Assembly (NCBI RefSeq): GCF_014202945.1
Contig: NZ_JACHHW010000002.1
Span: forward strand, 1 to 64,000
Direction: 5' to 3'
Source of the DNA: Zhongshania antarctica
GTDB taxonomy: Bacteria; Pseudomonadota; Gammaproteobacteria; Pseudomonadales; Spongiibacteraceae
Length of the DNA: 64,000 nt
How positions within the stretch are numbered: the first letter of the stretch is position 1; every line of letters begins with the position of its first letter. The translations under genes were made by a program, and so were the position numbers. Positions 1-64,000 of the stretch are shown one piece after another. Below the pieces are notes generated by a model. It searched no databases, was not told the origin of the DNA, and saw only the letters and a list, made by a program, of their open reading frames with translations.

Positions 1-291
1 ACCTGATGGCTCTCTTAAGGGGAGACCCATCTAATGACAGGCTACCCGATATCAATCAGTTAAAGCTCATATGAAAGTTAACGGGACAGCAGTGGCCAGT
101 TTTATTGAAACTCATTTACGCTTTCACGCACAGCACTTGGGCTTAACACACGGATCATTCAGTGACAGGGAACTAAATAGGCGCGGCTGAGTCGAAGTAG
201 TTCATTCAAAAAATGCTAACACCTGCGAATCTACCGCTTCTTGCCAATAAGCTAGAGGCGGCCATTCGCTTGTAATTGCGTGGAGTAGTGC
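1..291. other. Left-edge non-coding stretch
   Basis: No gene can be supported here. A short frame open from the window edge stops at 72-74 and could be the last two dozen codons of a rightward gene, but nothing in it is recognisable. The end of the stretch holds the ribosome binding site GGAG (282-285) of the lipoprotein gene that follows. Confidence 0.4.
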
Positions 292-1314
292 ATGATGAAT
301 ACTAGCCTCAACCGGCTTGCCGGTTATTCCATTTTTGCGGGCCTTAGCCTTTTACTATTATCCGGCTGCGGTGGCTCCAGTGGCGGCTCAGCCAAAACCT
401 CAACCGCCTCATTTTCAGTCACCGACGCCCCGGTGGATGATGTCGAGGCCGTAAAAATCACCTTCAGCCGCATTGACCTCAAACCGACAAACGGCGATAT
501 CGTTAGCCTAACCTTTGATGAACCCGTAGTAATTGATAATTTGCTCAGCCTCACCGGTAACGCAGCCAGCCCAATCATATCCGACGCGGTAGTCCCGGCC
601 GGCAATTACCAGTGGCTGCGTATATTTGTTACCGGTGGCTTCCCAGATTCAACGGTACTCCCCAAGCTCGGCAACGAAGCCGATCTGTTTATTCCCGGCC
701 AACAAAACGGCAATAGCAGTAATAACGGCACGCCGCGCTCACTTCAGCTCAACACTGGTTTTACCGTTCCTGCCGGTGGCAACGCCGATTTCACCATCGA
801 CTTTGTATTGCACAAAGGCTTAACCAAGCCTGCCAACGACAAGGGTTACTACCTGCTGCGGCCCGCGATGCGCTTACTTAATAATGTTGAGGTTGGCACA
901 ATCGCAGGCAGTGTCGACTCCACGGTTATAGCAAGTAATGCCTGCAGCGGCATCACCGGCAGAAAAGTCTATCTCTACGAGGGTGACTTGAACGAAAATG
1001 CACAGTTACCCGACGATTTTTACGACCCAGGCATCAATGCGGGCAGCGATGTCGTAGACAGCGATGTGAGTGGTCAACGACCAATTAGTAGTGCCGAAGT
1101 CAGCCAGAATGACACTGGCGCTTACACTTTTGAAATTGGCTTTGTTCGCGCTACCAAGGCTGGCTACAGTATTGCCTTTACGTGTCAAGCTAGCTTGGAT
1201 GAGCCGGAATCTGACGATGACATCAGCTTTACCGAAGTGATCCCCGTTGACGTCACAGCAGGGCAAACCACCACCGTTAGTTTTAGTGAGGTGCCGGTTG
1301 CGCCAGAGCCTTAA
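292..1314 (+). CDS. DUF4382 domain lipoprotein
   Basis: Predicted envelope lipoprotein of 340 residues. A hydrophobic signal ends in the lipobox LLSGC with the lipidated cysteine near residue 26, followed by a Gly/Ser-rich linker. Residues about 37-195 match the DUF4382 pattern: a beta-rich start with VTDAPVDDVEAV, then the aspartate-rich strand FTIDFVLHKGL and the YYLRP-type strand (here YYLLRPAMRLL). The C-terminal third resembles a carboxypeptidase-regulatory-like beta sandwich ending in a TTTVSF strand. GGAG at 282-285 serves either ATG at 292 or ATG at 295. It stands alone and ends at a strong hairpin shared with the convergent gene. The function of DUF4382 proteins is not established; a structural or ligand-binding surface role is only a guess. 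Confidence 0.85.
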   Translation: MMNTSLNRLAGYSIFAGLSLLLLSGCGGSSGGSAKTSTASFSVTDAPVDDVEAVKITFSRIDLKPTNGDIVSLTFDEPVVIDNLLSLTGNAASPIISDAVVPAGNYQWLRIFVTGGFPDSTVLPKLGNEADLFIPGQQNGNSSNNGTPRSLQLNTGFTVPAGGNADFTIDFVLHKGLTKPANDKGYYLLRPAMRLLNNVEVGTIAGSVDSTVIASNACSGITGRKVYLYEGDLNENAQLPDDFYDPGINAGSDVVDSDVSGQRPISSAEVSQNDTGAYTFEIGFVRATKAGYSIAFTCQASLDEPESDDDISFTEVIPVDVTAGQTTTVSFSEVPVAPEP

Positions 1315-1321
1315 CGCCTAA

Positions 1322-1357
1322 ATACCAGTAAAACGCAGGGACGCGTTTTACTGGTAT
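1322..1357. terminator. Bidirectional terminator hairpin
   Basis: Perfect 15-bp inverted repeat (1322-1336 with 1343-1357) around the 6-base loop AGGGAC, placed exactly between the stops of two convergent genes (1314 and 1364). The stem contains GTAAAACGC/GCGTTTTAC, so each strand has a run of Ts within the stem rather than a long tail after it. Confidence 0.8.
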
Positions 1358-1363
1358 ATCCAA

Positions 1364-2824
1364 TCAAACCACCCTGTAATCACCCCAACACACCCCGCGA
1401 GTACGGCGAATATATTCATACGTCGAACCCGGCCAATTGTTAGTAATTTTATTGCCGTCCTTATACCAGCTCGCCTCGATTGCGTTCCACGCCATCTTGC
1501 CCAAGCGCCGCTGCATTTCACTGTTATATTTTTCTTCAGCCTCGGCTTTTACCTCAATCGTCGAGTGACCGTCACGATCTAAGGCAGTAATTGCATCACA
1601 AATGTAACGAGCCTGAGACTCGGACATAATCACAATGGAGTTGTGACCAAGGTTTGTATTGGGGCCATACAGCATAAATAAATTCGGGAAGCCGCTCGTC
1701 ATCATTCCTAAGTAGGCCTGAGCACCGTTACGCCAAGCATCACGCAAATGCTTGCCCTCAACGCCGCGTATATCCATTGGCGCCAAAAACGGGTTGGTTT
1801 TAAATCCGGTACCGTAAATAATGACATCAGCTGGGATGTCGCGACCGTCGGTGGTGGTAATACCGTGCTCAGTCAATTGCACAATACCGTCGACCTCCAA
1901 CTCAACATTCGACCTAGCCATCGCCGCGTAGTAGTCATCAGATACCAGTATGCGCTTCGCGCCCATGGGATAATCAGGTGTTAATTTGGCCCGCAACGCT
2001 GGGTCGCCAATATGTTTATTAATATAGCGGCGATGCATCCACAAGCCAATTCGGCAATGTAAACGTCGGCCCTGCATTATCGGGTATATCAATAATTCAT
2101 TTCGCAGCCAAATACTAAAGCGGTAGTAACTCGCCACCAGCGGGACCCGAGCCGACAACCATTGCTCCCATGCCGCGTAGGGTCTATCTAACTTGGGAAT
2201 TACCCAGTTTGCGCCACGCTGGAACACGGTCAGCTTTGCCGCCGCTGGCGCGATTTGCGGTATAAACTGCAAGGCGCTGGCGGCATTGCCAACAACGGCG
2301 ACGTGTTTATTACTAAGGTCCACATCATGCTGCCACCGCGCGGAATGAAATTGCGCGCCTTTAAACTCACTCTGACCGGGAATTTCAGGGGTAAATGGGT
2401 GATGCAATTGGCCCACGGCGGCCACTAAAAACTGACAGCGCCACTCCTCACCATCGGCGCTTCGTAGGCGCCAACATTTGGCTTGTTCATCGAATATTGC
2501 GCTAGCAACTTCCGTTGCGAAATGGATATGTTCATACAAATTGTATTTTTTGGCCGTCCCCTTGAGGTAGTCAAATATTTGCGGCTGCTCAGCCCATTTA
2601 TATTGCCAATCGGCATTATGTTCAAAAGAATAGCTGTACAGCGCTGACGCAATATCACACTCCGCACCAGGGTAATGATTTTCTCGCCATGTGCCGCCAA
2701 CCTCGTCGGCCTTTTCCAAAATCGCAAAATCGCGAATACCCGCCTTTTGCAAATGAATCGCGAGGCCCATCCCTGAGAAGCCTGCGCCAATAATGATGAT
2801 TTTTTTCTTATTACTCTCTAACAC
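1364..2824 (-). CDS. Flavin-dependent (Baeyer-Villiger-type) monooxygenase
   Basis: 486-residue NAD(P)H- and FAD-dependent monooxygenase. The FAD Rossmann motif GAGFSG is at residues 13-18. The Baeyer-Villiger fingerprint FxGxxxHxxxW reads FKGAQFHSARWQHD near residues 151-164. A second nucleotide-binding motif, VVGNAASAL, follows near 178. These place it in the FMO/BVMO superfamily, which inserts oxygen next to a ketone or oxidises soft heteroatoms; the substrate cannot be read from sequence. The second dinucleotide motif is GNAAS rather than the classic GxGxS/A, seen in some homologues. The start is GTG with GAGGATGAC upstream. It lies downstream of a lactonase-like gene on the same strand, with an AraC regulator beyond, suggesting a catabolic set in which ester or lactone products are hydrolysed. 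Confidence 0.88.
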   Translation of the reverse strand: MLESNKKKIIIIGAGFSGMGLAIHLQKAGIRDFAILEKADEVGGTWRENHYPGAECDIASALYSYSFEHNADWQYKWAEQPQIFDYLKGTAKKYNLYEHIHFATEVASAIFDEQAKCWRLRSADGEEWRCQFLVAAVGQLHHPFTPEIPGQSEFKGAQFHSARWQHDVDLSNKHVAVVGNAASALQFIPQIAPAAAKLTVFQRGANWVIPKLDRPYAAWEQWLSARVPLVASYYRFSIWLRNELLIYPIMQGRRLHCRIGLWMHRRYINKHIGDPALRAKLTPDYPMGAKRILVSDDYYAAMARSNVELEVDGIVQLTEHGITTTDGRDIPADVIIYGTGFKTNPFLAPMDIRGVEGKHLRDAWRNGAQAYLGMMTSGFPNLFMLYGPNTNLGHNSIVIMSESQARYICDAITALDRDGHSTIEVKAEAEEKYNSEMQRRLGKMAWNAIEASWYKDGNKITNNWPGSTYEYIRRTRGVCWGDYRVV

Positions 2825-2955
2825 TCGTCATCCTCAACTTGCGTTCTTTAGCTTCTCTCGCGATGCGTCACCGGACGCTAGCGTGAAACGATTGTTATTT
2901 TTCAAAAATGACCGAATGGCCTCGCAATATCGCGTACCGAGCGCAGCCCATCAAG

Positions 2956-4068
2956 CTAGTTCACGGATTCGCGCTGCGCCTTAGTGCGAGGCAACGGCAA
3001 CACTGCCACAGCAGGCATTGCCAAGCTACCCAACCAAATATGACCATCGTACTCATTAACACTGGTCACCGTATGGTAAATGCCAGCCCCCGACTGCAAA
3101 TTGAACTTAACACTGCCGTCCAAACCTAAACCGATAACAAAGCCATAGTGATCAGACGGCACGAGCAGTTCGGCGGGCAAGCCACCAAGTAATTTGCGTA
3201 TGAAAGGGTACGACGCCAAAGAATCTATCTCTTTACTTCGCAACGCGGGCATCGCCACCCAAAAGGTATCAACACCGTTAAAGCTGATATTGTCCGGCAT
3301 ACCGGGCAAACCCGCTATAAAGACATCACTCACGCCTGCTTTTGGCCCCTTTAGCCACAGACGGCTTACCCGCGACGCACCCGTTTCATTTACCAGCACC
3401 CAGTTATCGTCCGGGCCAAGGGCAACCCCATTCGCAAAATACAAACCCTGTAAATGCACCTTGGTTTGGCCTGTAGTGGGTAAATAACTCAGTAAGCGGC
3501 CGGTTGCGCTGGCCTCCACTAAATCGAAAATATAATCGTGTAAACCGAAGCGAGTTGAGACATCGCTAAACCAAATGGTGCCGTCCTCCGCGACATCGAC
3601 ATCATCAATAAAACGTAAAGAGGGATCATCGGCATAATCGACGAGCGTGGTTATTTTTCCCGAGGGTGAAACTGACAGCAAACCTTTGAAAGCATCTGCC
3701 ACAATCAAGTTTCCGCCGCCATCAAACTGCATACCCAAGGGACGGCCGCCGGTGTTAACAAACTCCTTAGCACTACCGCCGATAACTTGGCCGTCATGAA
3801 CAGCAAAGTTCACAATACGACCATCCTGGTAACCCGTATAAAAATGACCATCGGGGCCTTTTACAATATCTTCTGGGCCTGTGCCAATATTCTGCAAATA
3901 TATCGTTGCCGCCGCTAGACGTTCATTTGCTGCGAAGTCGCCGCTCAAACCAACACTAACCGGAGCGCTAAACACCACCGGCTGAAGAGGAGAGCGAACA
4001 TATAGCGCTAAACCCCCAGCGAATATGAGTAAAGCCACAATGGCACTCGCTCGAAAAAAACGTTTCAT
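2956..4068 (-). CDS. SMP-30/strictosidine synthase-like beta-propeller hydrolase
   Basis: 370-residue protein with an N-terminal signal anchor (hydrophobic residues about 8-25) followed by a six-bladed beta-propeller of the SMP-30/gluconolactonase/strictosidine-synthase superfamily. Visible blades include GPDGHFYTGYQDG, DVDVAEDGTIWFSD, YFANGVALGPDD and GLPGMPDNISF. The last two carry the Asn-Gly-Val and Asp-Asn segments that coordinate calcium in this fold. Likely a periplasmic or membrane-anchored lactonase or esterase; real strictosidine synthase activity is not expected. The ATG at 4068 has AGAGGG upstream. The gene faces away from the AraC regulator at 4174 across a 105-bp divergent promoter region containing a palindrome and an AraC-box-like sequence, and the monooxygenase lies 131 bp downstream. 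Confidence 0.82.
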   Translation of the reverse strand: MKRFFRASAIVALLIFAGGLALYVRSPLQPVVFSAPVSVGLSGDFAANERLAAATIYLQNIGTGPEDIVKGPDGHFYTGYQDGRIVNFAVHDGQVIGGSAKEFVNTGGRPLGMQFDGGGNLIVADAFKGLLSVSPSGKITTLVDYADDPSLRFIDDVDVAEDGTIWFSDVSTRFGLHDYIFDLVEASATGRLLSYLPTTGQTKVHLQGLYFANGVALGPDDNWVLVNETGASRVSRLWLKGPKAGVSDVFIAGLPGMPDNISFNGVDTFWVAMPALRSKEIDSLASYPFIRKLLGGLPAELLVPSDHYGFVIGLGLDGSVKFNLQSGAGIYHTVTSVNEYDGHIWLGSLAMPAVAVLPLPRTKAQRESVN

Positions 4069-4116
4069 TACACACCCTCTTATTGTTATCGCTTTTCAAT
4101 TTACCGCAATACCGCT

Positions 4117-4140
4117 ATGCTAAATTTAGCATTTGACGAC
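4117..4140. promoter_or_regulatory. Palindrome plus single AraC-box-like element in divergent region
   Basis: A perfect 16-bp palindrome, ATGCTAAATTTAGCAT, occupies 4117-4132. It overlaps GCATTTGACGAC (4129-4140), whose reverse complement GTCGTCAAATGC matches the directly repeated element upstream of the TonB receptor at 5268-5301. Position between the lactonase and AraC genes suggests an autoregulatory or divergent operator; this is inference from sequence similarity. Confidence 0.5.
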
Positions 4141-4173
4141 AGTCAGGCCGACTCTTTTTTGTGGATGTAAGCA

Positions 4174-5202
4174 ATGCGCCCCTTAATACGCACCTCCGCC
4201 CTAGGCGGATACAACGAACTCGTTCGCGAACTAGGTGGACAGCCAGAACCACTGCTACGGCAATTTAATATTGATCCCGAACGACTCGACGATATCAGTT
4301 ATCTTATTTTCTTCCACAGCTTAATGCAGTTGCTCGAAGCCTCGGCCGAAAAATTGCAATGTCCCGATTTTGGCCTGCGTTTATCCGCAAAACAAACTAT
4401 GGAAACCCTTGGCCCAATTGCAATTATGGCCCGCACCTCAAACACGGCAGGCGACGCCCTATTCTGCATTGCCCGCTATATCTCCCACCACAGCCCCGCC
4501 ATCACACTGGGGCTAGACAACACATCCGCACCGCAATTCCCGCGGATCACGCTCGACATTAATGTCACGGATTTCCCATACCGCCACCAAACAATAGAAA
4601 TGGCGATTGGCTTAACGGCCAATATTCACGCCATGTTAACGGAAAATCGCAAACGACCTGAAGCCGTATTGTTTCGACATAGCAGGATCTTAGAGCCAAA
4701 AGTCTATAAACGACACTTTGGCTGCCCAGTGCTCTTTAATCAAGACTGCAATGCCCTAGTGCTAACCCCGGAGCAACTTGATTTTCCGATTCGCACCGCC
4801 GACGCGTTTCAGCGCGACATCATCGCGAATTACCTCATCAAAAAAAGTGCTGGCTCGCCGCTGAGTTTCATCGAGCAAACCAATTTCATTATTAGCCGCC
4901 TGCTGCCCACCCAGTGCTGCAATATTAAAAGCGTAGCGAACGAATTGTTTATGCACCAACGCACCCTCCAGCGCCGCTTAAAAAACGAAGGCTATATCTT
5001 TGAAGAAATGGTAGACAACATCAGAAAACAGGATGCCCAAAACTTCCTCGCCGAACGACGTATGCCCATGGCGCAAATTGCCGCATTGCTCGGCTACCAG
5101 GAGCAAAGTTCATTTAATCGGGCGGCCAAGCGCTGGTTCGGGGTCACGCCCAACCGCTACCGTAAGTCACTACACACCATTGCAGGCGCAAAACCTGAGT
5201 AA
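4174..5202 (+). CDS. AraC-family transcriptional regulator (OruR/ArgR-like type)
   Basis: 342-residue regulator. Residues about 20-210 match the arabinose-binding-domain-of-AraC-type N-terminus (Pfam PF12625), common in regulators of lipid, amino-acid and hydrocarbon catabolism. Residues about 240-335 form the double helix-turn-helix: VANELFMHQRTLQRRLKNEGY as first HTH, then IAALLGYQEQSSFNRAAKRWFGVTPNRYR, the standard second HTH and signature. The ATG at 4174 is the only sensible start. It sits between a divergent lactonase/monooxygenase pair and a TonB receptor, and related 12-13-bp elements occur on both sides, so it probably controls both. The inducer is unknown. Confidence 0.9.
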   Translation: MRPLIRTSALGGYNELVRELGGQPEPLLRQFNIDPERLDDISYLIFFHSLMQLLEASAEKLQCPDFGLRLSAKQTMETLGPIAIMARTSNTAGDALFCIARYISHHSPAITLGLDNTSAPQFPRITLDINVTDFPYRHQTIEMAIGLTANIHAMLTENRKRPEAVLFRHSRILEPKVYKRHFGCPVLFNQDCNALVLTPEQLDFPIRTADAFQRDIIANYLIKKSAGSPLSFIEQTNFIISRLLPTQCCNIKSVANELFMHQRTLQRRLKNEGYIFEEMVDNIRKQDAQNFLAERRMPMAQIAALLGYQEQSSFNRAAKRWFGVTPNRYRKSLHTIAGAKPE

Positions 5203-5267
5203 GCCTTTACCGCCAGTTATAGCGTAATTGCCCAATAGAAATAATATGGACAATAGCCACGCTCAGT

Positions 5268-5301
5268 GTCGTCAAATGATAAACATATGTCATCAAATGA
5301 C
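5268..5301 (+). promoter_or_regulatory. Candidate AraC operator: two direct repeats 21 bp apart
   Basis: GTCGTCAAATGAT (5268-5280) and GTCATCAAATGAC (5289-5301) are direct repeats offset by exactly 21 bp, two helical turns, as in paired half-sites bound by AraC-family proteins. The second copy is also a small palindrome (GTCAT-CAA-ATGAC). They lie about 90 bp upstream of the TonB receptor start. A separate inverted repeat TGCCG-N9-CGGCA follows at 5308-5326. Confidence 0.6.
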
Positions 5302-5389
5302 AATTATTGCCGTAGGAATATCGGCATTCTCCACGCTCGTAAAACTGTCGTACCCGATCAGCCCTGTCATAGTTTTAAAGGAATAGTCC

Positions 5390-7825
5390 ATGCAGCAACG
5401 TCGCCCACACGCATATAAGAGTCGCCGGAATCTATTACGCGCCGGTATTTGCCTTGCCATTGCCAGCTCAAGCAGCACTGTTTTTGCTGCGCCAATGCTT
5501 GAAGAGGTACTAGTTACCGCGCAAAAGCGCAGTCAAAGCACCCAGGATATACCCGTAGCGGTCACCGGCTTAACGGGCACTCAACTCGACAAATACGGTT
5601 TTGAAAATGCCAGCGACATTTCTGCACAGGTTCCCAATATGCAGGTCAGTGGCCCCTACGGCGACATTCAACCAATCTTTGCGATTCGCGGCGTCAGCAT
5701 GTCTGACTATAGCTCTAACCAGGCCAGCCCAATTGGTGTGTATGTTGACGAAACGTATTTAGCCCCGGTGTACAGCCATGGCGCTAACTTTTTTGACATT
5801 GAACGTCTTGAGGTTCTGCGTGGCCCTCAAGGTACGCTTTACGGTAAAAATACCACCGGCGGTGCGATCAACATCATCACTCGCACCCCCCAATTTAGCG
5901 ACGAGCCCAGCAATTACATCAAGCTCGGTGCTGGCAGCTTTAATGCCACCAGCGCTGAAGCGGGCGCAGAAACCCAGCTCATTGACGGTATTCTCGCGGC
6001 ACGCGGTGCATTAAGTTTCAAGCGCGACGAAGGTTACGTCGACATTGTCGGTCGTAGTGAAAAAGGCGCCCAAACCGATTTTCAAGGCGGCCGCTTCGCC
6101 TTGCATTTTGCGCCCAACGACACCTGGGACGCCGTCTTTAAATACACTACCTCTGGTAACGACGCCCTGAGCACGCCAGCCCGAAATGAAGGTCGCACCG
6201 ATCTTCTCGGTGCCCCGAATTCAGATTACAACGCCTACTCACGTCAGAGCCGCAATTTAGATTTCCATGAAACTGAGGCCAATGAAGTTGGCGCGCTGAT
6301 CACCAATACTGAAATCCTCGGCTTAACCGTCACCTTTGCTGGCGATGGTTTCTCTATCACCTCGGTATCGTCTTATTATGACGCCGACTATTATCAAAAA
6401 GCAGACACCGACGGCTCGCCCAACGACTTGCTCACCATCACCTGGTCGTCAGACACCATCGGCTACAGCCAGGATCTGCGTTTCTCTTCGGAATTCGACG
6501 GCATGTTCAACATCATTGCCGGTGTGTATTTCGGCTATGAAGACCAATATATGCACAATATCTACGACATCTTTGACACACCACCAGATGTACGAGTTGG
6601 TCTTGCAAAACCCGATACAGTTCAACAATATCCATTTTTGCTCGATTACGGCATGCTCGATCAGCGCATGGAAACCCAAAAAACTAGTTTAGCCGCTTAC
6701 TCTCAGATGCGTTTTGATTTTACTGACCGCTTCGGCATGGATTTAGGTCTGCGCTACACCAAAGACGGCAACGAGCAAACCTACTTCAATATTTCCCGGG
6801 TCGGTTATGACGGCAGCCCTCGAGGGACTTATGTACCGGGCAACACCACCGGAGTTGACGACGCCTATATTTCGCTACCACTGTCGCAGTCGCAGCTAAT
6901 TGATATTCTCGGCGACCCAACGCTATTGCTAAACCTACTAAACATCGGCTATACCCACGGCCCCTACACACTCGACTCGGCGCCCGAGCTCGAGGCAAAT
7001 GAAGCGGAGTGGACTGGCAAACTTGGCCTTGACTACCGCATAAACGAAGATGTAATGGTCTATGTAAGCGCTAGCCACGGCTACCGCAGCGGCAGTTTCA
7101 ATGGCGGCGCGTACTATCTCGCCCGCCCTATCGAGACCGCCTATGCATCACCAGAATATATTGACGCGTTTGAAGTTGGCTTCAAAGCCGACCTGCTCGA
7201 CAACAGCATGCGCTTGAACGCAGCACTGTTCTCCTACGATTACACCGACCAGCAATTTATCAACGTCGTCGGCTTCTCTAACTTCCTTGAGAACGCGGGT
7301 AGTTCAAAAATTGCTGGCGCCGAAGCAGAATTGTGGGCACGCATAACGGAAAGACTCACCCTGCAAATTGGTCTTGGCTTTTTGCAAACCGAGTTCTCTG
7401 AGTTGACCCTAGCCAATACCGAAACCATTGCTGACGCAGATGATCGGGTTGACCTAAGCGGCAATGAGCTAATCTCAGCACCCAAGCTGAACTACAGCAT
7501 TTCGCTGGATTACGATATTTTGGTGACCGAAGCGGGCTACCTCACCACCAACCTAAATGGCAACTTCCAAGATGACCAGTGGTATAGCGCCTACAACGAT
7601 GAATACGGCTACGGCGCTATTCGCCAAGACGCCTATTGGTTGTTCAACGCACGCACCAGCTGGCACGCCGCCGACGACAGCTACTCTGTGTCGCTGTGGG
7701 TGAAGAATCTGATGGATGAAGAGTACGATAGCTACGCGATTAATCTGCAAGCAGGCTTCGGGCACGACAACTACCTTGCCGGCCCACCACGGAGCTATGG
7801 TGCGGAATTTACGTATCGCTTCTGA
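5390..7825 (+). CDS. TonB-dependent outer-membrane receptor
   Basis: 811-residue receptor for energy-dependent uptake across the outer membrane. A signal peptide ends near VFA-AP, followed by a TonB-box-like LEEVLVTAQKR. The plug domain (about 40-160) carries VYVDETYL and the conserved end DIERLEVLRGPQGTLYGKNTTGGAINIITR. The rest forms the beta barrel and finishes with the aromatic GAEFTYRF, the usual C-terminal assembly signal. AAAGGA precedes the ATG at 5390. Candidate AraC-box repeats upstream and the adjacent AraC gene suggest induction by the substrate of the neighbouring monooxygenase/lactonase pair. The plug resembles receptors common in degraders of hydrophobic compounds, but the ligand is not deducible. 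Confidence 0.93.
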   Translation: MQQRRPHAYKSRRNLLRAGICLAIASSSSTVFAAPMLEEVLVTAQKRSQSTQDIPVAVTGLTGTQLDKYGFENASDISAQVPNMQVSGPYGDIQPIFAIRGVSMSDYSSNQASPIGVYVDETYLAPVYSHGANFFDIERLEVLRGPQGTLYGKNTTGGAINIITRTPQFSDEPSNYIKLGAGSFNATSAEAGAETQLIDGILAARGALSFKRDEGYVDIVGRSEKGAQTDFQGGRFALHFAPNDTWDAVFKYTTSGNDALSTPARNEGRTDLLGAPNSDYNAYSRQSRNLDFHETEANEVGALITNTEILGLTVTFAGDGFSITSVSSYYDADYYQKADTDGSPNDLLTITWSSDTIGYSQDLRFSSEFDGMFNIIAGVYFGYEDQYMHNIYDIFDTPPDVRVGLAKPDTVQQYPFLLDYGMLDQRMETQKTSLAAYSQMRFDFTDRFGMDLGLRYTKDGNEQTYFNISRVGYDGSPRGTYVPGNTTGVDDAYISLPLSQSQLIDILGDPTLLLNLLNIGYTHGPYTLDSAPELEANEAEWTGKLGLDYRINEDVMVYVSASHGYRSGSFNGGAYYLARPIETAYASPEYIDAFEVGFKADLLDNSMRLNAALFSYDYTDQQFINVVGFSNFLENAGSSKIAGAEAELWARITERLTLQIGLGFLQTEFSELTLANTETIADADDRVDLSGNELISAPKLNYSISLDYDILVTEAGYLTTNLNGNFQDDQWYSAYNDEYGYGAIRQDAYWLFNARTSWHAADDSYSVSLWVKNLMDEEYDSYAINLQAGFGHDNYLAGPPRSYGAEFTYRF

Positions 7826-7829
7826 TCCC

Positions 7830-7895
7830 TTAGCGTCAGCCAGCTGACGCTAAACCTCTGTCGATAGCAGGTCACGCAAGGAAGCGACCTGCTAT
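7830..7895 (+). terminator. Two consecutive hairpins after TonB receptor
   Basis: Hairpin 1: TTAGCGTCAG (7830-7839) pairs with CTGACGCTAA (7844-7853). Hairpin 2: ATAGCAGGTC (7864-7873) pairs with GACCTGCTAT (7886-7895), optionally extended by an inner CGC/GCG. Neither has a clear U-tract, so termination is likely but not certain. Confidence 0.55.
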
Positions 7896-7962
7896 ATACT
7901 GCAACCATTACCACGCCCCTCCTCCTGCTCAGCAAAACTCACATTATTGAAGGCCGTGCACT

Positions 7963-8107
7963 CGCTACGCCGTATCCGTGTGGGGAAAAACCTCGCCGAT
8001 GAAGAATACGATGTCTACGGTATCAACCCGCAAGCGGGTTTTGGTCACGACAAAACCTTGGCGACCAACCCAGTAGTTATGGTGCGGAGACGACTTATTG
8101 TTTCTAA
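7963..8107 (+). pseudogene. Remnant of a second TonB receptor C-terminus
   Basis: Translating across frames gives RYAVSVW, then KNLADEEYDVYGINPQAGFGHD, then GDQPSSYGAETTYCF and a stop. This lines up with the last 45 residues of the intact receptor just upstream (SYSVSLWVKNLMDEEYDSYAIN, QAGFGHD, PPRSYGAEFTYRF). The three pieces lie in three different frames, so at least two frameshifts have occurred. It begins about 140 bp after the intact gene's stop, has no start codon and no upstream barrel, and looks like what remains of a tandem receptor copy after deletion. Confidence 0.85.
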
Positions 8108-8314
8108 TAATTAGCACCGGAATATTAACGTTGCACCGCCATTAACACCCTCTACTTCCCGCAAAAAGAGCGACTTGTCTCGGCACGCTCCAACGCAAAC
8201 ACTAAGCATAAGCTGCGCATTCTACGTATTGAAAGCGTCCTAACAATATAGGCAATATGGTGGCCTGTGTACTCATCCATTCCGCAACACAGCCGGAATA
8301 GGAGCCGTAAGTCT

Positions 8315-9025
8315 ATGAACCCTACAATACTTGGCCGCACCCAACCCAGTCCGATTTCGCTGGGGCAACTACTGGTATCAGGCGGGTTCATTACGACTGG
8401 CACACTGAATCAGGCCTTGAGCACCCAGCGCTGGAGCCGTCGCCGCCTAGGCGACGTTCTGATGCAGCGCCACGAACTTTGCGCAGTTGAAAAACAAACG
8501 ATACTCGCCTTGCAAAAAAAACTTGCCTCGCAGGCACTTGAGCTTAAGCCTGACGGCAGTATGCCCAAAGCTCTACAGCTAAGCTTAGGTCAGTTATTGC
8601 TAGACAATGGCGAAATCACCCAATCACAACTGGACAAAGCGCTAGCCGAGCACAACAGCCAGCATCGTCGCCTTGGTGAGGTTTTAATTGAGCAGCAGGT
8701 ACTTTCGCCAATTTGCCTAGCACACTGGCTGCAACTGCAGAAGAAGTTGATTAGCGCCGCCGCGGTCGCGGCTTGGATGATGGCGGGCAGTTGCAATGTC
8801 GCCGCCGACGAAAATAAAACTAGCCTCTGGCAAAAATTTATCGCAGGCAAATTAACAATAGAAAAAGCAGCAGACAGTAAGAACACGTGGGGACAGCAAG
8901 GCACAGAAAAAGTGTCTAGGCTGAATATAAAAAATCGCGACCTCAGTGAGTTAAGCCGCAGCAGCGATGGCACGCTCACCCTTCGACTTGGTCAACAAGG
9001 TTTAAATATTGTGAAGCGGTTTTAA
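8315..9025 (+). CDS. MshEN-repeat protein (GspE/PilB N-terminal-like), no ATPase domain
   Basis: 236-residue protein from the ATG at 8315, which has GGAG at 8301-8304; an upstream in-frame ATG at 8267 lacks a site. Two related units, each starting S-L-G-Q-L-L, continue as LGQLLVSGGFITTGTLNQAL with RRLGDVLMQ, and as LGQLLLDNGEITQSQLDKAL with RRLGEVLIEQ. This is the N-terminal fold of type II secretion/pilus ATPases (GSPII_E_N/MshEN), a known cyclic-di-GMP-binding module, here without an attached ATPase. A short hydrophobic stretch (AAAVAAWMMAGS) follows, then a polar tail. It may be a stand-alone c-di-GMP or scaffold protein for exopolysaccharide or surface export; no partner is adjacent. Confidence 0.65.
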   Translation: MNPTILGRTQPSPISLGQLLVSGGFITTGTLNQALSTQRWSRRRLGDVLMQRHELCAVEKQTILALQKKLASQALELKPDGSMPKALQLSLGQLLLDNGEITQSQLDKALAEHNSQHRRLGEVLIEQQVLSPICLAHWLQLQKKLISAAAVAAWMMAGSCNVAADENKTSLWQKFIAGKLTIEKAADSKNTWGQQGTEKVSRLNIKNRDLSELSRSSDGTLTLRLGQQGLNIVKRF

Positions 9026-9111
9026 GCTTTCGATGAATGATCACAATAAAAACAAAAATGGCGAGCAATTTATAAGATAGGCGCCGACTCCTTTACTTTG
9101 CGCCTTGACAC

Positions 9112-9969
9112 TCAATCCTCTTCATTCGCCTCGCGAATCCGTTCACGGCGCTCGGCTTCTTCGGCCATGACCGCCTTAATTTCCATTAAGACCGCATCAA
9201 CATCGGCAGCTTCGCCACTGTCTTCAAACAAGCCCGTTAACTCGGTGTCTTCATTGAGTTCGCCCTCTTCATACAAGGCCCAGATTTCATCGGCGTAGCG
9301 GGTTTGCAATAACTCGGGGGCGTATTGACCATAGTATTCGGTCATATTATTGACGTCTCTCGTCAACATACTGTGGGCATTATTATTGCCAGCGGCATCA
9401 ACAGCTTGGGGCAGGTCGATAATCACTGGCCCGTATTCATCGACCAGTACATTAAACTCAGACAAATCGCCGTGGACCAGGCCTGCGCAAAGCATCAGTT
9501 TTACGTAGTGCATGACCACCGCATGATCTTCTATAGCCTGTTCGGCGGGCATCGACACATCATTCAAGCGTGGCGCTACGCCACCCTCTTCGTCGGTAAC
9601 CAGCTCCATCAGTAGCACGCCATCAAAACAGCCATAGGGCTGCGGCACTCGCACCCCGGCTTTGGCTAAGCGATAAAGCGCATCAACCTCGGCGTTGTGC
9701 CAGGCGTCTTCCTGCTGCTTGCGTCCAAATTTAGAGCCTTTTTCCATTGCTCTGGCGCGGCGGCTATTGCGTACTTTACGGCCTTCTTGATAAAGCACCG
9801 CTTGCTTGAAGCTGCGCTGAGCAGCCTCTTTGTACACTTTGGCACAGCGAATTTCTTCGCCACAGCGCACCACATAGACGGAGGCTTCTTTACCGCTCAT
9901 TAAAGGCCGCAGCACTTCGTCAACAATGCCGTCGTCAATCAGCGGCTGGATACGTTTGGGTGTTTTCAT
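9112..9969 (-). CDS. RIO1-family serine protein kinase
   Basis: 285-residue atypical protein kinase of the RIO family. The glycine loop region reads MSGKEASVYVV, the ATP-binding lysine lies in CAKVYKE, the catalytic loop is HGDLSEFNVLVD and the metal-binding segment is IIDLPQAVD. The acidic C-terminal tail (EEAERRERIREANEED) is typical. Bacterial homologues of similar length are known; their targets are mostly undefined. AAGGGCG precedes the ATG. It is convergent with the MshEN-repeat gene, with 86 bp between stops and no obvious hairpin. Confidence 0.92.
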   Translation of the reverse strand: MKTPKRIQPLIDDGIVDEVLRPLMSGKEASVYVVRCGEEIRCAKVYKEAAQRSFKQAVLYQEGRKVRNSRRARAMEKGSKFGRKQQEDAWHNAEVDALYRLAKAGVRVPQPYGCFDGVLLMELVTDEEGGVAPRLNDVSMPAEQAIEDHAVVMHYVKLMLCAGLVHGDLSEFNVLVDEYGPVIIDLPQAVDAAGNNNAHSMLTRDVNNMTEYYGQYAPELLQTRYADEIWALYEEGELNEDTELTGLFEDSGEAADVDAVLMEIKAVMAEEAERRERIREANEED

Positions 9970-10097
9970 TGCGCCCTTTTTGGGGTCTGAATCAAGACCA
10001 TTTAAGAATAGCTGAAAATCAGCGCCGTTCGGCCATTGTAAACGGCCACGCCAAATTAGGCGATCAGCGCTATATTCACAGTGAGTACGGACAAAGC

Positions 10098-10673
10098 TTA
10101 ATTGGTTTTCTTAACGAAGGCACTGATAATCACGATACGCGTACCATTTATCCGACCTTCAATATGCTCGGGGTTATTCGTCAGGGAGATATTACGCACG
10201 GGCGTTCCACGCTTGCCAACAAAGCTCGTGCCCTTCACATCTAAGTCTTTAATAAGCACCACAGAATCTCCCGCAGCTAGCTGAACGCCATTGCTGTCTA
10301 GGCACGGTTCGCGATCATCGCTGGCCGTAACCTCGGTTGCGACAGCCCATTCTTTGACCTCGTCGTCAAGATAGACCATTTCCAGAAGGTCCTGCGCCCA
10401 CGCCTGTTCACTTAGCCGCGTTAACAGACGATACGACAATACTTGTACTGCGGGAATCGGGCTCCACACGGTGTCATTCAGGCTGTGCCAGCGATTCACG
10501 TCCAGTTCACTGCCGTCAGCCAGTTGTTCTCGGCATGCCTGACAGCTCATCACACAGCGCTCAGCGTCGTCATCCCCATAGGGCGCCACCGGAAACACCG
10601 CCAAATGCTCGGCAGAAGAACACAGTTCGCATTTAGAGTCGCTGCGCTGCATAAGGGCTTGTTCGGTGTTCAT
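10098..10673 (-). CDS. PhnA-domain zinc-ribbon protein (YjdM-like)
   Basis: 191-residue PhnA-family protein. The N-terminal part carries CELC and CQAC pairs, a zinc ribbon (CELCSSAEHLAVF to VMSCQACREQL). The C-terminal PhnA domain has DSNGVQLAAGDSVVLIKDLDVKG, then GKRGTPVRNISLTNNPEHIEGRINGTRIVI. Despite the historical name, the family is not clearly tied to phosphonate breakdown. It stands alone between the RIO kinase and the bactofilin gene. Confidence 0.88.
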   Translation of the reverse strand: MNTEQALMQRSDSKCELCSSAEHLAVFPVAPYGDDDAERCVMSCQACREQLADGSELDVNRWHSLNDTVWSPIPAVQVLSYRLLTRLSEQAWAQDLLEMVYLDDEVKEWAVATEVTASDDREPCLDSNGVQLAAGDSVVLIKDLDVKGTSFVGKRGTPVRNISLTNNPEHIEGRINGTRIVIISAFVKKTN

Positions 10674-10821
10674 AAGTGCTTGTCCGCGCTAAAAGCGGGG
10701 TATTTTACGGCGTATGACGGTGAGAAACGACCTTAAATTTCAACTGGCCGCAACTCGACACCATGGCAGGTGCGGCCTGACTGGCGCCGCAACACCAGCG
10801 CTCACCAAAAACCAGCCATTA

Positions 10822-11268
10822 TTAGGCGGTCTTATTTTCCCAATCGCTGTTACTGGCATCTGTGTCAGTGCTTGTGGACGGTGACTCATCAACTGATCGA
10901 AGTTGCGGTGCGTCGTGCTTTTTGACTTGGCTGGCGCCAATGAATTGACCACCCGATTCAATCACCAATTCGCGCACTTTAATCTCGCCACTGACCTGCC
11001 CCGAAGCGACAATTTCTAAGCGATCAGCGTCAACCTTGCCGTCGAGAATGCCGCTGACCAATACCCGCTTGGCACTAACATCGCCGGTATAGCGACCACT
11101 GCTGCCAATCGTCACATCACCATCGGAGTTCAATTTACCTTCCATGGTGCCGTCGAGATGGAAGTTATCGGTTAGCTTGACGTCGCCGACAAGGGTGGTG
11201 CCAGCTGCGACCACCGTCGTTCTGGGGCTACCGTCTGTTTTCTTAGCGTTTTTGCCAGTGAATCCCAT
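10822..11268 (-). CDS. Bactofilin family cytoskeletal protein
   Basis: About 148 residues from ATG 11268 (GAGGGGAAGA upstream); an upstream in-frame start would lengthen the overlap with the neighbour without a better site. The core (about 20-115) is the bactofilin right-handed beta-helix, with repeating V/I-x-G turns such as VVAAGTTLVGDV, FHLDGTMEGKLNSDGDVTIGSSG, VLVSGILDGKVDADRLEIVASGQVSGEI. The tail is polar and disordered. Bactofilins polymerise without nucleotide and position cell-wall enzymes. The gene overlaps the 3' end of the M23 peptidase gene by 97 bp, and the two probably act together in local wall remodelling. Confidence 0.92.
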   Translation of the reverse strand: MGFTGKNAKKTDGSPRTTVVAAGTTLVGDVKLTDNFHLDGTMEGKLNSDGDVTIGSSGRYTGDVSAKRVLVSGILDGKVDADRLEIVASGQVSGEIKVRELVIESGGQFIGASQVKKHDAPQLRSVDESPSTSTDTDASNSDWENKTA

Positions 11269-12122
11269 TTTATCTTCCCCTCGCGCGTAAAAAGTACGTC
11301 GTAATTTTCCCAAGACCATTCCATAAACGGACCGGGCGCTAAACGCCGGTGCAAATGCCGCACCTCGTAATGCAGGTGAGGTGCACTGGACATGCCTGTG
11401 TTACCGCTGTAGCCCAATAAATCGCCCTGCCTAACATAATCGCCAATGCTAACCGCAGTTTTATTGAGATGACCGTACAGGGTGGTAAAACCAAAATTGT
11501 GATCCAACTTCACTAAGCGGCCAAAGCCACTGTCGTTCATGCCAGCCCACTCCACCACCCCATCGGCTGTGGCGTAAACCGGCGTACCGATACTCGCACG
11601 TAAATCCGCGCCACCGTGCAAGGCCATGCGGCCGAGTACTGGGTGATTACGCATACCAAATCTGCTCGTGACGTGCGCTTCGGCAAGGGGGTAGCCGCTG
11701 GGGATGGTGCTGAGCATAAAGCGTTTTTCGGAGGCGGTTTGACTTGCGGTGTCCAGGCGCTGGTAAAGCGCTGTATCAGGTTCGGGGCTCAGCCCGATCA
11801 TAGTCTCAATGGTGCCTAATTCATCACTCATCACTGACAAGGCGGCGACTTTTTCTTCTATAGTGGCTTGCAATAGCTTTTGTTGTCGCAGCAAGCTTTC
11901 ATTTTTGTCTTTTACCAGCGCTTGGTACTCTTGCAATTCAAGTACTTCGCCATTCAAGCTATTAAGCTGATACGAAAGGAAATAAATCGCTAGGAAGCCG
12001 CCTAAAAAGCACGTAGCGATAAATATCGCAATGCCCGCCATAAATCGGCGCATCAATTGCGTTACGGTATAGTGTCTGGCACCGCTATAACTTGTTATTG
12101 TAATTCCGTAGTGCTCGCGCAT
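11172..12122 (-). CDS. M23 family peptidoglycan endopeptidase
   Basis: 316 residues: a cytoplasmic N-terminus, one transmembrane helix (about 30-52), a coiled-coil (about 55-105, LNGEVLELQEYQALVKDKNESLLRQ region), then a LytM/M23 domain (about 150-265). Metal ligands are visible in LHGGADLRASIGTPV (H and D) and HLHYEVR (second HxH), with YGHLNK between. All catalytic residues appear intact. It is expected to cleave peptide cross-links in the periplasm. Its last 97 bp overlap the bactofilin gene in another frame, so the two are translationally linked, a pairing known in many proteobacteria. Confidence 0.9.
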   Translation of the reverse strand: MREHYGITITSYSGARHYTVTQLMRRFMAGIAIFIATCFLGGFLAIYFLSYQLNSLNGEVLELQEYQALVKDKNESLLRQQKLLQATIEEKVAALSVMSDELGTIETMIGLSPEPDTALYQRLDTASQTASEKRFMLSTIPSGYPLAEAHVTSRFGMRNHPVLGRMALHGGADLRASIGTPVYATADGVVEWAGMNDSGFGRLVKLDHNFGFTTLYGHLNKTAVSIGDYVRQGDLLGYSGNTGMSSAPHLHYEVRHLHRRLAPGPFMEWSWENYDVLFTREGKIKWDSLAKTLRKQTVAPERRWSQLAPPLSATSS

Positions 12123-12377
12123 TCAATTTCTCGTGGTTTCAGGATGTAAAAACACTGCTATAAGCCTTTTAATTTAAGCGCTAACAGTCCTGCCAAACGA
12201 TTATGTTTGCGGGCACAAATCGCGCCCAAGTCAATACAGCTGAGCGGATTATGTTATTAGTTCGCAATGGATGCAAATTGTAAGCTAATTCAAGCTATTA
12301 CATGGCCGAGTAAAACCCATTGCGAGGCGCGTAAAGGTAATGATTACTTCGCCCGCCACGGCTGAGGAGCCCCCGCT

Positions 12378-13301
12378 TTGAGCGCACAATTACCGCTGGT
12401 CAGCAACCCCTTGTACAGCTACCAATTTGCTTCCCACCACCGTTTCCCCATGGAGAAATTTTCTTTATTATTTAAACACTTGTGCGAAATTGGCATTGCC
12501 ACGCAAGCCAATATCTACCGACCAGGACGGGTTCGCAGCGAGGTCTTAGCGCTCGCGCACTGCCCAGAGTATATCCATGCCTTCTGCAACAATGCGCTCA
12601 GCCCCAGCGCCAATCGGCGCATGGGTTTGCCGTGGAGTGAGAGCCTGCGCCAGCGCAGCTTAATTTCACCGAACGGCACCTTACTCACCGCCCAATTGGC
12701 GCTGAAATACGGCATGGCGTGTCATTTGGCTGGCGGCACCCATCACGCCCACTATGACTTTGCCTCCGGATTTTGCATCTTCAATGACCTTGCGGTGACC
12801 GCACGCACCCTCTTGGCGCAGAAAAAAGTCCAGCGCGTGCTTATTTTCGACTGCGACGTCCATCAAGGTGACGGTACAGCCCGTATTTTGCAGGGCGATG
12901 AGGCGGCATTTACCTGTTCAGTACACTGTGAGAAAAACTTTCCTGTTCGCAAAGCGCGTAGCGACCTTGATATCAATCTTGCCGTCGGCTGTGGCGATCA
13001 GGAATATTTAGATATTGTGGGCGCGGGCCTGAGCCAGGCATTGCGTCTTGCTCAGCCCGACATCGTGCTTTACGACGCGGGCGTCGATATTTATGAACAC
13101 GACCCCTTGGGCTTACTCAATATCAGCGCCGCTGGAATCCGGGAGCGAGATCGCTTGGTTTTAGAAAGCTGTGTAGCGCGAGGAATTGCCGTTGCGACCG
13201 TGATTGGCGGCGGTTACGACCGGGATCAGCAGGCCTTGGCTCAGCGTCACGCGATTGTTGTCGAAGAAGCCGCCAAATTATTTGGCGGCACATTAAACTA
13301 A
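12378..13301 (+). CDS. Histone deacetylase-superfamily hydrolase
   Basis: 307-residue arginase/deacetylase-fold zinc hydrolase. The active site is complete: the His pair in GGTHHAHYD, the zinc ligands in FDCDVHQGDGT, a second metal Asp in DAGVDIYEHDPLG, and the catalytic-tyrosine loop VIGGGYD. Bacterial members deacetylate acetylpolyamines, acetoin-like or other acetyl-amides; this short class resembles those annotated simply as histone deacetylase, with no histone implied. The start is TTG at 12378 with GAGGAG at 12364-12369. It is divergent from the M23 gene (255-bp gap, nothing recognised) and monocistronic. Confidence 0.88.
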   Translation: MSAQLPLVSNPLYSYQFASHHRFPMEKFSLLFKHLCEIGIATQANIYRPGRVRSEVLALAHCPEYIHAFCNNALSPSANRRMGLPWSESLRQRSLISPNGTLLTAQLALKYGMACHLAGGTHHAHYDFASGFCIFNDLAVTARTLLAQKKVQRVLIFDCDVHQGDGTARILQGDEAAFTCSVHCEKNFPVRKARSDLDINLAVGCGDQEYLDIVGAGLSQALRLAQPDIVLYDAGVDIYEHDPLGLLNISAAGIRERDRLVLESCVARGIAVATVIGGGYDRDQQALAQRHAIVVEEAAKLFGGTLN

Positions 13302-13304
13302 AAA

Positions 13305-13320
13305 GCGGCCCGTAGGCCGC
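13305..13320 (-). terminator. Terminator of the leftward lipoprotein gene
   Basis: GCGGCC (13305-13310) pairs with GGCCGC (13315-13320). Read leftward the loop is TACG and the stem is followed by TTTT, a classical intrinsic terminator for the gene ending at 13343. It lies directly after the stop of the convergent HDAC gene and may serve both. Confidence 0.75.
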
Positions 13321-13342
13321 GTAATAACTCGTTACCGCTGGG

Positions 13343-14686
13343 TTATCTGTTTGAAAAAATGCCCAGTATCGATTCTAGTAAACCCTGCAATACCGCCAGT
13401 GGGTCAGCACTTGGATTTAGCGTCAGCGCTGCTTGCAAATCACTCACCAGCCCGCAAACGGCGGCAAGTGGTGTCGTTGCCAATGGGCAGGCCCCACCAC
13501 CCTGCAGCACCGAGGCGACCGGCGTCAGCAAGACATCTAATGGCGTACCAGTAAGACCACTGCCGCCCTGCGCAGACAATGCGGCCTGAATTGGCGCCAA
13601 TTGATCTAAAATTGCGTCGAGCGGTGTACCGGTTGTACCCGAAGAACCGCCACCAGCCAATGCGCCAGTAATTGCGCTCTGCAAACCACCGAGTACCGTA
13701 TCGCTCAGCGGCGCAAATAGATCACCACCACCCGCACCAAACAAAGACGTAAAGTCCCCTGCGGTTAAGCCGCTGAGGTCTCCGCCAAGCAGACCCGTTA
13801 GACTTGCCACTGCCGCTTCAATTTGACTACTGAGCACCGGCCCCTGACCCGCTTGCTCTTCAATAAAGGCAATGGGTACGACCTTGGTTAAGACATTGTC
13901 GAGCACGTTATTCAAAGTGCCAGAAACTGCAGCGCCGGTGGCGTCGGGGTTCATTGTTTCTAGTGCCGCGACGGTAACCGCAAGATCGCTAAACGCCTGA
14001 TTAAGCGTGACTAACAAGCCACCTAAGATCGGTGCATCAGCCACTTGGCCGGTCGGATCTTGCGCAATGACGGTCGCGAGGCCCTCGCTGAAAGCCGTGC
14101 TCAATTGCTGCATCAGCGCGGCCGCGCTAGGTGCACCACCACCGCTGCTACCACCGCCGTTGGCGGCGGCAAACACGGGCGCCAGCGCATCACCCAGTGG
14201 CGCCAATGGCGTGCCAGCCAAGGGATTACTGCCACTTTCACCGGCGCTGCCACCAGTACAGCTAGCGCCTGTTAAGGAGGCCAAGGCCACCGGCAGATCG
14301 GTCGCCAACTCGGTCACCGATGCCTGTAGGCCCGAAGCTGAATTCGCCAGCAACGCGGCAGGGTCTTGCAGGCTCGCGGGGTCTACCTGCACAAGCACTG
14401 AATCTAAAATATCCAAAACGTCAGTAACAACAAAACTACCAACACAGTTTATCGCTCCTTCCAGCGGTGTGCCTGCCGCTGCTCCGGCCAGCTGAGTAAT
14501 GACCTGCTCAGACAAAGGCTGTTGAACCGCATCAAGCGGGCCTTCAACCTCAGAATAACCTGAGGTAATTGGCTGCTCTGCCGCTGGCCTGCCAGACTTA
14601 CTACTACCGCCACCACCGCAAGCGGTCAGCGCCAAACTGGCGCCGAAGCTCACGGCAAGAAGGGTTTTTCCTGAAAAGCACTTCAT
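13343..14686 (-). CDS. Repeat-rich envelope lipoprotein with GTPL motifs
   Basis: 447 residues from the ATG at 14686, which has GGAG 8 bp upstream. The signal ends in a lipobox (LALTACGG), followed by a Gly/Ser linker. The mature part is Ala, Leu, Gly and Ser rich and repeats short blocks beginning G-T-P-L: GTPLEGAI, GTPLAPLGDAL, GTPLDAILDQLAPI, GTPLDVLLTPVASVL, and TTPLAAVCGLV. Two Gly/Ser-rich linkers separate helical stretches. Three cysteine pairs could form disulfides (INCVG, ASCTGG, GACPL, AVCGLV). Low-complexity lipoproteins like this are seen in marine gammaproteobacteria, but I know of no function. A 22-bp palindromic element lies in its upstream region. Confidence 0.7.
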   Translation of the reverse strand: MKCFSGKTLLAVSFGASLALTACGGGGSSKSGRPAAEQPITSGYSEVEGPLDAVQQPLSEQVITQLAGAAAGTPLEGAINCVGSFVVTDVLDILDSVLVQVDPASLQDPAALLANSASGLQASVTELATDLPVALASLTGASCTGGSAGESGSNPLAGTPLAPLGDALAPVFAAANGGGSSGGGAPSAAALMQQLSTAFSEGLATVIAQDPTGQVADAPILGGLLVTLNQAFSDLAVTVAALETMNPDATGAAVSGTLNNVLDNVLTKVVPIAFIEEQAGQGPVLSSQIEAAVASLTGLLGGDLSGLTAGDFTSLFGAGGGDLFAPLSDTVLGGLQSAITGALAGGGSSGTTGTPLDAILDQLAPIQAALSAQGGSGLTGTPLDVLLTPVASVLQGGGACPLATTPLAAVCGLVSDLQAALTLNPSADPLAVLQGLLESILGIFSNR

Positions 14687-15008
14687 ACTAAATACTCCGT
14701 TAATTAGCTTAAATAAAATGGTGGACCCCATTTTAGAAAACACGTCCGATCACTCAGCTCTAGCTCTGCAGTAGAGTATTTATAGTTATTCGAGCGCTCT
14801 GAGCGTGCTGCGTGCAGTAGAACAAGATTTACAACTGAATCAAGTAAGGGAAAACCGATAAGCAAGACCTAAACGGCGTGAACTCCATCACAAACTTCAA
14901 CAAAACCCACGCCGCCAATCTCACTGCGAAATTTAGTGCGTCAAAACTTAAATCGCCCTTTGCTCGCCAGTCGGGAATAATAGGTGTTTTATTTGGGACA
15001 ACAGCCTT
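14687..15008. other. Intergenic region with a 22-bp inverted repeat
   Basis: No gene is supported in this 322-bp divergent gap. TAAAATGG (14714-14721) and CCATTTTA (14728-14735) form a perfect inverted repeat around TGGACC, 28 bp upstream of the lipoprotein start, so either an operator or a 5'-UTR hairpin. An antisense frame across 14829-15146 is judged a shadow of the thioesterase gene. Confidence 0.5.
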
Positions 15009-15467
15009 ATGCCGCAAGCTCCTAACTGGGACAGACCCGCGCCATTCACCATGGACTTTAGCGTGAACAGCAGCCATATCGACGGCATTGGCCATGTAAA
15101 TAACGCGGTTTATGTCGACTGGTGCCAGCAAGCAGGCTGGAGCCACTCTTTGGCACTGGATCTTAATCTCGAGGATTACCGCAGACTTGATGCCGCCATG
15201 GTGATTCGGCGCGCCGATTACGATTATATTTTATCGGCCTACGTTGGCCAGGAATGCGTCATGGGAACCTGGCTGACCGCCAGTGACGGCAAGCTTATTA
15301 TGGAGCGGCAGTTCCAATTGCAGCGGAAAATCGACGGTAAAACCCTATTGCGAGCCACTTGGCAACTGGTCTCTGTTCGCATGAGCAACGGCAAACCAAG
15401 ACGGATGCCGCCAGAATTCATCCATCGCTATGGTCAAGCTGTTGTTAGTACACCGCAACAATTCTGA
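15009..15467 (+). CDS. Hotdog-fold acyl-CoA thioesterase (4HBT family)
   Basis: 152 residues with the 4-hydroxybenzoyl-CoA thioesterase pattern: HIDGIGHVNNAVYVDWCQQAGWSHS, where HVNNxxY is the family signature and the catalytic acid position of the YbgC-like group is covered by the DGIGH/VD segment. Strands MVIRRADYDYILSAYVGQE and RATWQLVSVRM follow as in this fold. It hydrolyses acyl-CoA thioesters; chain preference is unknown. The ribosome site is weak. It may belong to the lipid-metabolism theme of the neighbourhood (two WS/DGAT genes within 8 kb). Confidence 0.85.
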   Translation: MPQAPNWDRPAPFTMDFSVNSSHIDGIGHVNNAVYVDWCQQAGWSHSLALDLNLEDYRRLDAAMVIRRADYDYILSAYVGQECVMGTWLTASDGKLIMERQFQLQRKIDGKTLLRATWQLVSVRMSNGKPRRMPPEFIHRYGQAVVSTPQQF

Positions 15468-15582
15468 CGCCACCTTAAACCAAATGCTCGAGCAAAAATC
15501 AGCAAGGTCAATGCAGGCTCCGCCATTAGGTGTAGAATAAAGCTAACTCCCCAACCACATTCCATAAAGAGAGTAGCCACCG

Positions 15583-15954
15583 GTGACAAGTCAATACGCT
15601 GAACACCCCGCCATGTTTCGTAACAAGCCCCTCGGATTCATCCTTGCCGTCATCCTTATTCCGGCGGCCATCGGCATACTTATTCTGATGGTTTGGTATT
15701 TGCGGTGTAAGTCGACCAAATTAGAAATTAACGGTAATGAAGTGGTATTGGAACAAGGCCTGCTGAGCAAAGAGCGCACCGAGCTATCGGTCAGTGGTAT
15801 TCGCACCGTTAAAATTAATCAGTCCTTTTTTAACCGCCTATTCAAAGTGGGTACCGTATCGATTTACACCGCAGGCGATAACCCAGAAATTCAAGCGGCG
15901 GGAATGCCTCGACCAGAGGTGTTTCGCGAATTGGTCAAGGCTGCGCAGGCTTAA
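15583..15954 (+). CDS. PH-like (bPH2/YdbT-type) membrane protein
   Basis: 123 residues. One transmembrane helix (about 18-40, ILAVILIPAAIGILILMVWYL) precedes a bacterial PH domain (DUF304/bPH2) with the pattern LEINGNEVVLEQGLLSKERTELSVSGIRTVKI and VGTVSIYTAGD. The start is GTG with GAGAG upstream. Bacterial PH-domain membrane proteins are linked to membrane stress responses, but this one has no defined role. It is followed closely by another small membrane protein. Confidence 0.75.
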   Translation: MTSQYAEHPAMFRNKPLGFILAVILIPAAIGILILMVWYLRCKSTKLEINGNEVVLEQGLLSKERTELSVSGIRTVKINQSFFNRLFKVGTVSIYTAGDNPEIQAAGMPRPEVFRELVKAAQA

Positions 15955-15976
15955 GGCCTGATAAGGATCTAACAGC

Positions 15977-16288
15977 ATGAGTGAGCAAAACTCAGGCGAC
16001 GACCGCCAAGCCCTTAAAATTGCCATAGCGTCGTTGGTCATTCTCGCCCTACTCGGTGTCGCGCTGATGCTATTTCTGCCCTTGCTAGGCAGCTTTGTCG
16101 ATCAGCATTTTAGCGCAGGAATGGGCTTGAAAGACGCCGCCGTGGTGGCTTTCTTCACCACTGTAGTCACTCTTGTTATTTTTGCCGTGGCCGCTGGCGA
16201 CGGTTTGTTGGGTGAGCTGCAATTTATGCTAAGCGGCTTCTTTGGCTTTTTTTTGGTGTTATGGCTGCTTATTGCATGGATATTTTAA
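15977..16288 (+). CDS. Small membrane protein of unknown function
   Basis: 103 residues with three hydrophobic segments (about 15-37, 53-74 and 80-102) separated by short loops (FVDQHFSAGMGLKDA and GDGLLGELQ). AAGGAT lies upstream of the ATG. I do not recognise the family. It sits 22 bp after the PH-like gene and 27 bp before the DUF3301 gene, so the three are probably co-transcribed. Confidence 0.6.
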   Translation: MSEQNSGDDRQALKIAIASLVILALLGVALMLFLPLLGSFVDQHFSAGMGLKDAAVVAFFTTVVTLVIFAVAAGDGLLGELQFMLSGFFGFFLVLWLLIAWIF

Positions 16289-16315
16289 TGCGCCAAGTCC
16301 CGCAGGAAGCACCGC

Positions 16316-16648
16316 ATGTTTGACCTCGGCGATCTCACTCTAAGTTTTTGCTTTTTTGGCTTACTCGCTTATTTCTGGCGCGCCCAAGGCACCCGCGAAC
16401 TCGCGCTGCGCGCCACGCGAAAACACCTAGAGCAACAACAGCTGCAGTTATTAGACGGCCATGTCGCCCTGCGCGCGGTGTGGTGCAAACGCGACGCGAA
16501 TGGCCAAATCAAACTGTGGCGCCGTTATATTTTTGAATTTACCGCCACTGGCCATGAGCGCTACAAAGGTCAGGTGGTGACCCTCGGCAATCGCGTTGAG
16601 GGCTTTGAGTTAGAACCCCACCGATTCCCCAACGACATTATTCACTAG
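16316..16648 (+). CDS. DUF3301 domain protein
   Basis: 110 residues: a short N-terminal hydrophobic segment (about 8-22), a basic helix (RELALRATRKHLEQQQLQLLDGHVAL), then a beta-rich end with LRAVWCKRDANGQIKLWRRYIFEF and RYKGQVVTLGNRVEGFELEPHRF. This is the DUF3301 pattern found in gammaproteobacteria. The function is unknown. AGGA precedes the ATG. It is the last of three small membrane-associated genes before the ABC exporter. Confidence 0.82.
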   Translation: MFDLGDLTLSFCFFGLLAYFWRAQGTRELALRATRKHLEQQQLQLLDGHVALRAVWCKRDANGQIKLWRRYIFEFTATGHERYKGQVVTLGNRVEGFELEPHRFPNDIIH

Positions 16649-16683
16649 GCTCTCACTAAAGCGCCTTACAAAAGAAACTCCTT

Positions 16684-18486
16684 ATGCGCCACGGCACCAG
16701 TTTTAACCCCGAGCAAGACGTTAATTGGAAAACCCTAAAAGAGCTAATTCCCTATTTGCTGGCCTTTCGTCAACGTATCGGTGTTGCCCTACTCTGCCTG
16801 GTGGCTGCTAAGGTTGCCAGTGTAGGCCTTCCATTTATACTCAAACATATCGTCGATCAGCTCGACAGCCAAGATCAGCCCGCCATTGTAGTCTTGCCCT
16901 TGGCGCTGCTACTCGCCTATGGCGCACTACGCTTTGCCAATGTGTTGTTTGGCGAGGTGCGCGACACTATTTTTGGCCGGGTTACCGAGAGCGCCATGCG
17001 CAATATCGGCCTCACCGTCTTCAAACATTTGCACTCCTTAGACTTAGACTTTCACCTTAATCGCCGCACTGGCGGCCTGTCCCGCGACATTGAGCGCGGT
17101 ACCAATGGCATTAATTTTTTACTGCGTTTTATGGTTTTCAATATTGTGCCCACCTTTATTGAAATTGGTTTGGTCGTGGTATTGCTCGGCTGGCGCTACA
17201 GTATTTGGTTTGCGCTTATCGTGCTCATTGCCGTCACTTGCTACGTGGCGTTCTCCATTTACGCCACCGAGCGCCGCACGGCCTATATTCGTCGCGCGAA
17301 CGAGGCGGAGTCCCGCAGCAGCAGCCGCGCGGTAGACAGTCTGCTCAATTTTGAAACCGTAAAATACTTTGGCAATGAGCACTACGAAGCCCAACGCTAC
17401 GACGAAGAACTGGCCAGCTGGCAATTGGCTCGCCGCCAAAATCGCTTGAGTCTGTTCGCTCTTAACGCTGGCCAAGCCCTGATTATTGCTGCCGCCATGA
17501 CCGCGGCGATGGTTCTCGCCGCCAGCCAAGTGCAAGCCGAGAAAATGACCCTCGGTGACTTTGTACTGATCAACGCCTTTATGATGCAGATTTTTATGCC
17601 GCTTAATTTTCTCGGTTTTGTCTACCGCGAGATGAAAGGCTCCATGGCCAATATTGAAGCCATGTTTGCGCTACTCCGCCAGCGGCCCAGTATTAATGAC
17701 GCCGCGCAAGCCCCAACGCTGGCGCTGAAGGACGGTTGCATTGAGGTACAAGACCTCAACTTTCAGTACCACAGCGACCGCCCCATTTTAAACAACATCA
17801 GCTTTACGGTTGCCGCAAAACAAAAGGTCGCTATTGTTGGCAGCAGCGGCGCGGGCAAATCCACCCTGCTTAAATTATTGTTTCGCTTTTACGACGCCAG
17901 CAGCGGCCGAATCCTCATTGACGGCCAAGACATCAAAACGGTCAGTCAGGCATCTCTGCGTGGCGCACTCGGTATCGTCCCCCAAGACACTGTACTGTTT
18001 AATATGTCGATACTTGAAAATATTCGCTACGGCCGCATCGACGCAAGTGACGAGGATATTTACGAGGCCATCCGCATGGCCCACCTCAGCGACTTTATCG
18101 CGCGCTTGCCGAAGGGCGTCGACACCTTGGTGGGTGAGCGCGGTTTAAAATTGTCGGGCGGCGAAAAACAGCGCGTCGCCATTGCCAGAGCCCTGCTCAA
18201 GAAATCCCCTATTATGATATTTGACGAGGCCACGTCGTCATTAGACAGCGCCTCGGAACGGCTTATTTTAGAGGCCATAAAAGATATTGCTCGGGAGCAC
18301 ACCATGCTGGTGATTGCCCACCGCCTATCAACGGTCGTCGATGCAGATCATATTCTAGTGCTCGATCAAGGTGAAATTGTTGAGCAAGGCAATCACGCGT
18401 CGCTATTGGCCCAGCAAGGCCAATACGCCCACTTGTGGCTAATGCAGCAGCGCGAGCGCAGCATAGTGCCTACTGCAGAAGAATGA
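16684..18486 (+). CDS. ABC exporter, ATM1/HMT1-type (permease-ATPase fusion)
   Basis: 600-residue half-transporter. Six transmembrane helices span about 20-310. The ATPase domain (about 345-585) has Walker A GSSGAGKST near 386, the Q-loop VPQDTVLF, signature LSGGEKQR near 490, Walker B IMIFDEA near 510 and the switch His in AHRLST. The N-terminal sequence and the loop LDLDFHLNRRTGGLSRDIERG are characteristic of ATM1/HMT1 homologues, which export glutathione-linked or sulfur-containing compounds and support heavy-metal tolerance. It would act as a homodimer in the inner membrane. Confidence 0.9.
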   Translation: MRHGTSFNPEQDVNWKTLKELIPYLLAFRQRIGVALLCLVAAKVASVGLPFILKHIVDQLDSQDQPAIVVLPLALLLAYGALRFANVLFGEVRDTIFGRVTESAMRNIGLTVFKHLHSLDLDFHLNRRTGGLSRDIERGTNGINFLLRFMVFNIVPTFIEIGLVVVLLGWRYSIWFALIVLIAVTCYVAFSIYATERRTAYIRRANEAESRSSSRAVDSLLNFETVKYFGNEHYEAQRYDEELASWQLARRQNRLSLFALNAGQALIIAAAMTAAMVLAASQVQAEKMTLGDFVLINAFMMQIFMPLNFLGFVYREMKGSMANIEAMFALLRQRPSINDAAQAPTLALKDGCIEVQDLNFQYHSDRPILNNISFTVAAKQKVAIVGSSGAGKSTLLKLLFRFYDASSGRILIDGQDIKTVSQASLRGALGIVPQDTVLFNMSILENIRYGRIDASDEDIYEAIRMAHLSDFIARLPKGVDTLVGERGLKLSGGEKQRVAIARALLKKSPIMIFDEATSSLDSASERLILEAIKDIAREHTMLVIAHRLSTVVDADHILVLDQGEIVEQGNHASLLAQQGQYAHLWLMQQRERSIVPTAEE

Positions 18487-18544
18487 TTGCCTGCGCTAAC
18501 AGACTCTTATAGTCTGAAGACCACCAACACAAAATGAGAATAAT

Positions 18545-20005
18545 ATGCAGCAGCTCTCTGGTCAGGACGCCATGTTCATTCACACTGAAGCCACCGGTAT
18601 ACCACAACATATCGGTGCCCTCAGCATTTACGATCAATCCACAAGTGCCGACGGTATTGTCCGCTTCAAACAAATATTGCAGTTAATCGAGAGCCGCGCC
18701 CACCTCTCACCCATATTTAAGCGCCAGCTGCGCAGGGTTCCCCTTGGTCTTGACCAACCCTATTGGGAAGACATCGAAAACCTCGACATCGAAAGTCATA
18801 TACACCATATCGCCCTGCCCAAGCCCGGTGACTGGCGCCAACTCTGCATTCTGGCCTCACGCATTCACTCCCGGCCCATGGACTTGAGCAAACCACTGTG
18901 GGAGATGTATGTCATTGAGGGCCTCGACAGCGTTCGCGGCCTGCCTAAGAACTGCTTTGCGGTGATGATAAAAATCCACCACGCCGCCATGGACGGCGCC
19001 AGTGGCGCTCAGTTTATTCCCATGATTCACGACCTAAGCCCGGATATTGGCGATGCTGGCACAGCGCCCCAACGGGTCGTACAGCAATATAATAATTGGC
19101 ATATGCTAAGTCGCGCCGTGGGCAATAACTTAAAAAAACCCAAGCAATTTTTTGACCTCGCTGGCAGTCTAATTCCCGCTTGGCAGCGCATTCGCCGCGG
19201 TAAAAAAGAGCAAGATTTTGTCAGTCTCGACGACAAACAAAAAACCCTATTTCAAGGCAAAATATCCCCCCACCGAGTTTGCGACGCCGTACCCTTTGCC
19301 TTTGAAGAGCTGCGCGCCATAAAAAATACTGTGCCCGGCGCTACCATCAACGACACCATGCTTTGCGTGGTTTCCGGCGCCCTACGCAAATACCTAAGCG
19401 CCAAACAAGCCCTGCCCGAAAAGACCCTTGTGAGCGGCTGCCCAATCGATGTTCGAAGTGACGCAGAGCGCAGTGGCGGCGGCAATATGGTGGGCTTTAT
19501 GACAGTATCACTGCTTTCCAATATCGCCGATCCCAAGGAGCGGCTGGCGGCAATTCACGACGCCTCCATGAGCAGCAAAGCCTATGCCGAAGCCCTCGGC
19601 CCCCGCGTTGCGGTAAATGTGACCGACGTCTTGCCCGGCGGCGTCTTATCGCTGGCCTTGCGCGCCGCTTCGTCCACCGGCCTGACCGAATCTGCGGTGA
19701 TCTTCAATACCGTGGTCACCAATGTACCCGGACCCAATCAGCAATTGTATTTTTGCGGTGCCAAATTGGTCGACGGCATGAATTTCGGCCCCTTATTACC
19801 CAATGTTGGGCTGTTTCACATTGTTTACAGTTCAGTGCTGAATAAAGTGGGCAGTATTTCTATTTCCTTTACCGCTTGCCGTAAAATGCTGCCAGACCCC
19901 GAATTTTATTCCGAGTGCTTGCAGGCGTCGTTTGACGAGCTAAAGGCGGCCACCCTCGGCACCACCCAAACGACAAGCCCAGCATTAGACTCAGTACACC
20001 AATAG
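18545..20005 (+). CDS. WS/DGAT bifunctional wax ester synthase/acyltransferase
   Basis: 486 residues. The catalytic HHxxxDG motif reads HHAAMDGAS near 145-153, preceded by RPMDLSKPLWEMYVIEGL; later family blocks include VSGALRKYLS, FNTVVTNVPGPNQQLYF and GLFHIVYS. It uses acyl-CoA to esterify fatty alcohols or diacylglycerol, giving storage wax esters or triacylglycerol at the inner membrane. A second family member is encoded at 22644. The two share the same N-terminal pattern (MQQL-G-DA-F), but the intervening genes (AAA ATPase, RlmA) show that they are not a simple tandem pair. Confidence 0.93.
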   Translation: MQQLSGQDAMFIHTEATGIPQHIGALSIYDQSTSADGIVRFKQILQLIESRAHLSPIFKRQLRRVPLGLDQPYWEDIENLDIESHIHHIALPKPGDWRQLCILASRIHSRPMDLSKPLWEMYVIEGLDSVRGLPKNCFAVMIKIHHAAMDGASGAQFIPMIHDLSPDIGDAGTAPQRVVQQYNNWHMLSRAVGNNLKKPKQFFDLAGSLIPAWQRIRRGKKEQDFVSLDDKQKTLFQGKISPHRVCDAVPFAFEELRAIKNTVPGATINDTMLCVVSGALRKYLSAKQALPEKTLVSGCPIDVRSDAERSGGGNMVGFMTVSLLSNIADPKERLAAIHDASMSSKAYAEALGPRVAVNVTDVLPGGVLSLALRAASSTGLTESAVIFNTVVTNVPGPNQQLYFCGAKLVDGMNFGPLLPNVGLFHIVYSSVLNKVGSISISFTACRKMLPDPEFYSECLQASFDELKAATLGTTQTTSPALDSVHQ

Positions 20006-20026
20006 CTAAAGGAGTAGCTCGCAGGC

Positions 20027-21496
20027 ATGAATGACAGTCACGATCTCCGCCTAATCATCGAGTCACGAATCCCCGTGATTATCATTGAAACCTGGGAGGA
20101 GCGCCGCGCACTGTCACTGCTGACTAAGCTCGGTATTCAGCAGGGCCTGCCGGTGTTCTCGTGGTCGGTGACCGACGGTTTGCGCCGCGCCGATTTTGAT
20201 CAGGCGGCCAATCAGCCTCTCACCGCCGAACCCGAGGCCGTGTTAAAACATATTCGCAGCTCCGGCAGTGCCGGGTTATATGCCCTGTGTGATTTTCATC
20301 CCTACCTCAACGACGAGCCTCGCAATATTCGTTTAATCAAAGAAATTGCCATGCAAGCCGAAGACAGCGGCAAGAGTTTGGTGTTTATCAGCCACGCCTT
20401 CAATATTCCCAGCGAATTCAAACGTCACAGCGCCCGCTTTAACCTGTCGATGCCCGAAGATCACAAGCTCCGCGCCGCCATTTACAAAGAAGCGCAGAAC
20501 TTCAGTAACACCACGGGCCGCAAAGTTAAAACAGACCGCAACGCGCTAGACAAGCTGGTCAACAATTTGCGCGGGCTACCCTTAGACGACGCCCGCAAGC
20601 TCGCTCGCGGCGCCATTATTCAAGACGGCGCCATTACCCATTCCGATCTCAGCAGCGTCAACAAGGCCAAATTCGAGCTACTCGACATGGACGGTGTACT
20701 CAGTTTTGAATACGACACCGAAAACTTTGCCAATGTCGGCGGCTTAAGCAAGCTCAAGGACTGGCTAGGCAAGCGCGAACAGGCCTTTCAGCAGGGCGGC
20801 GCCGATTCGCCCAAGGGCATTATGATGGTGGGTGTGCAGGGCGGCGGCAAAAGCTTGGCCGCCAAGGCGGTCGCGGGCTTATGGGGCATGCCGCTATTAC
20901 GCATGGACATGGGCGCGCTCTACAATAAATTTTTTGGCGAGTCTGAACGCAATGTTCGCGAGGCCCTAAAACTGGCCGAAACCATGGCGCCCTGCGTATT
21001 GTGGATAGACGAAATTGAAAAAGGCATTGGCAGCGATGACCACGACGGCGGCACCTCCAAGCGGATTTTAGCCACCCTCCTCACTTGGATGGCAGAACGC
21101 CAGCACGCCGTATTTATTGTTGCCACCGCCAATAATATTCAGCGCCTACCACCTGAATTAATACGCAAAGGCCGCCTCGATGAGGTGTTCTTTGTCGACC
21201 TACCCTCGGAGCAAGTGCGCCAACAGATCTTTGCCATTCACCTTGAGAAGCGCAACTACCCCTTGGCCAATTTCCGCTGCGCCGAACTCAGCGCTGCCAG
21301 CGCTGGCTTTACCGGCGCCGAAATAGAACAGGCAATTGTCGCCGCTCGTTACTCCGCCAAGGCCCGCAATGAAGAGCTGTGCACCGCCCATATCATTGCC
21401 GAAATCGACGCCACCGTGCCCCTGTCGGTGACCATGAGCGAGCAGCTGGATGCCCTCCGTGCCTGGTGCCAAACCCGCGCCGTCGCGGCCGACTGA
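20027..21496 (+). CDS. Ycf46-like AAA+ ATPase
   Basis: 489 residues. An N-terminal alpha/beta domain (about 1-200) precedes an AAA+ module: Walker A GVQGGGKS near 270-277, Walker B VLWIDEIEKG near 323, sensor-1 region IVATANN and the arginine-finger helix PPELIRKGRLDEVFFVDLP. The second region of homology and the C-terminal lid (GFTGAEIEQAIVAARY) resemble FtsH/CDC48-type AAA proteins. Its counterpart is the chloroplast/cyanobacterial Ycf46 family; the bacterial role is unclear. GGAG at 20011-20014 precedes the ATG. It follows the WS/DGAT gene by 21 bp, so co-transcription is likely. Confidence 0.85.
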   Translation: MNDSHDLRLIIESRIPVIIIETWEERRALSLLTKLGIQQGLPVFSWSVTDGLRRADFDQAANQPLTAEPEAVLKHIRSSGSAGLYALCDFHPYLNDEPRNIRLIKEIAMQAEDSGKSLVFISHAFNIPSEFKRHSARFNLSMPEDHKLRAAIYKEAQNFSNTTGRKVKTDRNALDKLVNNLRGLPLDDARKLARGAIIQDGAITHSDLSSVNKAKFELLDMDGVLSFEYDTENFANVGGLSKLKDWLGKREQAFQQGGADSPKGIMMVGVQGGGKSLAAKAVAGLWGMPLLRMDMGALYNKFFGESERNVREALKLAETMAPCVLWIDEIEKGIGSDDHDGGTSKRILATLLTWMAERQHAVFIVATANNIQRLPPELIRKGRLDEVFFVDLPSEQVRQQIFAIHLEKRNYPLANFRCAELSAASAGFTGAEIEQAIVAARYSAKARNEELCTAHIIAEIDATVPLSVTMSEQLDALRAWCQTRAVAAD

Positions 21497-21601
21497 GAAA
21501 TATCGCCTCATCGACCTCGGCAAAGTGACATAATAGCGAGCAAGCCGCTGGGTTTACCCCGCCACGCCTGTTCTGCCATTTCACCTCAACTTGGACCAGC
21601 C

Positions 21602-22462
21602 ATGCCCCTGCTCGCCCTAGAACACATGCTCTGCCCGTTAGAGCAATATCCATTACACCGCGACGGTAAAACTTGGCGCTGCAGCAATAATCACTGCTTC
21701 GATATTGCCAAGCAGGGCTATGTTAATTTACTGCCAGTACAGAACAAAAAATCCCTAGACCCCGGCGACAGCCAAATAATGATTCAGGCCCGCCGTCAGT
21801 TTCTGGATAGCGGCGCCTACGCCCCCCTTGCCCAAGCGCTCGCGACGACGGTTGCCGGTTTATGCAAAGACCGCAATGACCTTGCCATTCTCGATGCCGG
21901 CTGCGGCGAGGGCTATTACCTCAACACGGTTTGCAACAGCTTGCTCGCCGCCCAAGCTGAACTTGCGCTCACCGCCACCGGCTTAGACATTTCCAAATGG
22001 GCGGTGCGCGCCACCCGCATTCGCAATGCGGGTATCAATGGGCTGGTGGCGAGCAACCGGCAAATTCCACTGCCCGACAACAGCCAAGATATCCTACTCT
22101 GCACCTTTGGCTTTCCAGTGTTTAGCGAGTTTCAGCGAGTCGTTAAGCCTGGCGGTCATATTATTATGGTCGACCCCGGCCCCGAGCATTTGATCGAACT
22201 GCGCCAGCAAATTTACGACGAGATCAGACGCTCACCCCCGGCAAGCTTGGCCGCAGGCATTAACTCAGAGTGGCAGCAGAGCAGCGAAACCGCGCTAAGC
22301 TTTAGCACCCCAATACTCAGTGCAGCGTTATTTGAACAACTGCTAATCATGACCCCTCACCTCTACCGCGCCAGCAAGGCCGGCCGGGAGCGCGCCGCCA
22401 AACTTGAACAGCTCGCGCTCACCGTCGACGTCTGCATACGCGTCCTCAGTCACCAAACTTAA
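21602..22462 (+). CDS. rlmA: 23S rRNA (guanine-N1)-methyltransferase RlmA-like
   Basis: 286 residues. The diagnostic core HCFDIAKQGYVNLLPVQNKKSLDPGDSQIM matches RlmA(I), and the SAM-binding motif is ILDAGCGEGYYL. RlmA methylates G745 of 23S rRNA. It normally starts with a zinc finger of the form CPxC-xn-C-x3-H. Here the first pair reads CPLE, so the second Cys is replaced by Glu (about residue 14), while the later Cys and His (RCSNNHC) remain. The rest looks functional. An alternative start at the Met of MLCPLEQ is possible. A GGCCACG/CGTGGCC hairpin follows the stop. Confidence 0.88.
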   Translation: MPLLALEHMLCPLEQYPLHRDGKTWRCSNNHCFDIAKQGYVNLLPVQNKKSLDPGDSQIMIQARRQFLDSGAYAPLAQALATTVAGLCKDRNDLAILDAGCGEGYYLNTVCNSLLAAQAELALTATGLDISKWAVRATRIRNAGINGLVASNRQIPLPDNSQDILLCTFGFPVFSEFQRVVKPGGHIIMVDPGPEHLIELRQQIYDEIRRSPPASLAAGINSEWQQSSETALSFSTPILSAALFEQLLIMTPHLYRASKAGRERAAKLEQLALTVDVCIRVLSHQT

Positions 22463-22468
22463 GCGCCA

Positions 22469-22487
22469 GGCCACGTTGAACGTGGCC
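22469..22487 (+). terminator. Hairpin downstream of rlmA
   Basis: GGCCACG (22469-22475) pairs with CGTGGCC (22481-22487) around TTGAA, 7 bp after the stop codon. The downstream T content is modest (CAGTTATTG), so efficiency is uncertain. Confidence 0.55.
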
Positions 22488-22643
22488 CAGTTATTGCTAT
22501 CATTTAAGGACTAAGTTAGTGACAGCCAGTCGCGCGTTTACAGCGAAACAACACCGTCACTTTCTGCCTGTATTCTGGCAATCAACGCCTGCGCACCGCG
22601 CAATAATAAGGCGTGCTTGCACACAATAATGGATGGACTCTCA

Positions 22644-24071
22644 ATGCAGCAACTCAATGGTCTCGATGCCCTCTTCGCCCATAATGAACGCCAACATGCC
22701 CCCATGCATATTGCCGCGCTCATGGTATACACCCCGCAAACCACCAAGCACAAAAAATTTCGCCTACAAGAAGTCCGCAATACCATTGAACAGCGCCTAT
22801 CGGTATCGCCGGTATTTCGACGCCGCCTGCTAACCGTCGCTTACAATCTTGATCAACCCTACTGGCTTGAAGATGAAACGTTCAATCTCGACAATCATAT
22901 TCACAGCCACGAGTTAACAGCTAAAAATAACGAAGCGGATTTCCACACCCTTATTGCCACCCTCCACGCCCAGCCAATGGACATGGGCCGGCCGCTGTGG
23001 GAAGCCCATGTAATTCACGGCCTCGGCCGACTAGCAAATTACAGCAAAGGCAGCTTTGGCATTTACATGAAGGTGCATCACGCCGCCTTGGATGGCGTCT
23101 CTGGCACCGACATCCTCGCCGCGCTACACGGTATAGAACCACTTGCGTTTAAACCCAGCGCGCTCACCGACACGTGGGCTGGCGAAGCCCCACCATCCCA
23201 GTGGGCGGTAAGCCGCAACGCGTATAGGAATAATCTGCGAAAGCCGCTGCAACTGTATCGCCAAGCTCGCCAACTCTTACCCAAGCTCCGTCGAGAAATA
23301 CAAGAGCCCCCTAGCGACCACACACCGGGGGTCAGCTGGCAGAAATCGCCTTTTAATACCCGCATCGACGCCCAACGTCAGGTGTTTGTGGTGCGCTTCG
23401 ACTTTTCACGCCTGCGCGCCATTCGCCGCGCTTACCCACGCACCACCGTGAACCATGTCATTCTCTGTATTGTCGGCGGCGCGCTGCGCAACTACCTCAT
23501 TCAACGCAATGCCCTGCCAAATAACCCGCTGGCATCCCTTGTTCCAGTAAACGTGCGCGGCAAAGATCTCGACACCTGCGGCAATGCCATCAGCATGCTG
23601 ATTAGCAATCTGCGCACCGACATCGAAGACCCCCTGCAACGTTTAGTGGCGGTACGCGACGCCGCCACGTCGGCCAAAAAGCGCAACGACAGTATTGGCC
23701 GCAGTAGCTTGAGCAATATTTTTCGCGTGCTGCCCAGCAGCCTAGAAGCGGCGGCGCTGCGCACCTTGTCGGCCCTGGCCTACTGGCCTGGCGGCATTCC
23801 ATTACCTGCCTGCACCTTTGTCAGCAATGTACCTGGGCCACCCATACCGCTGTACTTTAACGACGCCAAACTGGTCGACATGCTTGGCCTTGGCCTAATC
23901 ATGGATCATGTGGGCTTATTTCATGTCGCCATGAGTTACAACGGCGTACTTAGCCTATCTGTCCTTAGCAGCCCCAAAACCCTACAAGACCCAGCGCTTT
24001 ATCGGTGTTGCTTGGAGGCGTCGTTTTCTGCACTGGATCACGCCATGCAACGACAGGCTAATAAGACATAA
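22644..24071 (+). CDS. WS/DGAT acyltransferase, second copy
   Basis: 475 residues from ATG 22644, chosen because MQQLNGLDALFAHNE aligns with the start of the other WS/DGAT (MQQLSGQDAMFIHTE); the frame is open from 22617. The catalytic HHxxxDG is HHAALDGVS near 145. Conserved blocks QPMDMGRPLWEAHVIHGL, VGGALRNYLI, CTFVSNVPGPP and DHVGLFHVAMSY follow. It has the same reaction as the 18545 gene but is clearly diverged, so substrate preferences may differ. It is separated from rlmA by a hairpin and has its own upstream region. Confidence 0.92.
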   Translation: MQQLNGLDALFAHNERQHAPMHIAALMVYTPQTTKHKKFRLQEVRNTIEQRLSVSPVFRRRLLTVAYNLDQPYWLEDETFNLDNHIHSHELTAKNNEADFHTLIATLHAQPMDMGRPLWEAHVIHGLGRLANYSKGSFGIYMKVHHAALDGVSGTDILAALHGIEPLAFKPSALTDTWAGEAPPSQWAVSRNAYRNNLRKPLQLYRQARQLLPKLRREIQEPPSDHTPGVSWQKSPFNTRIDAQRQVFVVRFDFSRLRAIRRAYPRTTVNHVILCIVGGALRNYLIQRNALPNNPLASLVPVNVRGKDLDTCGNAISMLISNLRTDIEDPLQRLVAVRDAATSAKKRNDSIGRSSLSNIFRVLPSSLEAAALRTLSALAYWPGGIPLPACTFVSNVPGPPIPLYFNDAKLVDMLGLGLIMDHVGLFHVAMSYNGVLSLSVLSSPKTLQDPALYRCCLEASFSALDHAMQRQANKT

Positions 24072-24163
24072 TCCCAATTTGGCCTTGAAATAAGCGATCA
24101 AATCCCCATTTCTAGTGTCACATATCGGCAACACTAAACTCGCTTGCTAAGGGACCGCCCGCA

Positions 24164-25120
24164 ATGACGGAAAAAAACGCTATTGGCCAGTTACGCAACT
24201 GGCTGACTTCGCAGATTATTGGCCAACAAAGCCTAGTCGACCGCCTGCTCATCGCCCTTTTGGCCGACGGCCATTTACTGGTCGAAGGTGCACCTGGCTT
24301 AGCCAAGACCAAGGCAATAAAAACCTTGTCAGACGGCATTGCCGCGAGTTTTCAACGTATTCAGTTCACCCCCGACTTACTTCCTGGCGATGTCACCGGT
24401 AGCGATATTTACCGGCCTGAGACCGGCGCCTTTGAATTTCAGCCCGGCCCAATTTTTCATAATTTAGTATTGGCTGACGAAATCAACCGCGCCCCCGCCA
24501 AGGTCCAGTCGGCGCTACTCGAAGCCATGGCCGAACGCCAAGTCAGCGTGGGCAGCAACACATTGCAACTCCCTCCTTTGTTCTTGGTTATGGCCACCCA
24601 AAACCCCTTAGAGCAAGAAGGCACCTACCCTCTGCCTGAAGCCCAACTCGACCGTTTCTTAATGCACGTCAATGTCGCCTACCCCGACGCCGCGGCGGAA
24701 TTGGAAATCCTGCGCCGGGTGCGCGCCGAAGCCAAGGGTGAAATTCACCAGCCCGAGCCACTGAGCCAAGACATCTTATTCGCAGCGCGGGAACAAATAC
24801 TCAACTTGCACATGGCCGAAGCCGTTGAGGAATACATGGTGCAACTGGTGATTGCCAGCCGCGAACCCGCTCGTCTCGACGCAGAATTGGCGAGCTGGCT
24901 AGAAGTGGGTGCCAGCCCCCGCGCCACCATTGCCCTCGACCGCTGCGCCCGCGCCCACGCTTGGCTCAACGACCGCGACTACGTCAGCCCCGACGACGTC
25001 CAAGCCGTCGCCCACGACGTGTTGCGCCATCGCCTAATTCTCAGCTTTGAAGCCGAGGCCGACGGCATTCGCAAAGACCATATTATCGACCGCCTCCTGC
25101 AGGTGGTGCCGGTGGCATGA
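24164..25120 (+). CDS. MoxR-family AAA+ ATPase
   Basis: 318 residues. Walker A VEGAPGLAKT (about 44), Walker B LVLADEINRAP (about 103), sensor-1 VMATQNPLEQEGTYPLPEAQLDRF, and the C-terminal lid ending in the RHRLILSFEAEADG segment define MoxR. These ATPases act as chaperones that activate vWA-domain partner proteins. It opens a tightly packed operon (MoxR, DUF58, DUF4381, two vWA proteins, BatD), the standard MoxR/Bat set linked to stress tolerance and envelope integrity. AAGGGA precedes the ATG; its stop overlaps the next start (ATGA). Confidence 0.94.
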   Translation: MTEKNAIGQLRNWLTSQIIGQQSLVDRLLIALLADGHLLVEGAPGLAKTKAIKTLSDGIAASFQRIQFTPDLLPGDVTGSDIYRPETGAFEFQPGPIFHNLVLADEINRAPAKVQSALLEAMAERQVSVGSNTLQLPPLFLVMATQNPLEQEGTYPLPEAQLDRFLMHVNVAYPDAAAELEILRRVRAEAKGEIHQPEPLSQDILFAAREQILNLHMAEAVEEYMVQLVIASREPARLDAELASWLEVGASPRATIALDRCARAHAWLNDRDYVSPDDVQAVAHDVLRHRLILSFEAEADGIRKDHIIDRLLQVVPVA

Positions 25121-26073
25121 GCAGCCTGCCACGGGGCAATTTTAGCGCGCCCGTACAGGGCGCCATTGTGGATCAGCAAACGCTGATCCACACCCGTTTT
25201 GCCGGTGCGCAATTGCGCGCCACACCCAAGCGACGGCATTTTGCCAAGCAGAGCGGCAGCCATGCCTCGCCAGTCAAAGGCCGCGGCCTAGCCTTTCACC
25301 ATGTGCGCGAATATCAGGGTGGCGATGAAATTCGCCACATCGACTGGCGAGTCACCGCCCGCACCGCGAAAGCGCACACCAAGATTTTTGAAGAAGAAAA
25401 AGAACGCCCGGTAGTGCTCTGTTTAGACCAGCGCCACGCCATGTTCTTTGGCAGTCGCCACTGTTTTAAATCGGTACTCGCCTGCCACGTTGCCGCCACC
25501 CTCGCTTGGGCGGGACTAGACAATAACGACCGAGTTGGCGGTTTGGTATTTACCGACAGCGGGCACCGCGAAGTTCGGCCTCGGCGCAGCCACCGCGCGG
25601 TATTGAATTTTATTCACACTGCCGCCGACTACAATCAGCAACTGGCCGACACCTCAACCAGTGGCGACGACAGCATTGCACCGCCGCAAAGCCTCGCCAC
25701 CGCTTTCGAAGAATTGCGACGTATCACTCGGCCCGGCTCAACCGTCTACGTGGTCAGCGACTTTAACGGTTTCGATCAAGACGCCGAGCGGCAATTGCAT
25801 TTAATCGCGCGCCACAACGATGTCATCGCGATTACCATCAGCGACCCACTAGAAGAAAATCTGCCGAGCTCCGGCATGTACCCGGTAAGCAATGGCCGTG
25901 AGCGCCTGCAACTGATGCTTAACTCTGGCATCCGTCAACAATTTCACGATCGCAGCGAAGCACGCCAAGTCGCCTTAAAGGCCAGCTTTCGCCGCGCCGG
26001 TATTCATCACATTGGCCTAACAACCGACGCGCCGTTTTTTGATCTTTTACAGCGGGGCATGATGGGCAAATGA
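25117..26073 (+). CDS. DUF58 domain protein
   Basis: 318 residues with the DUF58 core motif REYQGGDEIRHIDWRVTARTAKAHTKIFEEE near 63-95, followed by a vWA-like fold (PVVLCLDQRHAMFFGS) with a partly degenerate metal site. DUF58 proteins accompany MoxR and Bat proteins and are thought to be substrates or adaptors of the ATPase. Starts within the MoxR stop (ATGA) and likewise overlaps the DUF4381 gene by 4 bp, which points to translational coupling. Confidence 0.92.
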   Translation: MSSLPRGNFSAPVQGAIVDQQTLIHTRFAGAQLRATPKRRHFAKQSGSHASPVKGRGLAFHHVREYQGGDEIRHIDWRVTARTAKAHTKIFEEEKERPVVLCLDQRHAMFFGSRHCFKSVLACHVAATLAWAGLDNNDRVGGLVFTDSGHREVRPRRSHRAVLNFIHTAADYNQQLADTSTSGDDSIAPPQSLATAFEELRRITRPGSTVYVVSDFNGFDQDAERQLHLIARHNDVIAITISDPLEENLPSSGMYPVSNGRERLQLMLNSGIRQQFHDRSEARQVALKASFRRAGIHHIGLTTDAPFFDLLQRGMMGK

Positions 26074-26588
26074 ATACGCCAAATCCAACAATACCACCAG
26101 GCGGCGCAAGCCCCCTAGACCAGCTAGCGGACATCCATCTTCCGCCAGCGGTGCCTAGTTTTCCCTGGGCGCCCGGCTGGTGGGCATTACTGATTTTAGC
26201 CATTGGCCTCATTGCCACTGGCTTTTGGCTGTGGCGGCGCTATCGCCAGCGCAGTGCTTACCGCCGCGCAGCCCAATTAGAATTAACGCGTATTCAGGCT
26301 ATCGCCGATGATGCCGAATTTGCTCGCCAACTCAATCAACTATTACGCCGAGTGGCTATTCACTGTCAGTCGGCAAGTTCGTCTGCGCCGACAATAGCGG
26401 GGCTAGGCGGTGAGCAATGGCAGCATTTTTTGCTTAATAGCTGCGGCGCCAAGCCCGCGTTTACCAATACCACGCTCGACGCACTTGTCGCCGCCGCCTA
26501 CCAAAGCCAATGTCCTGCGCTAGATCGTCAACAGCTTTTAGGGCAAACGCGGCTGTGGATTCGCCGTCACCGGAGCCAGTATGTTTGA
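26070..26588 (+). CDS. DUF4381 membrane protein of the Bat operon
   Basis: 172 residues. A Pro-rich N-terminus with LDQLADIHLPPAVPSFPWAPGWWALL leads into one transmembrane helix (about 35-52) and a basic cytoplasmic helical domain (RAAQLELTRIQAIADD). This is the DUF4381 pattern, regularly encoded between DUF58 and vWA genes in gammaproteobacterial Bat operons. It has no known biochemical activity. It overlaps DUF58 by 4 bp and the next gene by 8 bp. Confidence 0.88.
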   Translation: MNTPNPTIPPGGASPLDQLADIHLPPAVPSFPWAPGWWALLILAIGLIATGFWLWRRYRQRSAYRRAAQLELTRIQAIADDAEFARQLNQLLRRVAIHCQSASSSAPTIAGLGGEQWQHFLLNSCGAKPAFTNTTLDALVAAAYQSQCPALDRQQLLGQTRLWIRRHRSQYV

Positions 26589-27630
26589 GTTTCAATGGCC
26601 ATGGATATTTGTTCTGCTGCCGCTGCCCATACTGGTGCGCTGGCTATCAAAAGCCCAGAACCGCGCCAGCGGCGCCGCACTGCGGGTCCCGTTTTTTGCC
26701 CAGCTGCGCAGCCTAAGTGGCGAACAAAACACCCCCGCGGTCAGCGGCAACAAATTTCATTTATTGCTCCTCAGTTTGCTGTGGCTGGCGTTGCTCGCGG
26801 CCTGCGCCAGACCCATTTGGATTGGCGATGCCGTTGCCATGCCCACCAATGGTCGCGACTTAATGCTTGCGGTGGATATTTCTGGCTCTATGTCCCAGGA
26901 AGATATGATCATCCAAGACGAGGCCCTACCCCGCCTCACGGTGGTAAAAGCCGTTGTAAACCAATTTGTGGAGCAGCGTCGGGGCGATAAACTCGGCCTT
27001 ATTTTATTTGGCTCACAACCCTATATTCAGTCGCCGCTGACCTTTGATCTGGACACGGTTAACACCTTAATGAACGAGGCTCAGGTCGGCTTTGCCGGTA
27101 AACAAACGGCTATTGGCGACGCCATTGGCTTTGCCATAAAACGTCTGCGCGAGCGGCCCGAAAATAGCCGCGTAGTTGTCTTGCTCACTGACGGCGCCGA
27201 CACCGCCAGCAATTTAAAACCCCTCGAAGCCAGCAAATTAGCCGCTGCCGAAAAAATTAAAATTTACACTATTGGCGTTGGCGCCACGGAGATGCGCGTG
27301 CCCGGCATTTTCGGCAGCAGCTTCGGTGCCCGCACCGTTAACCCCTCCGCCGATCTCGACGAAGGCACCTTACAAAGTATTGCCGACACAACAGGCGGCG
27401 CCTATTACCGCGCCCGCAATCCCGCCGAGCTGCAAGCTGCTTATGCGGCCATTGCCGCCTTAGAGCCAGTGGAGCAAGAACAGGAAATGCTCAGGCCTGA
27501 GCGCTCGCTATTGCACTGGCCACTATTGGCCGCCGCCGGTCTTTGGCTACTATTAGCCCTTGGCCGTAATCTGCCTGCGCTGCCGGTACGCAGCAATGCC
27601 GTAAACACGAAAAATGAGGCCGCGCAATGA
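26581..27630 (+). CDS. vWA-domain membrane protein (BatA-like)
   Basis: 349 residues. Two N-terminal hydrophobic helices (about 8-22 and 58-80) precede a vWA domain with the metal-ion motif DISGS (about 98-102) and the downstream Thr (VLLTDGAD segment). Near the C-terminus another helix (LLHWPLLAAAGLWLLLALG) anchors the protein. The architecture matches BatA, in which the vWA domain projects from the inner membrane and works with MoxR. It overlaps its neighbours by 8 bp (upstream) and 4 bp (downstream). Confidence 0.9.
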   Translation: MFEFQWPWIFVLLPLPILVRWLSKAQNRASGAALRVPFFAQLRSLSGEQNTPAVSGNKFHLLLLSLLWLALLAACARPIWIGDAVAMPTNGRDLMLAVDISGSMSQEDMIIQDEALPRLTVVKAVVNQFVEQRRGDKLGLILFGSQPYIQSPLTFDLDTVNTLMNEAQVGFAGKQTAIGDAIGFAIKRLRERPENSRVVVLLTDGADTASNLKPLEASKLAAAEKIKIYTIGVGATEMRVPGIFGSSFGARTVNPSADLDEGTLQSIADTTGGAYYRARNPAELQAAYAAIAALEPVEQEQEMLRPERSLLHWPLLAAAGLWLLLALGRNLPALPVRSNAVNTKNEAAQ

Positions 27631-29594
27631 ACCTGCCCAGCCTGCACTGGATTCGCCCCGACTTGCTGTGGACCATTATTCCGCTGCTCATTGCCGCGCT
27701 GCTTCTAGCCCGCCAAAGTCGTCAACAGGGGGCCTGGCACAAGCATATTGATCCTAGTCTGCTGCCCTATTTGCTCGACGGTCAACGCAGCGACAAACCG
27801 GCGCGCTCCATCGCGCTATTACTCTTGGCGGCGCTACTCGCGTGGCTGGCACTGCTCGGTCCCGCTTGGCAGCAAGCTCCCACACCGCTCTACAAGAACA
27901 ATGAGGGCATGGTGGTGGTCTTGGATTTATCACCGTCGATGCTCGCCGAAGATATTCAGCCCTCGCGGATTCGCCAAGCCCGCTTTAAACTTCGAGATCT
28001 ACTACAGCTTCGCCAAGACGGCCAAACTGGCTTGGTGGTATTTGCCGCCGACGCATTTGTGGTCGCCCCACTTACTGACGACGTCAACACCTTACTCACG
28101 CTGATCCCCGGTTTACACCCAGGAATGATGCCGCAAACCGGCAGCAACCCCTTGGCGGGGCTAGTACAGGCCAAGGACTTATTGGATCAAAGCGGCGGCA
28201 ATGGCAAAATTTTATTAATAACTGACGGTGTTAATGAGGCGCAACTAAAAGGCTTAAAAAGCTTCCTCAAAGACAGCCCTTACACGCTCTCTGTGCTCGC
28301 CGTTGGCAGTCGCGACGGCGCACCCATTCCCCTGCCTGACGGCGGCTTTGCCAAAGATAATAGTGGCAATATCATTGTTCCCGCGCTGAGCAGCAGCGAA
28401 CTAAAAGCCCTTGCCAGCGCCGGTGGCGGTGAGTATCGGGAGCTAAGCCTAGACGACAGCGATATTCGCGCCTTAAACCCTGACGCCGCCAGCTTGGCCG
28501 AAAGCAGCCAAGATCCGTCAAGCACATCCTCAGATCGCCACTTTGACCAATGGAAAGACGCTGGCGGCTGGCTGGCCTTATTACTGCTGCCACTGGCCTT
28601 ACTGGGCTTTCGGCGCAGCTGGCTGCCCAGCCTATTACTGCCGCTATTGTTGCTGGGCCAAACTCCGCAGGCCAATGCCGTTGAATTCGACGCCCTGTGG
28701 CAGACCCCAGATCAACGCGGCGCCGCGTTATTAGACAGCGACCCGGCAGCGGCAGCGGAACAATTTAAAGACCCCGCGTGGAAGGCCAGCGCCCAGTACC
28801 GCGCGGGCGATTATGCCGCAGCAGCCGAAAGCTACGCCAAACTCCCCGGCAGCGACGCAGCGTATAATCGCGGCAATGCCCTGGCCAAAGCCGGCAAGCT
28901 AGATGAGGCCCTAGCGGCCTTCGACGAGGCATTAAAACATGAGCCCGATATGAGTGATGCCCTGCGCAACAAAAAAATACTCGAAGACCTGAAAAAACAA
29001 CAAGAACAGCAGCAAAACCAAGACCAGTCTGGCGACGGTGACAAGCAGGACAAAGATCAGCAATCTCAGTCGTCTGAGCAAGAAAATCAACAGGGCCAAG
29101 ACGGCCAACAAACGCCCTCAGATCAAGAGCAACAGGGCGAGCAAGGTCAGCCGCAATCGGATCAAGAACAATCCGAACAACAAAATTCCAATGACCAAAA
29201 AGAGGGCCAGACACCGCCAAATCAAGAGCAGCCCGATTCCTCACCGCAGGAGCAAAGCGAGTCCAGCGCCGAGCAAAAGAAGGCGCAAAAAGAACAGCAG
29301 GACGCCGAGCAGCGCCAGACCGAATTAGCCGAGGACTACGCCAAGCAAGCTGCTGAGCAACAAGCTGCGGCGGCCGAGCAAAAAAACGACGCCAACCCAG
29401 ATGAGCAAAGCGAGCAAACCGCGCTTGCTGAAAGCCAACAACCGCTGAGCGAAGAAGACCAATCCAAAGAACAGTGGCTGCGTAAGATTCCCGATAACCC
29501 CGGCAATCTACTGCGCAATAAATTTCAGTACCAGCAACAAATGCGTCAACAACGTGGCAATCAAATTGAGCGAGAGAATTATGCGCCCTATTAA
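27627..29594 (+). CDS. vWA-TPR fusion protein (BatB plus BatC)
   Basis: 655 residues. The order is N-terminal membrane helices (about 12-25, 60-75), a vWA domain with MIDAS motif DLSPS near 99-103, two more helices (about 310-350), a signal-peptide-like stretch ending QANAVEF, then TPR units (about 385-450: AQYRAGDYAAAAESYAKL, AYNRGNALAKAGKLDEALAAFDEAL). From about 450 to 620 comes a very Gln/Glu/Asp/Ser-rich, presumably disordered tail. BatB and BatC are separate proteins in Bacteroides; a fusion is the common gammaproteobacterial form. The tail composition makes antisense frames look open, but these are shadows. Confidence 0.9.
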   Translation: MNLPSLHWIRPDLLWTIIPLLIAALLLARQSRQQGAWHKHIDPSLLPYLLDGQRSDKPARSIALLLLAALLAWLALLGPAWQQAPTPLYKNNEGMVVVLDLSPSMLAEDIQPSRIRQARFKLRDLLQLRQDGQTGLVVFAADAFVVAPLTDDVNTLLTLIPGLHPGMMPQTGSNPLAGLVQAKDLLDQSGGNGKILLITDGVNEAQLKGLKSFLKDSPYTLSVLAVGSRDGAPIPLPDGGFAKDNSGNIIVPALSSSELKALASAGGGEYRELSLDDSDIRALNPDAASLAESSQDPSSTSSDRHFDQWKDAGGWLALLLLPLALLGFRRSWLPSLLLPLLLLGQTPQANAVEFDALWQTPDQRGAALLDSDPAAAAEQFKDPAWKASAQYRAGDYAAAAESYAKLPGSDAAYNRGNALAKAGKLDEALAAFDEALKHEPDMSDALRNKKILEDLKKQQEQQQNQDQSGDGDKQDKDQQSQSSEQENQQGQDGQQTPSDQEQQGEQGQPQSDQEQSEQQNSNDQKEGQTPPNQEQPDSSPQEQSESSAEQKKAQKEQQDAEQRQTELAEDYAKQAAEQQAAAAEQKNDANPDEQSEQTALAESQQPLSEEDQSKEQWLRKIPDNPGNLLRNKFQYQQQMRQQRGNQIERENYAPY

Positions 29595-31371
29595 GCACGG
29601 CCTAGTTGCCCTGAACAAAATCAATACAGGCACCAGCATGCATGTTCATCAAGTTGGCTTTCGCCAAATAAAAGCCGCCACCCTTGGCATATTGCTGCTA
29701 AGCCTGCTCTGCTGGGTACCCAGCGCCTTTGCCGAAACCAATGTGCGCGCCAGCGTAGATCGGCAACAAATTTCTAGCGAAGAAACCTTTACGCTGTCAC
29801 TGGTCGCAGACAGTATTTTATTTTCTGGCGAACCTGATGTAAGCGCGCTAGAAAAAGACTTTCATATTATTAATCGCCAGCAAAGTAGCCGCACAAATAT
29901 TATCAACGGCAAGGTCAACAGCAGCCGTCAATGGGATTACACGCTTGCCCCAAAACGCGAAGGCACGCTAACCATCCCCGCCATTCCAATGGGCAAATTT
30001 CAGACTCGGGCGCTAACCATTTCCGTCGACAAGGCCAACCGCCAGACTCGCGGCGCCAATGGTGACAGTGTGTATTTAGAGTCCGACGTCACGCCCCGCT
30101 CTGCCTATGTGCAGGCGGAGCTGCAATACACCGTTAAAATTTTTACCTCCATTAATTTTTTAGACGCGTCTCTTGAGGCTCCCGAAGTGGAGAATGCCGT
30201 GGTGGAAGCCACAGGCGAACAGCGCTACCAAACCCTCGTCGATGGCCGTTACTACCAAGTGATTGAGCGCCGCTATTCCATTTACCCACAAACCAGCGGC
30301 GAGCTAAGCATTCCCGCGCTAACCTTGCAGGCGCGAGTAGAAGGCTACCGCCCATCAATGCTCGACCCCGGCCGCTTGGTGGTAAAACGCAGCCAAGAGC
30401 ACCACCTCAATATTAAGCCGCCACCAGCAGAATTTAAGGGCGCGGTGTGGTTGCCGGCCAAGAAACTAGCCCTGGCCGAAAGCTGGAGCAAAGACCCCGA
30501 CGGCATCCAAATAGGCGATTCTATTACCCGTACTGTGAACATTCAGGCCAAGGGTTTACTCGGCTCACAGTTGCCTGCACTGCCGACCTATACCCTAAGC
30601 AAGGCCAAACTCTACCCAGATCAAGCCAAAATTGAACAGGGCGACGAGCAGTCAGAGTGGAGCGGCGTGCGCAGTGAGTCCGTCGCGATTATCCCGACCG
30701 TGGCCGGTGAGTTGGTGTTGCCCGAAGTGCGCATTCCCTGGTGGAATACGACCACCAATAAGGCCGAAGTGGCAGTGCTGCCAGAGCGCCGCATCACCGT
30801 TGCACCCGGCATGTTAAACAATGTGAATTCCACGCCGCTCAACACAAGCAATTCAGCACCAAATCAAAGCCTGGCGTCAAACCTAGCGGAGAATACCCCG
30901 GCAACCACCAGCAGTGCCGAACAAACAACGGCTAACACCCGCCTTTGGATGGTCATTGCGGCATTGTGCCTGAGCAATATTGGCTTTGCTCTAGCATGGC
31001 TGCGCAGCCGCAACGGAGCGATAAACGCCAACAATAGCGTTAGTGTAAAACCGGAAAACGAGAGCGAGGCGGCCGCATTTAGCAAGCTCAAAAAATGCGT
31101 CCAAGCGAATGCAGACGCCAGCAGCCTGCGTGGCGCGCTAGTAAACTGGGGGCAATGCTATTACCAGCAAGCCCTAAGCCTTAGCCAGTTAGGCGCACGC
31201 GCCAAGGAACTTGAACACTATTGCCAAGCGTTGGACGCCCAGCTTTTCGCTGGTCGCGATGCGAAAATTGACGCCAAGGCGCTGTTAGATGCGGTAAAAA
31301 AACTACGCGCCACGAAGCAGCCAAAAAATGCCGCTAGCGCGCCTTTAGCCCCGCTGTATCCGTCGACGTAG
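29581..31371 (+). CDS. BatD-like oxygen-tolerance protein
   Basis: About 596 residues. A signal peptide with core LGILLLSLLCW and cleavage near AFA-ET precedes tandem beta-sandwich (BatD) domains: VRASVDRQQISSEETFTLSLV, GTLTIPAIPMG, YVQAELQYTVKIF and SGELSIPALTLQ. A C-terminal transmembrane helix (about 460-480) and a short cytoplasmic helical domain follow. The start is ambiguous: 29581 overlaps the previous stop by 14 bp with GAGAG upstream; 29638 (ATG after ACAGG) gives a more usual signal length. It closes the MoxR/Bat operon and overlaps the convergent transporter gene by 38 bp. Confidence 0.88.
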   Translation: MRPIKHGLVALNKINTGTSMHVHQVGFRQIKAATLGILLLSLLCWVPSAFAETNVRASVDRQQISSEETFTLSLVADSILFSGEPDVSALEKDFHIINRQQSSRTNIINGKVNSSRQWDYTLAPKREGTLTIPAIPMGKFQTRALTISVDKANRQTRGANGDSVYLESDVTPRSAYVQAELQYTVKIFTSINFLDASLEAPEVENAVVEATGEQRYQTLVDGRYYQVIERRYSIYPQTSGELSIPALTLQARVEGYRPSMLDPGRLVVKRSQEHHLNIKPPPAEFKGAVWLPAKKLALAESWSKDPDGIQIGDSITRTVNIQAKGLLGSQLPALPTYTLSKAKLYPDQAKIEQGDEQSEWSGVRSESVAIIPTVAGELVLPEVRIPWWNTTTNKAEVAVLPERRITVAPGMLNNVNSTPLNTSNSAPNQSLASNLAENTPATTSSAEQTTANTRLWMVIAALCLSNIGFALAWLRSRNGAINANNSVSVKPENESEAAAFSKLKKCVQANADASSLRGALVNWGQCYYQQALSLSQLGARAKELEHYCQALDAQLFAGRDAKIDAKALLDAVKKLRATKQPKNAASAPLAPLYPST

Positions 31372-32236
31372 GCTCTGGTGGACTGCGCAATACCAACACC
31401 CCACCCAGCACCACGCAAATTATCCCGACCAAGGTTAGGTGGTCGGGAATATGATCCCATATCAACCAATCTATAACCCCGCTGAAAACCACCGCAAAAT
31501 AGCTTATCGGCGCCGATACCGAGGCCGATATATAACGGTATGCCAAGGTATAAAGAACAAAACCCAAATAAATGACCACGCCCATATACACCAAGCCCGG
31601 CCATGCCGACAGGGGAATTGGCTGATAATGAAACAAAAAGAAGGGCAAACTCACAATGACAGAGATCAAAAAATAGTAAAACAGTATTCGGTTTTGCGGC
31701 TCACCCTGCATTAACTCACGGGTACTGATCATCGACACGGCTAAACCCAAGGCCGACAACAAGGCCAGGACATGCCAGACACTGAATCCGGCAAAGCCTG
31801 GTTTTAACACCAGCACCACCCCAATAAAACCAATGAGCAATGGCGGCCAAGCATGGCGACCTACCCGCTGTTTAAACCATAGCAAAATAACAACTGGCAC
31901 CATTAAGGGGGCCGAAGCCCGCAAGAGGGTCGCCTCCACCAAGGAGATATGACTTAGAGCGAGATAAAACAAATAGAAACAAGCGCAACCACTAACACCG
32001 CGCACAAGATGCAAGCCGGGACGACGAGTAACCAAACTCCCCCGTCCAGCCCGCATAATCGACGGCAAGGCAAACAAGAAACTCAGGCCGTACTGCACCA
32101 TAACAATAGCGGAAACATGGACCTCTTGGGAGACGTGTTTACCTACCGCCGCGACGGTGCTCGACAGCAACACAGTCAGTAAGGACAGTGCCAAACCAGT
32201 GAGCAGTTGTTTTTTGGGGGTAGAAACAGTAATCAA
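31334..32236 (-). CDS. EamA/DMT-family transporter
   Basis: 300 residues with ten predicted membrane helices in two EamA halves. Typical blocks are ALSHISLVEATLLRASAPLMVPVV ending the first half, then AYRYISASVSAPISYFAVVFSGVIDWLIW and GIICVVLGGVLVL in the second. The drug/metabolite transporter superfamily exports amino acids, nucleobases or other metabolites; the substrate is not predictable. It begins with TTG at 32236 (no ATG alternative near the N-terminus). Its 3' end overlaps the convergent BatD gene by 38 bp, which leaves no room for a separate terminator. Confidence 0.88.
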   Translation of the reverse strand: MITVSTPKKQLLTGLALSLLTVLLSSTVAAVGKHVSQEVHVSAIVMVQYGLSFLFALPSIMRAGRGSLVTRRPGLHLVRGVSGCACFYLFYLALSHISLVEATLLRASAPLMVPVVILLWFKQRVGRHAWPPLLIGFIGVVLVLKPGFAGFSVWHVLALLSALGLAVSMISTRELMQGEPQNRILFYYFLISVIVSLPFFLFHYQPIPLSAWPGLVYMGVVIYLGFVLYTLAYRYISASVSAPISYFAVVFSGVIDWLIWDHIPDHLTLVGIICVVLGGVLVLRSPPEPTSTDTAGLKAR

Positions 32237-32365
32237 GGACAGATCTCAATATTGCCAGCTGCCACACTATAAAGAGGCCTTGATCCATTGGCCAGCGAGA
32301 TCGATGCGAGACAGTACTCACCCAGCCCAAAACCAAGCAGCTGGGCGAGCACTCAGCGGACGGTA

Positions 32366-32692
32366 TTACTTTTTAGCGCCGCATTTCGCTTCGCCACATT
32401 TGCCTTCTTTGGCAGCCTTATCGGCACCGCATTTGGCTTCACCACATTTACCTTCTTTGGCCGCTTTGTCGGCGCCGCATTTCGCTTCGCCACACTTGCC
32501 TTCTTTGCTCGCTTTGTCAGCGCCGCACTTGGCTTCGCCGCACTTACCCTCAGCGTCTTTGGCGTAGTCGGCCAACTGGTAGCCACTGCTCATTACTTTG
32601 GCAGCAAAGGGGTTGGTATCGGCTACCGCAACAGAGGCCATTGAAGAAGCAAGTATCGCGGCGCTAAAAGCAGTCATCGCAGTTTTTTTCAT
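32366..32692 (-). CDS. hvfA: HvfA-type EGKCG RiPP metallophore precursor
   Basis: 108 residues from ATG 32692 (AAGGGTGA 7 bp upstream). A signal peptide (AMTAFSAAILASSMASVAVA) is followed by a leader with NPFAA and SGYQLA, matching the HvfA family. Four core units follow, each EGKCGEAKCG plus a spacer (ADKASK or ADKAAK), giving eight Cys. In known HvfA/bufferin-2 peptides, DUF692 (MNIO) enzymes turn the Cys of EGKCG into oxazolone-thioamide groups that bind copper. No DUF692 or HvfC gene occurs anywhere in this window; if the peptide is modified, the enzymes lie elsewhere. It is divergent from HvfX/DoxX and shares a matching ECF-type promoter. Family assignment is strong; modification here is inference. 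Confidence 0.88.
   Translation of the reverse strand: MKKTAMTAFSAAILASSMASVAVADTNPFAAKVMSSGYQLADYAKDAEGKCGEAKCGADKASKEGKCGEAKCGADKAAKEGKCGEAKCGADKAAKEGKCGEAKCGAKK
32369..32551 (-). repeat. Four 48-bp tandem repeats in the HvfA gene
   Basis: Three full 48-bp units and one partial unit encode the EGKCGEAKCG repeats. Differences between units are nearly all at third codon positions (for example TTC/TTT-type swaps in Lys and Cys codons on the coding strand), so the DNA copies have diverged while the peptide has been held constant. The one visible amino-acid change is Ser for Ala in the first spacer. Confidence 0.85.
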
Positions 32693-32752
32693 GTTGTCGT
32701 CACCCTTAATAAATGAAGTTTTATATTGGTCGTCCAATGACGACACTCGCCA

Positions 32753-32781
32753 TTAGAGGAATCTTATTGCCGAGTGTTACA
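32753..32781 (-). promoter_or_regulatory. Candidate ECF sigma promoter for hvfA
   Basis: Read leftward: -35 TGTAACA (plus-strand 32775-32781), 15-base spacer, -10 CCTCTAA (plus-strand 32753-32759). Its -35 is identical, and its spacer equal in length, to the promoter of the divergent HvfX gene. It ends about 60 bp before the hvfA start. Confidence 0.6.
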
Positions 32782-32812
32782 AAGCCAATGCAAATAATTT
32801 ATCGACCTTTTC

Positions 32813-32841
32813 TGTAACAAGTTTGCGTGCTCTGCGTCTCA
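32813..32841 (+). promoter_or_regulatory. Candidate ECF sigma promoter for HvfX gene
   Basis: -35 TGTAACA (32813-32819), 15-base spacer, -10 CGTCTCA (32835-32841). This has the TGTAAC/CGTC form typical of many ECF promoters and ends 52 bp upstream of the HvfX ATG. The sigma factor gene 0.8 kb downstream is the obvious candidate to read it. Confidence 0.65.
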
Positions 32842-32893
32842 TTGCCAATCAATCGGCGAGTACCGCATTGCCCTCTTCTACGGAGTTCTGTTC

Positions 32894-33511
32894 ATGGTAG
32901 ATTTTTTTAGCTCTTTACACCGCGCCCACCACAAACTGGGCGCGACGCTGGCGCATCTTGATGGTATTCCAGCTTTGGGCCTACGTCTCTACTTGGTGCC
33001 GGTTTTTTGGATGGCCGGCAGCAGTAAAATGGCCAATTTTGCGGCAACGGCAGACTGGTTTGGCAATAGCGACTGGGGCTTGGGACTGCCCTTTCCCTAT
33101 GTGCTGGCATTTCTCGCCACCGCAACCGAGGTACTGGGCGCGGGTCTATTGCTGCTTGGTCTCGCAAGTCGCTGGATCGCCATTCCGCTCGCCATCACGA
33201 TGGTCGTTGCCGCCTTAAGCGTGCACTGGCAATTTGGCTGGCAGGCGATTGCCGATGCCAGCGCGCCTTTTGCCAATACGAGAGTCGCCGAGTCCGTAGA
33301 CAAGCTCGCCGCCGCTCGCTCGCTGCTAGAAGCTCACGGCAACTACGACTGGCTAACATCCAGTGGCAATATTGTTATTCTCAATAACGGCATTGAGTTC
33401 GCGGCGACGTATTTATTTATGTTACTGGCCTTAATGGCCCTAGGTGGCGGCCGCTATGTCAGCGCGGACTACTGGCTAAAGCGAAAATTTGAGCACGCAG
33501 CGAAGGTATAA
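32894..33511 (+). CDS. DoxX-family membrane protein (HvfX-like)
   Basis: 205 residues with four membrane helices in the DoxX fold: LYLVPVFWMAGSSKM, PYVLAFLATATEVLGAGLLLLGL, AIPLAITMVVAALSVHWQFGWQ, then IEFAATYLFMLLALMALGGG. A longer loop (about 115-160) separates the third and fourth helices and contains WQAIADASAPFAN, as in HvfX proteins that accompany HvfA operons. DoxX-type partners are thought to help mature or export the copper-binding peptide, but their biochemistry is unsettled. It has a GGAG site before the ATG and its own ECF-type promoter. The sigma factor begins 93 bp downstream, so sigma and anti-sigma genes may be co-transcribed with it. Confidence 0.82.
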   Translation: MVDFFSSLHRAHHKLGATLAHLDGIPALGLRLYLVPVFWMAGSSKMANFAATADWFGNSDWGLGLPFPYVLAFLATATEVLGAGLLLLGLASRWIAIPLAITMVVAALSVHWQFGWQAIADASAPFANTRVAESVDKLAAARSLLEAHGNYDWLTSSGNIVILNNGIEFAATYLFMLLALMALGGGRYVSADYWLKRKFEHAAKV

Positions 33512-33603
33512 GTATAAGAGCGAGCAGAACTTTATAGCGAAAACGCGGTGACGAGCTTGCGCCAGCACCTCGGGATCAGTGACACTAGCGGCATAATCTG
33601 GGT

Positions 33604-34230
33604 TTGGAAACCTCTGTGTCACAACTCATCAATGATCCTAAGTTTATTGCGCGCCTGCAGTCTGGGGACAATAGCGCCTTTAAATCGCTCATCGGCACCT
33701 ACCACAGCAAATTGCTGATCGTCGCGCGGGCGATTGCTGGCGATGTGTTTGCAGAGGACGTCACGCAAGAGGCCTGGGCATCTATTTACAAGGCCGTTGG
33801 TAAATTTGAAGGGCGCTCCAGCCTGTCGACGTGGATGATCCAAATTGTGAGCAATGAAGCCAAATCACGACTGCGCCGAGAAAAACGCCACAGCAGTTAT
33901 GGTGATGTCAGTGATATTGGTCAGGGTGTCGACCCCGACGCTTTTGACAGCAATGGGCATTGGAGCAACCCGCCCGCGCATTGGGATATTAATACCCCAG
34001 AGCTAATGCTGCAGGAAGATCAGCTGCGCCAATGTATAGAGCACACGTTAACGGTGTTACCAGAAAACCAGAAAGCGGTGTTTTTATTACGTGATGTTGA
34101 ACAGAGCGATTTAAGTGAAATTGCCGACACACTGGCAATCAGCCAGGCCAATGTGCGGGTACTACTACACCGCGCTAGATTACGGTTAATGACGACGATC
34201 AATCACTACCAGGAGACCGGCGAATGCTAA
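33604..34230 (+). CDS. ECF RNA polymerase sigma factor
   Basis: 208 residues. Region 2 reads AEDVTQEAWASIYKAVGKFEGRSSLSTWMIQIVSNEAKSRLRR; region 4 has LTVLPENQKAVFLLRDVEQSDLSEIADTLAISQANVRVLLHRARLRL. The loop between them is long and rich in Asp/Pro (VDPDAFDSNGHWSNPPAHWD). The listed start is TTG 33604; GTG 33616 with GGAAA upstream is equally possible. Its stop overlaps the ATG of a zinc-finger anti-sigma gene by 7 bp. Such pairs often respond to oxidative or metal stress and control hvf/buf operons. Both divergent promoters between hvfA and HvfX match a TGTAACA/CGTCT pattern that this sigma could recognise; this is inferred from position. Confidence 0.92.
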   Translation: METSVSQLINDPKFIARLQSGDNSAFKSLIGTYHSKLLIVARAIAGDVFAEDVTQEAWASIYKAVGKFEGRSSLSTWMIQIVSNEAKSRLRREKRHSSYGDVSDIGQGVDPDAFDSNGHWSNPPAHWDINTPELMLQEDQLRQCIEHTLTVLPENQKAVFLLRDVEQSDLSEIADTLAISQANVRVLLHRARLRLMTTINHYQETGEC

Positions 34231-34484
34231 ATTGCAAACAGTTTACCGATCTCGCCAGCGATAACCTCGACGCCCAGTACCACGGCTGGAAGCGTATTGA
34301 TATTCGCCTGCACTTGCTCCTTTGTCGGCACTGCCGCCGCTTCAATCGTCATCTTGACCGCAGTCGTCGCACGGGCGCCGAGCTCGCGAAAACACTCTGG
34401 CAAATCGACAGCGCCTCCAGCGAACACATCTTCTCCCGCATTCAGCCCACGACAAAGCAAAATAACGGGGACGGCACGCCTTGA
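34224..34484 (+). CDS. Zinc-finger anti-sigma factor
   Basis: 86 residues. The zinc site of the zf-HC2/ZAS type is visible: Cys4, then His30, Cys34 and Cys37 in HLLLCRHC. There is no membrane segment, so it is a soluble ChrR/RsrA-like anti-sigma. A redox change or metal competition at the zinc site would release the sigma factor. Starts inside the sigma gene's stop region (7-bp overlap), so production is coupled. It is convergent with the ethylene-receptor-like kinase, with only 6 bp between stops. Confidence 0.85.
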   Translation: MLNCKQFTDLASDNLDAQYHGWKRIDIRLHLLLCRHCRRFNRHLDRSRRTGAELAKTLWQIDSASSEHIFSRIQPTTKQNNGDGTP

Positions 34485-34490
34485 TTTGGC

Positions 34491-35726
34491 CTATGCCGCG
34501 GGCAAATACACCCGAAACTCACAGCCTTTATCCAACTCACTAATAACATCAATTCGGCCGTCACACTCATCAAGAATGCGCCGACAAATAGCCAAGCCGA
34601 TGCCCGTGCCCTCATAGTCACCCTCTCGGTATAAGCGTTCAAATACGCCATATACTCGGGACTGATAGTGACTGCCAATGCCAATACCATTATCGCGGAT
34701 ATAAAATCCCACCTCGTCTTCACCAGCATCGTCCAAGGGGCCGATTTCCACTACTGGCAGCTTTTGATCGCGACTAAATTTCACCGCATTATCGAGCAGG
34801 TTCGATAGCAATTGGTATAGGGGTGTCGGCGACATATTCACCGTGCCCAGTGGCTTTCGATGCAGCTCAGTGGCGTATTTTTTCATGGCGCCACCGTGCT
34901 CAACAACCGCGCGGTCAAGATACTCATCCAAGGCTAATGGCTCGGCGGGCACCAGCGATTGCGGGGCACAGTACAGCTGTAAATCGTCGATCATTTCGGT
35001 CATGCGCTGGGTTGCCCCAACCATGGTCTGCAACCACTTCGCCTCATCCTCCTGAAGGGTTTCACCTAGGCGTTCATTCAATAGCTGACCGAATACCGAA
35101 ATAGAGCGCAGCGGCTCCTTGATGTCATGCGCCGTTACCTTGGCGTACTCCTCCAATGCAATATTAGAGCGTTCCAATGAGGCATGATTTTTTTCCAGCA
35201 AGGTTTTCATGACTAGGGTTTCTGCCAGTTCTTGAGTACGCTCAGCGACCAATTCCTCTAGGTCTTTAGTCAAACGGTCAACCTGCTGCTTTTGGCGCCG
35301 ATTTTCGTCAGCCTCTTCTCTAAGCTGTTGATTTAAAGCAATAAGCTGCACATTGCTAGGAATGGCTAGGGCCTTGGGAATCAGCGGCCAAACTACAATC
35401 GCGGTGCCCACCGAGGCGATGGCGGTAATTAATTTGACGCCGCCGCTAAGCCAATAGGCGCCATACCAAACATTGAAGATATTGACGAGATGGGTTGCGC
35501 CGCAGGCGAAGATGAAAATCGCAAACATCACAAATATGTAGTTAAACTTGAGGTCATCGCGCTTTCGTACTAAATACACGAGGGCAACAGGAATGGTGAA
35601 GTAAGACAAGCTAATCAGCACATCACTGATAACATGAAGACGAACCAAATCTTCATTCCACAAATAGCAATGCCCATGGGGCGGCATTTCCGGCCCCAGC
35701 AACTTGTTCAAAAACTCATTAGCCAT
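34491..35726 (-). CDS. Histidine kinase with ethylene-receptor (ETR1-like) sensor domain
   Basis: 411 residues. The N-terminus has three membrane helices (about 34-53, 62-83, 92-118) that match the plant ethylene-binding domain: VISDVLISLSYFTIPVALVY, then FACGATHLVN. Asp35, Tyr42, Cys75 and His79 have the same mutual spacing as Asp25, Tyr32, Cys65 and His69 of ETR1, where Cys and His bind Cu(I). No GAF domain follows; instead a coiled coil (about 130-190) leads to the phytochrome-type H-box HDIKEPLRSI (His near 200) and an ATPase with NLLDNAVKF, DNGIGI and GTGIGLAI. Bacterial ethylene receptors of this type are known in cyanobacteria and some others. No response regulator is adjacent. Being next to copper-peptide genes suggests shared copper supply; that link is inference. 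Confidence 0.9.
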   Translation of the reverse strand: MANEFLNKLLGPEMPPHGHCYLWNEDLVRLHVISDVLISLSYFTIPVALVYLVRKRDDLKFNYIFVMFAIFIFACGATHLVNIFNVWYGAYWLSGGVKLITAIASVGTAIVVWPLIPKALAIPSNVQLIALNQQLREEADENRRQKQQVDRLTKDLEELVAERTQELAETLVMKTLLEKNHASLERSNIALEEYAKVTAHDIKEPLRSISVFGQLLNERLGETLQEDEAKWLQTMVGATQRMTEMIDDLQLYCAPQSLVPAEPLALDEYLDRAVVEHGGAMKKYATELHRKPLGTVNMSPTPLYQLLSNLLDNAVKFSRDQKLPVVEIGPLDDAGEDEVGFYIRDNGIGIGSHYQSRVYGVFERLYREGDYEGTGIGLAICRRILDECDGRIDVISELDKGCEFRVYLPAA

Positions 35727-35752
35727 AATATAACCGAGCCCGTGTATGCCAC

Positions 35753-35776
35753 GCTCAATTGCTCAATTGCGCAATT
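35753..35776. repeat. Three 8-bp tandem units upstream of ethylene-receptor-like kinase
   Basis: GCTCAATT, GCTCAATT, GCGCAATT follow one another at 35753-35776, and the last junction forms the palindrome AATTGCGCAATT (35765-35776). It lies 27 bp from the kinase start codon and may be an operator, or just a slippage product. Confidence 0.5.
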
Positions 35777-35946
35777 TACGAATTTGGGAAATTACCCCCT
35801 CAGACCCCTTTATACCAAGGGAGCCCTAAGCCAAGTAACCGGGGAATTCACCTAGATGAACCATGAACACCACACCCACCAAATTTCATAATAGTGCATT
35901 ATTGCTTAAAGTCATCGCGGGCGTTGGGAGACTTTTCAGGGCGGCC

Positions 35947-36570
35947 TCACGTTTTATTCGGAAAACTGCAATCCAAATGCGGGTGCTTCGCGGTTATATT
36001 CTGATAAAACGCCTGAATTTGGCGTTGATCTTCCCCATAATCGCCACTGGGGAAGTAAGGCGCGGACAAGGAAATGGTTTTTTTTGCGTAATCCAAAGCC
36101 GTCGCAACAATGGGCACCCCCGCGGCTGCAGCAATGTGGTAATAGCCGCCCTTCCAGCGGGCAACCTTACTGCGGGTGCCTTCCGGGGCAATAATCAACA
36201 CCATGCCATCGGTGTCGCCAAACACACCGGCCATTTGCGCGACAAAATTATGCTGGCGGCTACGCTCCACCGCCACCCCGCCAAGCCAGCGCAATAACAT
36301 CCCCAGCGGCCCAACAAACAACTGATGCTTACCCATAAAGCGAATTTGACGGCCCAAGGCACTCGCCACACCCACCATAATAAAGAAATCCCAATTGCTG
36401 GTATGGGGAGCAAGTATTAGCACATATTTCGCGGGTGTCGCGGCGGCGCTGGGTAATTGCCAGCCTCGCAGGGTCAGTATCTTGCCACTGACGCACCTCA
36501 CTAAATTCAACAGCCATGGGTAACTGCAAATGGTTTTGCGCTGAACAATAGCCACCTCCGTCACCAACAT
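35947..36570 (-). CDS. 1-acyl-sn-glycerol-3-phosphate acyltransferase-like protein
   Basis: 207 residues from ATG 36570 (GAGGA upstream; a GTG at 36585 is less likely). The PlsC-fold motifs are APHTSNWDFF (HxxxxD) and IAPEGTRSK, with WKGGYYHIAAAAGVPIVATALDY further on. This small soluble type is common in marine bacteria and often annotated as lysophospholipid acyltransferase family. It transfers acyl groups to lysophospholipid or a similar acceptor. It is monocistronic. Confidence 0.86.
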   Translation of the reverse strand: MLVTEVAIVQRKTICSYPWLLNLVRCVSGKILTLRGWQLPSAAATPAKYVLILAPHTSNWDFFIMVGVASALGRQIRFMGKHQLFVGPLGMLLRWLGGVAVERSRQHNFVAQMAGVFGDTDGMVLIIAPEGTRSKVARWKGGYYHIAAAAGVPIVATALDYAKKTISLSAPYFPSGDYGEDQRQIQAFYQNITAKHPHLDCSFPNKT

Positions 36571-36757
36571 TTCGTTAATCCTCACCTACCACACAACGGA
36601 GTCATGCCTTATGACGAAATAGCATTCGGTCGAATATTACACAAAATCAACCTAATGCGCTTGCTCGGGGGAATACGCTACACTATTCTGCCCTTCAGCA
36701 TCCAAGGCCAATACCAACGCGGGCACATACGGCCCGAATAAGAATGGAGCCCCACTT

Positions 36758-37888
36758 TTGCCATTATCACTTCGCAAATTATATTCCGGCTTATTTGTCG
36801 CGGGCCTGCAGACCTTCGCCTTGGCCGCGCAGGCCACCACTCCACCGCATCAACTCGCCACCGTACAGCAAAACCCTGCGGCGCTCAGCCTCCGCGACGA
36901 CATCAGCGATACCGTTATGCAGATGGACGGCTATATTTTCATTGATGACAGTGACGAGCTAATTTACAGCCTTAAGAAGGCCAACGACGAAGGCCGCGCA
37001 TTAGAGGGCCGCTCTCGGGGAATTTTGGTGATACCGGGCGACGAGGCGGAGCTAGTACAACGCCTAGAAGAAATGCGTGACGACACCAATAGCTTTGCCG
37101 CTGGCGGTCATTTCACCCTAAGCACCTCATCGCCAGCTTGGCATGTTATTGGCGGCTCAGAATTTAGCGGGAGTGCACGCTTTAATTACGATGAAGACGA
37201 CGCCAATCGTCTGCGCTTTGCCACGCTAGTCAGTTTATTCAGCTTTGGTGAATTGCAGTCGTCTATGGAGGTCTCGGCGCTGTGGTCAAATTATCTAGGC
37301 CTGAATTACCGTTTTAAAATCGATGGTTTTGCCAACACCCAATTCGGCATCACCCCCAAAATCCAAAATATCAGCCTCATTGAGCGCAGCATTCTCATTT
37401 CTGAATACGAAGAAGAAAAATTATTCGATTCCGGCCGCGATGTAGATCATACCCTTCAGCTCAATGCCGACCTTGGCATAAGCCATCGACTAAACAGCTG
37501 GCTACTTGGCCTGGCAATAAAAGATATTTATCAGCAAGAAATGCAGAGCACAATTGGCACCGTTTACCAACAACGCAGTCGCGTTAATGCCAGTATCGAC
37601 TACCAAGCAACGTGGGCTGCATGGCGATTTGATGCCGACCTCACGCCACAGGCCGGCTTTGGCGAAATGCCCGCACAGCGCGTTTATAACCTAAAGACCG
37701 CTATTCCCCTCAACCAACGGATAGCACTCTTGCTGGGCTACCGCTGGCTAAACAACCCCTACAGTGACGACAGTCCCTCAATTGGCCTGCATTACAGTCT
37801 CGACCAGTTACTGCATATCAATGCCGAGTTTAGCTATATTAGCAATAGTGAACTGGGTGGCAGTATTAATCTCCAGCTGCCACTTTAG
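36758..37888 (+). CDS. TraF-like outer-membrane barrel protein
   Basis: 376 residues with a signal peptide (cleaved near AQA-TT), then the conserved opening LATVQQNPAALSL, a coiled-coil-like segment (about 65-110), and many alternating beta strands ending in LGGSINLQLPL. This matches the conjugal-transfer TraF_2 family (Pfam PF13729), whose chromosomal members are probable outer-membrane barrels rather than transfer proteins; no tra genes are nearby. The start is TTG at 36758 with GGAG at 36746. It is convergent with the GMC oxidoreductase, 2 bp between stops. Confidence 0.75.
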   Translation: MPLSLRKLYSGLFVAGLQTFALAAQATTPPHQLATVQQNPAALSLRDDISDTVMQMDGYIFIDDSDELIYSLKKANDEGRALEGRSRGILVIPGDEAELVQRLEEMRDDTNSFAAGGHFTLSTSSPAWHVIGGSEFSGSARFNYDEDDANRLRFATLVSLFSFGELQSSMEVSALWSNYLGLNYRFKIDGFANTQFGITPKIQNISLIERSILISEYEEEKLFDSGRDVDHTLQLNADLGISHRLNSWLLGLAIKDIYQQEMQSTIGTVYQQRSRVNASIDYQATWAAWRFDADLTPQAGFGEMPAQRVYNLKTAIPLNQRIALLLGYRWLNNPYSDDSPSIGLHYSLDQLLHINAEFSYISNSELGGSINLQLPL

Positions 37889-37890
37889 GT

Positions 37891-39513
37891 TTACGCCACT
37901 TCAACAACCTGAGCTTTTTGCGGAATAAAACTCATTGCATGCTCAGTTAGCGCAGTAATGGTGAGCGAGGGATTCACGCCAAGATTCGATGACAGCATCG
38001 AGCCATCACACACCAACATATTACGGTAGCCAAAAACCCGGTTTTGGCTGTCGATCACCCCCTCTTCACTACTTTTACCCATCCCGACACCGCCCATACA
38101 ATGAGCCGTAGCAGGGATATTAAACAAGACCTCGGTAATCAAGCTGCCAGCCATGCCGCCCAAGCGGCGGGCAGTGCGCAGTGCAAATTCACTGGCCTCG
38201 GGAATATGCGCGGGAATCGGCTCACCAACACTGACCATGCGCTTGCGCCATGGCCAATACCAGGCTCGGCGATATTGCATATCAATATGACCATCGAGGG
38301 TTTGCATACACAAAAATATCACGGTCTGCCGCGCCAAACCAAAGGGGATCAGCGAGGTTACCGCTTGTTTAGGCGCCTTAAATAACAATTTCAACATGGT
38401 GTACAACCACACAAACACCCGTCGCCAGTTTGGCTTGCCACGTGTCATGGCGGTGACCAACAAGCCCATGGCATCCGAGCCACGAGGGTAGCGGGTGGCC
38501 TCGATATGGGTTTTGTCGTCGAGGTAAATCCCCGAGCCAATCGCAATGCCCTCATCCATATTTTGCTCGCCGGGCAGGCGCACGCCAATTAATGACTCGG
38601 CATTGGTTCTTACTCTACGGCCGAGTTCCGCGGAGATATTGGGCAAGGAGCCCTTATCCCGAAGTTTAAACAGCAGGTCTTGGGTGCCGAGTGACGACGC
38701 CGCAAACACCAGCGACTTGGTCCGCCAGCGCCGCTTATGGCGGCGCAGCAAGGACGTGCTCGATACCGTGGTAATTTCATAGCCATCTTCGCCGTCGGCC
38801 TTGCCATTTAGCGGCACAACATCAATCACTTTGGTTTCAGCAAAAACCTGCGCGCCCTGCTTTTCGGCAAAATACAGATAATTTTTATCTAGGCTATTTT
38901 TGGCATTGTGTCGACAACCAACCATGCAGCCGCCACAGGCGATACAGCTATTACGCTCAGGGCCTTCACCATTAAAATAGGGGTCAGGGTATGCCTTACC
39001 CAGCGCAGCACCCTCATCACCAAAAAAAACACCAACCTGGGTTTTATAAAAACTTTCACCGCAACCCCAATCATCTGCGGCTTCTTTTAATAAATGGTCC
39101 GCGGGGCCAAGAATACGATTTTCGGTCACGCCGAGCATTTTCTGGGCACTGGCGTAATGCGCCGGCATCTCGGCTTGCCAGTCTTTTAAGCCAGCCCAAC
39201 TGCCCTGTTGCCAAATTTCTTGCTTGGGTACCAGCAAGGTATTGGCATAGGTAATTGAACCGCCGCCCACGGCATTGCCGTGCAAAACCAATACGTGCTT
39301 AAACCAGCGTAAATTGAAAAAGCCCTTCATACCCAGCATGGGCCGCCACAACCAGCGATGAAAATGCCAGTTAGAACGCGGATAAGTTTCGGCGCTCCAG
39401 CGTCGGCCCATTTCCATCATGCCCACGCTATAGCCTTTTTGGGTCAGGCGATGGGCCGCCGTAGAACCGCCAAAGCCGGTGCCGATTACTAAATAATCAA
39501 AATCGTAGTCCAC
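37891..39513 (-). CDS. GMC oxidoreductase, cholesterol-oxidase-like
   Basis: 540 residues. The FAD Rossmann motif is GTGFGGS (about 11-17), with GNAVGGGSITYANTL as the second GMC block and a C-terminal FGYRNMLVCDGSMLSSNLGVNPSLTITALTEHAM segment, the GMC C-terminal signature. A Cys-rich insert CIACGGCMVGC (about 188) is typical of the cholesterol-oxidase-like branch. Likely a steroid or hydroxy-lipid dehydrogenase/oxidase; the substrate is unknown. It starts with GTG 39513 and is divergent from a TetR gene, with two matching palindromes in the 100-bp gap, so it is probably under TetR control. Confidence 0.87.
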   Translation of the reverse strand: MDYDFDYLVIGTGFGGSTAAHRLTQKGYSVGMMEMGRRWSAETYPRSNWHFHRWLWRPMLGMKGFFNLRWFKHVLVLHGNAVGGGSITYANTLLVPKQEIWQQGSWAGLKDWQAEMPAHYASAQKMLGVTENRILGPADHLLKEAADDWGCGESFYKTQVGVFFGDEGAALGKAYPDPYFNGEGPERNSCIACGGCMVGCRHNAKNSLDKNYLYFAEKQGAQVFAETKVIDVVPLNGKADGEDGYEITTVSSTSLLRRHKRRWRTKSLVFAASSLGTQDLLFKLRDKGSLPNISAELGRRVRTNAESLIGVRLPGEQNMDEGIAIGSGIYLDDKTHIEATRYPRGSDAMGLLVTAMTRGKPNWRRVFVWLYTMLKLLFKAPKQAVTSLIPFGLARQTVIFLCMQTLDGHIDMQYRRAWYWPWRKRMVSVGEPIPAHIPEASEFALRTARRLGGMAGSLITEVLFNIPATAHCMGGVGMGKSSEEGVIDSQNRVFGYRNMLVCDGSMLSSNLGVNPSLTITALTEHAMSFIPQKAQVVEVA

Positions 39514-39559
39514 GTTTTATTCACTCTCTCGCATTGCCCGCTGACGCGCCGACAAATTT

Positions 39560-39602
39560 GACATGCCTTCGTGTCACTTTACATCTGACAGCACCTCATG
39601 TC
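39560..39602. promoter_or_regulatory. Twin TetR-operator-like palindromes
   Basis: Two copies of GACA-N8-TGTC lie at 39560-39575 and 39587-39602, offset by 27 bp. They sit between the divergent GMC oxidoreductase and TetR genes; the second ends 11 bp before the TetR start. Flanking TTT/AAA residues extend the symmetry (TTTGACATG to CATGTCAAA). Confidence 0.6.
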
Positions 39603-39613
39603 AAAATCAAAAA

Positions 39614-40261
39614 ATGACCGATTCCCCCACCAAACCTCGTCGCTATCGCGGTGCCAGCGGCGACCAACGCCGCGCCGAACGCTGCCAACAACTCTTAGAC
39701 GCTGGCCTCAGCGTTATTGGTGATGTCGGCTACCAAGCCTGCAGTGTGCGCAGCATTTGCGCCGCAGCCGGATTAACTGAACGCTATTTTTACGAGTCAT
39801 TTGCGAATAAAGAAGCACTACTGGCCGAAATCTATCAAGCGCAAACAGATTATTTAAAAGCCAATATGCTGGCCGCGTTTACCCGCGCCGAGCGCAATAG
39901 CGAAGCCTTTGCCCACGCCGGACTACACGCTTTTTTTGACACCCTGCATCAAAACCCGGCGGTCGCCCGACTATTATTATTTGAAATTCTCGGTGTTAGC
40001 GACACCATGGACAGGCTTTATTACGAGGTAATGGAAGACTTTGCGGTCTTGATCCGCTCACTCGCCAGTTCGCTAGGGCTGGCGGATATTGCGCACACAC
40101 CCAACCAAGATATTATTTACGCGGGCTTAGTGGGAGCAGTAATTCAAATTGCCCGCCGCTGGGCACTCACCGGCTACCAAGACAGCGTCGACGCCGTGAT
40201 TGGCAGCAGCCTCTTTCTATTTGTGGCAACCGCGAATTACGCCTCACCAGCCACGCAATAA
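39614..40261 (+). CDS. TetR/AcrR-family regulator
   Basis: 215 residues from ATG 39614; the frame is open from 39563 but upstream codons overlap the operator-like repeats. The TetR HTH reads QLLDAGLSVIGDVGYQACSVRSICAAAGLTERYFYESFANKEALLAEIY. The C-terminal part is all-helical and would bind a hydrophobic ligand. Being divergent from the GMC enzyme suggests local repression, including of itself. Confidence 0.9.
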   Translation: MTDSPTKPRRYRGASGDQRRAERCQQLLDAGLSVIGDVGYQACSVRSICAAAGLTERYFYESFANKEALLAEIYQAQTDYLKANMLAAFTRAERNSEAFAHAGLHAFFDTLHQNPAVARLLLFEILGVSDTMDRLYYEVMEDFAVLIRSLASSLGLADIAHTPNQDIIYAGLVGAVIQIARRWALTGYQDSVDAVIGSSLFLFVATANYASPATQ

Positions 40262-40346
40262 ATCCTCGTGTAGCGAGCCAATCACGGCTTGTATTCAGCG
40301 TCGCCAAGCGTCAAGGTAAGCGCACTATTAGCGACGCGTTCTCACA

Positions 40347-41330
40347 ATGCCAACGACCTTATATCCAGCCTCAGCCAGCACCTCGTTCACCCTCAATACC
40401 GAGTCAGTTCATCAGCTCTATATTGAAACCAGTGGCAACCCACTGGGGATTCCCGTGGTGTTTTTGCATGGCGGACCAGGATCGAGCTGCAACAATAATC
40501 ACCGCCGCTATTTTAACCCCGAGCACTATTTCATTACCTGCTTCGACCAGCGCGGCTGCGGCCTCTCTAGGCCCCACGGCGAGCTGGCGGCTAACACCAG
40601 CCAAAACCTTATCGCCGACATGGAGCGCATACGAGCACATCTTAATATTGAGCGTTGGCTGGTTTTTGGCGGCTCTTGGGGGGCGTGCTTGGGGCTGCTA
40701 TACGCCCAAGCCCACCCCCAGCGGGTGAGCGGGATGATTCTGCGCGGCAGTTTTTTGGCCAGAGAGCAGGACTTATTTTGGTTTGCCCAGCACGGCGCGA
40801 GCGAAGAATTTCCAGAAGCGTGGCAGGCATTTATAAAAGACATTCCTCAAGACGAAAGACACGATCTGGTCGCCGCTTATTACCAGCGCCTCCATCACGG
40901 CGACAACGATACCCAATTAAAATACGCCGCTATTTGGTCGGCTTGGTCTGGCAAAGTCGCCACCCATAATTTAGGCCAGCGTACGGACAAACATTCAGCT
41001 AACAACGCCATGACAAGCGGCGCCCAGCGGCAGGCCGATCCTGCCCTCGTCCGCAAAATTAAAATAGAAACCCACTACGCCCAGCACCGCTATTTTATTG
41101 CCGAAAACCAAATACTCGACAATCTTCACCGACTGCCCAAGGTGCCGGTAACGATTATTCACGGCCAATTAGACAAAACCTGTTTGCCCACCGCCTCCGG
41201 TGCCCTTGCCGCCGGCATTACCAATAGCGAATTTATTCAGCTCGCCGACACCGGCCACCTCATAGAAGAGGCCAATATGATTGCCGCCTTGGTCGATGCT
41301 ACAGATCGCTTTATCAAAAAATTAAATTAG
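40347..41330 (+). CDS. pip: Prolyl aminopeptidase
   Basis: 327-residue alpha/beta hydrolase of peptidase family S33. The oxyanion segment HGGPGSS is near 40, FDQRGCGLSRPH follows, the nucleophile elbow is GGSWGAC (Ser near 110), and the acid and His lie in HGQLDKTC and DTGHLIEE. The lid (about 150-250) contains an extra polar stretch (RTDKHSANNAMTSGAQRQAD) compared with typical enzymes. It removes N-terminal proline from peptides in the cytoplasm. The elbow has Ala-Cys where most have Ser-Thr, a conservative change. Confidence 0.9.
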   Translation: MPTTLYPASASTSFTLNTESVHQLYIETSGNPLGIPVVFLHGGPGSSCNNNHRRYFNPEHYFITCFDQRGCGLSRPHGELAANTSQNLIADMERIRAHLNIERWLVFGGSWGACLGLLYAQAHPQRVSGMILRGSFLAREQDLFWFAQHGASEEFPEAWQAFIKDIPQDERHDLVAAYYQRLHHGDNDTQLKYAAIWSAWSGKVATHNLGQRTDKHSANNAMTSGAQRQADPALVRKIKIETHYAQHRYFIAENQILDNLHRLPKVPVTIIHGQLDKTCLPTASGALAAGITNSEFIQLADTGHLIEEANMIAALVDATDRFIKKLN

Positions 41331-41415
41331 CGTCCCTCACAAATCAGCGTGGCCGTTATTGATCGACGGTAAAAAGCCTATACGCATTCAAGGAGCATTA
41401 AAAACCAATAATTAA

Positions 41416-41769
41416 CTACACCAAAACTTGCCTGGTATTAGCAATGTAGTGATGAACCTGCCGCTCAACCTCGGGATCGACCATCTCGACTGGGCGGCGA
41501 TCATTTGGGCAGGGCATACGCGGGGTGGTACCAAACAAACGACAAATCAAAGGCCGTTCGCCGTACACCGTGCAGCCCTGAGGCCCAAGGTGTACACAAC
41601 TCAGCTCACCCAAGGCGGCTTCATGCTCAGCATCGGTTTTTACCGGCAGCCGCGACATCTCTTCTGAAGACGTCGTTACCGGACCGCAACAATCATGACA
41701 CCCAGGCGCGCACTCAAAGGACGGAATACGCTCCCGCAGTCGCGCAATAATATCTCGGTTTTGATACAT
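41416..41769 (-). CDS. YkgJ-family cysteine cluster protein
   Basis: 117 residues from ATG 41769 (the open frame runs to TTG 41790). The Cys pattern CAPGCHDCCGP, CVHLGPQGCTVYGERPLICRLFGTTPRMPCPN is the YkgJ (CxxCxxCC) iron- or zinc-binding cluster. Proteins of this type bind a metal and some act on substrate peptides, but the function here is unknown. It is flanked by unrelated genes on both sides. Confidence 0.85.
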   Translation of the reverse strand: MYQNRDIIARLRERIPSFECAPGCHDCCGPVTTSSEEMSRLPVKTDAEHEAALGELSCVHLGPQGCTVYGERPLICRLFGTTPRMPCPNDRRPVEMVDPEVERQVHHYIANTRQVLV

Positions 41770-41893
41770 TTCTTTCTGCCTTCTTAGCAAGCTTCAGCAA
41801 CGGATGAACAATGCTAGCGCACACTAACCCTCAAATATCTCCACCTAAATCTGCGAGCTATCGCAATAAATAGATGCATTATCAATGCAACCA

Positions 41894-42661
41894 TCACTCC
41901 CGAATGATCACCCCACCACACGCTTCTAGCTCGGCTTTACGCTCTCGCCACTCCGGCATTGCTGCGTCCATTAAGGCGTAAAACCGGGGGCTGTGATTAA
42001 ACTCCTGCAAGTGGCAGAGTTCATGAACTATTACATAGTCAATACAGCGCTCGCTGGCTTTTATCAGATGGGTATTCAAGCATAAGCGACCACTACTAGA
42101 GCAGCTACCCCAGCGCGAACGCATTCGTCGCAAACGCAATGCCGGTATTGTATTTACCCAAGGTAGTTGAGCCGAAAAAAATACCAGGCGTTGCTGAAAA
42201 TGCTGCTGTGCCTGCTGGCAATACCATTTTTGCAATAAGCGGCTAATGGCATCGGGCGATCGGGTTTGAACTAGCAGTTCGCCGTCAACAATTGCGACTT
42301 TCTGACTGCTGGCTATCAATTCTGCGCCGCTGCGCAAAACATAGCTGCGCCCTAAAAATAAATGCGTTTCGCCGTCAATAAAACGAAAACCAATATGGCG
42401 GGGCTGTTCTTGCAATTCTCGTCGACGCTGCATAATCCATTCACTATTGCGAAAGATTAGGCCGTCGATTTCGACGCGCCGCGCAGCAAAGGGGGCGCGC
42501 ACGACCAAGCCACCCTCGGCGTCAAGCTGCAAACTTAATTTACGGCGGCGGCGCCGACTGCGAATTAGGGTAACATTGAGACGCTCGCCGCCGATACAAA
42601 CGCTGCGTTGCGTCTTTTCCTCGGTATTTCCTCGCAATAAATCCTTAAGCGAAGAGCTCAT
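41894..42661 (-). CDS. YgjP-like metallopeptidase (DUF45/M48-type)
   Basis: 255 residues. The zinc motif HELCHLQEFNHSPRFY (HExxH plus downstream His) near 210 and the WGSCSSSGRLCLNTHLIKA block are diagnostic of the YgjP/SprT-like family, formerly DUF45. The N-terminal half carries a basic beta domain (RSRRRRRKLSLQLDAEGG). Family members are predicted metal-dependent peptidases. It starts after GAGGCG and ends just before the two-component kinase genes, which run the same way. Confidence 0.88.
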   Translation of the reverse strand: MSSSLKDLLRGNTEEKTQRSVCIGGERLNVTLIRSRRRRRKLSLQLDAEGGLVVRAPFAARRVEIDGLIFRNSEWIMQRRRELQEQPRHIGFRFIDGETHLFLGRSYVLRSGAELIASSQKVAIVDGELLVQTRSPDAISRLLQKWYCQQAQQHFQQRLVFFSAQLPWVNTIPALRLRRMRSRWGSCSSSGRLCLNTHLIKASERCIDYVIVHELCHLQEFNHSPRFYALMDAAMPEWRERKAELEACGGVIIRE

Positions 42662-42688
42662 TTTCCGCGCCTCGCAAAGGAAATCGCA

Positions 42689-44203
42689 TTACTGGTGAGC
42701 TGGAAATTCACAATGAAATATCGCACCGCCATCGGGATTATGTTCGTGACGAATACCGCCGCCATGGGCCTGCATAATCGACTGGCAAACAGACAGACCA
42801 ATCCCCATGCCGCCCTCTTTGGAGCTCACAAAAGGGCTAAACAACTGCGCTTCGATTTCGGGCGCCAAGCCCGCACCGTGATCGCTCACGCTAAAGCACA
42901 CCATTGCCCCCTTGGCGTAGGTTCGCACTTCAACCGGGCTCTCATTTCCGGCATTAGCGGTGGACTCCATGGCGTTGCGAATCAAGTTCAATGCGACCTG
43001 CTGCACTTGCACTTCATCGACCTGGATATCGGGCAGGTTCTCCCCGCCGTGTAAAACCACCGGTATCGCGTTCACGCGAGAATCGACCTCTGCCAGTGCC
43101 AGCACATCTTCAAGAACACTGTTTAATCCCAGCACTTCACGCTCACCGGTCGGCTTTTTAACATAGCTGCGCATCCGCTGAATAACCGCCGCGGCACGCT
43201 CGGCCTGAATCGTAATTTTGCCGAGTACATCGTGCATTTTTTCCCGCTTGTTTTCGGGAATATCCGCCAATAACCGCTGAGCCACGCGCGCGTAATTTGT
43301 CACTGCGGTCAGCGGCTGATTCACTTCGTGAGCGATACCCGCCGCCATCTCACCGCCAGTACTCAGGCGCTCAATATGGGCGAGGTGCTGGCGCTGACTG
43401 TCTAACTCGCCGCGCGCAGAATCCAGCGCCGCTTGGCTAGCCAGCCATTCGCTAATGTCGCGCAACACCAAAACGGCGCCGCCTTCTTTCCGCGGAGACG
43501 CACTGAGCGCAACATGAACAATAGCGCCATTACGCGCCGTCAATTTGGCACTTTCTTTACGCAGGCTAACACCGCCTTCACACAGCAAGGTCAGCGCCTG
43601 ATTTAAGCCGATATCATTTGGAAAAAGTTTTAGTTGGGCAAACAACTCGCCGACGGTATCGGCAACGGCGCAGCCAGTTAACGCCGCGGCTCGTGCATTC
43701 ATCGAGGTCACTCGGCCCTGCACATCTAAACCAAAAATACCTTCCTCAACCGCATTCAAAATACGTTGATTTTCGTCTTCAAGCTCGCTGTTGCGGCGGG
43801 CGAGCGCGCGCTCTAAGCGCTGTATTTTAACGTGGGTGCGCACCCGCGCTAAGACTTCGTCGGTCTGAAAAGGCTTCGCGATATAATCTACACCGCCGAT
43901 GGCCAGGCCGTGAACCTTGGATTGGCTATCGGTGAGCGCCGACAAAAAGATAATGGCGATGTCTGCCGTGTCAGGGTCGGCTTTAAGCCGCTCGCAGACT
44001 TCAAAACCGTCCATGCCAGGCATCATTACATCTAACAAAATCAAGGCTGGGTGCGCGCGCTTAGCGGTATACAAAGCCGATTCACCGTCTCGCGCCGCCA
44101 ACAACCGGTAACCGCTGCCCTCTAGGGTTTTAAACAGAACCTGCAAATTAGTCGGATTATCATCGACCAGTAAAACCTGCTCGCTACCCAATTCATGCGC
44201 CAT
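42689..44203 (-). CDS. REC-PAS-histidine kinase (FixL-like transmitter)
   Basis: 504 residues. An N-terminal receiver (about 8-125, VLLVDDNPTN, phospho-Asp in LILLDVMMPGMDG, KPF) is followed by a coiled coil, a PAS domain (about 145-255), then HisKA with GGEMAAGIAHEVNQPLTAVTNYARV and an ATPase domain ending GMGIGLSVCQSIMQAHGGG. No haem-binding signature is evident in the PAS. It overlaps the upstream hybrid kinase by 11 bp, and a FixJ-type regulator is divergent from that kinase. Likely phosphate route: hybrid kinase to this receiver/kinase to the FixJ protein. Confidence 0.88.
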   Translation of the reverse strand: MAHELGSEQVLLVDDNPTNLQVLFKTLEGSGYRLLAARDGESALYTAKRAHPALILLDVMMPGMDGFEVCERLKADPDTADIAIIFLSALTDSQSKVHGLAIGGVDYIAKPFQTDEVLARVRTHVKIQRLERALARRNSELEDENQRILNAVEEGIFGLDVQGRVTSMNARAAALTGCAVADTVGELFAQLKLFPNDIGLNQALTLLCEGGVSLRKESAKLTARNGAIVHVALSASPRKEGGAVLVLRDISEWLASQAALDSARGELDSQRQHLAHIERLSTGGEMAAGIAHEVNQPLTAVTNYARVAQRLLADIPENKREKMHDVLGKITIQAERAAAVIQRMRSYVKKPTGEREVLGLNSVLEDVLALAEVDSRVNAIPVVLHGGENLPDIQVDEVQVQQVALNLIRNAMESTANAGNESPVEVRTYAKGAMVCFSVSDHGAGLAPEIEAQLFSPFVSSKEGGMGIGLSVCQSIMQAHGGGIRHEHNPDGGAIFHCEFPAHQ

Positions 44204-47200
44204 TCAGACTTGCCTCACCAGATGCTTGGCGAAGTAGGCGCGCCAAATTTTCAAAATCAAACTCACTCAGAAACTCTTCTGCTTCTTCAATAAAACCAAG
44301 ACACTCAGGCCGGCTGCGGCGCAGTTGCCCTAGCAGCTCACGAGTTCCGGTGACATCGCCTAGGTCGACCGCCATTAGCAACTCCTGCAAATCGCAATCT
44401 GGGGGCAAGACCACGCTCGAGCGTGGCGCCTCCACTTCCGGCACAACCACTTCAGCGGCGTTGGCAAGGGCCTCAGTTCCGCAGGTACTCGCAACGACTT
44501 TTAATAGATCATCAATACCAATGGGCTTAGGTAAAAAGCCATCACAACCGACTTCAACAGCCTCTGCCATCATGTCTTCATCGGTTGTGGCCGAGGCCAT
44601 GATGATCGACACCCCCGTCATTTTAAGTTCTTGTTTAATAACCCGAGTCGCCTCCATACCGTCCATTTCAGGCATCCGCAGGTCCATCAACACCAATTGG
44701 GCAGTGCGCTCTTTTAACAGCGCGATCACTTCTAGGCCATTCGCGGCCTCGCGGATGTCGTCGCTGACATCTTCCAGCATTCCCAGTAAAACATGGCGAT
44801 TGACCGCGACGTCATCGGCGACAATGATTGCCGGGTTATTGGCCACTTTCGCCAATATGTCTGGTTCAGGTTCTGCAGTAAGCTCAAGTTTTTCACCCGG
44901 CTCGCTGACTGTAGCGACATCGAGTAACGGAATTTCAAAGTAGAAACAGCTGCCTTTGCCGAACTCGCTACTCAGATTTAAATTGCCGCCCATCGCTTCA
45001 ACTAGGCGACGACAAATGGCCAAGCCCAAGCCCGTGCCTTTACCGTCTTGGGGGTTCACTTGCCGGAAAGGTTCAAAGACGTCCCGCAGTTTCTCGTCGG
45101 GAATCCCCATGCCACTATCCTGCACACTGAATAGCAATATGTGACGATCTAAATCAACGTCGAGCTTGAGTTCAACGCGGCCCTTAGCCGTAAATTTAAC
45201 GGCATTATCAAGCAAATTAACCAACACCTGACGCAATTTGACTTCGTCGGCTTGCACTCTATGAGGGACGTCGGCCGCGACATTCACAACAAAATCCAAG
45301 CCCTTTGATTTAGCACGATGACCGACAATATCACTGACGCTGGACACGATTTCGCTCAAGTCATTGGCGCGGTAAACAATATCAATATTACCGCTTTCGA
45401 TTTTCGCCAAATCCAATACATCGTTAATTAAGGTCAGCAGGTGTTTGCCGCAACTTTCAATAGCCCGTAAATATTCTTGGCTACCACTGGGCACACCGGC
45501 GTCCCGCTGCAACAATTGGGCATAGCCCAAAACGCCATTTAACGGGGTGCGCAATTCATGGCTGACACTCGACAAAAATTGACTCTTGGCGTGCAGGGCG
45601 TCTTCCGCCGCAATACGCGCGTTCACAAGCTCTTGCTCTATGCGCTTGCGATCAGTGACATCGGTCATAATACCCATCGCGCGGATCGGCTTATCGTTGG
45701 CATCGTTTTCTACCACATCACCACGGCTGTATATCCAGTGATCGTTGCCAGAACGATCTTTAACCCGGAATTCGACGCTATTCCCCGTTGCCAAGCCCAG
45801 CCAGCTGTCTACCGCCGAGGCGATAATCTGCATATCGTCATCATTGGCAATATTTTGAAACGCACCTACTGGATAAGGCTTTGCGGGCACGCCGTAGCCA
45901 AGCATCCGAAAAAAGCTCTCGCCAACAGTTACCAAGCCGGTCTGCAAATCTAAATCCCAAAGGTGGTTATGTGCGGCGTCGAGGGCAAGCTGGAAACGTC
46001 GCTCGCTCAGCTTTAAAGCACGCTCAGTCTGAGTGCGCTTCTCCACCATGAAATTAGCTTCTTCAGCTAATTTTTGAAACTCAGCAAAAGGCAGGCGGTT
46101 AACATCAATCGCGGTTGAACGCTTACTCGCATCGGCAAAAAACTGCTGAAAAATAGTAAAACCCGATTTACTTCGACGCGCCAACCAACGTGCCGTCAAG
46201 GTTGAGAACACCATTAGGGCAAACGCAATTATCACAATAAATTGAATATGCTCTTTTACGCGCAGCTGCAACGCGGCATGCTCTTGCCCCAGCTTAATAT
46301 TCAATTCGTCTAAGAACACCCCTGAGCCCAAGGTCCAGCCCCAGGGCTCAAAGTGGCGAATATAGGAGATTACCGGCTTATTTTCGCCATTTTGGTCAAG
46401 CCAACTCAGTTCGGTGAATAGACTGCTGTCAGCGCCACTGACCTGAGTGCTCTTTTGCACGATATTCGGCATCAGTGCGCCGACACTGGCGGGATCATAG
46501 GCATTTACCAGCTGTCGCCCGTCGTTGTCGACCACAAACATAATGGAGTTGTCTGGATCGATGGGCACCGCCGCAATTCGCTCAACGACTTCGCGCTTCA
46601 AGCGACTCACTTCATCGCGCAGATAAACGCTGGCACCCATATAGAGATCAAGGGGCTTGTAGTAGTAAACAAAACTAAAATTACGCTCTGTTGCGCGATT
46701 TTTGCTGTCAGTAAAGCGGTATTCTAAAAAGTCGTAATTTTTGTCTTTAATCGAGTTGCGAATCTGGCTAGAAAACGCATTCAGCGCGTCACGATCTGAG
46801 ATTCGCTGGCTACCATGGGGATGCTTCGGCGCCAAAATCGGCTTACCCGCGCTATCAAATAGAAAGAAAAAACCTTTATTATCGAGAAAACTCAGCGAGC
46901 TCATGGTTGCCCGCAACCGGCTAATTTGCGCCGCGCGGCTCTCGCCGACAAATTCCTTGCGGGTGGTTTCGATTAACGACAAGCCCACCGCAACCTGTTG
47001 ACGCAAATCATTATAGAGCTGGCGATTAAGCTGGGTGCGCTTAAATTCCAGGTACTCCATCGCCTTATCGACTTCACGGCGCAGAAGCTCGCGGCGAGAC
47101 TCGATATAACTGTCACGCCATGCCTCGCTCTGCTGGGTATAGCGCTCGTATTCCTTGGCAATCCAGATATAGCCGAGAATCGCCAAAGGGATCGCAGACA

Positions 47201-47252
47201 AAGCGACTAGGCTTATAAGATATATCTGTACTAAACTGCGCTTAGTACGCAT
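44193..47252 (-). CDS. dCache-PAS hybrid histidine kinase
   Basis: 1019 residues from ATG 47252 (AAGGG upstream; the frame begins with TTG). A transmembrane helix (about 12-30) and a periplasmic dCache-like domain (about 40-330, with GKPILAPKHPHG, YYYKPLDLYMGASVYL and WGWTLGSGVFLDE) are followed by a second helix (about 340-360). A PAS domain (about 425-540) leads to HisKA SHELRTPLNGVLGYAQLL, the HATPase (DNAVKF, GTGLGLAIC), and a C-terminal receiver with LVLMDLRMPEMDG. It senses a small periplasmic molecule, perhaps a carboxylate or amino acid. A divergent FixJ-type gene starts 193 bp away. Confidence 0.9.
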   Translation of the reverse strand: MRTKRSLVQIYLISLVALSAIPLAILGYIWIAKEYERYTQQSEAWRDSYIESRRELLRREVDKAMEYLEFKRTQLNRQLYNDLRQQVAVGLSLIETTRKEFVGESRAAQISRLRATMSSLSFLDNKGFFFLFDSAGKPILAPKHPHGSQRISDRDALNAFSSQIRNSIKDKNYDFLEYRFTDSKNRATERNFSFVYYYKPLDLYMGASVYLRDEVSRLKREVVERIAAVPIDPDNSIMFVVDNDGRQLVNAYDPASVGALMPNIVQKSTQVSGADSSLFTELSWLDQNGENKPVISYIRHFEPWGWTLGSGVFLDELNIKLGQEHAALQLRVKEHIQFIVIIAFALMVFSTLTARWLARRSKSGFTIFQQFFADASKRSTAIDVNRLPFAEFQKLAEEANFMVEKRTQTERALKLSERRFQLALDAAHNHLWDLDLQTGLVTVGESFFRMLGYGVPAKPYPVGAFQNIANDDDMQIIASAVDSWLGLATGNSVEFRVKDRSGNDHWIYSRGDVVENDANDKPIRAMGIMTDVTDRKRIEQELVNARIAAEDALHAKSQFLSSVSHELRTPLNGVLGYAQLLQRDAGVPSGSQEYLRAIESCGKHLLTLINDVLDLAKIESGNIDIVYRANDLSEIVSSVSDIVGHRAKSKGLDFVVNVAADVPHRVQADEVKLRQVLVNLLDNAVKFTAKGRVELKLDVDLDRHILLFSVQDSGMGIPDEKLRDVFEPFRQVNPQDGKGTGLGLAICRRLVEAMGGNLNLSSEFGKGSCFYFEIPLLDVATVSEPGEKLELTAEPEPDILAKVANNPAIIVADDVAVNRHVLLGMLEDVSDDIREAANGLEVIALLKERTAQLVLMDLRMPEMDGMEATRVIKQELKMTGVSIIMASATTDEDMMAEAVEVGCDGFLPKPIGIDDLLKVVASTCGTEALANAAEVVVPEVEAPRSSVVLPPDCDLQELLMAVDLGDVTGTRELLGQLRRSRPECLGFIEEAEEFLSEFDFENLARLLRQASGEASLNGA

Positions 47253-47386
47253 GCGCAACCCTTGTTGTTGTATAGCGGGCGCAAGTGTTTCTTGCGATTT
47301 ATTGAGACGAAAGCTTATCCAGTCTTAACACTTATCGCCAGTGCCATTCACCTAAAACGTGAATACATTAATTAAGCACAGCAATA

Positions 47387-47412
47387 GCTTAGGATTTCAT
47401 GATAGCCTAAGC
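47387..47412. promoter_or_regulatory. Inverted repeat upstream of FixJ-type gene
   Basis: GCTTAGG (47387-47393) and CCTAAGC (47406-47412) form a perfect inverted repeat with a 12-bp spacer, 34 bp before the regulator's ATG, in the divergent region. It could be an autoregulatory site. Confidence 0.4.
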
Positions 47413-47445
47413 ACACGATAATACGGTAACCGCCAGGACGGAATC

Positions 47446-48063
47446 ATGACAGCAGAAGCCACTGTATACCTCGTTGAAGACGATGACGCGGTAAGAGATT
47501 CACTACAAATGGTATTGGAATCGGTCGGCCACAAGGTCGCCAGCTATTCACGGGCCGATGCCTTTTTAGAAGACTACAGCGTTGATATGGCTGGCTGCAT
47601 GGTACTGGATATTCGCATGCCAGGCATGAATGGCATGGAGTTACAGCGTCAACTCAATGCCCGCAACTCCATTTTGCCTATTATTTTTGTCACCGGCCAC
47701 GGCGATGTCCCCATGGCAGTTGATGCGATGCAGCGCGGCGCCGTCGATTTTGTGCAAAAGCCGTATCGCGAAGAAGAGCTGCTGGGCAAGATTCAGCAGG
47801 CTATTACCGCCGACATCGAAAATCGCGCCGATCTTGAAGAAAAACACAAAATTCGCGCCAAATTGGCCGATTTAACCCCACGTGAAACCCAGGTCATGGA
47901 GCTGATGATTGAAGGCAAGGCGAATAAAGTCATCGCTTACGACCTCGATATCAGCCAGCGCACGGTAGAAATTCATCGCGCCCGCGTTATGGAAAAAATG
48001 GGCGTGCGCTCATTGGCCCACCTCGTCCGCATGGTAATGGCCGCAGAAGAGAGCAACAGCTAG
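47446..48063 (+). CDS. FixJ-family response regulator
   Basis: 205 residues. Receiver domain (about 6-120): YLVEDDDAVRDSL acid pocket, phospho-Asp in MVLDIRMPGMNGM, the switch Thr in FVTGHGD, and Lys in FVQKPY. A LuxR-type HTH follows: LTPRETQVMELMIEGKANKVIAYDLDISQRTVEIHRARVMEKMGV. It would activate or repress genes after phosphorylation by the two kinases encoded divergently. The 3' end overlaps the convergent yqcC stop by 4 bp. Confidence 0.92.
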   Translation: MTAEATVYLVEDDDAVRDSLQMVLESVGHKVASYSRADAFLEDYSVDMAGCMVLDIRMPGMNGMELQRQLNARNSILPIIFVTGHGDVPMAVDAMQRGAVDFVQKPYREEELLGKIQQAITADIENRADLEEKHKIRAKLADLTPRETQVMELMIEGKANKVIAYDLDISQRTVEIHRARVMEKMGVRSLAHLVRMVMAAEESNS

Positions 48064-48386
48064 CGATTACCGCCAAGCAACTCGTCCATCCGCACCAACG
48101 CGCTCAGCAGCCCAGCCACCGGCAGCTGTTGACCGCGAAAATATTCCTGCGCCATTGGCGCAATCCCGCATGCATTGGGCAGCGCCTGCTGCTCCGCCAC
48201 GAGAAAATGCATCTTGGGAATAAAGATAAACTGCAGCCACTGGGCAAAACTCAGCGTATCCACCGCAAACGGCTGTTCGCTCCGCAATGCCTGCGGCGCA
48301 GGTGCAATCGCATCCCAACAGCCGATTTGACGCATCTCAGCTTCAATATCAATTAACACTTCCGCGACTTGGTGATAATGACTCAT
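48060..48386 (-). CDS. yqcC: YqcC family protein (DUF446)
   Basis: 108 residues, all-helical. The conserved block is PFAVDTLSFAQWLQFIFIPKMHFLVAEQQALP, typical of YqcC, whose family function is unknown (in enterobacteria it sits beside a tRNA-modification gene). Here it follows dinG with a 5-bp gap, so it is likely in the same transcript. Confidence 0.85.
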   Translation of the reverse strand: MSHYHQVAEVLIDIEAEMRQIGCWDAIAPAPQALRSEQPFAVDTLSFAQWLQFIFIPKMHFLVAEQQALPNACGIAPMAQEYFRGQQLPVAGLLSALVRMDELLGGNR

Positions 48387-48391
48387 CGCGA

Positions 48392-50515
48392 CTACTCGAT
48401 AACTTGGCGGTAAGGCGGCATAGACGCTAGCATTTTACGGCCGTAGTGGCGGCTCACCATTCGGCGATCAAGAATAGTAATGCGGCCCGTGTCGGCTTCA
48501 TTGCGCAGCAGTCGGCCACTGGCCTGAATCAAGCGCACCGCGGCGTCTGGCACGGTGATATCCATAAAGGGGTTGCCCTTGTTGCGACTGATCCACTCGG
48601 CCAAGGCCTCTTCAACTGGGTCTTCTGGCACGGCAAACGGAATTTTCGCAATCACCACATGGCTGCAGTATTTACCGGGCAAATCGACACCCTCGGCAAA
48701 GCTGGCCAGTCCAAAAATCACACTGCCTTTGCCGTCATCCAAGCACTCGCGATGGCGGCTGAGAATTTCATGTTTGGGTAAATCGTCCTGCGCGAGAATG
48801 CGACCCTGCCAGTCAGCCGACAGGCCTTCTCGCACCGCGCGCAATTGCTTGCGGGAGGAGAACAACACCAAGCTCCCCGCATCAGCATCTAATAAGGTCG
48901 GCAGCATCTCGATGATGGCGGCGGTATGCGCTTCGGCATTACCGGCATCGCAATCCATGGCCGGAATATACAATTCCGCCGCTTCCGCGTGACGAAAGGG
49001 ACTGGGCACCACTTCAAAGCTCGCGTCTGTATCTAAACCCGCGCGCATACTAAAGCGATCGAAACTGCCTAGCGCAGTCAGCGTAGCTGACGTCAGTACC
49101 GCGCCGTAGCAGCGCGACCACAAGGCCGATTTAAGCGCATTGGCCGCGAGTATCGGGCTGGCGTTTAGCTCAACATCGAATAGCCCCTGCCCGGTTTCTA
49201 CTAGCGCCAGCCAGCGGGCATTGGGTGGCTTCTCCTTCGTTGCATCACTGGCATAAGATCGCCACAGCGCGGCAGCAGATTCGGCCCGAAAACGCGCCAT
49301 CGACACCGTGGTTAGCCACTGCTCGTTGGCCTCGCGGTTACCGCTCAGCTCATTATTGTCCATGCCGTCTTGCAGACTATCGATGATTTTTTCGGCCTGC
49401 TTAATAACCTCGCTAAAACCCGCCAACAAGCTTTTGGCGTGCTCCGTCAATACTGCGGGCACTATGCCGTCAGCAAAGCGCACACTCTTTATCCCTTGGC
49501 GCTCCTGCGCACCGTCAAGCAAGTCTTCCAAGACGGGCCGCAATGGAATAAGTCCCCGTCGCACCGCAATCAATTGGCTCAATAAGCTTTCTAGTTCACT
49601 GCGGATACTATTATCCATGGCCGGCAGCGCAATCATCGCGCTCAGCGCCCGCTCTATTTGCTCCATCCACCGCTCGGTGGCCGCCAACCGGAAGTTAGCA
49701 CTAAAGTGATTAATCACTTTGTCGGGCAGGTGGTGCGCCTCGTCAAAGACGTAAATACACTCTTCCGGCGGCGGCAGTATTGCGCCTCCGCCCAGCGCCA
49801 GATCGGCGAGCACCAAATCGTGATTGGCAACAATGACGTCGGCCTGGGTCAAGGACTCACGGGCCTTAAAGAAGCTGCATTGCTTGACATGGCTACAGCG
49901 TCGGCCAGTGCACTGGGCGTGGTCAGTGGTGACCCGCGCCCACTTATCGTCGGCGATAACGGTCTTCCAGTCATCGCGGTCACCCGCCCACTTGCCAGTG
50001 GCCATCTGTTTGGCAAAATCAGTATACAGCGACAAGCTCTCAGCATCTGGTGCGGCCATGTGCTCGTCAATATACAGGGGCAGCACTTTGGCGTCCGCGC
50101 CGGACAGCAACTGATCTAGCTTAGACAAACAAATATAGCGGCGACGGCCCTTAGACAGGCTAATTGAGAAATGCAGACCACTGTTGATCAGCACATCGGG
50201 GAGGTCGCGGTAGATAATTTGCTCTTGCAGGGCCACGGTGGCCGTGGAGATCACCAAGGTTTTATCGCAGGCCTTAGCTATGGGCACCGCCGCGAGGGCG
50301 TAGGCCAAGGTTTTTCCGGTACCCGTGCCCGCCTCAATCACACAGAGATGGTCGCCACCGCCGCGTTGGTGTTCCTGATTGCGTTTAATGCCGCCCAAGG
50401 TCCGGGCGATATGGGCAATCATTAGGCGCTGCCCGTAACGGGCCTTGAGGTTTTTTACATCCAGAAACTGCCGATACGCTTCTTGAATGGTCTTTTTCAG
50501 CTCATCGGTGAGCAC
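48392..50515 (-). CDS. dinG: ATP-dependent DNA helicase DinG-like
   Basis: 707-residue XPD/Rad3-type superfamily 2 helicase. Walker A is EAGTGTGKTLAYA (about 62-70), the DEAH box is VFDEAHH and the C-terminal motifs include SGRLLRNEADTG. An iron-sulfur cluster Cys set is visible (CTGRRCSHVKQCSFF). DinG unwinds 5'-tailed duplexes and R-loops and helps replication through transcription units. The start is GTG at 50515, immediately after the stop of the upstream acyltransferase gene, with GAGG in that gene's last codons. Confidence 0.92.
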   Translation of the reverse strand: MLTDELKKTIQEAYRQFLDVKNLKARYGQRLMIAHIARTLGGIKRNQEHQRGGGDHLCVIEAGTGTGKTLAYALAAVPIAKACDKTLVISTATVALQEQIIYRDLPDVLINSGLHFSISLSKGRRRYICLSKLDQLLSGADAKVLPLYIDEHMAAPDAESLSLYTDFAKQMATGKWAGDRDDWKTVIADDKWARVTTDHAQCTGRRCSHVKQCSFFKARESLTQADVIVANHDLVLADLALGGGAILPPPEECIYVFDEAHHLPDKVINHFSANFRLAATERWMEQIERALSAMIALPAMDNSIRSELESLLSQLIAVRRGLIPLRPVLEDLLDGAQERQGIKSVRFADGIVPAVLTEHAKSLLAGFSEVIKQAEKIIDSLQDGMDNNELSGNREANEQWLTTVSMARFRAESAAALWRSYASDATKEKPPNARWLALVETGQGLFDVELNASPILAANALKSALWSRCYGAVLTSATLTALGSFDRFSMRAGLDTDASFEVVPSPFRHAEAAELYIPAMDCDAGNAEAHTAAIIEMLPTLLDADAGSLVLFSSRKQLRAVREGLSADWQGRILAQDDLPKHEILSRHRECLDDGKGSVIFGLASFAEGVDLPGKYCSHVVIAKIPFAVPEDPVEEALAEWISRNKGNPFMDITVPDAAVRLIQASGRLLRNEADTGRITILDRRMVSRHYGRKMLASMPPYRQVIE

Positions 50516-51682
50516 CTATACCGCCTCGTCAACAATCCGCAGATCCGCGCTACGCAATTGGTTTTTGACAGGATTGGCGTAAATTTCCATGGCCTTTTCG
50601 CGATACTCGACCGGCATGTGGCTGAAACGCTTTTCAAAGGCAACATGATCGGCTTGAGTGAGTTTTGGCACGCGCGCTAAGCTCATCCAATTGTCATCGT
50701 TATAAACCCGCTGATACGCGATGATATTGCTCGGATGCAGGCGATACTGATCAATAATAATTTCATCCAATGCTGCCGCGACCTCGGCGGCATCACTAAA
50801 CTCGCCTTTTAATGGCGCGCCGAAGGCAACATGCACATTGCCTTTGTCGCCCACAATACCGGCGGCAATGCTCTTTAAATCTTCATGTTCCGCTTTTTGA
50901 TAAGCGCCGTCACGGGCAATATGCACCAGCTCTTGGGCTTTGGCGGCATCCAATGGATCCCATTCATAAGAGATCGACACGGGCACGATACTGAGCTTAT
51001 TCACGTAGTCAGAAAAACGTTCTTCAGGCTTATTCTGCGCCATACCAATCATTTTAATAACAGCGGCCTCGGTCGCGTCATTGCCATCTTTAGCGCGGCC
51101 TTCGCGCTGGGCAATCCAAATTGAGCTGCGCTCGTCTAACAGTGAAAAGCGAATATAACTGGCCAATTGGCGAAAAGCGGCCAGCATCTGCCGGGGCCCG
51201 CGAGCAGAGCGACGCACAATAAAGCTTTTGTTCAGCCGCATTAAATCAGCAGCAAAGGGCTTGGAGAGTAAATTATCGCCAATCGCGATACGCACCGTAT
51301 CGCGCTCATGATGATATAGCGCGTAATTAACAAAGGCGGGGTCTAAGGCAATGTCGCGGTGATTGCTAATGTATAAATAGGCTTGGTCTGAATCGAGGTT
51401 ATCTAGACCAGAAACTTGGAAACTCGTGGTACTGCCTTCAATCATGGCATCCATATAGCCTTTGACGACCCACTGAAAATCGGCAACATTGGCAACGCCT
51501 TTCAGCTCACGCCCCAAATACCAGCGCAACAGTGGTCGAACTAGCCATGGCAACGCCTTATTTAAGCGCGGCATCCGTAAGCTAGCAATGATATTGAGCA
51601 TTTCAGGATCAACCAATAGTTTCGCCAATACCGGCGCCACTTCGTCGTCGTGGTAGGGCCGTATTTCAGCGAAGGTATCCAT
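50516..51682 (-). CDS. PlsC-like glycerolipid acyltransferase
   Basis: 388 residues. The acyltransferase motif reads SNHRDIALDPAF (HxxxxD), later blocks include IAQREGRAKDGND (the glycine-rich acyl acceptor region) and SIVPVSISYEWDP. The length and the C-terminal extension (about 250-388) are larger than plain PlsC, resembling a family kept in marine gammaproteobacteria. Probable acylation of lysophosphatidate or a related lipid. It abuts dinG with no gap and may be co-transcribed with dinG and yqcC. Confidence 0.8.
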   Translation of the reverse strand: MDTFAEIRPYHDDEVAPVLAKLLVDPEMLNIIASLRMPRLNKALPWLVRPLLRWYLGRELKGVANVADFQWVVKGYMDAMIEGSTTSFQVSGLDNLDSDQAYLYISNHRDIALDPAFVNYALYHHERDTVRIAIGDNLLSKPFAADLMRLNKSFIVRRSARGPRQMLAAFRQLASYIRFSLLDERSSIWIAQREGRAKDGNDATEAAVIKMIGMAQNKPEERFSDYVNKLSIVPVSISYEWDPLDAAKAQELVHIARDGAYQKAEHEDLKSIAAGIVGDKGNVHVAFGAPLKGEFSDAAEVAAALDEIIIDQYRLHPSNIIAYQRVYNDDNWMSLARVPKLTQADHVAFEKRFSHMPVEYREKAMEIYANPVKNQLRSADLRIVDEAV

Positions 51683-51870
51683 TGCTCTGTGCTCTCACAA
51701 ATATAAAGGGGCGTACAATAAAGGATTCAGCAGCAGGCGTCATCTCCCCACCGCTGCAAACGGGCAATTTGGCAAATCTTCGCACTCGGCAAAGCAATTT
51801 AAAAAGCATATTGCAAAACCGTAAATTCCGCATGCCCCAAAAACCATCAAAAAAACAATAAAACACTAAA

Positions 51871-51883
51871 AATCAATGGCTTA
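51871..51883 (+). promoter_or_regulatory. Perfect IHF consensus site
   Basis: AATCAATGGCTTA matches the IHF consensus WATCAANNNNTTR at every defined position and lies 18 bp upstream of the sigma54-type -24 element, within an A-rich stretch. IHF bending is the usual means of bringing a distant activator to a sigma54 promoter. Confidence 0.6.
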
Positions 51884-51900
51884 AAAAACAAAAACACCCT

Positions 51901-51916
51901 TGGAATGCAAGTTGCT
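51901..51916 (+). promoter_or_regulatory. Sigma54 (RpoN) promoter
   Basis: TGGAATGCAAGTTGCT matches the TGGCAYRNNNNTTGCW consensus at all defined positions but one (A for C at the fourth base). The -24 GG is at 51902-51903 and the -12 GC at 51914-51915, about 66 bp before the cysteine hydrolase ATG. GGCAAATC/GGCAAAGC-like copies further upstream may be activator sites. Confidence 0.65.
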
Positions 51917-51981
51917 TTTACATATGCAACTCACAAAAAATCAAGATCAAAGCATTCAGTATTAGCCCAAGGGAGGCAGCC

Positions 51982-52578
51982 ATGAAAAACCCAACACGCA
52001 CCGCATTGCTACTTATCGGCTTTCAAAACGATTACTTCGCCAAAGAAGGTATTTTGCACTCGGTAATAGAAGAATCCTCGCGGGTTAGCGGGGTATTGCA
52101 AAATACCCTTGCGCTCCTTGAGGAATCAGCTGAGCAATTTGACCTTATTATATCGACACCAATCCTGTTTACCGACGGTTATAGCGAATTAGTCGATCCT
52201 GTTGGCATACTCCGCACGATAAAAGATGTTGGCGCCTTTAAGGCGGGTCAATTCGGCTCTGAAACAATCCCTGAACTCGATGCCTATAAAGACATTATCA
52301 CCGAGATACCCGGTAAACGGGGCTTAAACGCCTTTTCCAACACCCATTTGGAAGCCCTATTACGGGAAAATGGCATTGAGCATCTCGTGCTTGCCGGCAC
52401 CGTAACGTCAATATGCATCGACTCGACCGGCCGCCACGCCGCCGACCTCGGCTTTAAAGTGACGATTCTGTCGGACTGCACCTCAAGCCGCACTATTTTT
52501 GAACAGGATTTCTACTGCGAAAATGTGTTCCCTCTCTATGGCAGCGTCTGTAGTTCATCTACACTGAAGGTGGCATAA
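51982..52578 (+). CDS. Isochorismatase-like cysteine hydrolase
   Basis: 198 residues. The family's catalytic triad is visible: Asp17 in LLIGFQNDYF, Lys near 112 in PGKRG, and the nucleophilic Cys near 147 in GTVTSICIDSTGRHAADLGF. A cis-peptide-type motif LVLAGTVTS precedes the Cys. Members hydrolyse amides or isochorismate-type enol ethers; this one could be a nicotinamidase- or ureidoacrylate-like amidase. GGGAGG precedes the ATG. It is 21 bp upstream of the kinase gene and under the sigma54-type promoter, so enzyme and sensor probably form one operon. Confidence 0.88.
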   Translation: MKNPTRTALLLIGFQNDYFAKEGILHSVIEESSRVSGVLQNTLALLEESAEQFDLIISTPILFTDGYSELVDPVGILRTIKDVGAFKAGQFGSETIPELDAYKDIITEIPGKRGLNAFSNTHLEALLRENGIEHLVLAGTVTSICIDSTGRHAADLGFKVTILSDCTSSRTIFEQDFYCENVFPLYGSVCSSSTLKVA

Positions 52579-52599
52579 AATAAAATCAGAGGGCAGTAA

Positions 52600-55176
52600 A
52601 TGAGCGCCACCGACAGCGAGCGCGAGCTTTTGCTCCAACACCGCATGGTTGAAGAACTGGCGGCGAAACATCAAGAATTCCAAACCCTAACGGATTTACT
52701 GGAAGAAATTGTTTTCCGCTGTGACGACAGTGGAAAACTAACCCTGCTCAACTCCGCATGGACCCGAAAAACCGGCTGGCCAGTTGATGAATGCCTTGGC
52801 CGCCGCTTTGTGGAGTTTATTGACGACAGCGAAGCCATTACGCAATTAAACAGCAATCTCTATGACAGCGAACCGCTGATTAGCGAATTGCGTATCGCCA
52901 GTCGATTTGGTGACATTAAGACGTTTAGCATGCGTGCCCGACGCAGCGGCAATACCTGGTACGGGTCGCTTTACGACGTTACTGAACTGCATCTGGCCAT
53001 GGGCGCCTTAGAAGAAAGCCGAGAGCAAGCTAGAAAGCTCGCTCTGGTCGCAAGCCGCACCGACAATTTAGTGATTATCTCCGATGCCAAGGGGCGTATC
53101 GAATGGGTTAATGAAAGCTTCACCCTCATTACCGGCTACAGCCTCCAAGAGGTACGCGGCAGATCACCAGGGTCTTTTTTACAAGGCCCGCAAACGGATC
53201 ACAGAGCCGTTGAGAAGATGCGTGATGGCCTAGCCCAAGGCAAGGGATTTAACGTAGAAATCATTAACTTCAGTAAAAATGGCGCCCCATATTGGCTGGC
53301 CATCGACTGCTCCCCGGTGCTCAACGAACACGGTGAGCTGGTCAATTTCATTGCCGTAGAGCGGGAAATCACCGAGCGCAAACAAACCGAACAAGCCCTC
53401 CGTGACAGCGAGCGACACTACCGCAACATCTTAAACACCGTCAGCGAACCAATCTTTTACTGCGACACCAGCCTACAAATTCACTTTGCCAATCCGGCCT
53501 GGCAAGCGTTAACAGGCAAAGTGTTTGACATTGATACACCACAAAACCTTCACGATTTTATTCACTCTGAAGACATCCCATTACTGCAGCAGGCGCGGGA
53601 TCATATTTGTGCTGGGCTGCCGCCGAGCCGTCAGGAGGTGCGCCTGCGCGACAGTCGCCTAAACTGGCGCCGAGTGGAGCTACTGCTGTCGAGTAACGGT
53701 CACTCGAAGGCCGGACGTACCCAGCATCTCACTGGCGCACTCTTCGACGTAGACGAACGCTGGCAACAAACCCAAGCCATTTTACAGTCTAAAGCCGACG
53801 CTGAAGAGCTATCTAAATCGCGAACCCGCTTTGTGGCGAATATGTCCCACGAGATCCGCACACCGCTCAATGCTATTCTTGGTATGGGCTCAGTACTTCA
53901 GGAAACCGATCTCTCCCCCGAGCAAAGAGGGTATTTAGACACGCTATGCAATGGCGGCAAGGCATTGCTGGCGCTAGTAAACGACGTCCTCGATTTATCG
54001 AAATTAGATTCTGACGAAATTCAACTCGAAAGTATCGAATTCAATCTCGGCGAGGTATGTGAGGAAGCCGTCGATATTATTGCGGCGCGAGTTGAGGAGA
54101 AGAACCTCACACTAACGATGCACTGCGCACCCGGCATCCCGCAAATCATCATTGGCGATCCCCACCGCATGCGGCAGCTGTTAATCAACCTCCTTGGCAA
54201 TGCCGTGAAGTTTACCGCTCAGGGCGGTATCACCATTGCCCTCGATTGGCAGGCAATAAATAACGAACACGGTAGATTACGTCTCGACATTATTGATACC
54301 GGCATTGGTATTCCCGAAGATCGAATATCCAGTTTATTTAATGCCTTCATTCAGGCCGACACGTCAACAACCCGCCGTTACGGCGGCACCGGTCTCGGCT
54401 TGGCGATTTGCCAGCAAATTTGCACGGCGATGGGCGGCGATATAAGCATCGCCAGTACCGTCGGCAAAGGCACGACATTTCGCTGTCAGTTGCCCCTTAA
54501 CGCCGTCACACTTACATCGCCGCTGAGCAAAAACACATTGCGCGGAATAAACCTCGATGAGCGCGGTCAACAAGTAAGCCAGTCGCTGGCACACTGCATG
54601 GCTTATCAATATGACGCACAGCGCGTCGACAATACCGGCAGCAGCCTCAGCTTGATATCCGCAGACGGCAATATCCTGAGTCTAAAATCCCCCCAGAATT
54701 ACGCGGTGCTAACACCCAACCGGCTGCTGCGTAAACTTCAAGCCCTAGACAAACAATCGGTTCGACCGTCGATACCGCAACTCGATCGCCGCGAGTCCGC
54801 GCTGCGAATCTTAATTGCCGAAGACTCCATCCCCAATCAAATGGTAGTGGATGCGATGCTTAAGCAATTAGGGTACAAACACGTCGTTATTGTTGACAAC
54901 GGTCAGCTCGCGGTCGATGCCGCAGACGGGAATAATTTTGATTTAATCCTATTGGATATTCACATGCCGGTTATGGACGGTTTAAGCGCTGCGAAGGCCA
55001 TTCGCGAAAATTTGCAGCACGCGACCCCAATGATTGTTGCCGCCTCAGCCGATGTCACCACCGACGCCCGCAAAGAAGCCAGCGATGCTGGCTTTGACGA
55101 CTGGCTGCCCAAGCCCTTCACAAGGGAATTACTGCAGGCGCTGCTCGAAAAAACCAGCGCGCAGTTAAATAGCTAA
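52600..55176 (+). CDS. Multi-PAS hybrid histidine kinase
   Basis: 858 residues, with no membrane segment, so cytoplasmic. A coiled start leads to three PAS domains (about 25-130, 145-270, 275-390); the second has the PAS/PAC pattern WVNESFTLITGYSLQEVRGRSP and FIAVEREITERK. Then come HisKA SHEIRTPLNAILGMGSVLQET (His near 416), HATPase with LLGNAVKFTAQGG and YGGTGLGLAICQQI, a linker, and a C-terminal receiver with LILLDIHMPVMDG and WLPKPFT. No output partner is adjacent. A degraded partial copy of this gene's 3' portion occurs at 57378-57953. Confidence 0.9.
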   Translation: MSATDSERELLLQHRMVEELAAKHQEFQTLTDLLEEIVFRCDDSGKLTLLNSAWTRKTGWPVDECLGRRFVEFIDDSEAITQLNSNLYDSEPLISELRIASRFGDIKTFSMRARRSGNTWYGSLYDVTELHLAMGALEESREQARKLALVASRTDNLVIISDAKGRIEWVNESFTLITGYSLQEVRGRSPGSFLQGPQTDHRAVEKMRDGLAQGKGFNVEIINFSKNGAPYWLAIDCSPVLNEHGELVNFIAVEREITERKQTEQALRDSERHYRNILNTVSEPIFYCDTSLQIHFANPAWQALTGKVFDIDTPQNLHDFIHSEDIPLLQQARDHICAGLPPSRQEVRLRDSRLNWRRVELLLSSNGHSKAGRTQHLTGALFDVDERWQQTQAILQSKADAEELSKSRTRFVANMSHEIRTPLNAILGMGSVLQETDLSPEQRGYLDTLCNGGKALLALVNDVLDLSKLDSDEIQLESIEFNLGEVCEEAVDIIAARVEEKNLTLTMHCAPGIPQIIIGDPHRMRQLLINLLGNAVKFTAQGGITIALDWQAINNEHGRLRLDIIDTGIGIPEDRISSLFNAFIQADTSTTRRYGGTGLGLAICQQICTAMGGDISIASTVGKGTTFRCQLPLNAVTLTSPLSKNTLRGINLDERGQQVSQSLAHCMAYQYDAQRVDNTGSSLSLISADGNILSLKSPQNYAVLTPNRLLRKLQALDKQSVRPSIPQLDRRESALRILIAEDSIPNQMVVDAMLKQLGYKHVVIVDNGQLAVDAADGNNFDLILLDIHMPVMDGLSAAKAIRENLQHATPMIVAASADVTTDARKEASDAGFDDWLPKPFTRELLQALLEKTSAQLNS

Positions 55177-55210
55177 GAAATAGAAAGCGCGGCGCACTCC
55201 CGCGCCAAAT

Positions 55211-55510
55211 TTAACACACAAACTTCAAATTAACGCCGTAGGTCAGCGGCGCAATTATGCCCACATGGTAGGTGCCCCGCTCGCCGCCGGTCAATCCGCC
55301 GGGCTGAGATACCCACTCATTGCCCAAGAATTTTTACCCCACAGGGCAAACTCATAACTACCGCTTGGTGTGGTCCACGCCCAGCGCGCATTGAGCAAAC
55401 TGGTGTCGTCACCATAGCCATGTAGGCTATTGAATTTATCTTGATGATCTTCATTTGACTGCTCGATATTTTCCTCGCAAATATAATCGAGATGCCGCAA
55501 CAGCAGGCCG
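55211..55510 (-). pseudogene. Decayed C-terminus of a TonB receptor (duplicate of 57988 gene)
   Basis: This stretch encodes a near copy of the last ~100 residues of the intact receptor ending at 57988 (HLDYICEENIEQSNEDHQDKF, then GYGDDTSLLNARWAWTTPSGSYEFALWGKN). A one-base loss after the WGKN codons shifts the frame, and there is no upstream barrel. Intergenic sequence between this and the intact kinase's 3' end also matches the corresponding region before the intact receptor, so the remnant is part of a block duplication. Confidence 0.9.
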
Positions 55511-55620
55511 AAATCCGGCGGGACAAACTTCACTCAAACGCCACGGCACTTCCGCGTGAGCCAACGCTGACAATAATAATGAAATACTCAATATTCCACG
55601 CATCAACACTGGCCCCATTT
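55504..55620 (-). pseudogene. Decayed N-terminus of a MauG-like peroxidase
   Basis: Sequence from CAGGCCG (55504-55510) to about 55620 is a diverged copy of the first ~100 bp of the intact peroxidase gene, whose matching CAGGCCG is at 62809-62815. It follows the receptor remnant directly, so an internal deletion joined receptor tail to peroxidase head. The same 7 bases occur in the intact receptor (58282-58288), marking the recombination point. Confidence 0.85.
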
Positions 55621-55817
55621 ACTCATTCAACGGTGACCCGCTTGGTGCAATTGCACTGGTTTCAGGCACCGTCATTATTCCGATCACACCCGCAGAGACG
55701 ATGATAAAAACAAGGTAAGTCATTAATATTATTACATTTATATTATTAAAAAATTTCTACATCTAACTGGCGTGATCATTGCGTACCCCTAGTTACTCAA
55801 CCATCAAGGAACGCAAA
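55621..55817. other. AT-rich promoter region of the lysyl oxidase gene
   Basis: No gene is seen. Similarity to the duplicated block ends near 55620. The remainder is noticeably AT-rich (for example the ATTATTACATTTATATTA-like tract around 55725-55755) and ends with the ribosome site AAGGA at 55806-55810. Confidence 0.45.
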
Positions 55818-57311
55818 ATGCGCCAGCCAACATTAATCAAATTGATTTCAATGGCCGCCCTAATGGCCGCTAGCTCAATCGTCTTTTCCGCAGATATACT
55901 AAGCGCAGATGACACGGTCTTCTGGGAAGGCACCGAAACCCTAGATGGCAATGTCCCTGCTGAAGCATGCACCGCCATGTCCTGCCCTGTCTATGAGTTA
56001 GAGCTCGCCGAACCTGGCGCGCGCTTGCGCGTAGGTATTGCCACGCCTTATCGTACCAACACCATTGCTATTGAGCTTTTAAACCCAGCCGGAGAATTAG
56101 TCGCAAGTGACAGCACCGACAACCAATTCAACTCAGAAGCCCAAGTTGATAATCCACAAACAGGCCTATGGACGATCCGCGTTCGCCCAGCTGGCGCAGA
56201 AAGGGCAAGTTATCGCTTACGCGCGAAACTTGAGTCAAAAACACAAGAAGCAACTGTTGCCGAAGGCCCTGTGCGTCAGCTATTACCCAACTTACGCACA
56301 GTACCGCCCTATGAGTTCACTTTTACTGCTCCGTTGAATCCGCTAAACGGTCTGTATCCACCTGATACGGTTAATCCTCCTGCGTCAGTTCTAGGTCATG
56401 GTCTATATAGCTGCACGGCGGACGAAGCCGCGCCAAAAATTGCCGGCGGTGCCGAAGCCAAAATTTGTTTACGACTGACCTCTGGCCCGATCAACATCGG
56501 TTCTGGCTTATATGACATGCGCTTTCAACTGACCGAAGACATCCAAGATGGCCACGCGGAACTTCATCCTGAGGAAGCGTTGTCACGGATTGTCGTGGGG
56601 CCGATGGAGCAAGCGATTCATAGCTCAGATGGTAGCGTCGAATTTGTGAATGCAGGCACATACTCATTCCACCCAACGCATGCCCACTTTCATGACGATT
56701 ACATTTTGAGCTATTACCTCTATAAGGTTTTAGACAGTGATACCGGCCTTATGGAACGGGTTGGCGAAGGCTCAAAATCAGGATTTTGCCCGGCAGACCA
56801 ACTCTGGGGTAACTGGGATAAATTTGAGCAAGGCTTCGAAAAACCAGGCGGCGACAGCCCCGGCGGTAGCTGCTTCTCACCAACTAACGGCGTGGTTGGA
56901 TTATCCGTTGGCTGGGGTGATGTTTACCGCTGGCAGCGGCCTGGTCAATATGTTGAATTTTATGGCCAAGGAAACGGAAAATACGTCATTTGGTCAATGG
57001 TCGACGAGAACAATAATGTTATTGAAGAAGACGAAACCGACAATACCTCTTACGCCTATGTGGAAATTCAGGGCACTGACGTAACTATTCTTGAACGTGG
57101 CTGGGGCCAGTCACCATGGGATACTAATAAGACCGTATTCACCGGTCCGCACCCCACTCAACGTAGTACAGACAATAACGAAATGGTTCCAAGCAATCCA
57201 CCTGAGCAACAATTTAGCGGTGGCGGCTCAATGGGACTCTTTACCATTTTGTTGCTACTGCTGTGGGCGGCACGTCCGATACTACAGCGCAAACCAAGCT
57301 TGATTGACTAG
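55818..57311 (+). CDS. Bacterial lysyl oxidase-like copper enzyme with GlyGly-CTERM-like tail
   Basis: 497 residues from ATG 55818 (AAGGA 7 bp upstream). After a signal peptide comes a pre-peptidase-like beta domain (about 35-140), then a lysyl oxidase catalytic domain. The copper site HPTHAHFHDDY (HxHxH) is near 285-294. EGSKSGFCPAD aligns with the GHKASFCLED segment holding the LTQ lysine of animal LOX, and GWGDVYRW supplies the partner Tyr; the EEDETDNTS end also fits. The C-terminus (GGGSMG, a hydrophobic helix, then basic residues) matches a GlyGly-CTERM/rhombosortase sorting signal. It would oxidise lysyl or primary amines outside the cell. It lies alone between two decayed gene copies. 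Confidence 0.88.
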   Translation: MRQPTLIKLISMAALMAASSIVFSADILSADDTVFWEGTETLDGNVPAEACTAMSCPVYELELAEPGARLRVGIATPYRTNTIAIELLNPAGELVASDSTDNQFNSEAQVDNPQTGLWTIRVRPAGAERASYRLRAKLESKTQEATVAEGPVRQLLPNLRTVPPYEFTFTAPLNPLNGLYPPDTVNPPASVLGHGLYSCTADEAAPKIAGGAEAKICLRLTSGPINIGSGLYDMRFQLTEDIQDGHAELHPEEALSRIVVGPMEQAIHSSDGSVEFVNAGTYSFHPTHAHFHDDYILSYYLYKVLDSDTGLMERVGEGSKSGFCPADQLWGNWDKFEQGFEKPGGDSPGGSCFSPTNGVVGLSVGWGDVYRWQRPGQYVEFYGQGNGKYVIWSMVDENNNVIEEDETDNTSYAYVEIQGTDVTILERGWGQSPWDTNKTVFTGPHPTQRSTDNNEMVPSNPPEQQFSGGGSMGLFTILLLLLWAARPILQRKPSLID

Positions 57312-57322
57312 CGTGGTATTCC

Positions 57323-57350
57323 CCCGTGGTGGTACTGACACCACCATGGG
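57323..57350 (+). terminator. Terminator hairpin of the lysyl oxidase gene
   Basis: An 11-bp stem (57323-57333 with 57340-57350, one G-T pair) around the loop ACTGAC begins 12 bp after the lysyl oxidase stop. No long T-run follows. The stem is strong enough to suggest a transcript end before the decayed kinase copy. Confidence 0.65.
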
Positions 57351-57377
57351 AAATTCTAGGGCAAACTCAACAAGAAC

Positions 57378-57953
57378 CTCACTGGCGCGCACTTCGACGC
57401 CGACGAACGCTGGCAGCAAACCCAAGCTATTTTACAGTCTAAGGCCGGTGCCGAAGAACTATCTAAATCGCGAGCCCGCTTTGTGGCGGGTATGTACCAC
57501 CAAATCAGCACGACGCTCAATGCTATTCTCGGCACGGGTATAGCCGAAGAGTGCATTTGGAGCCTGTTCAATGCCTTTACCCAAGCCGACACCTCTACGA
57601 CACATCGCTGCGCTGGTATCAGCTTTGGCTTTGCGGTTTGTCAGCAGATATGCAGCACAATGGGCGGCAATATTTTGACGTTAAGCTCGCGGTCGACACT
57701 GCAAACGAAATCGATTTCGATTTAATTTTACTGGCTATTCACATGCCGGTTACGGGCGGCTTAAGCGCCGCGAAGGCCATTCGCGAAAATTTGCAGATGC
57801 GACCCCGATGATTGTTGCCGCCTCAGCCGATGTCACCACCGACGCCCGCAAAGAAGCCAGCGACGCAGGCGTTGACGGCTGACTGCCCAAGACCTTCACC
57901 CGAGAATTACTGCAGGCGCTGCTCGAAAAAACCAGTGCGCATTAAATAACTAA
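57378..57953 (+). pseudogene. Decayed copy of the multi-PAS hybrid kinase gene
   Basis: Pieces match the intact kinase at about 53724-53886, 54300-54455 and 54900-55176 in order, with two internal deletions between them. Several frames are used and stops interrupt it. Key residues are gone: the receiver motif LLDIHMPVMDG has become LLAIHMPVTGG (phospho-Asp to Ala) and the phospho-His region NMSHEIRTP reads GMYHQISTT. It lies immediately before the intact TonB receptor in the same relation that the intact kinase has to the receptor remnant. Confidence 0.9.
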
Positions 57954-57962
57954 GCAGAATGA

Positions 57963-57983
57963 GGCGCGGCGCATGGCCGCGCC
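57963..57983. terminator. GC-rich hairpin between kinase copy and receptor
   Basis: GGCGCGGC (57963-57970) pairs with GCCGCGCC (57976-57983), loop GCATG, 5 bp outside the receptor's stop. A related weaker hairpin (GGCGC/GCGCC, 55191-55206) lies at the equivalent point after the intact kinase, showing that it was part of the duplicated block. Confidence 0.65.
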
Positions 57984-57987
57984 AGAT

Positions 57988-60258
57988 TTAAAAGACAAAC
58001 TTCAAATCGACGCCGTAGGTCAGCGGCGCAATTATGCCCACGTGGTAGGTGCCCAGCTCGCCGCCGGTCAATCCGCCGGGCTGAGATACCCGCTCATTGC
58101 CCAGCAAATTTTTACCCCACAGGGCAAACTCATAACTGCCTCCTGGGGTAGTCCATGCCAAACGCGCATTGAGCAAACTGGTGTCGTCACCATAGCCATT
58201 TACGCTATTGAATTTATCTTGATGATCTTCATTTGAAGGCTCGATATTTTCCTCGTAAATATAATCGAGATGGAGTAACAGCAGGCCGTAATCAAACTCC
58301 GGAGACCAATCCATGGTCACTGTATATTCCTGCGGCGATGTCGCATTGATCTGATTCGCCTCCTGAAATTCACCATTAGCATCGTAATAGGATTCGCGGC
58401 TGGATTCCTGCTCACGATAAGTGTAAATCAAGCCAAAGCGCAGATTGTCATTGACCAGCCAATCTGCCGTTAACTCAATCCCCTGAATATCTTCATCAGT
58501 GTTAATAACGGTAGGTATTGCGGCGTTGCTACCTGGCGCCTGCGACTCGATCGACTCTTGCCGGTCATCGATAACCATTTTAAACAAGGCAATTTGAGTG
58601 CGTATTTTGTCTTCGAGTAAATCGCCCTTCAGCCCCAACTCGACGTTCGTTACCACTTCCGGCGCCAGTGGCACTTCGCGGGAGCTTGTATTCAAGGAGT
58701 CGTAGCCTCCCGATTTATAGCCTGTTGAATAACTCACGAACGCCATAGCACCTTCACTAATTTGTGCATTGGCAACCACGCGCCCAGTAATTTTGTCCCA
58801 ACTTGCAGAACCTTGCTCGCGACCGTCGGAATTAAAAAAGAAGTTCTCACCCAGAAGTTGAGACACCGGGAAGTCCGTTAGCGGCGCATCCCAGCTGAAG
58901 GCCTTTTTATCGTTGCTGTAGCGCAGGCCGGTAATAATATTCAGCCAGTCATTAATGGTGAAATCGAGGTCAGAGAATACGCCATAGGCTTCAAAATCAC
59001 CCTCGTTGGTCATTCTCTCGGTGACATAGTTGCCCGCTACAGGACCACCAATCAAGGTATTTAATACACCTGCTGGCACCCCGACCATAGCTGACCCCAA
59101 CTCCACCACCGCGCCATAGCTAAAGGTAAGCGCTGTTTGCTGATAGGTATCTTCTTTGCTGTAGTTAGCACCAAATACTGCGTCGACCCAATCTAGCGCC
59201 ACATTAAATTGCGCTTCAAAATACGCAATATCGGAATCTTCAATATTATTGGTATCGACGTAAACCGACTCGTCTGACGTCGCATCTTCATCCTGTAAAT
59301 TATAGGTTTCAAACGCGCGGTAACTGGCGATCAGGCTCATGGTAGTGACATCGCTAATGTCGTACCAAAGCTTGCCGGTGATGCCCTGCATATCCCGTGT
59401 TTCGCCACCATTAATGGCATCGGTCTCTAGTTTGCGGTCAGTAGGATCTGGGTAACTCGCATACTCCTCGCTGATGCTAAGTCGCGCTTGAGGACCATTA
59501 TCAACGCGGTCAATATCATAGGCCATTTGCACGGTAAGCCGGTCGGTAGTTTCCCAGCGCAGCGCCATGCGGGCATATTGATTATTTTGCTCGCCAGGAT
59601 CGGGCTTAGCTGGGCCTTTGCTGTCAAGCACTGCGCCGCGCTGGTTGTGCATCACATTCATGCGCAGAGCGAGGCTGTCGGTGAGCGGAATATTGCTCAT
59701 ACCCTCAACACGAAACAAATCATAGTTACCCAGCTTGGCGGTCACAAAGCCCTCGCGCTCCTCAAGACTTGGGGCATTGGGAATAAAATTCACCACCCCC
59801 GCCGCCGCGTTGCGACCAAACAGGGTGCCCTGCGGCCCTTTCAATACTTCTACTCGCTCCATGTCGGAGAACGGCACGGTTATCGCCGCGCGCGGCAAAT
59901 AAACGCCGTCGAGAAAAGTCGCCACGGATGGGTCACCGCCAGTACTAATATTAGAACTTTCAATGCCGCGAATAATAAATGACGACTGAGTCGTACCGCC
60001 GCCACGCACGCCTTCCCCCACTTTCAGGCCGGGAATATAGGCCTGAATATCTTCCATGGTCAGGGCGCCGGTGTTTTCTAAATCTTGGTTGGTAAAGGTA
60101 TCAACCGTGACCGGCACCGTCATCGCGCTCTGCTCACGCTTTTGGGCTGTAACCACAACCTCCTCCAGCGCCAGATTCTTAGCGGCATGCGCCAATGGCG
60201 CACCCAGTACTGCCAGCCCGATGGTACAGGCTATGCGACTTCTACTTTTGGATGTCAT
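57988..60258 (-). CDS. TonB-dependent outer-membrane receptor
   Basis: 756 residues from ATG 60258 (GAGAGGG upstream; the open frame extends 22 codons further). Signal peptide cleaved near AHA-AK, TonB-box-like LEEVVVTAQKREQ, plug domain with TFLDGVYLPRA and MERVEVLKGPQGTLFGRNAAAGVVNF, then a barrel ending in YGVDLKFVF. It is the last gene of a leftward operon with a beta-helix/cytochrome fusion, a MauG-like peroxidase and a diheme cytochrome. The receptor may import the compound those redox proteins act on or deliver, or take up a metal or cofactor they need. Confidence 0.93.
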   Translation of the reverse strand: MTSKSRSRIACTIGLAVLGAPLAHAAKNLALEEVVVTAQKREQSAMTVPVTVDTFTNQDLENTGALTMEDIQAYIPGLKVGEGVRGGGTTQSSFIIRGIESSNISTGGDPSVATFLDGVYLPRAAITVPFSDMERVEVLKGPQGTLFGRNAAAGVVNFIPNAPSLEEREGFVTAKLGNYDLFRVEGMSNIPLTDSLALRMNVMHNQRGAVLDSKGPAKPDPGEQNNQYARMALRWETTDRLTVQMAYDIDRVDNGPQARLSISEEYASYPDPTDRKLETDAINGGETRDMQGITGKLWYDISDVTTMSLIASYRAFETYNLQDEDATSDESVYVDTNNIEDSDIAYFEAQFNVALDWVDAVFGANYSKEDTYQQTALTFSYGAVVELGSAMVGVPAGVLNTLIGGPVAGNYVTERMTNEGDFEAYGVFSDLDFTINDWLNIITGLRYSNDKKAFSWDAPLTDFPVSQLLGENFFFNSDGREQGSASWDKITGRVVANAQISEGAMAFVSYSTGYKSGGYDSLNTSSREVPLAPEVVTNVELGLKGDLLEDKIRTQIALFKMVIDDRQESIESQAPGSNAAIPTVINTDEDIQGIELTADWLVNDNLRFGLIYTYREQESSRESYYDANGEFQEANQINATSPQEYTVTMDWSPEFDYGLLLLHLDYIYEENIEPSNEDHQDKFNSVNGYGDDTSLLNARLAWTTPGGSYEFALWGKNLLGNERVSQPGGLTGGELGTYHVGIIAPLTYGVDLKFVF

Positions 60259-60336
60259 AAACCGCCCTCTCTCGCTATCAATACTGGTGAGCACCATCGC
60301 GGTGCCCACTGCGTTCAAAATCAAATACAGGCTAAA

Positions 60337-61731
60337 TTACTTGGTGACCTTCAGCATATACTCAGCCACTTCCTTTCTTAGCTCCGGAGACAAATGCCCC
60401 TGTGAAGGCATAGCGGGGTAGTCAGGGCGAACCTTATGTGGCTCACCGATGTAGTCGGCAATACCTTGCGCGTCATTCCGATAAAGAGCTTGCACAGCAA
60501 GGGTTGGGGGCCCAATCATACGCATATTATAAGCGTGACAACCGGCGCAAATACCCTGATACAGCAGCTTGGTACGATTGGTAGCCGTCACAGGCTCACT
60601 CGGCGCGCCACCGGGAATACGGTAGCTCAACACATCAGCGGTGCTCTTACGCTCGCACTCAGACCATTTCTTTACGCCAAAGCTGGTGTAGCGCTCGCGG
60701 TTAATAATGCAGTTATCCTGCTCTTGGGCGGAACCTGGCGTCGCTAAAATATCCGGGCCAGTGCGGCTGAATTGAGTCAGCATAAGGGCTTTAACTTCGG
60801 CAACGGGGTCTGCGCCGTTATCGAACATAAGATTGTCGAGAAACACCAAGCGATCAGGGTTGGGTTCAGATTCTGGGTCGCTGGAAATATCGGTGATAAA
60901 AGCCAAATCGGTAATAACGATACCCGCCGTTTTATTGCCCGAGACAATATTACCCTCAACAATCACATCGTCCGCGGCCATCACCACAATGCCGATACCC
61001 TGCGGCACCTTGGACACAATTGAACCCGGCGCACCAAAGTTTGGGGTATTGTTATTCACCACAAAGTTATTGCGCAAAATCACATCAAAAGTCGTTTTAA
61101 TTGGCAGACCCGGCGTAATGAAAACCAACAGTCCCGCCGTGTTATCGTGAGCGTAATTATTTTCGACCAAGGCGTGGCGGGTGTTTTCAATTTCGATACC
61201 GGCAACATTGTCGAACACTTCGTTATGACGGACATCGACGTTATCGCACATGCCAACATAAATCGCCGCATCTTCGATACCGCTTAAGACGTTGTATTCA
61301 ATCAAACCGTTCTTACCAAACTGGGGGAAAATCCCGTACACCCCAGTGTCGATGACCTTGTTATAGCGAATGGTAAAATTATTACCAGACTGCCCCATAA
61401 TGGCATTGCCCTTGTAGTGGGTAATGGTCAGCCACTCCACAGTAAAGTCATTACCGGAGTATAGGATCGCGTCATTGCGCTTGCCCTCACCCTCTAACAC
61501 CGGCCACTTACCCTCTTCAACGACGCCACGCAGGGTAATATTGTCTTTGTCGATGTAGACACTTTCTTTATAGGTACCGGGATAAATGAGTACCACGTCG
61601 CCCGGACTGGCTTTATTCACCGCGTCCTGAATCGACTCGCCGTCTTTTACCGGAATGTCTGCCGCCCACAGACTTGGCATACTGCACAGCAAGCCCAGAC
61701 ACAGCAGCCCCAATCTAATCGGGTTTTTCAT
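60337..61731 (-). CDS. Parallel beta-helix (NosD-like) protein fused to cytochrome c
   Basis: 464 residues from ATG 61731 (GAGGAG 8 bp upstream). A signal peptide (cleaved near LWA-AD) is followed by a right-handed parallel beta-helix (about 25-290) made of repeating N-G/N-F-T/V-I turns such as GNDFTVEWLTITHYKGNAI and NNFTIRYNKVIDTGVYG. Residues about 375-464 form a monohaem cytochrome c with CAGCH and a likely Met ligand in AMPSQGHL. Such beta-helix proteins are often found beside c-type cytochromes. It is periplasmic or surface exposed. The gene lies between the peroxidase and the receptor in one operon. Confidence 0.87.
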   Translation of the reverse strand: MKNPIRLGLLCLGLLCSMPSLWAADIPVKDGESIQDAVNKASPGDVVLIYPGTYKESVYIDKDNITLRGVVEEGKWPVLEGEGKRNDAILYSGNDFTVEWLTITHYKGNAIMGQSGNNFTIRYNKVIDTGVYGIFPQFGKNGLIEYNVLSGIEDAAIYVGMCDNVDVRHNEVFDNVAGIEIENTRHALVENNYAHDNTAGLLVFITPGLPIKTTFDVILRNNFVVNNNTPNFGAPGSIVSKVPQGIGIVVMAADDVIVEGNIVSGNKTAGIVITDLAFITDISSDPESEPNPDRLVFLDNLMFDNGADPVAEVKALMLTQFSRTGPDILATPGSAQEQDNCIINRERYTSFGVKKWSECERKSTADVLSYRIPGGAPSEPVTATNRTKLLYQGICAGCHAYNMRMIGPPTLAVQALYRNDAQGIADYIGEPHKVRPDYPAMPSQGHLSPELRKEVAEYMLKVTK

Positions 61732-61765
61732 TATTACACTCCTCAATTTCCAGGCTCAAAAATAA

Positions 61766-62908
61766 TTAATTCGACTTCCCGTCGATAACCGGGCGCAAGC
61801 CTGATGGCACGGCACTCGGCAGCGGCGGCATAAAACTTTCGTCGCTTAGGGTTTTTAAAAAGGCGACTAAGACATCGACTTCACGATCAGTTAAATTCGG
61901 TTCCCAAATATGCCAGTGCAAATTGAGTTTCTCGCCTTCCGGTACCGCGTGGCCACGACCACCGGTATAAAATGCCACTGCCTCACGCAGGGTTTCAAAG
62001 CGGCCGGAATGCATATACGGCGCACTGAATTCGATATTGCGCAGTGTTGGCACTTTAAATCCGCCGCGCTGGGAGGCGTCACCCGTCACCGCTTGCACAC
62101 CACTGTCAAAGGCGTGACCATCCGGCTCGGGAGTGCCCAGTATCGCAATTTGCTGGTTGGTGAATGCCGGTGGTGTGTGGCATTCAGCGCAGCGCGCGAC
62201 AAAGGAGCGAAATACATTCATACCTTCTATTTCGTCTTTGCTCAGTACCTCATGCACGCCATTGGCGTATAAATCGTAACGGCTATTCAAAGACACCAGC
62301 GACGATTCAAAGGCGGTAATCGCGGTATAAATTCGATCTAAGCTAATCGCGCTATCGCCAAAGGCTTGTTTGAATAAAGGCGGGTAGGCGGCACTCTCGT
62401 TCAGGCTTTTAAGTAATTGTTCGGGGCTATTGCCCATTTCAATTGGCGAGTACAGCGGCCCTTCCATTTGCTCTTCTAGCGAACTCGCTCTAGCGTCCCA
62501 GAACAACCGCTTTAAGAAACCGACATTCCATAAGCTAGGGGCTGAGCGATGTGCTAGCTGGCCGTTAATCCCGATACTGAGGCCACGGCCATCAGCAAAG
62601 CCCTTGCTGGGCTGGTGACATGAGGAACAGGCTAGCGTGCCGTCACCCGACAACAGCGGGTCAAAAAACATGAGGCGACCCAAGTCAATTTGCTGGGGAG
62701 TAAACCCTTCGCGCAGAGGGGGCAGACCGGTTTTCAGGCCACCCACCCCAGAGTCTTGCAGCGACGCGTACTCGCCATAAAGACTCTGCAGGTAGCAGCG
62801 GCCCTGCTCAGGCCGAAATCCGGCGGGGCAAACCTCACTCAAACGCCACGGCGCTTCCGCGTGAGCCAATACTGGCAGCAACAATAAAATGCTCAATAGT
62901 CCGCGCAT
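61766..62908 (-). CDS. MauG/CcpA-like diheme cytochrome c peroxidase
   Basis: 380 residues from ATG 62908 (GGGG 9 bp upstream; GTG 62923 is an alternative overlapping the previous stop region). It has a signal peptide (cleaved near AHA-EA) and two haem motifs, CSSCHQPSKGFADGRGLS and CAECHTPPAFTNQQ, with the calcium/loop region between. This is the cytochrome-c-peroxidase/MauG superfamily, whose members either reduce peroxide or oxidise partner proteins. It could oxidise its co-encoded partners, but no substrate is known. A diverged fragment of its first 100 bp is preserved at 55504-55620. Confidence 0.9.
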   Translation of the reverse strand: MRGLLSILLLLPVLAHAEAPWRLSEVCPAGFRPEQGRCYLQSLYGEYASLQDSGVGGLKTGLPPLREGFTPQQIDLGRLMFFDPLLSGDGTLACSSCHQPSKGFADGRGLSIGINGQLAHRSAPSLWNVGFLKRLFWDARASSLEEQMEGPLYSPIEMGNSPEQLLKSLNESAAYPPLFKQAFGDSAISLDRIYTAITAFESSLVSLNSRYDLYANGVHEVLSKDEIEGMNVFRSFVARCAECHTPPAFTNQQIAILGTPEPDGHAFDSGVQAVTGDASQRGGFKVPTLRNIEFSAPYMHSGRFETLREAVAFYTGGRGHAVPEGEKLNLHWHIWEPNLTDREVDVLVAFLKTLSDESFMPPLPSAVPSGLRPVIDGKSN

Positions 62909-62923
62909 TAGCACTGGCCCCAC

Positions 62924-63601
62924 TTAGTCGGCCAGGCTCTGAATATACACCACTACATCTTTGGCAACGTCGGCATCGGGCAGAGTTTTACCCATCATAT
63001 ACATCTGGTAGCCATAGCGATCAGACTCATCGCTACCGCGAATCCCTTTGCTAAAGTGGTCGAACTGTTGCAGTAAATACCAGTCGTCCACCCCCGCCAG
63101 TGCAGGTGCCTGCAATTTTTCATTACCTTCTGCAGCAGGCCCATGGCAGGCACCGCAAAGGTTCGAGTAGTAATCCGCACCACGCTTAGCATTACCTTCC
63201 AAGCTTGCCGGGGCCACCTTCGCTTTAAAATCGGCAATATAAGCGACCACAGATCTTACCGCTGCCTCATTTGGCAGGGTTTTGGCGATGGCCTGCATTT
63301 GCGCGCCAAAGGCGTCATCGGGATGACTGCCCCGCAAACCAGAGCGGAAGCCGAGGAGCTGACGCTCCAGATACCAGCTCTGCTGATTAGTTAAAGACGG
63401 TGCACTGAGTGCTTTATTGCCCTCACCATTAACACCATGGCAGGCCACGCAAGCCGAGTACAATTCTTTTCCTGAGGCCGAACTGCTGTTCTGCAGCGCC
63501 GTGACTGCGGCACTCGCCGCCTGCTCACTATTCGCACTGGGTGCTTGGTCGCTACTACACGCCACTAAGGCAAGACTCATAAGTAAAATGGCTAATTTCA
63601 T
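62924..63601 (-). CDS. Diheme cytochrome c (c4-like) lipoprotein
   Basis: 225 residues. The signal ends in lipobox LVACSS. Two tandem cytochrome c domains carry CVACHGVNGEGN and CGACHGPAAEGN, with later Met segments (AQMQAIAKTL, MYMMGKTLP). This is the cytochrome c4 arrangement, serving as an electron carrier at the outer leaf of the inner membrane or the inner leaf of the outer one. AAGGA precedes the ATG. It is the first gene of the leftward operon, and its stop abuts the peroxidase start. Confidence 0.9.
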   Translation of the reverse strand: MKLAILLMSLALVACSSDQAPSANSEQAASAAVTALQNSSSASGKELYSACVACHGVNGEGNKALSAPSLTNQQSWYLERQLLGFRSGLRGSHPDDAFGAQMQAIAKTLPNEAAVRSVVAYIADFKAKVAPASLEGNAKRGADYYSNLCGACHGPAAEGNEKLQAPALAGVDDWYLLQQFDHFSKGIRGSDESDRYGYQMYMMGKTLPDADVAKDVVVYIQSLAD

Positions 63602-64000
63602 GCTCTATTTTCCTTGGAAGACCTAAACTCCGAATACAATCGATACTCGACCTTAACGACCGGCCACGGCAATGAGACTTATAGCGCGCATCCGCCGACA
63701 GCGCATTAGCACCCTAATATTCAAGCTATGATAAGTGTGAATTAATTCAGACTAGCCTATGTTTACACCGTCATCAATACGTCAAATGGGGTAATTTCCG
63801 GCGTAAAACTGGTGATTTCATCGCCATTTATGGAATTTCAGCTATTTTGGCGACTAATACGCAATTGCCCCAAATGAGTAATCCCGCCACGCCCCAGCTG
63901 AGGGCCACCCGTCTAGGCACAGGGAGAAACGATCCAAATTAGCACACAACAAAAGCACCAACGCGCCGAGGACGCCTTCAAAACCGACGATTTTTCTAGG
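63602..64000. other. Right-edge region with no supported gene
   Basis: This holds the promoter region of the cytochrome c operon. No convincing rightward gene is present: one frame is open from an in-frame stop near 63914 to the window end, with GGGAG upstream, but it has only ATC/ATT-type candidate starts, so I do not call it. Confidence 0.4.

Follow-up and report, generated by a model that had tools for sequence, protein, structure and literature searches.

How does an HvfA-family precursor fare when its modification pair HvfBC is not encoded beside it? The question is raised by region 32366-34484 of the window, as the whole 64,000-nucleotide stretch of Zhongshania antarctica DNA analysed here (on contig C2) is called. 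According to a large MNIO survey, precursors whose genes are not linked to one for an MNIO might be acted upon by a distant enzyme or stay unmodified (PMC12452194). A first-pass annotation of the window had put forward the same two options, either modification genes encoded elsewhere and joined to the locus in one regulon by a sigma factor, or a precursor working unmodified, and had described the locus as a minimal system.

Organization of the hvfA1 locus

The orphan precursor gene hvfA1 (32366-32692, reverse strand, ATG at 32692) encodes 108 amino acids. The mechanically called ORF starts at GTG 32746 and exceeds the ATG-started gene. The product consists of a Sec-type signal sequence, an NPFAAK..SSGYQL segment and four EGKCGEAKCG units, and hosts 8 cysteines, all in KCG triplets. 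It belongs to the KCGExKCG_twice family (NF050137, E 5.6e-32, 109.1 bits versus a cut-off of 19.5), and scores under the cut-off of the whole-protein equivalog OxThioModRiPPHvfA (NF050188, E 1.5e-17, 64 bits versus 95), a narrow model exceeded, among the matches listed, in 1 of the 292 genomes of the order. Divergently from hvfA1 lies hvfX1 (32894-33511, forward strand), encoding a DoxX-family membrane protein (NF050144, 225.3 bits, cut-off 80; PF07681 DoxX). It is followed on the same strand by an ECF sigma factor gene with a TTG start (33604-34230; Sigma70_r2 and r4_2 over cut-off), probably co-transcribed with hvfX1, and by an overlapping gene for a zinc-type, MseR-like anti-sigma factor of 86 amino acids (34224-34484; antisigmaE NF052368, 55.9 bits, cut-off 50). 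Residues Cys4, His30, Cys34 and Cys37 (His-x3-Cys-x2-Cys) are found in this protein and in all 20 homologues retrieved; together with the location just downstream of the ECF gene, they mark the two as an MseR-type pair. A Pfam profile search found no family at E<=0.01 in the anti-sigma factor or in either HvfA precursor of the genome. All four genes are located where the first-pass annotation had placed them. Fourteen of the 18 genomes of the genus show the same divergent layout, which is therefore more than a chance arrangement.

Two candidate ECF-type promoters are found between the divergent genes. TGTAACA-N15-CGTCT (32813-32839, forward strand) has its first base 81 bp from the hvfX ATG and would serve hvfX, the sigma factor and the anti-sigma factor genes. 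TGTAACA-N15-CCTCT (32755-32781, reverse strand) mirrors it, with its first base 89 bp from the hvfA1 ATG. Sigma-70 promoter-like sites in 32200-34600 (2 versus 1.6 expected) and terminator-like sites (none) were uninformative.

A second hvf site in the same genome

As already noted in the first-pass annotation, hvfB and hvfC are absent from the 64 kb: HvfB and HvfC gave no tblastn match in the window at E<=1. A whole-genome search, as that annotation proposed, identified a single MNIO gene, hvfB, on contig C4, within an hvfA2-hvfB-hvfC operon located behind hrpA. HvfB scores 424.8 bits (cut-off 360), and the adjacent HvfC 308.8 bits (cut-off 142). The term minimal system is hence wrong for the genome, which encodes HvfB, HvfC and HvfX, the gene content of HvfABCX systems. 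The genes do not form one operon, as a precursor and hvfX are on C2, and hvfBC and a second precursor on C4. HvfBC has thus a local substrate in this genome, hvfA2 adjoining hvfBC.

KCG repeats are confined to the two hvf sites. The hvfX2 gene on C6 was considered as a third regulon site and dropped, as its locus of 3.5 kb contains no TGTAAC and contig C6 is devoid of KCG matches. Within one genome, the signal/leader segments of the two precursors have 17-24 of 36 residues in common; in Haemophilus the HvfA signal peptide serves as leader (PMC13419390).

A promoter motif common to both sites

The TGTAACA-N15-CGTCT pattern proposed by the first-pass annotation has exactly two matches in the 3.85 Mb genome, one before hvfX in the window, the other before hvfA2BC on C4. 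Exact counterparts precede hvfX in 14 of the 21 genomes of the family; in genome G014 the motif stands before the ecf gene itself. A weight matrix trained on hvfX promoters only was used to score the 21 genomes. In 19 of them the hvf(A2)BC operon has a match of at least 14 bits in front, always with a spacer of 15 nucleotides, and the orphan hvfA is preceded by matches of 13.6-19.9 bits at all 14 orphan loci. Out of 50 matches of at least 14 bits in 1.22 million strand-bases, 16 of them training sites, all but 3 precede hvf genes. The -35 element of the C4 promoter overlaps the 3' end of the hrpA coding sequence. The final codons encode Val-Thr in each of the 16 genomes resolved, and part of the conservation of the element may therefore be coding; the -10 element lies after the hrpA stop. 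The motif is not ubiquitous: it is missing in G020, where ecf-hvfABC-hvfX are contiguous, and before the hvfABC operon in 3/3 genomes of family f36, though present there before the orphan, and was not seen at both sites in 4/5 genomes of family f33.

The motif also precedes msrPQ in Z. antarctica, and MsrP, DUF1223 or YghU-type genes in relatives. The real pattern has 37 matches in the 21 genomes, versus 17 for a reversed control. Fifteen matches are away from hvf genes, and precede DUF1223 (5), YghU-type (3), MsrP (2) and NrtS-like (1) genes, or no clear target (4). The 17 control matches suggested that all 15 might be fortuitous, an interpretation dropped once each had been inspected. Because MsrPQ, DUF1223 and YghU-type (glutathione-dependent disulfide-bond oxidoreductase) genes keep company with the hvf motif, the inducing signal may be envelope oxidative or thiol stress, and not copper alone.

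Distribution of precursors and modification genes

All 21 family genomes feature hvfB over cut-off and a homologue of the window ECF sigma factor (E<=2.8e-44). Across these 21 genomes either precursor may be lost reciprocally, but never both. In G010, G011, G015 and G018, which fall in two separate clades, hvfA2 is absent, the orphan is the only hvfA, and hvfBC are kept at the usual hrpA-linked site, with the motif 61, 61, 134 and 107 bp upstream of hvfB, respectively. G081, a member of another family, similarly hosts a sole hvfA beside ecf and hvfX, and hvfBC are 0.5 Mb away; TGTAACA-N15-CGTCAAAT is found 58 bp before hvfB, and TGTAAGA-N15-CGTCAAAT 73 bp before hvfA. Each of the orphan hvfA genes confirmed in the order (14 family loci plus at least 8 others, the latter read by eye) is accompanied by hvfX and an ECF gene. 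Where an hvfA match lay close to or at the end of a contig and hvfB was distant or absent (G128, G182, G282, G234, G022), it was not counted as an orphan. In a relative, Pseudomonas sp. BMS12, ecf, anti-sigma, promoter and hvfABCX are contiguous.

HvfBC might work on HvfA2 only, HvfA1 being a redundant or otherwise employed paralogue that has only the sigma factor in common with it. In line with this, hvfA2 directly precedes hvfB in 17 of the 21 genomes of the family, and three (G013, G014, G019) lack hvfA1. Two separate systems would, however, leave hvfBC devoid of any KCG substrate in G010, G011, G015, G018 and G081, and the reciprocal loss of precursors also speaks against them; the hypothesis is quite improbable. 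The first-pass annotation took an hvfBC pair adjoining a second, complete hvfA as refuting its interpretation. Such a pair does occur here, and literally speaks against the idea, which is rescued by the relatives lacking a second hvfA.

Alternatively, HvfA1 could act unmodified, as a plain cysteine-rich buffer of metals or thiols. The distance of hvfA1 from hvfBC fits this view, and the survey cited above leaves the fate of unlinked precursors open. Yet hvfB is present throughout the family, orphan HvfA proteins retain both the leader-like segment and the EGKCG context, and the five genomes having this precursor alone keep hvfBC under the same motif. A working unmodified precursor, the second option of the first-pass annotation, is accordingly not supported, and we hold it for very improbable. 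Because these genomes have the orphan as only hvfA and keep hvfBC, the sequences favour modification in trans.

A probable regulon split over two sites

Considering the genes observed at the two sites, the shared motif and its conservation, and the genomes in which the orphan is the sole precursor, the window locus likely makes up half of a single copper-peptide system of the HvfABCX (oxazolin/captophorin) type, whose regulon is split over two chromosomal sites. Of the options of the first-pass annotation, genes encoded elsewhere and joined by the sigma factor is the one supported, by the single hvfB on C4 with the same motif in front, and by the presence of the motif at both loci across the family. 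Site 1, in the window, would contribute the precursor HvfA1, HvfX, the sigma factor and the zinc anti-sigma factor; site 2, behind hrpA, HvfA2 as second precursor and the sole modification pair. Loosening of the anti-sigma factor would free the sigma factor to act at TGTAACA-N15-CNTCT promoters and to transcribe hvfA1, hvfA2BC and msrPQ in addition to its own operon. Cytoplasmic HvfBC would then oxidise the cysteines of both precursors to predicted 5-thiooxazoles. Both would leave by the Sec route, and the exported peptides would bind metal, plausibly copper, in the envelope, beside MsrPQ repair of oxidised methionine. The oxazolone-thioamide assumed in the first-pass annotation is out of date, as the group formed by HvfBC has been reassigned as 5-thiooxazole, a change of about -4 Da for each Cys (PMC13419390, PMC13097082). 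Assuming that the signal peptide is cleaved before DTNPF, the calculated average mass of mature HvfA1 is 8413.45, and would be 8381.2 were all 8 Cys converted to 5-thiooxazole.

Adjacency is what suggests that the window sigma factor reads the motif, and C4:97485 encodes another ECF-type protein with 33 percent identity to it, but co-regulation of the two sites by another ECF factor is most improbable, as the motif precedes the operon of the window sigma factor (or ecf itself in G014), as expected under autoregulation, and the motif searches of the genome report no motif of this kind beside the C4:97485 gene.

A broader version of the split-regulon reading is offered only tentatively. One sigma factor would rule a distributed envelope stress regulon for thiols, methionine and metals, and a single MNIO pair would finish two precursors whose fates differ: HvfA2, produced alongside the enzyme, and HvfA1, produced alongside HvfX and the regulator. 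Because the confirmed orphan hvfA genes all have hvfX and an ECF gene for company, HvfX could come into play after maturation and not in it, by loading the completed orphan-type peptide, setting its redox state or placing it in the membrane.

Genomes having only the orphan and keeping distant hvfBC under the same motif are a clean natural test of the question left by the survey. Cluster searches restricted to the neighbourhood of MNIO genes miss half of this system. Motif and soluble anti-sigma factor provide a handle for switching on such clusters; copper alone failed in Microbulbifer, whose related mmrABC cluster went undetected upon copper addition (PMC12538549).

Comparison with known systems

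The genes resemble hvfABCX (oxazolin) of nontypeable Haemophilus influenzae in the EGKCG precursor with signal sequence, the MNIO HvfB, the DUF2063/RRE HvfC and HvfX. These are in one operon in H. influenzae (PMC13419390), whereas here there are two sites and two precursors, and hvfX is associated with the sigma factor. Microbulbifer mmrABC (bulbicupramide) similarly keeps precursor, MNIO and DUF2063 genes in a marine gammaproteobacterium; in contrast to the present case, no sigma factor is mentioned in passages of that report (PMC12538549).

The Sinorhizobium RpoE7 locus also has ECF-controlled DUF692/DUF2063 genes and TGTAAC-type promoters, but is contiguous, with a CGAA-type -10 (PMC6180224). 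In the Caulobacter sigma-F regulon, of the ECF16/NrsF type, one ECF factor governs DUF692/DUF2063 operons at two loci and YedY (MsrP), from GTAACC-N16-CGAA promoters; unlike here, the precursors are DUF2282 (Buf1) proteins, each site has its own MNIO, and the anti-sigma factor is a membrane protein with DUF1109 (PMC3511200). Membership in the bufferin Buf1 / ECF16-NrsF type was considered and rejected, as neither a DUF2282 precursor nor an NrsF anti-sigma factor was found (no Pfam family at E<=0.01).

A further regulatory parallel is with the Neisseria meningitidis sigma-E/MseR operon NMB2140-2145. There too the ECF gene is followed by that of a zinc anti-sigma factor of 80-90 amino acids, MseR (NMB2145), with Cys4, His30, Cys34 and Cys37 at the reported positions (PMC2893595, PMC3240639). 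Also in common are a DoxX-like gene in the operon, a -10 element (CGTCTAAH in N. meningitidis), and a regulon, predicted in the present case, joining an hvf-like operon to methionine sulfoxide reductase (PMC2893595, PMC3240639). The meningococcal operon is contiguous, has a GTMAGBWTT -35 with 12-13 nt spacing and is accompanied by msrA/msrB, MsrPQ being the reductase system found here (PMC2893595, PMC3240639).

Two hvf sites in the Z. antarctica genome

The first-pass annotation had reported a HvfA-type precursor gene with neither hvfB nor hvfC in the window, and had suggested that the modification enzyme may be encoded elsewhere. Both points hold. HvfB and HvfC gave no match to the window in tblastn searches at E<=1, and the single MNIO (DUF692) enzyme of the genome (3.85 Mb in 26 contigs; completeness 100) is encoded on contig C4 (C4:204910-205692). 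There hrpA is followed by hvfA2, which encodes a second EGKCG precursor, hvfB and hvfC; HvfB and its DUF2063 partner HvfC both score over the cut-offs. KCG repeats are confined to hvfA2 and to the orphan precursor gene of the window, hvfA1.

hvfA1 (32366-32692, minus strand) has repeats scoring over the family-model cut-off. With the whole-protein HvfA equivalog model its product reaches 64 bits, below the cut-off of 95, a value exceeded in just one of 292 genomes of the order. Divergent from hvfA1 are hvfX (32894-33511), over the cut-off of the HvfX family model and assigned to DoxX by Pfam, an ECF sigma gene identified by Pfam (33604-34230) and a zinc-type anti-sigma gene over its family-model cut-off (34224-34484). 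The anti-sigma factor features Cys4, His30, Cys34 and Cys37, which are kept in all 20 homologues found in 21 family genomes (none was detected in G001 at the threshold used). A histidine kinase gene with an ethylene-receptor-like ETR1_N membrane domain (34491-35726, minus strand) converges on the anti-sigma gene. A Bat-type gene pair, encoding a VWA/TPR protein and a BatD-like protein, is located at 27627-31371.

A promoter motif common to both sites

The ECF-type promoter proposed from the window sequence was searched in the genome as TGTAACA-N{14,16}-CGTCT, and was indeed found twice, once per hvf site. One match (32813-32839, N15 spacing) precedes hvfX; the other (C4:204245-204271) has its first base 144 bp upstream of the start codon, ATG, of hvfA2. 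Facing hvfA1 is a mirror site in which CCTCT takes the place of CGTCT. Because the reversed control pattern likewise gives two matches, their places are meaningful, and their number is not. The looser pattern TGTAACA-N15-CNTCT has seven matches, versus one for the reversed control; these lie before hvfA1, hvfX, hvfA2 and msrP, and three are of unclear meaning. The motif was not found at a second hvfX-family gene, which sits alone and without a precursor on contig C6 (G000:C6:195569-196120, locus L012 1273-2130), flanked by what we take to be moeB-like and rhlE-like genes.

Conservation in the family

The 21 genomes compared come from the family Spongiibacteraceae, to which Zhongshania belongs, and include 18 of the same genus and three of another. 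All have one hvfB copy over the cut-off and at least one hvfA. The arrangement in which hvfA1 diverges from hvfX-ecf-antisigma is found in 14 of the 18 and in none of the three. hvfX-ecf is present and hvfA1 absent in G013 and G019; G014 has ecf and lacks hvfX; in G020 ecf, hvfABC and hvfX are all together, and the sigma factor is just 37-38 percent identical. hrpA is directly upstream of the hvfBC operon, with or without hvfA2, in 20 genomes (including L002 4296-10478), the exception being G020, and the site is therefore the same across genomes. hvfA2 precedes hvfB in 17 genomes. It is absent from G010, G011, G015 and G018, where no KCG precursor was found at the hvfB site, and small cysteine-containing frames do occur. 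In the tree of HvfB, HvfC and ECF these four form two pairs (support 100 each), with other genomes between.

A weight matrix was built from 16 family hvfX promoters, themselves picked by the pattern, and then used to score the remaining genes. Upstream of hvf(A2)BC the score is at least 14 bits in 19 of 21 genomes; G015 reaches 10.1, and G020 has an N16 variant only. Before hvfA1 the score is at least 13.6 in 14/14 loci. Across 1.22 million strand-bases, 50 places score at least 14 bits; 16 of them are the training sites, 19 precede hvf(A2)BC, 12 precede hvfA1 and three lie elsewhere. In the 16 genomes resolved by script, the -35 of the hvf(A2)BC promoter overlaps the Val-Thr codons with which hrpA ends, and its conservation may thus partly reflect coding; the -10 is past the stop codon.

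Other genes preceded by the motif

Searched in all 21 genomes, the exact N15 pattern gave 37 matches, versus 17 for the reversed control. Fourteen are before hvfX, eight before hvfA2 or hvfB. Among the other 15, five precede DUF1223 genes (G005, L125; G008, L128; G017, L132; G018, L133; G016, L308), whose products carry the motif TSEGCSSCP and for which we know of no function. Three precede genes for YghU-type glutathione-dependent disulfide-bond oxidoreductases (G006, L126; G012, L130; G016, L120), two MsrP genes (G014, G019) and one a NrtS-like gene (G019); four have no clear target. MsrP and DUF1223 assignments in G016 and G019 come from tblastn, at 64-70 percent identity.

In Z. antarctica msrP (G000:C21, locus L302 111-1693 with the frame that follows; MsrP 485.7 bits, over the cut-off) has TGTAACA-N15-CATCT 61 bp before its start. 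Together with this following frame, presumably msrQ-like, it probably adds a fourth transcription unit to the regulon.

Beyond the family

Among 292 genomes of the order hvfB was found in 152 (E<=1e-80) and hvfA in 114 (E<=1e-4). Among the matches listed, at least eight genomes outside the family, five of family f33 and three of f36, have hvfA away from hvfB and not at a contig end, and hvfX and an ECF gene adjoin the orphan in all eight. In G081 (f33) the orphan is the sole hvfA; hvfBC is 0.5 Mb off, with the motif 58 bp before hvfB. The f36 genomes have the motif at 3/3 orphans yet at 0/3 hvfABC operons, and in none of the remaining four f33 genomes was it found at both sites. These patterns speak against a shared motif as a general rule.

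In a scan of named genomes most of 80 ECF loci had no hvf genes in their flanks. In Pseudomonas sp. BMS12 the ecf and anti-sigma genes are followed directly by the motif and hvfABCX. In a Methylophaga record (L203 2883-5585) hvfA, hvfX and a MsrP gene adjoin, with ecf divergent; hvfB is absent within 10.6 kb.

Proposed working and known systems

Gene content and motif are observed; from these we infer the rest. Most likely, sigma and anti-sigma factors form an autoregulated switch. The sigma factor, once set free, would transcribe both hvf sites and msrPQ. HvfBC from the hrpA-linked site would modify both HvfA1 and HvfA2 prior to export; within one genome their signal-sequence segments share 17-24 of 36 residues, and in Haemophilus efficient modification by HvfBC requires the signal sequence (PMC13419390). 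In the envelope the finished peptides would then bind copper or act as metal buffers, MsrPQ meanwhile repairing methionine.

In the open-licence literature we found no description of a system in which precursor and modifying enzyme are encoded at two sites that share a promoter class, and in which some genomes have the orphan as sole substrate; this combination appears to be the new part. Surveys have already described unlinked precursors, and in Caulobacter a single ECF factor is known to control DUF692 operons in a distributed manner. MseR of Neisseria meningitidis has the same Cys4, His30, Cys34 and Cys37 positions as the anti-sigma factor described here; its three cysteines matter for activity, and a His30Ala change did not release the reporter (PMC2893595). 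The msrP gene behind the motif recalls the regulons of Neisseria sigma-E, with MsrA/B, and of Caulobacter sigma-F, with YedY; Msr genes are reported to be common to several ECF16 regulons (PMC8315932).
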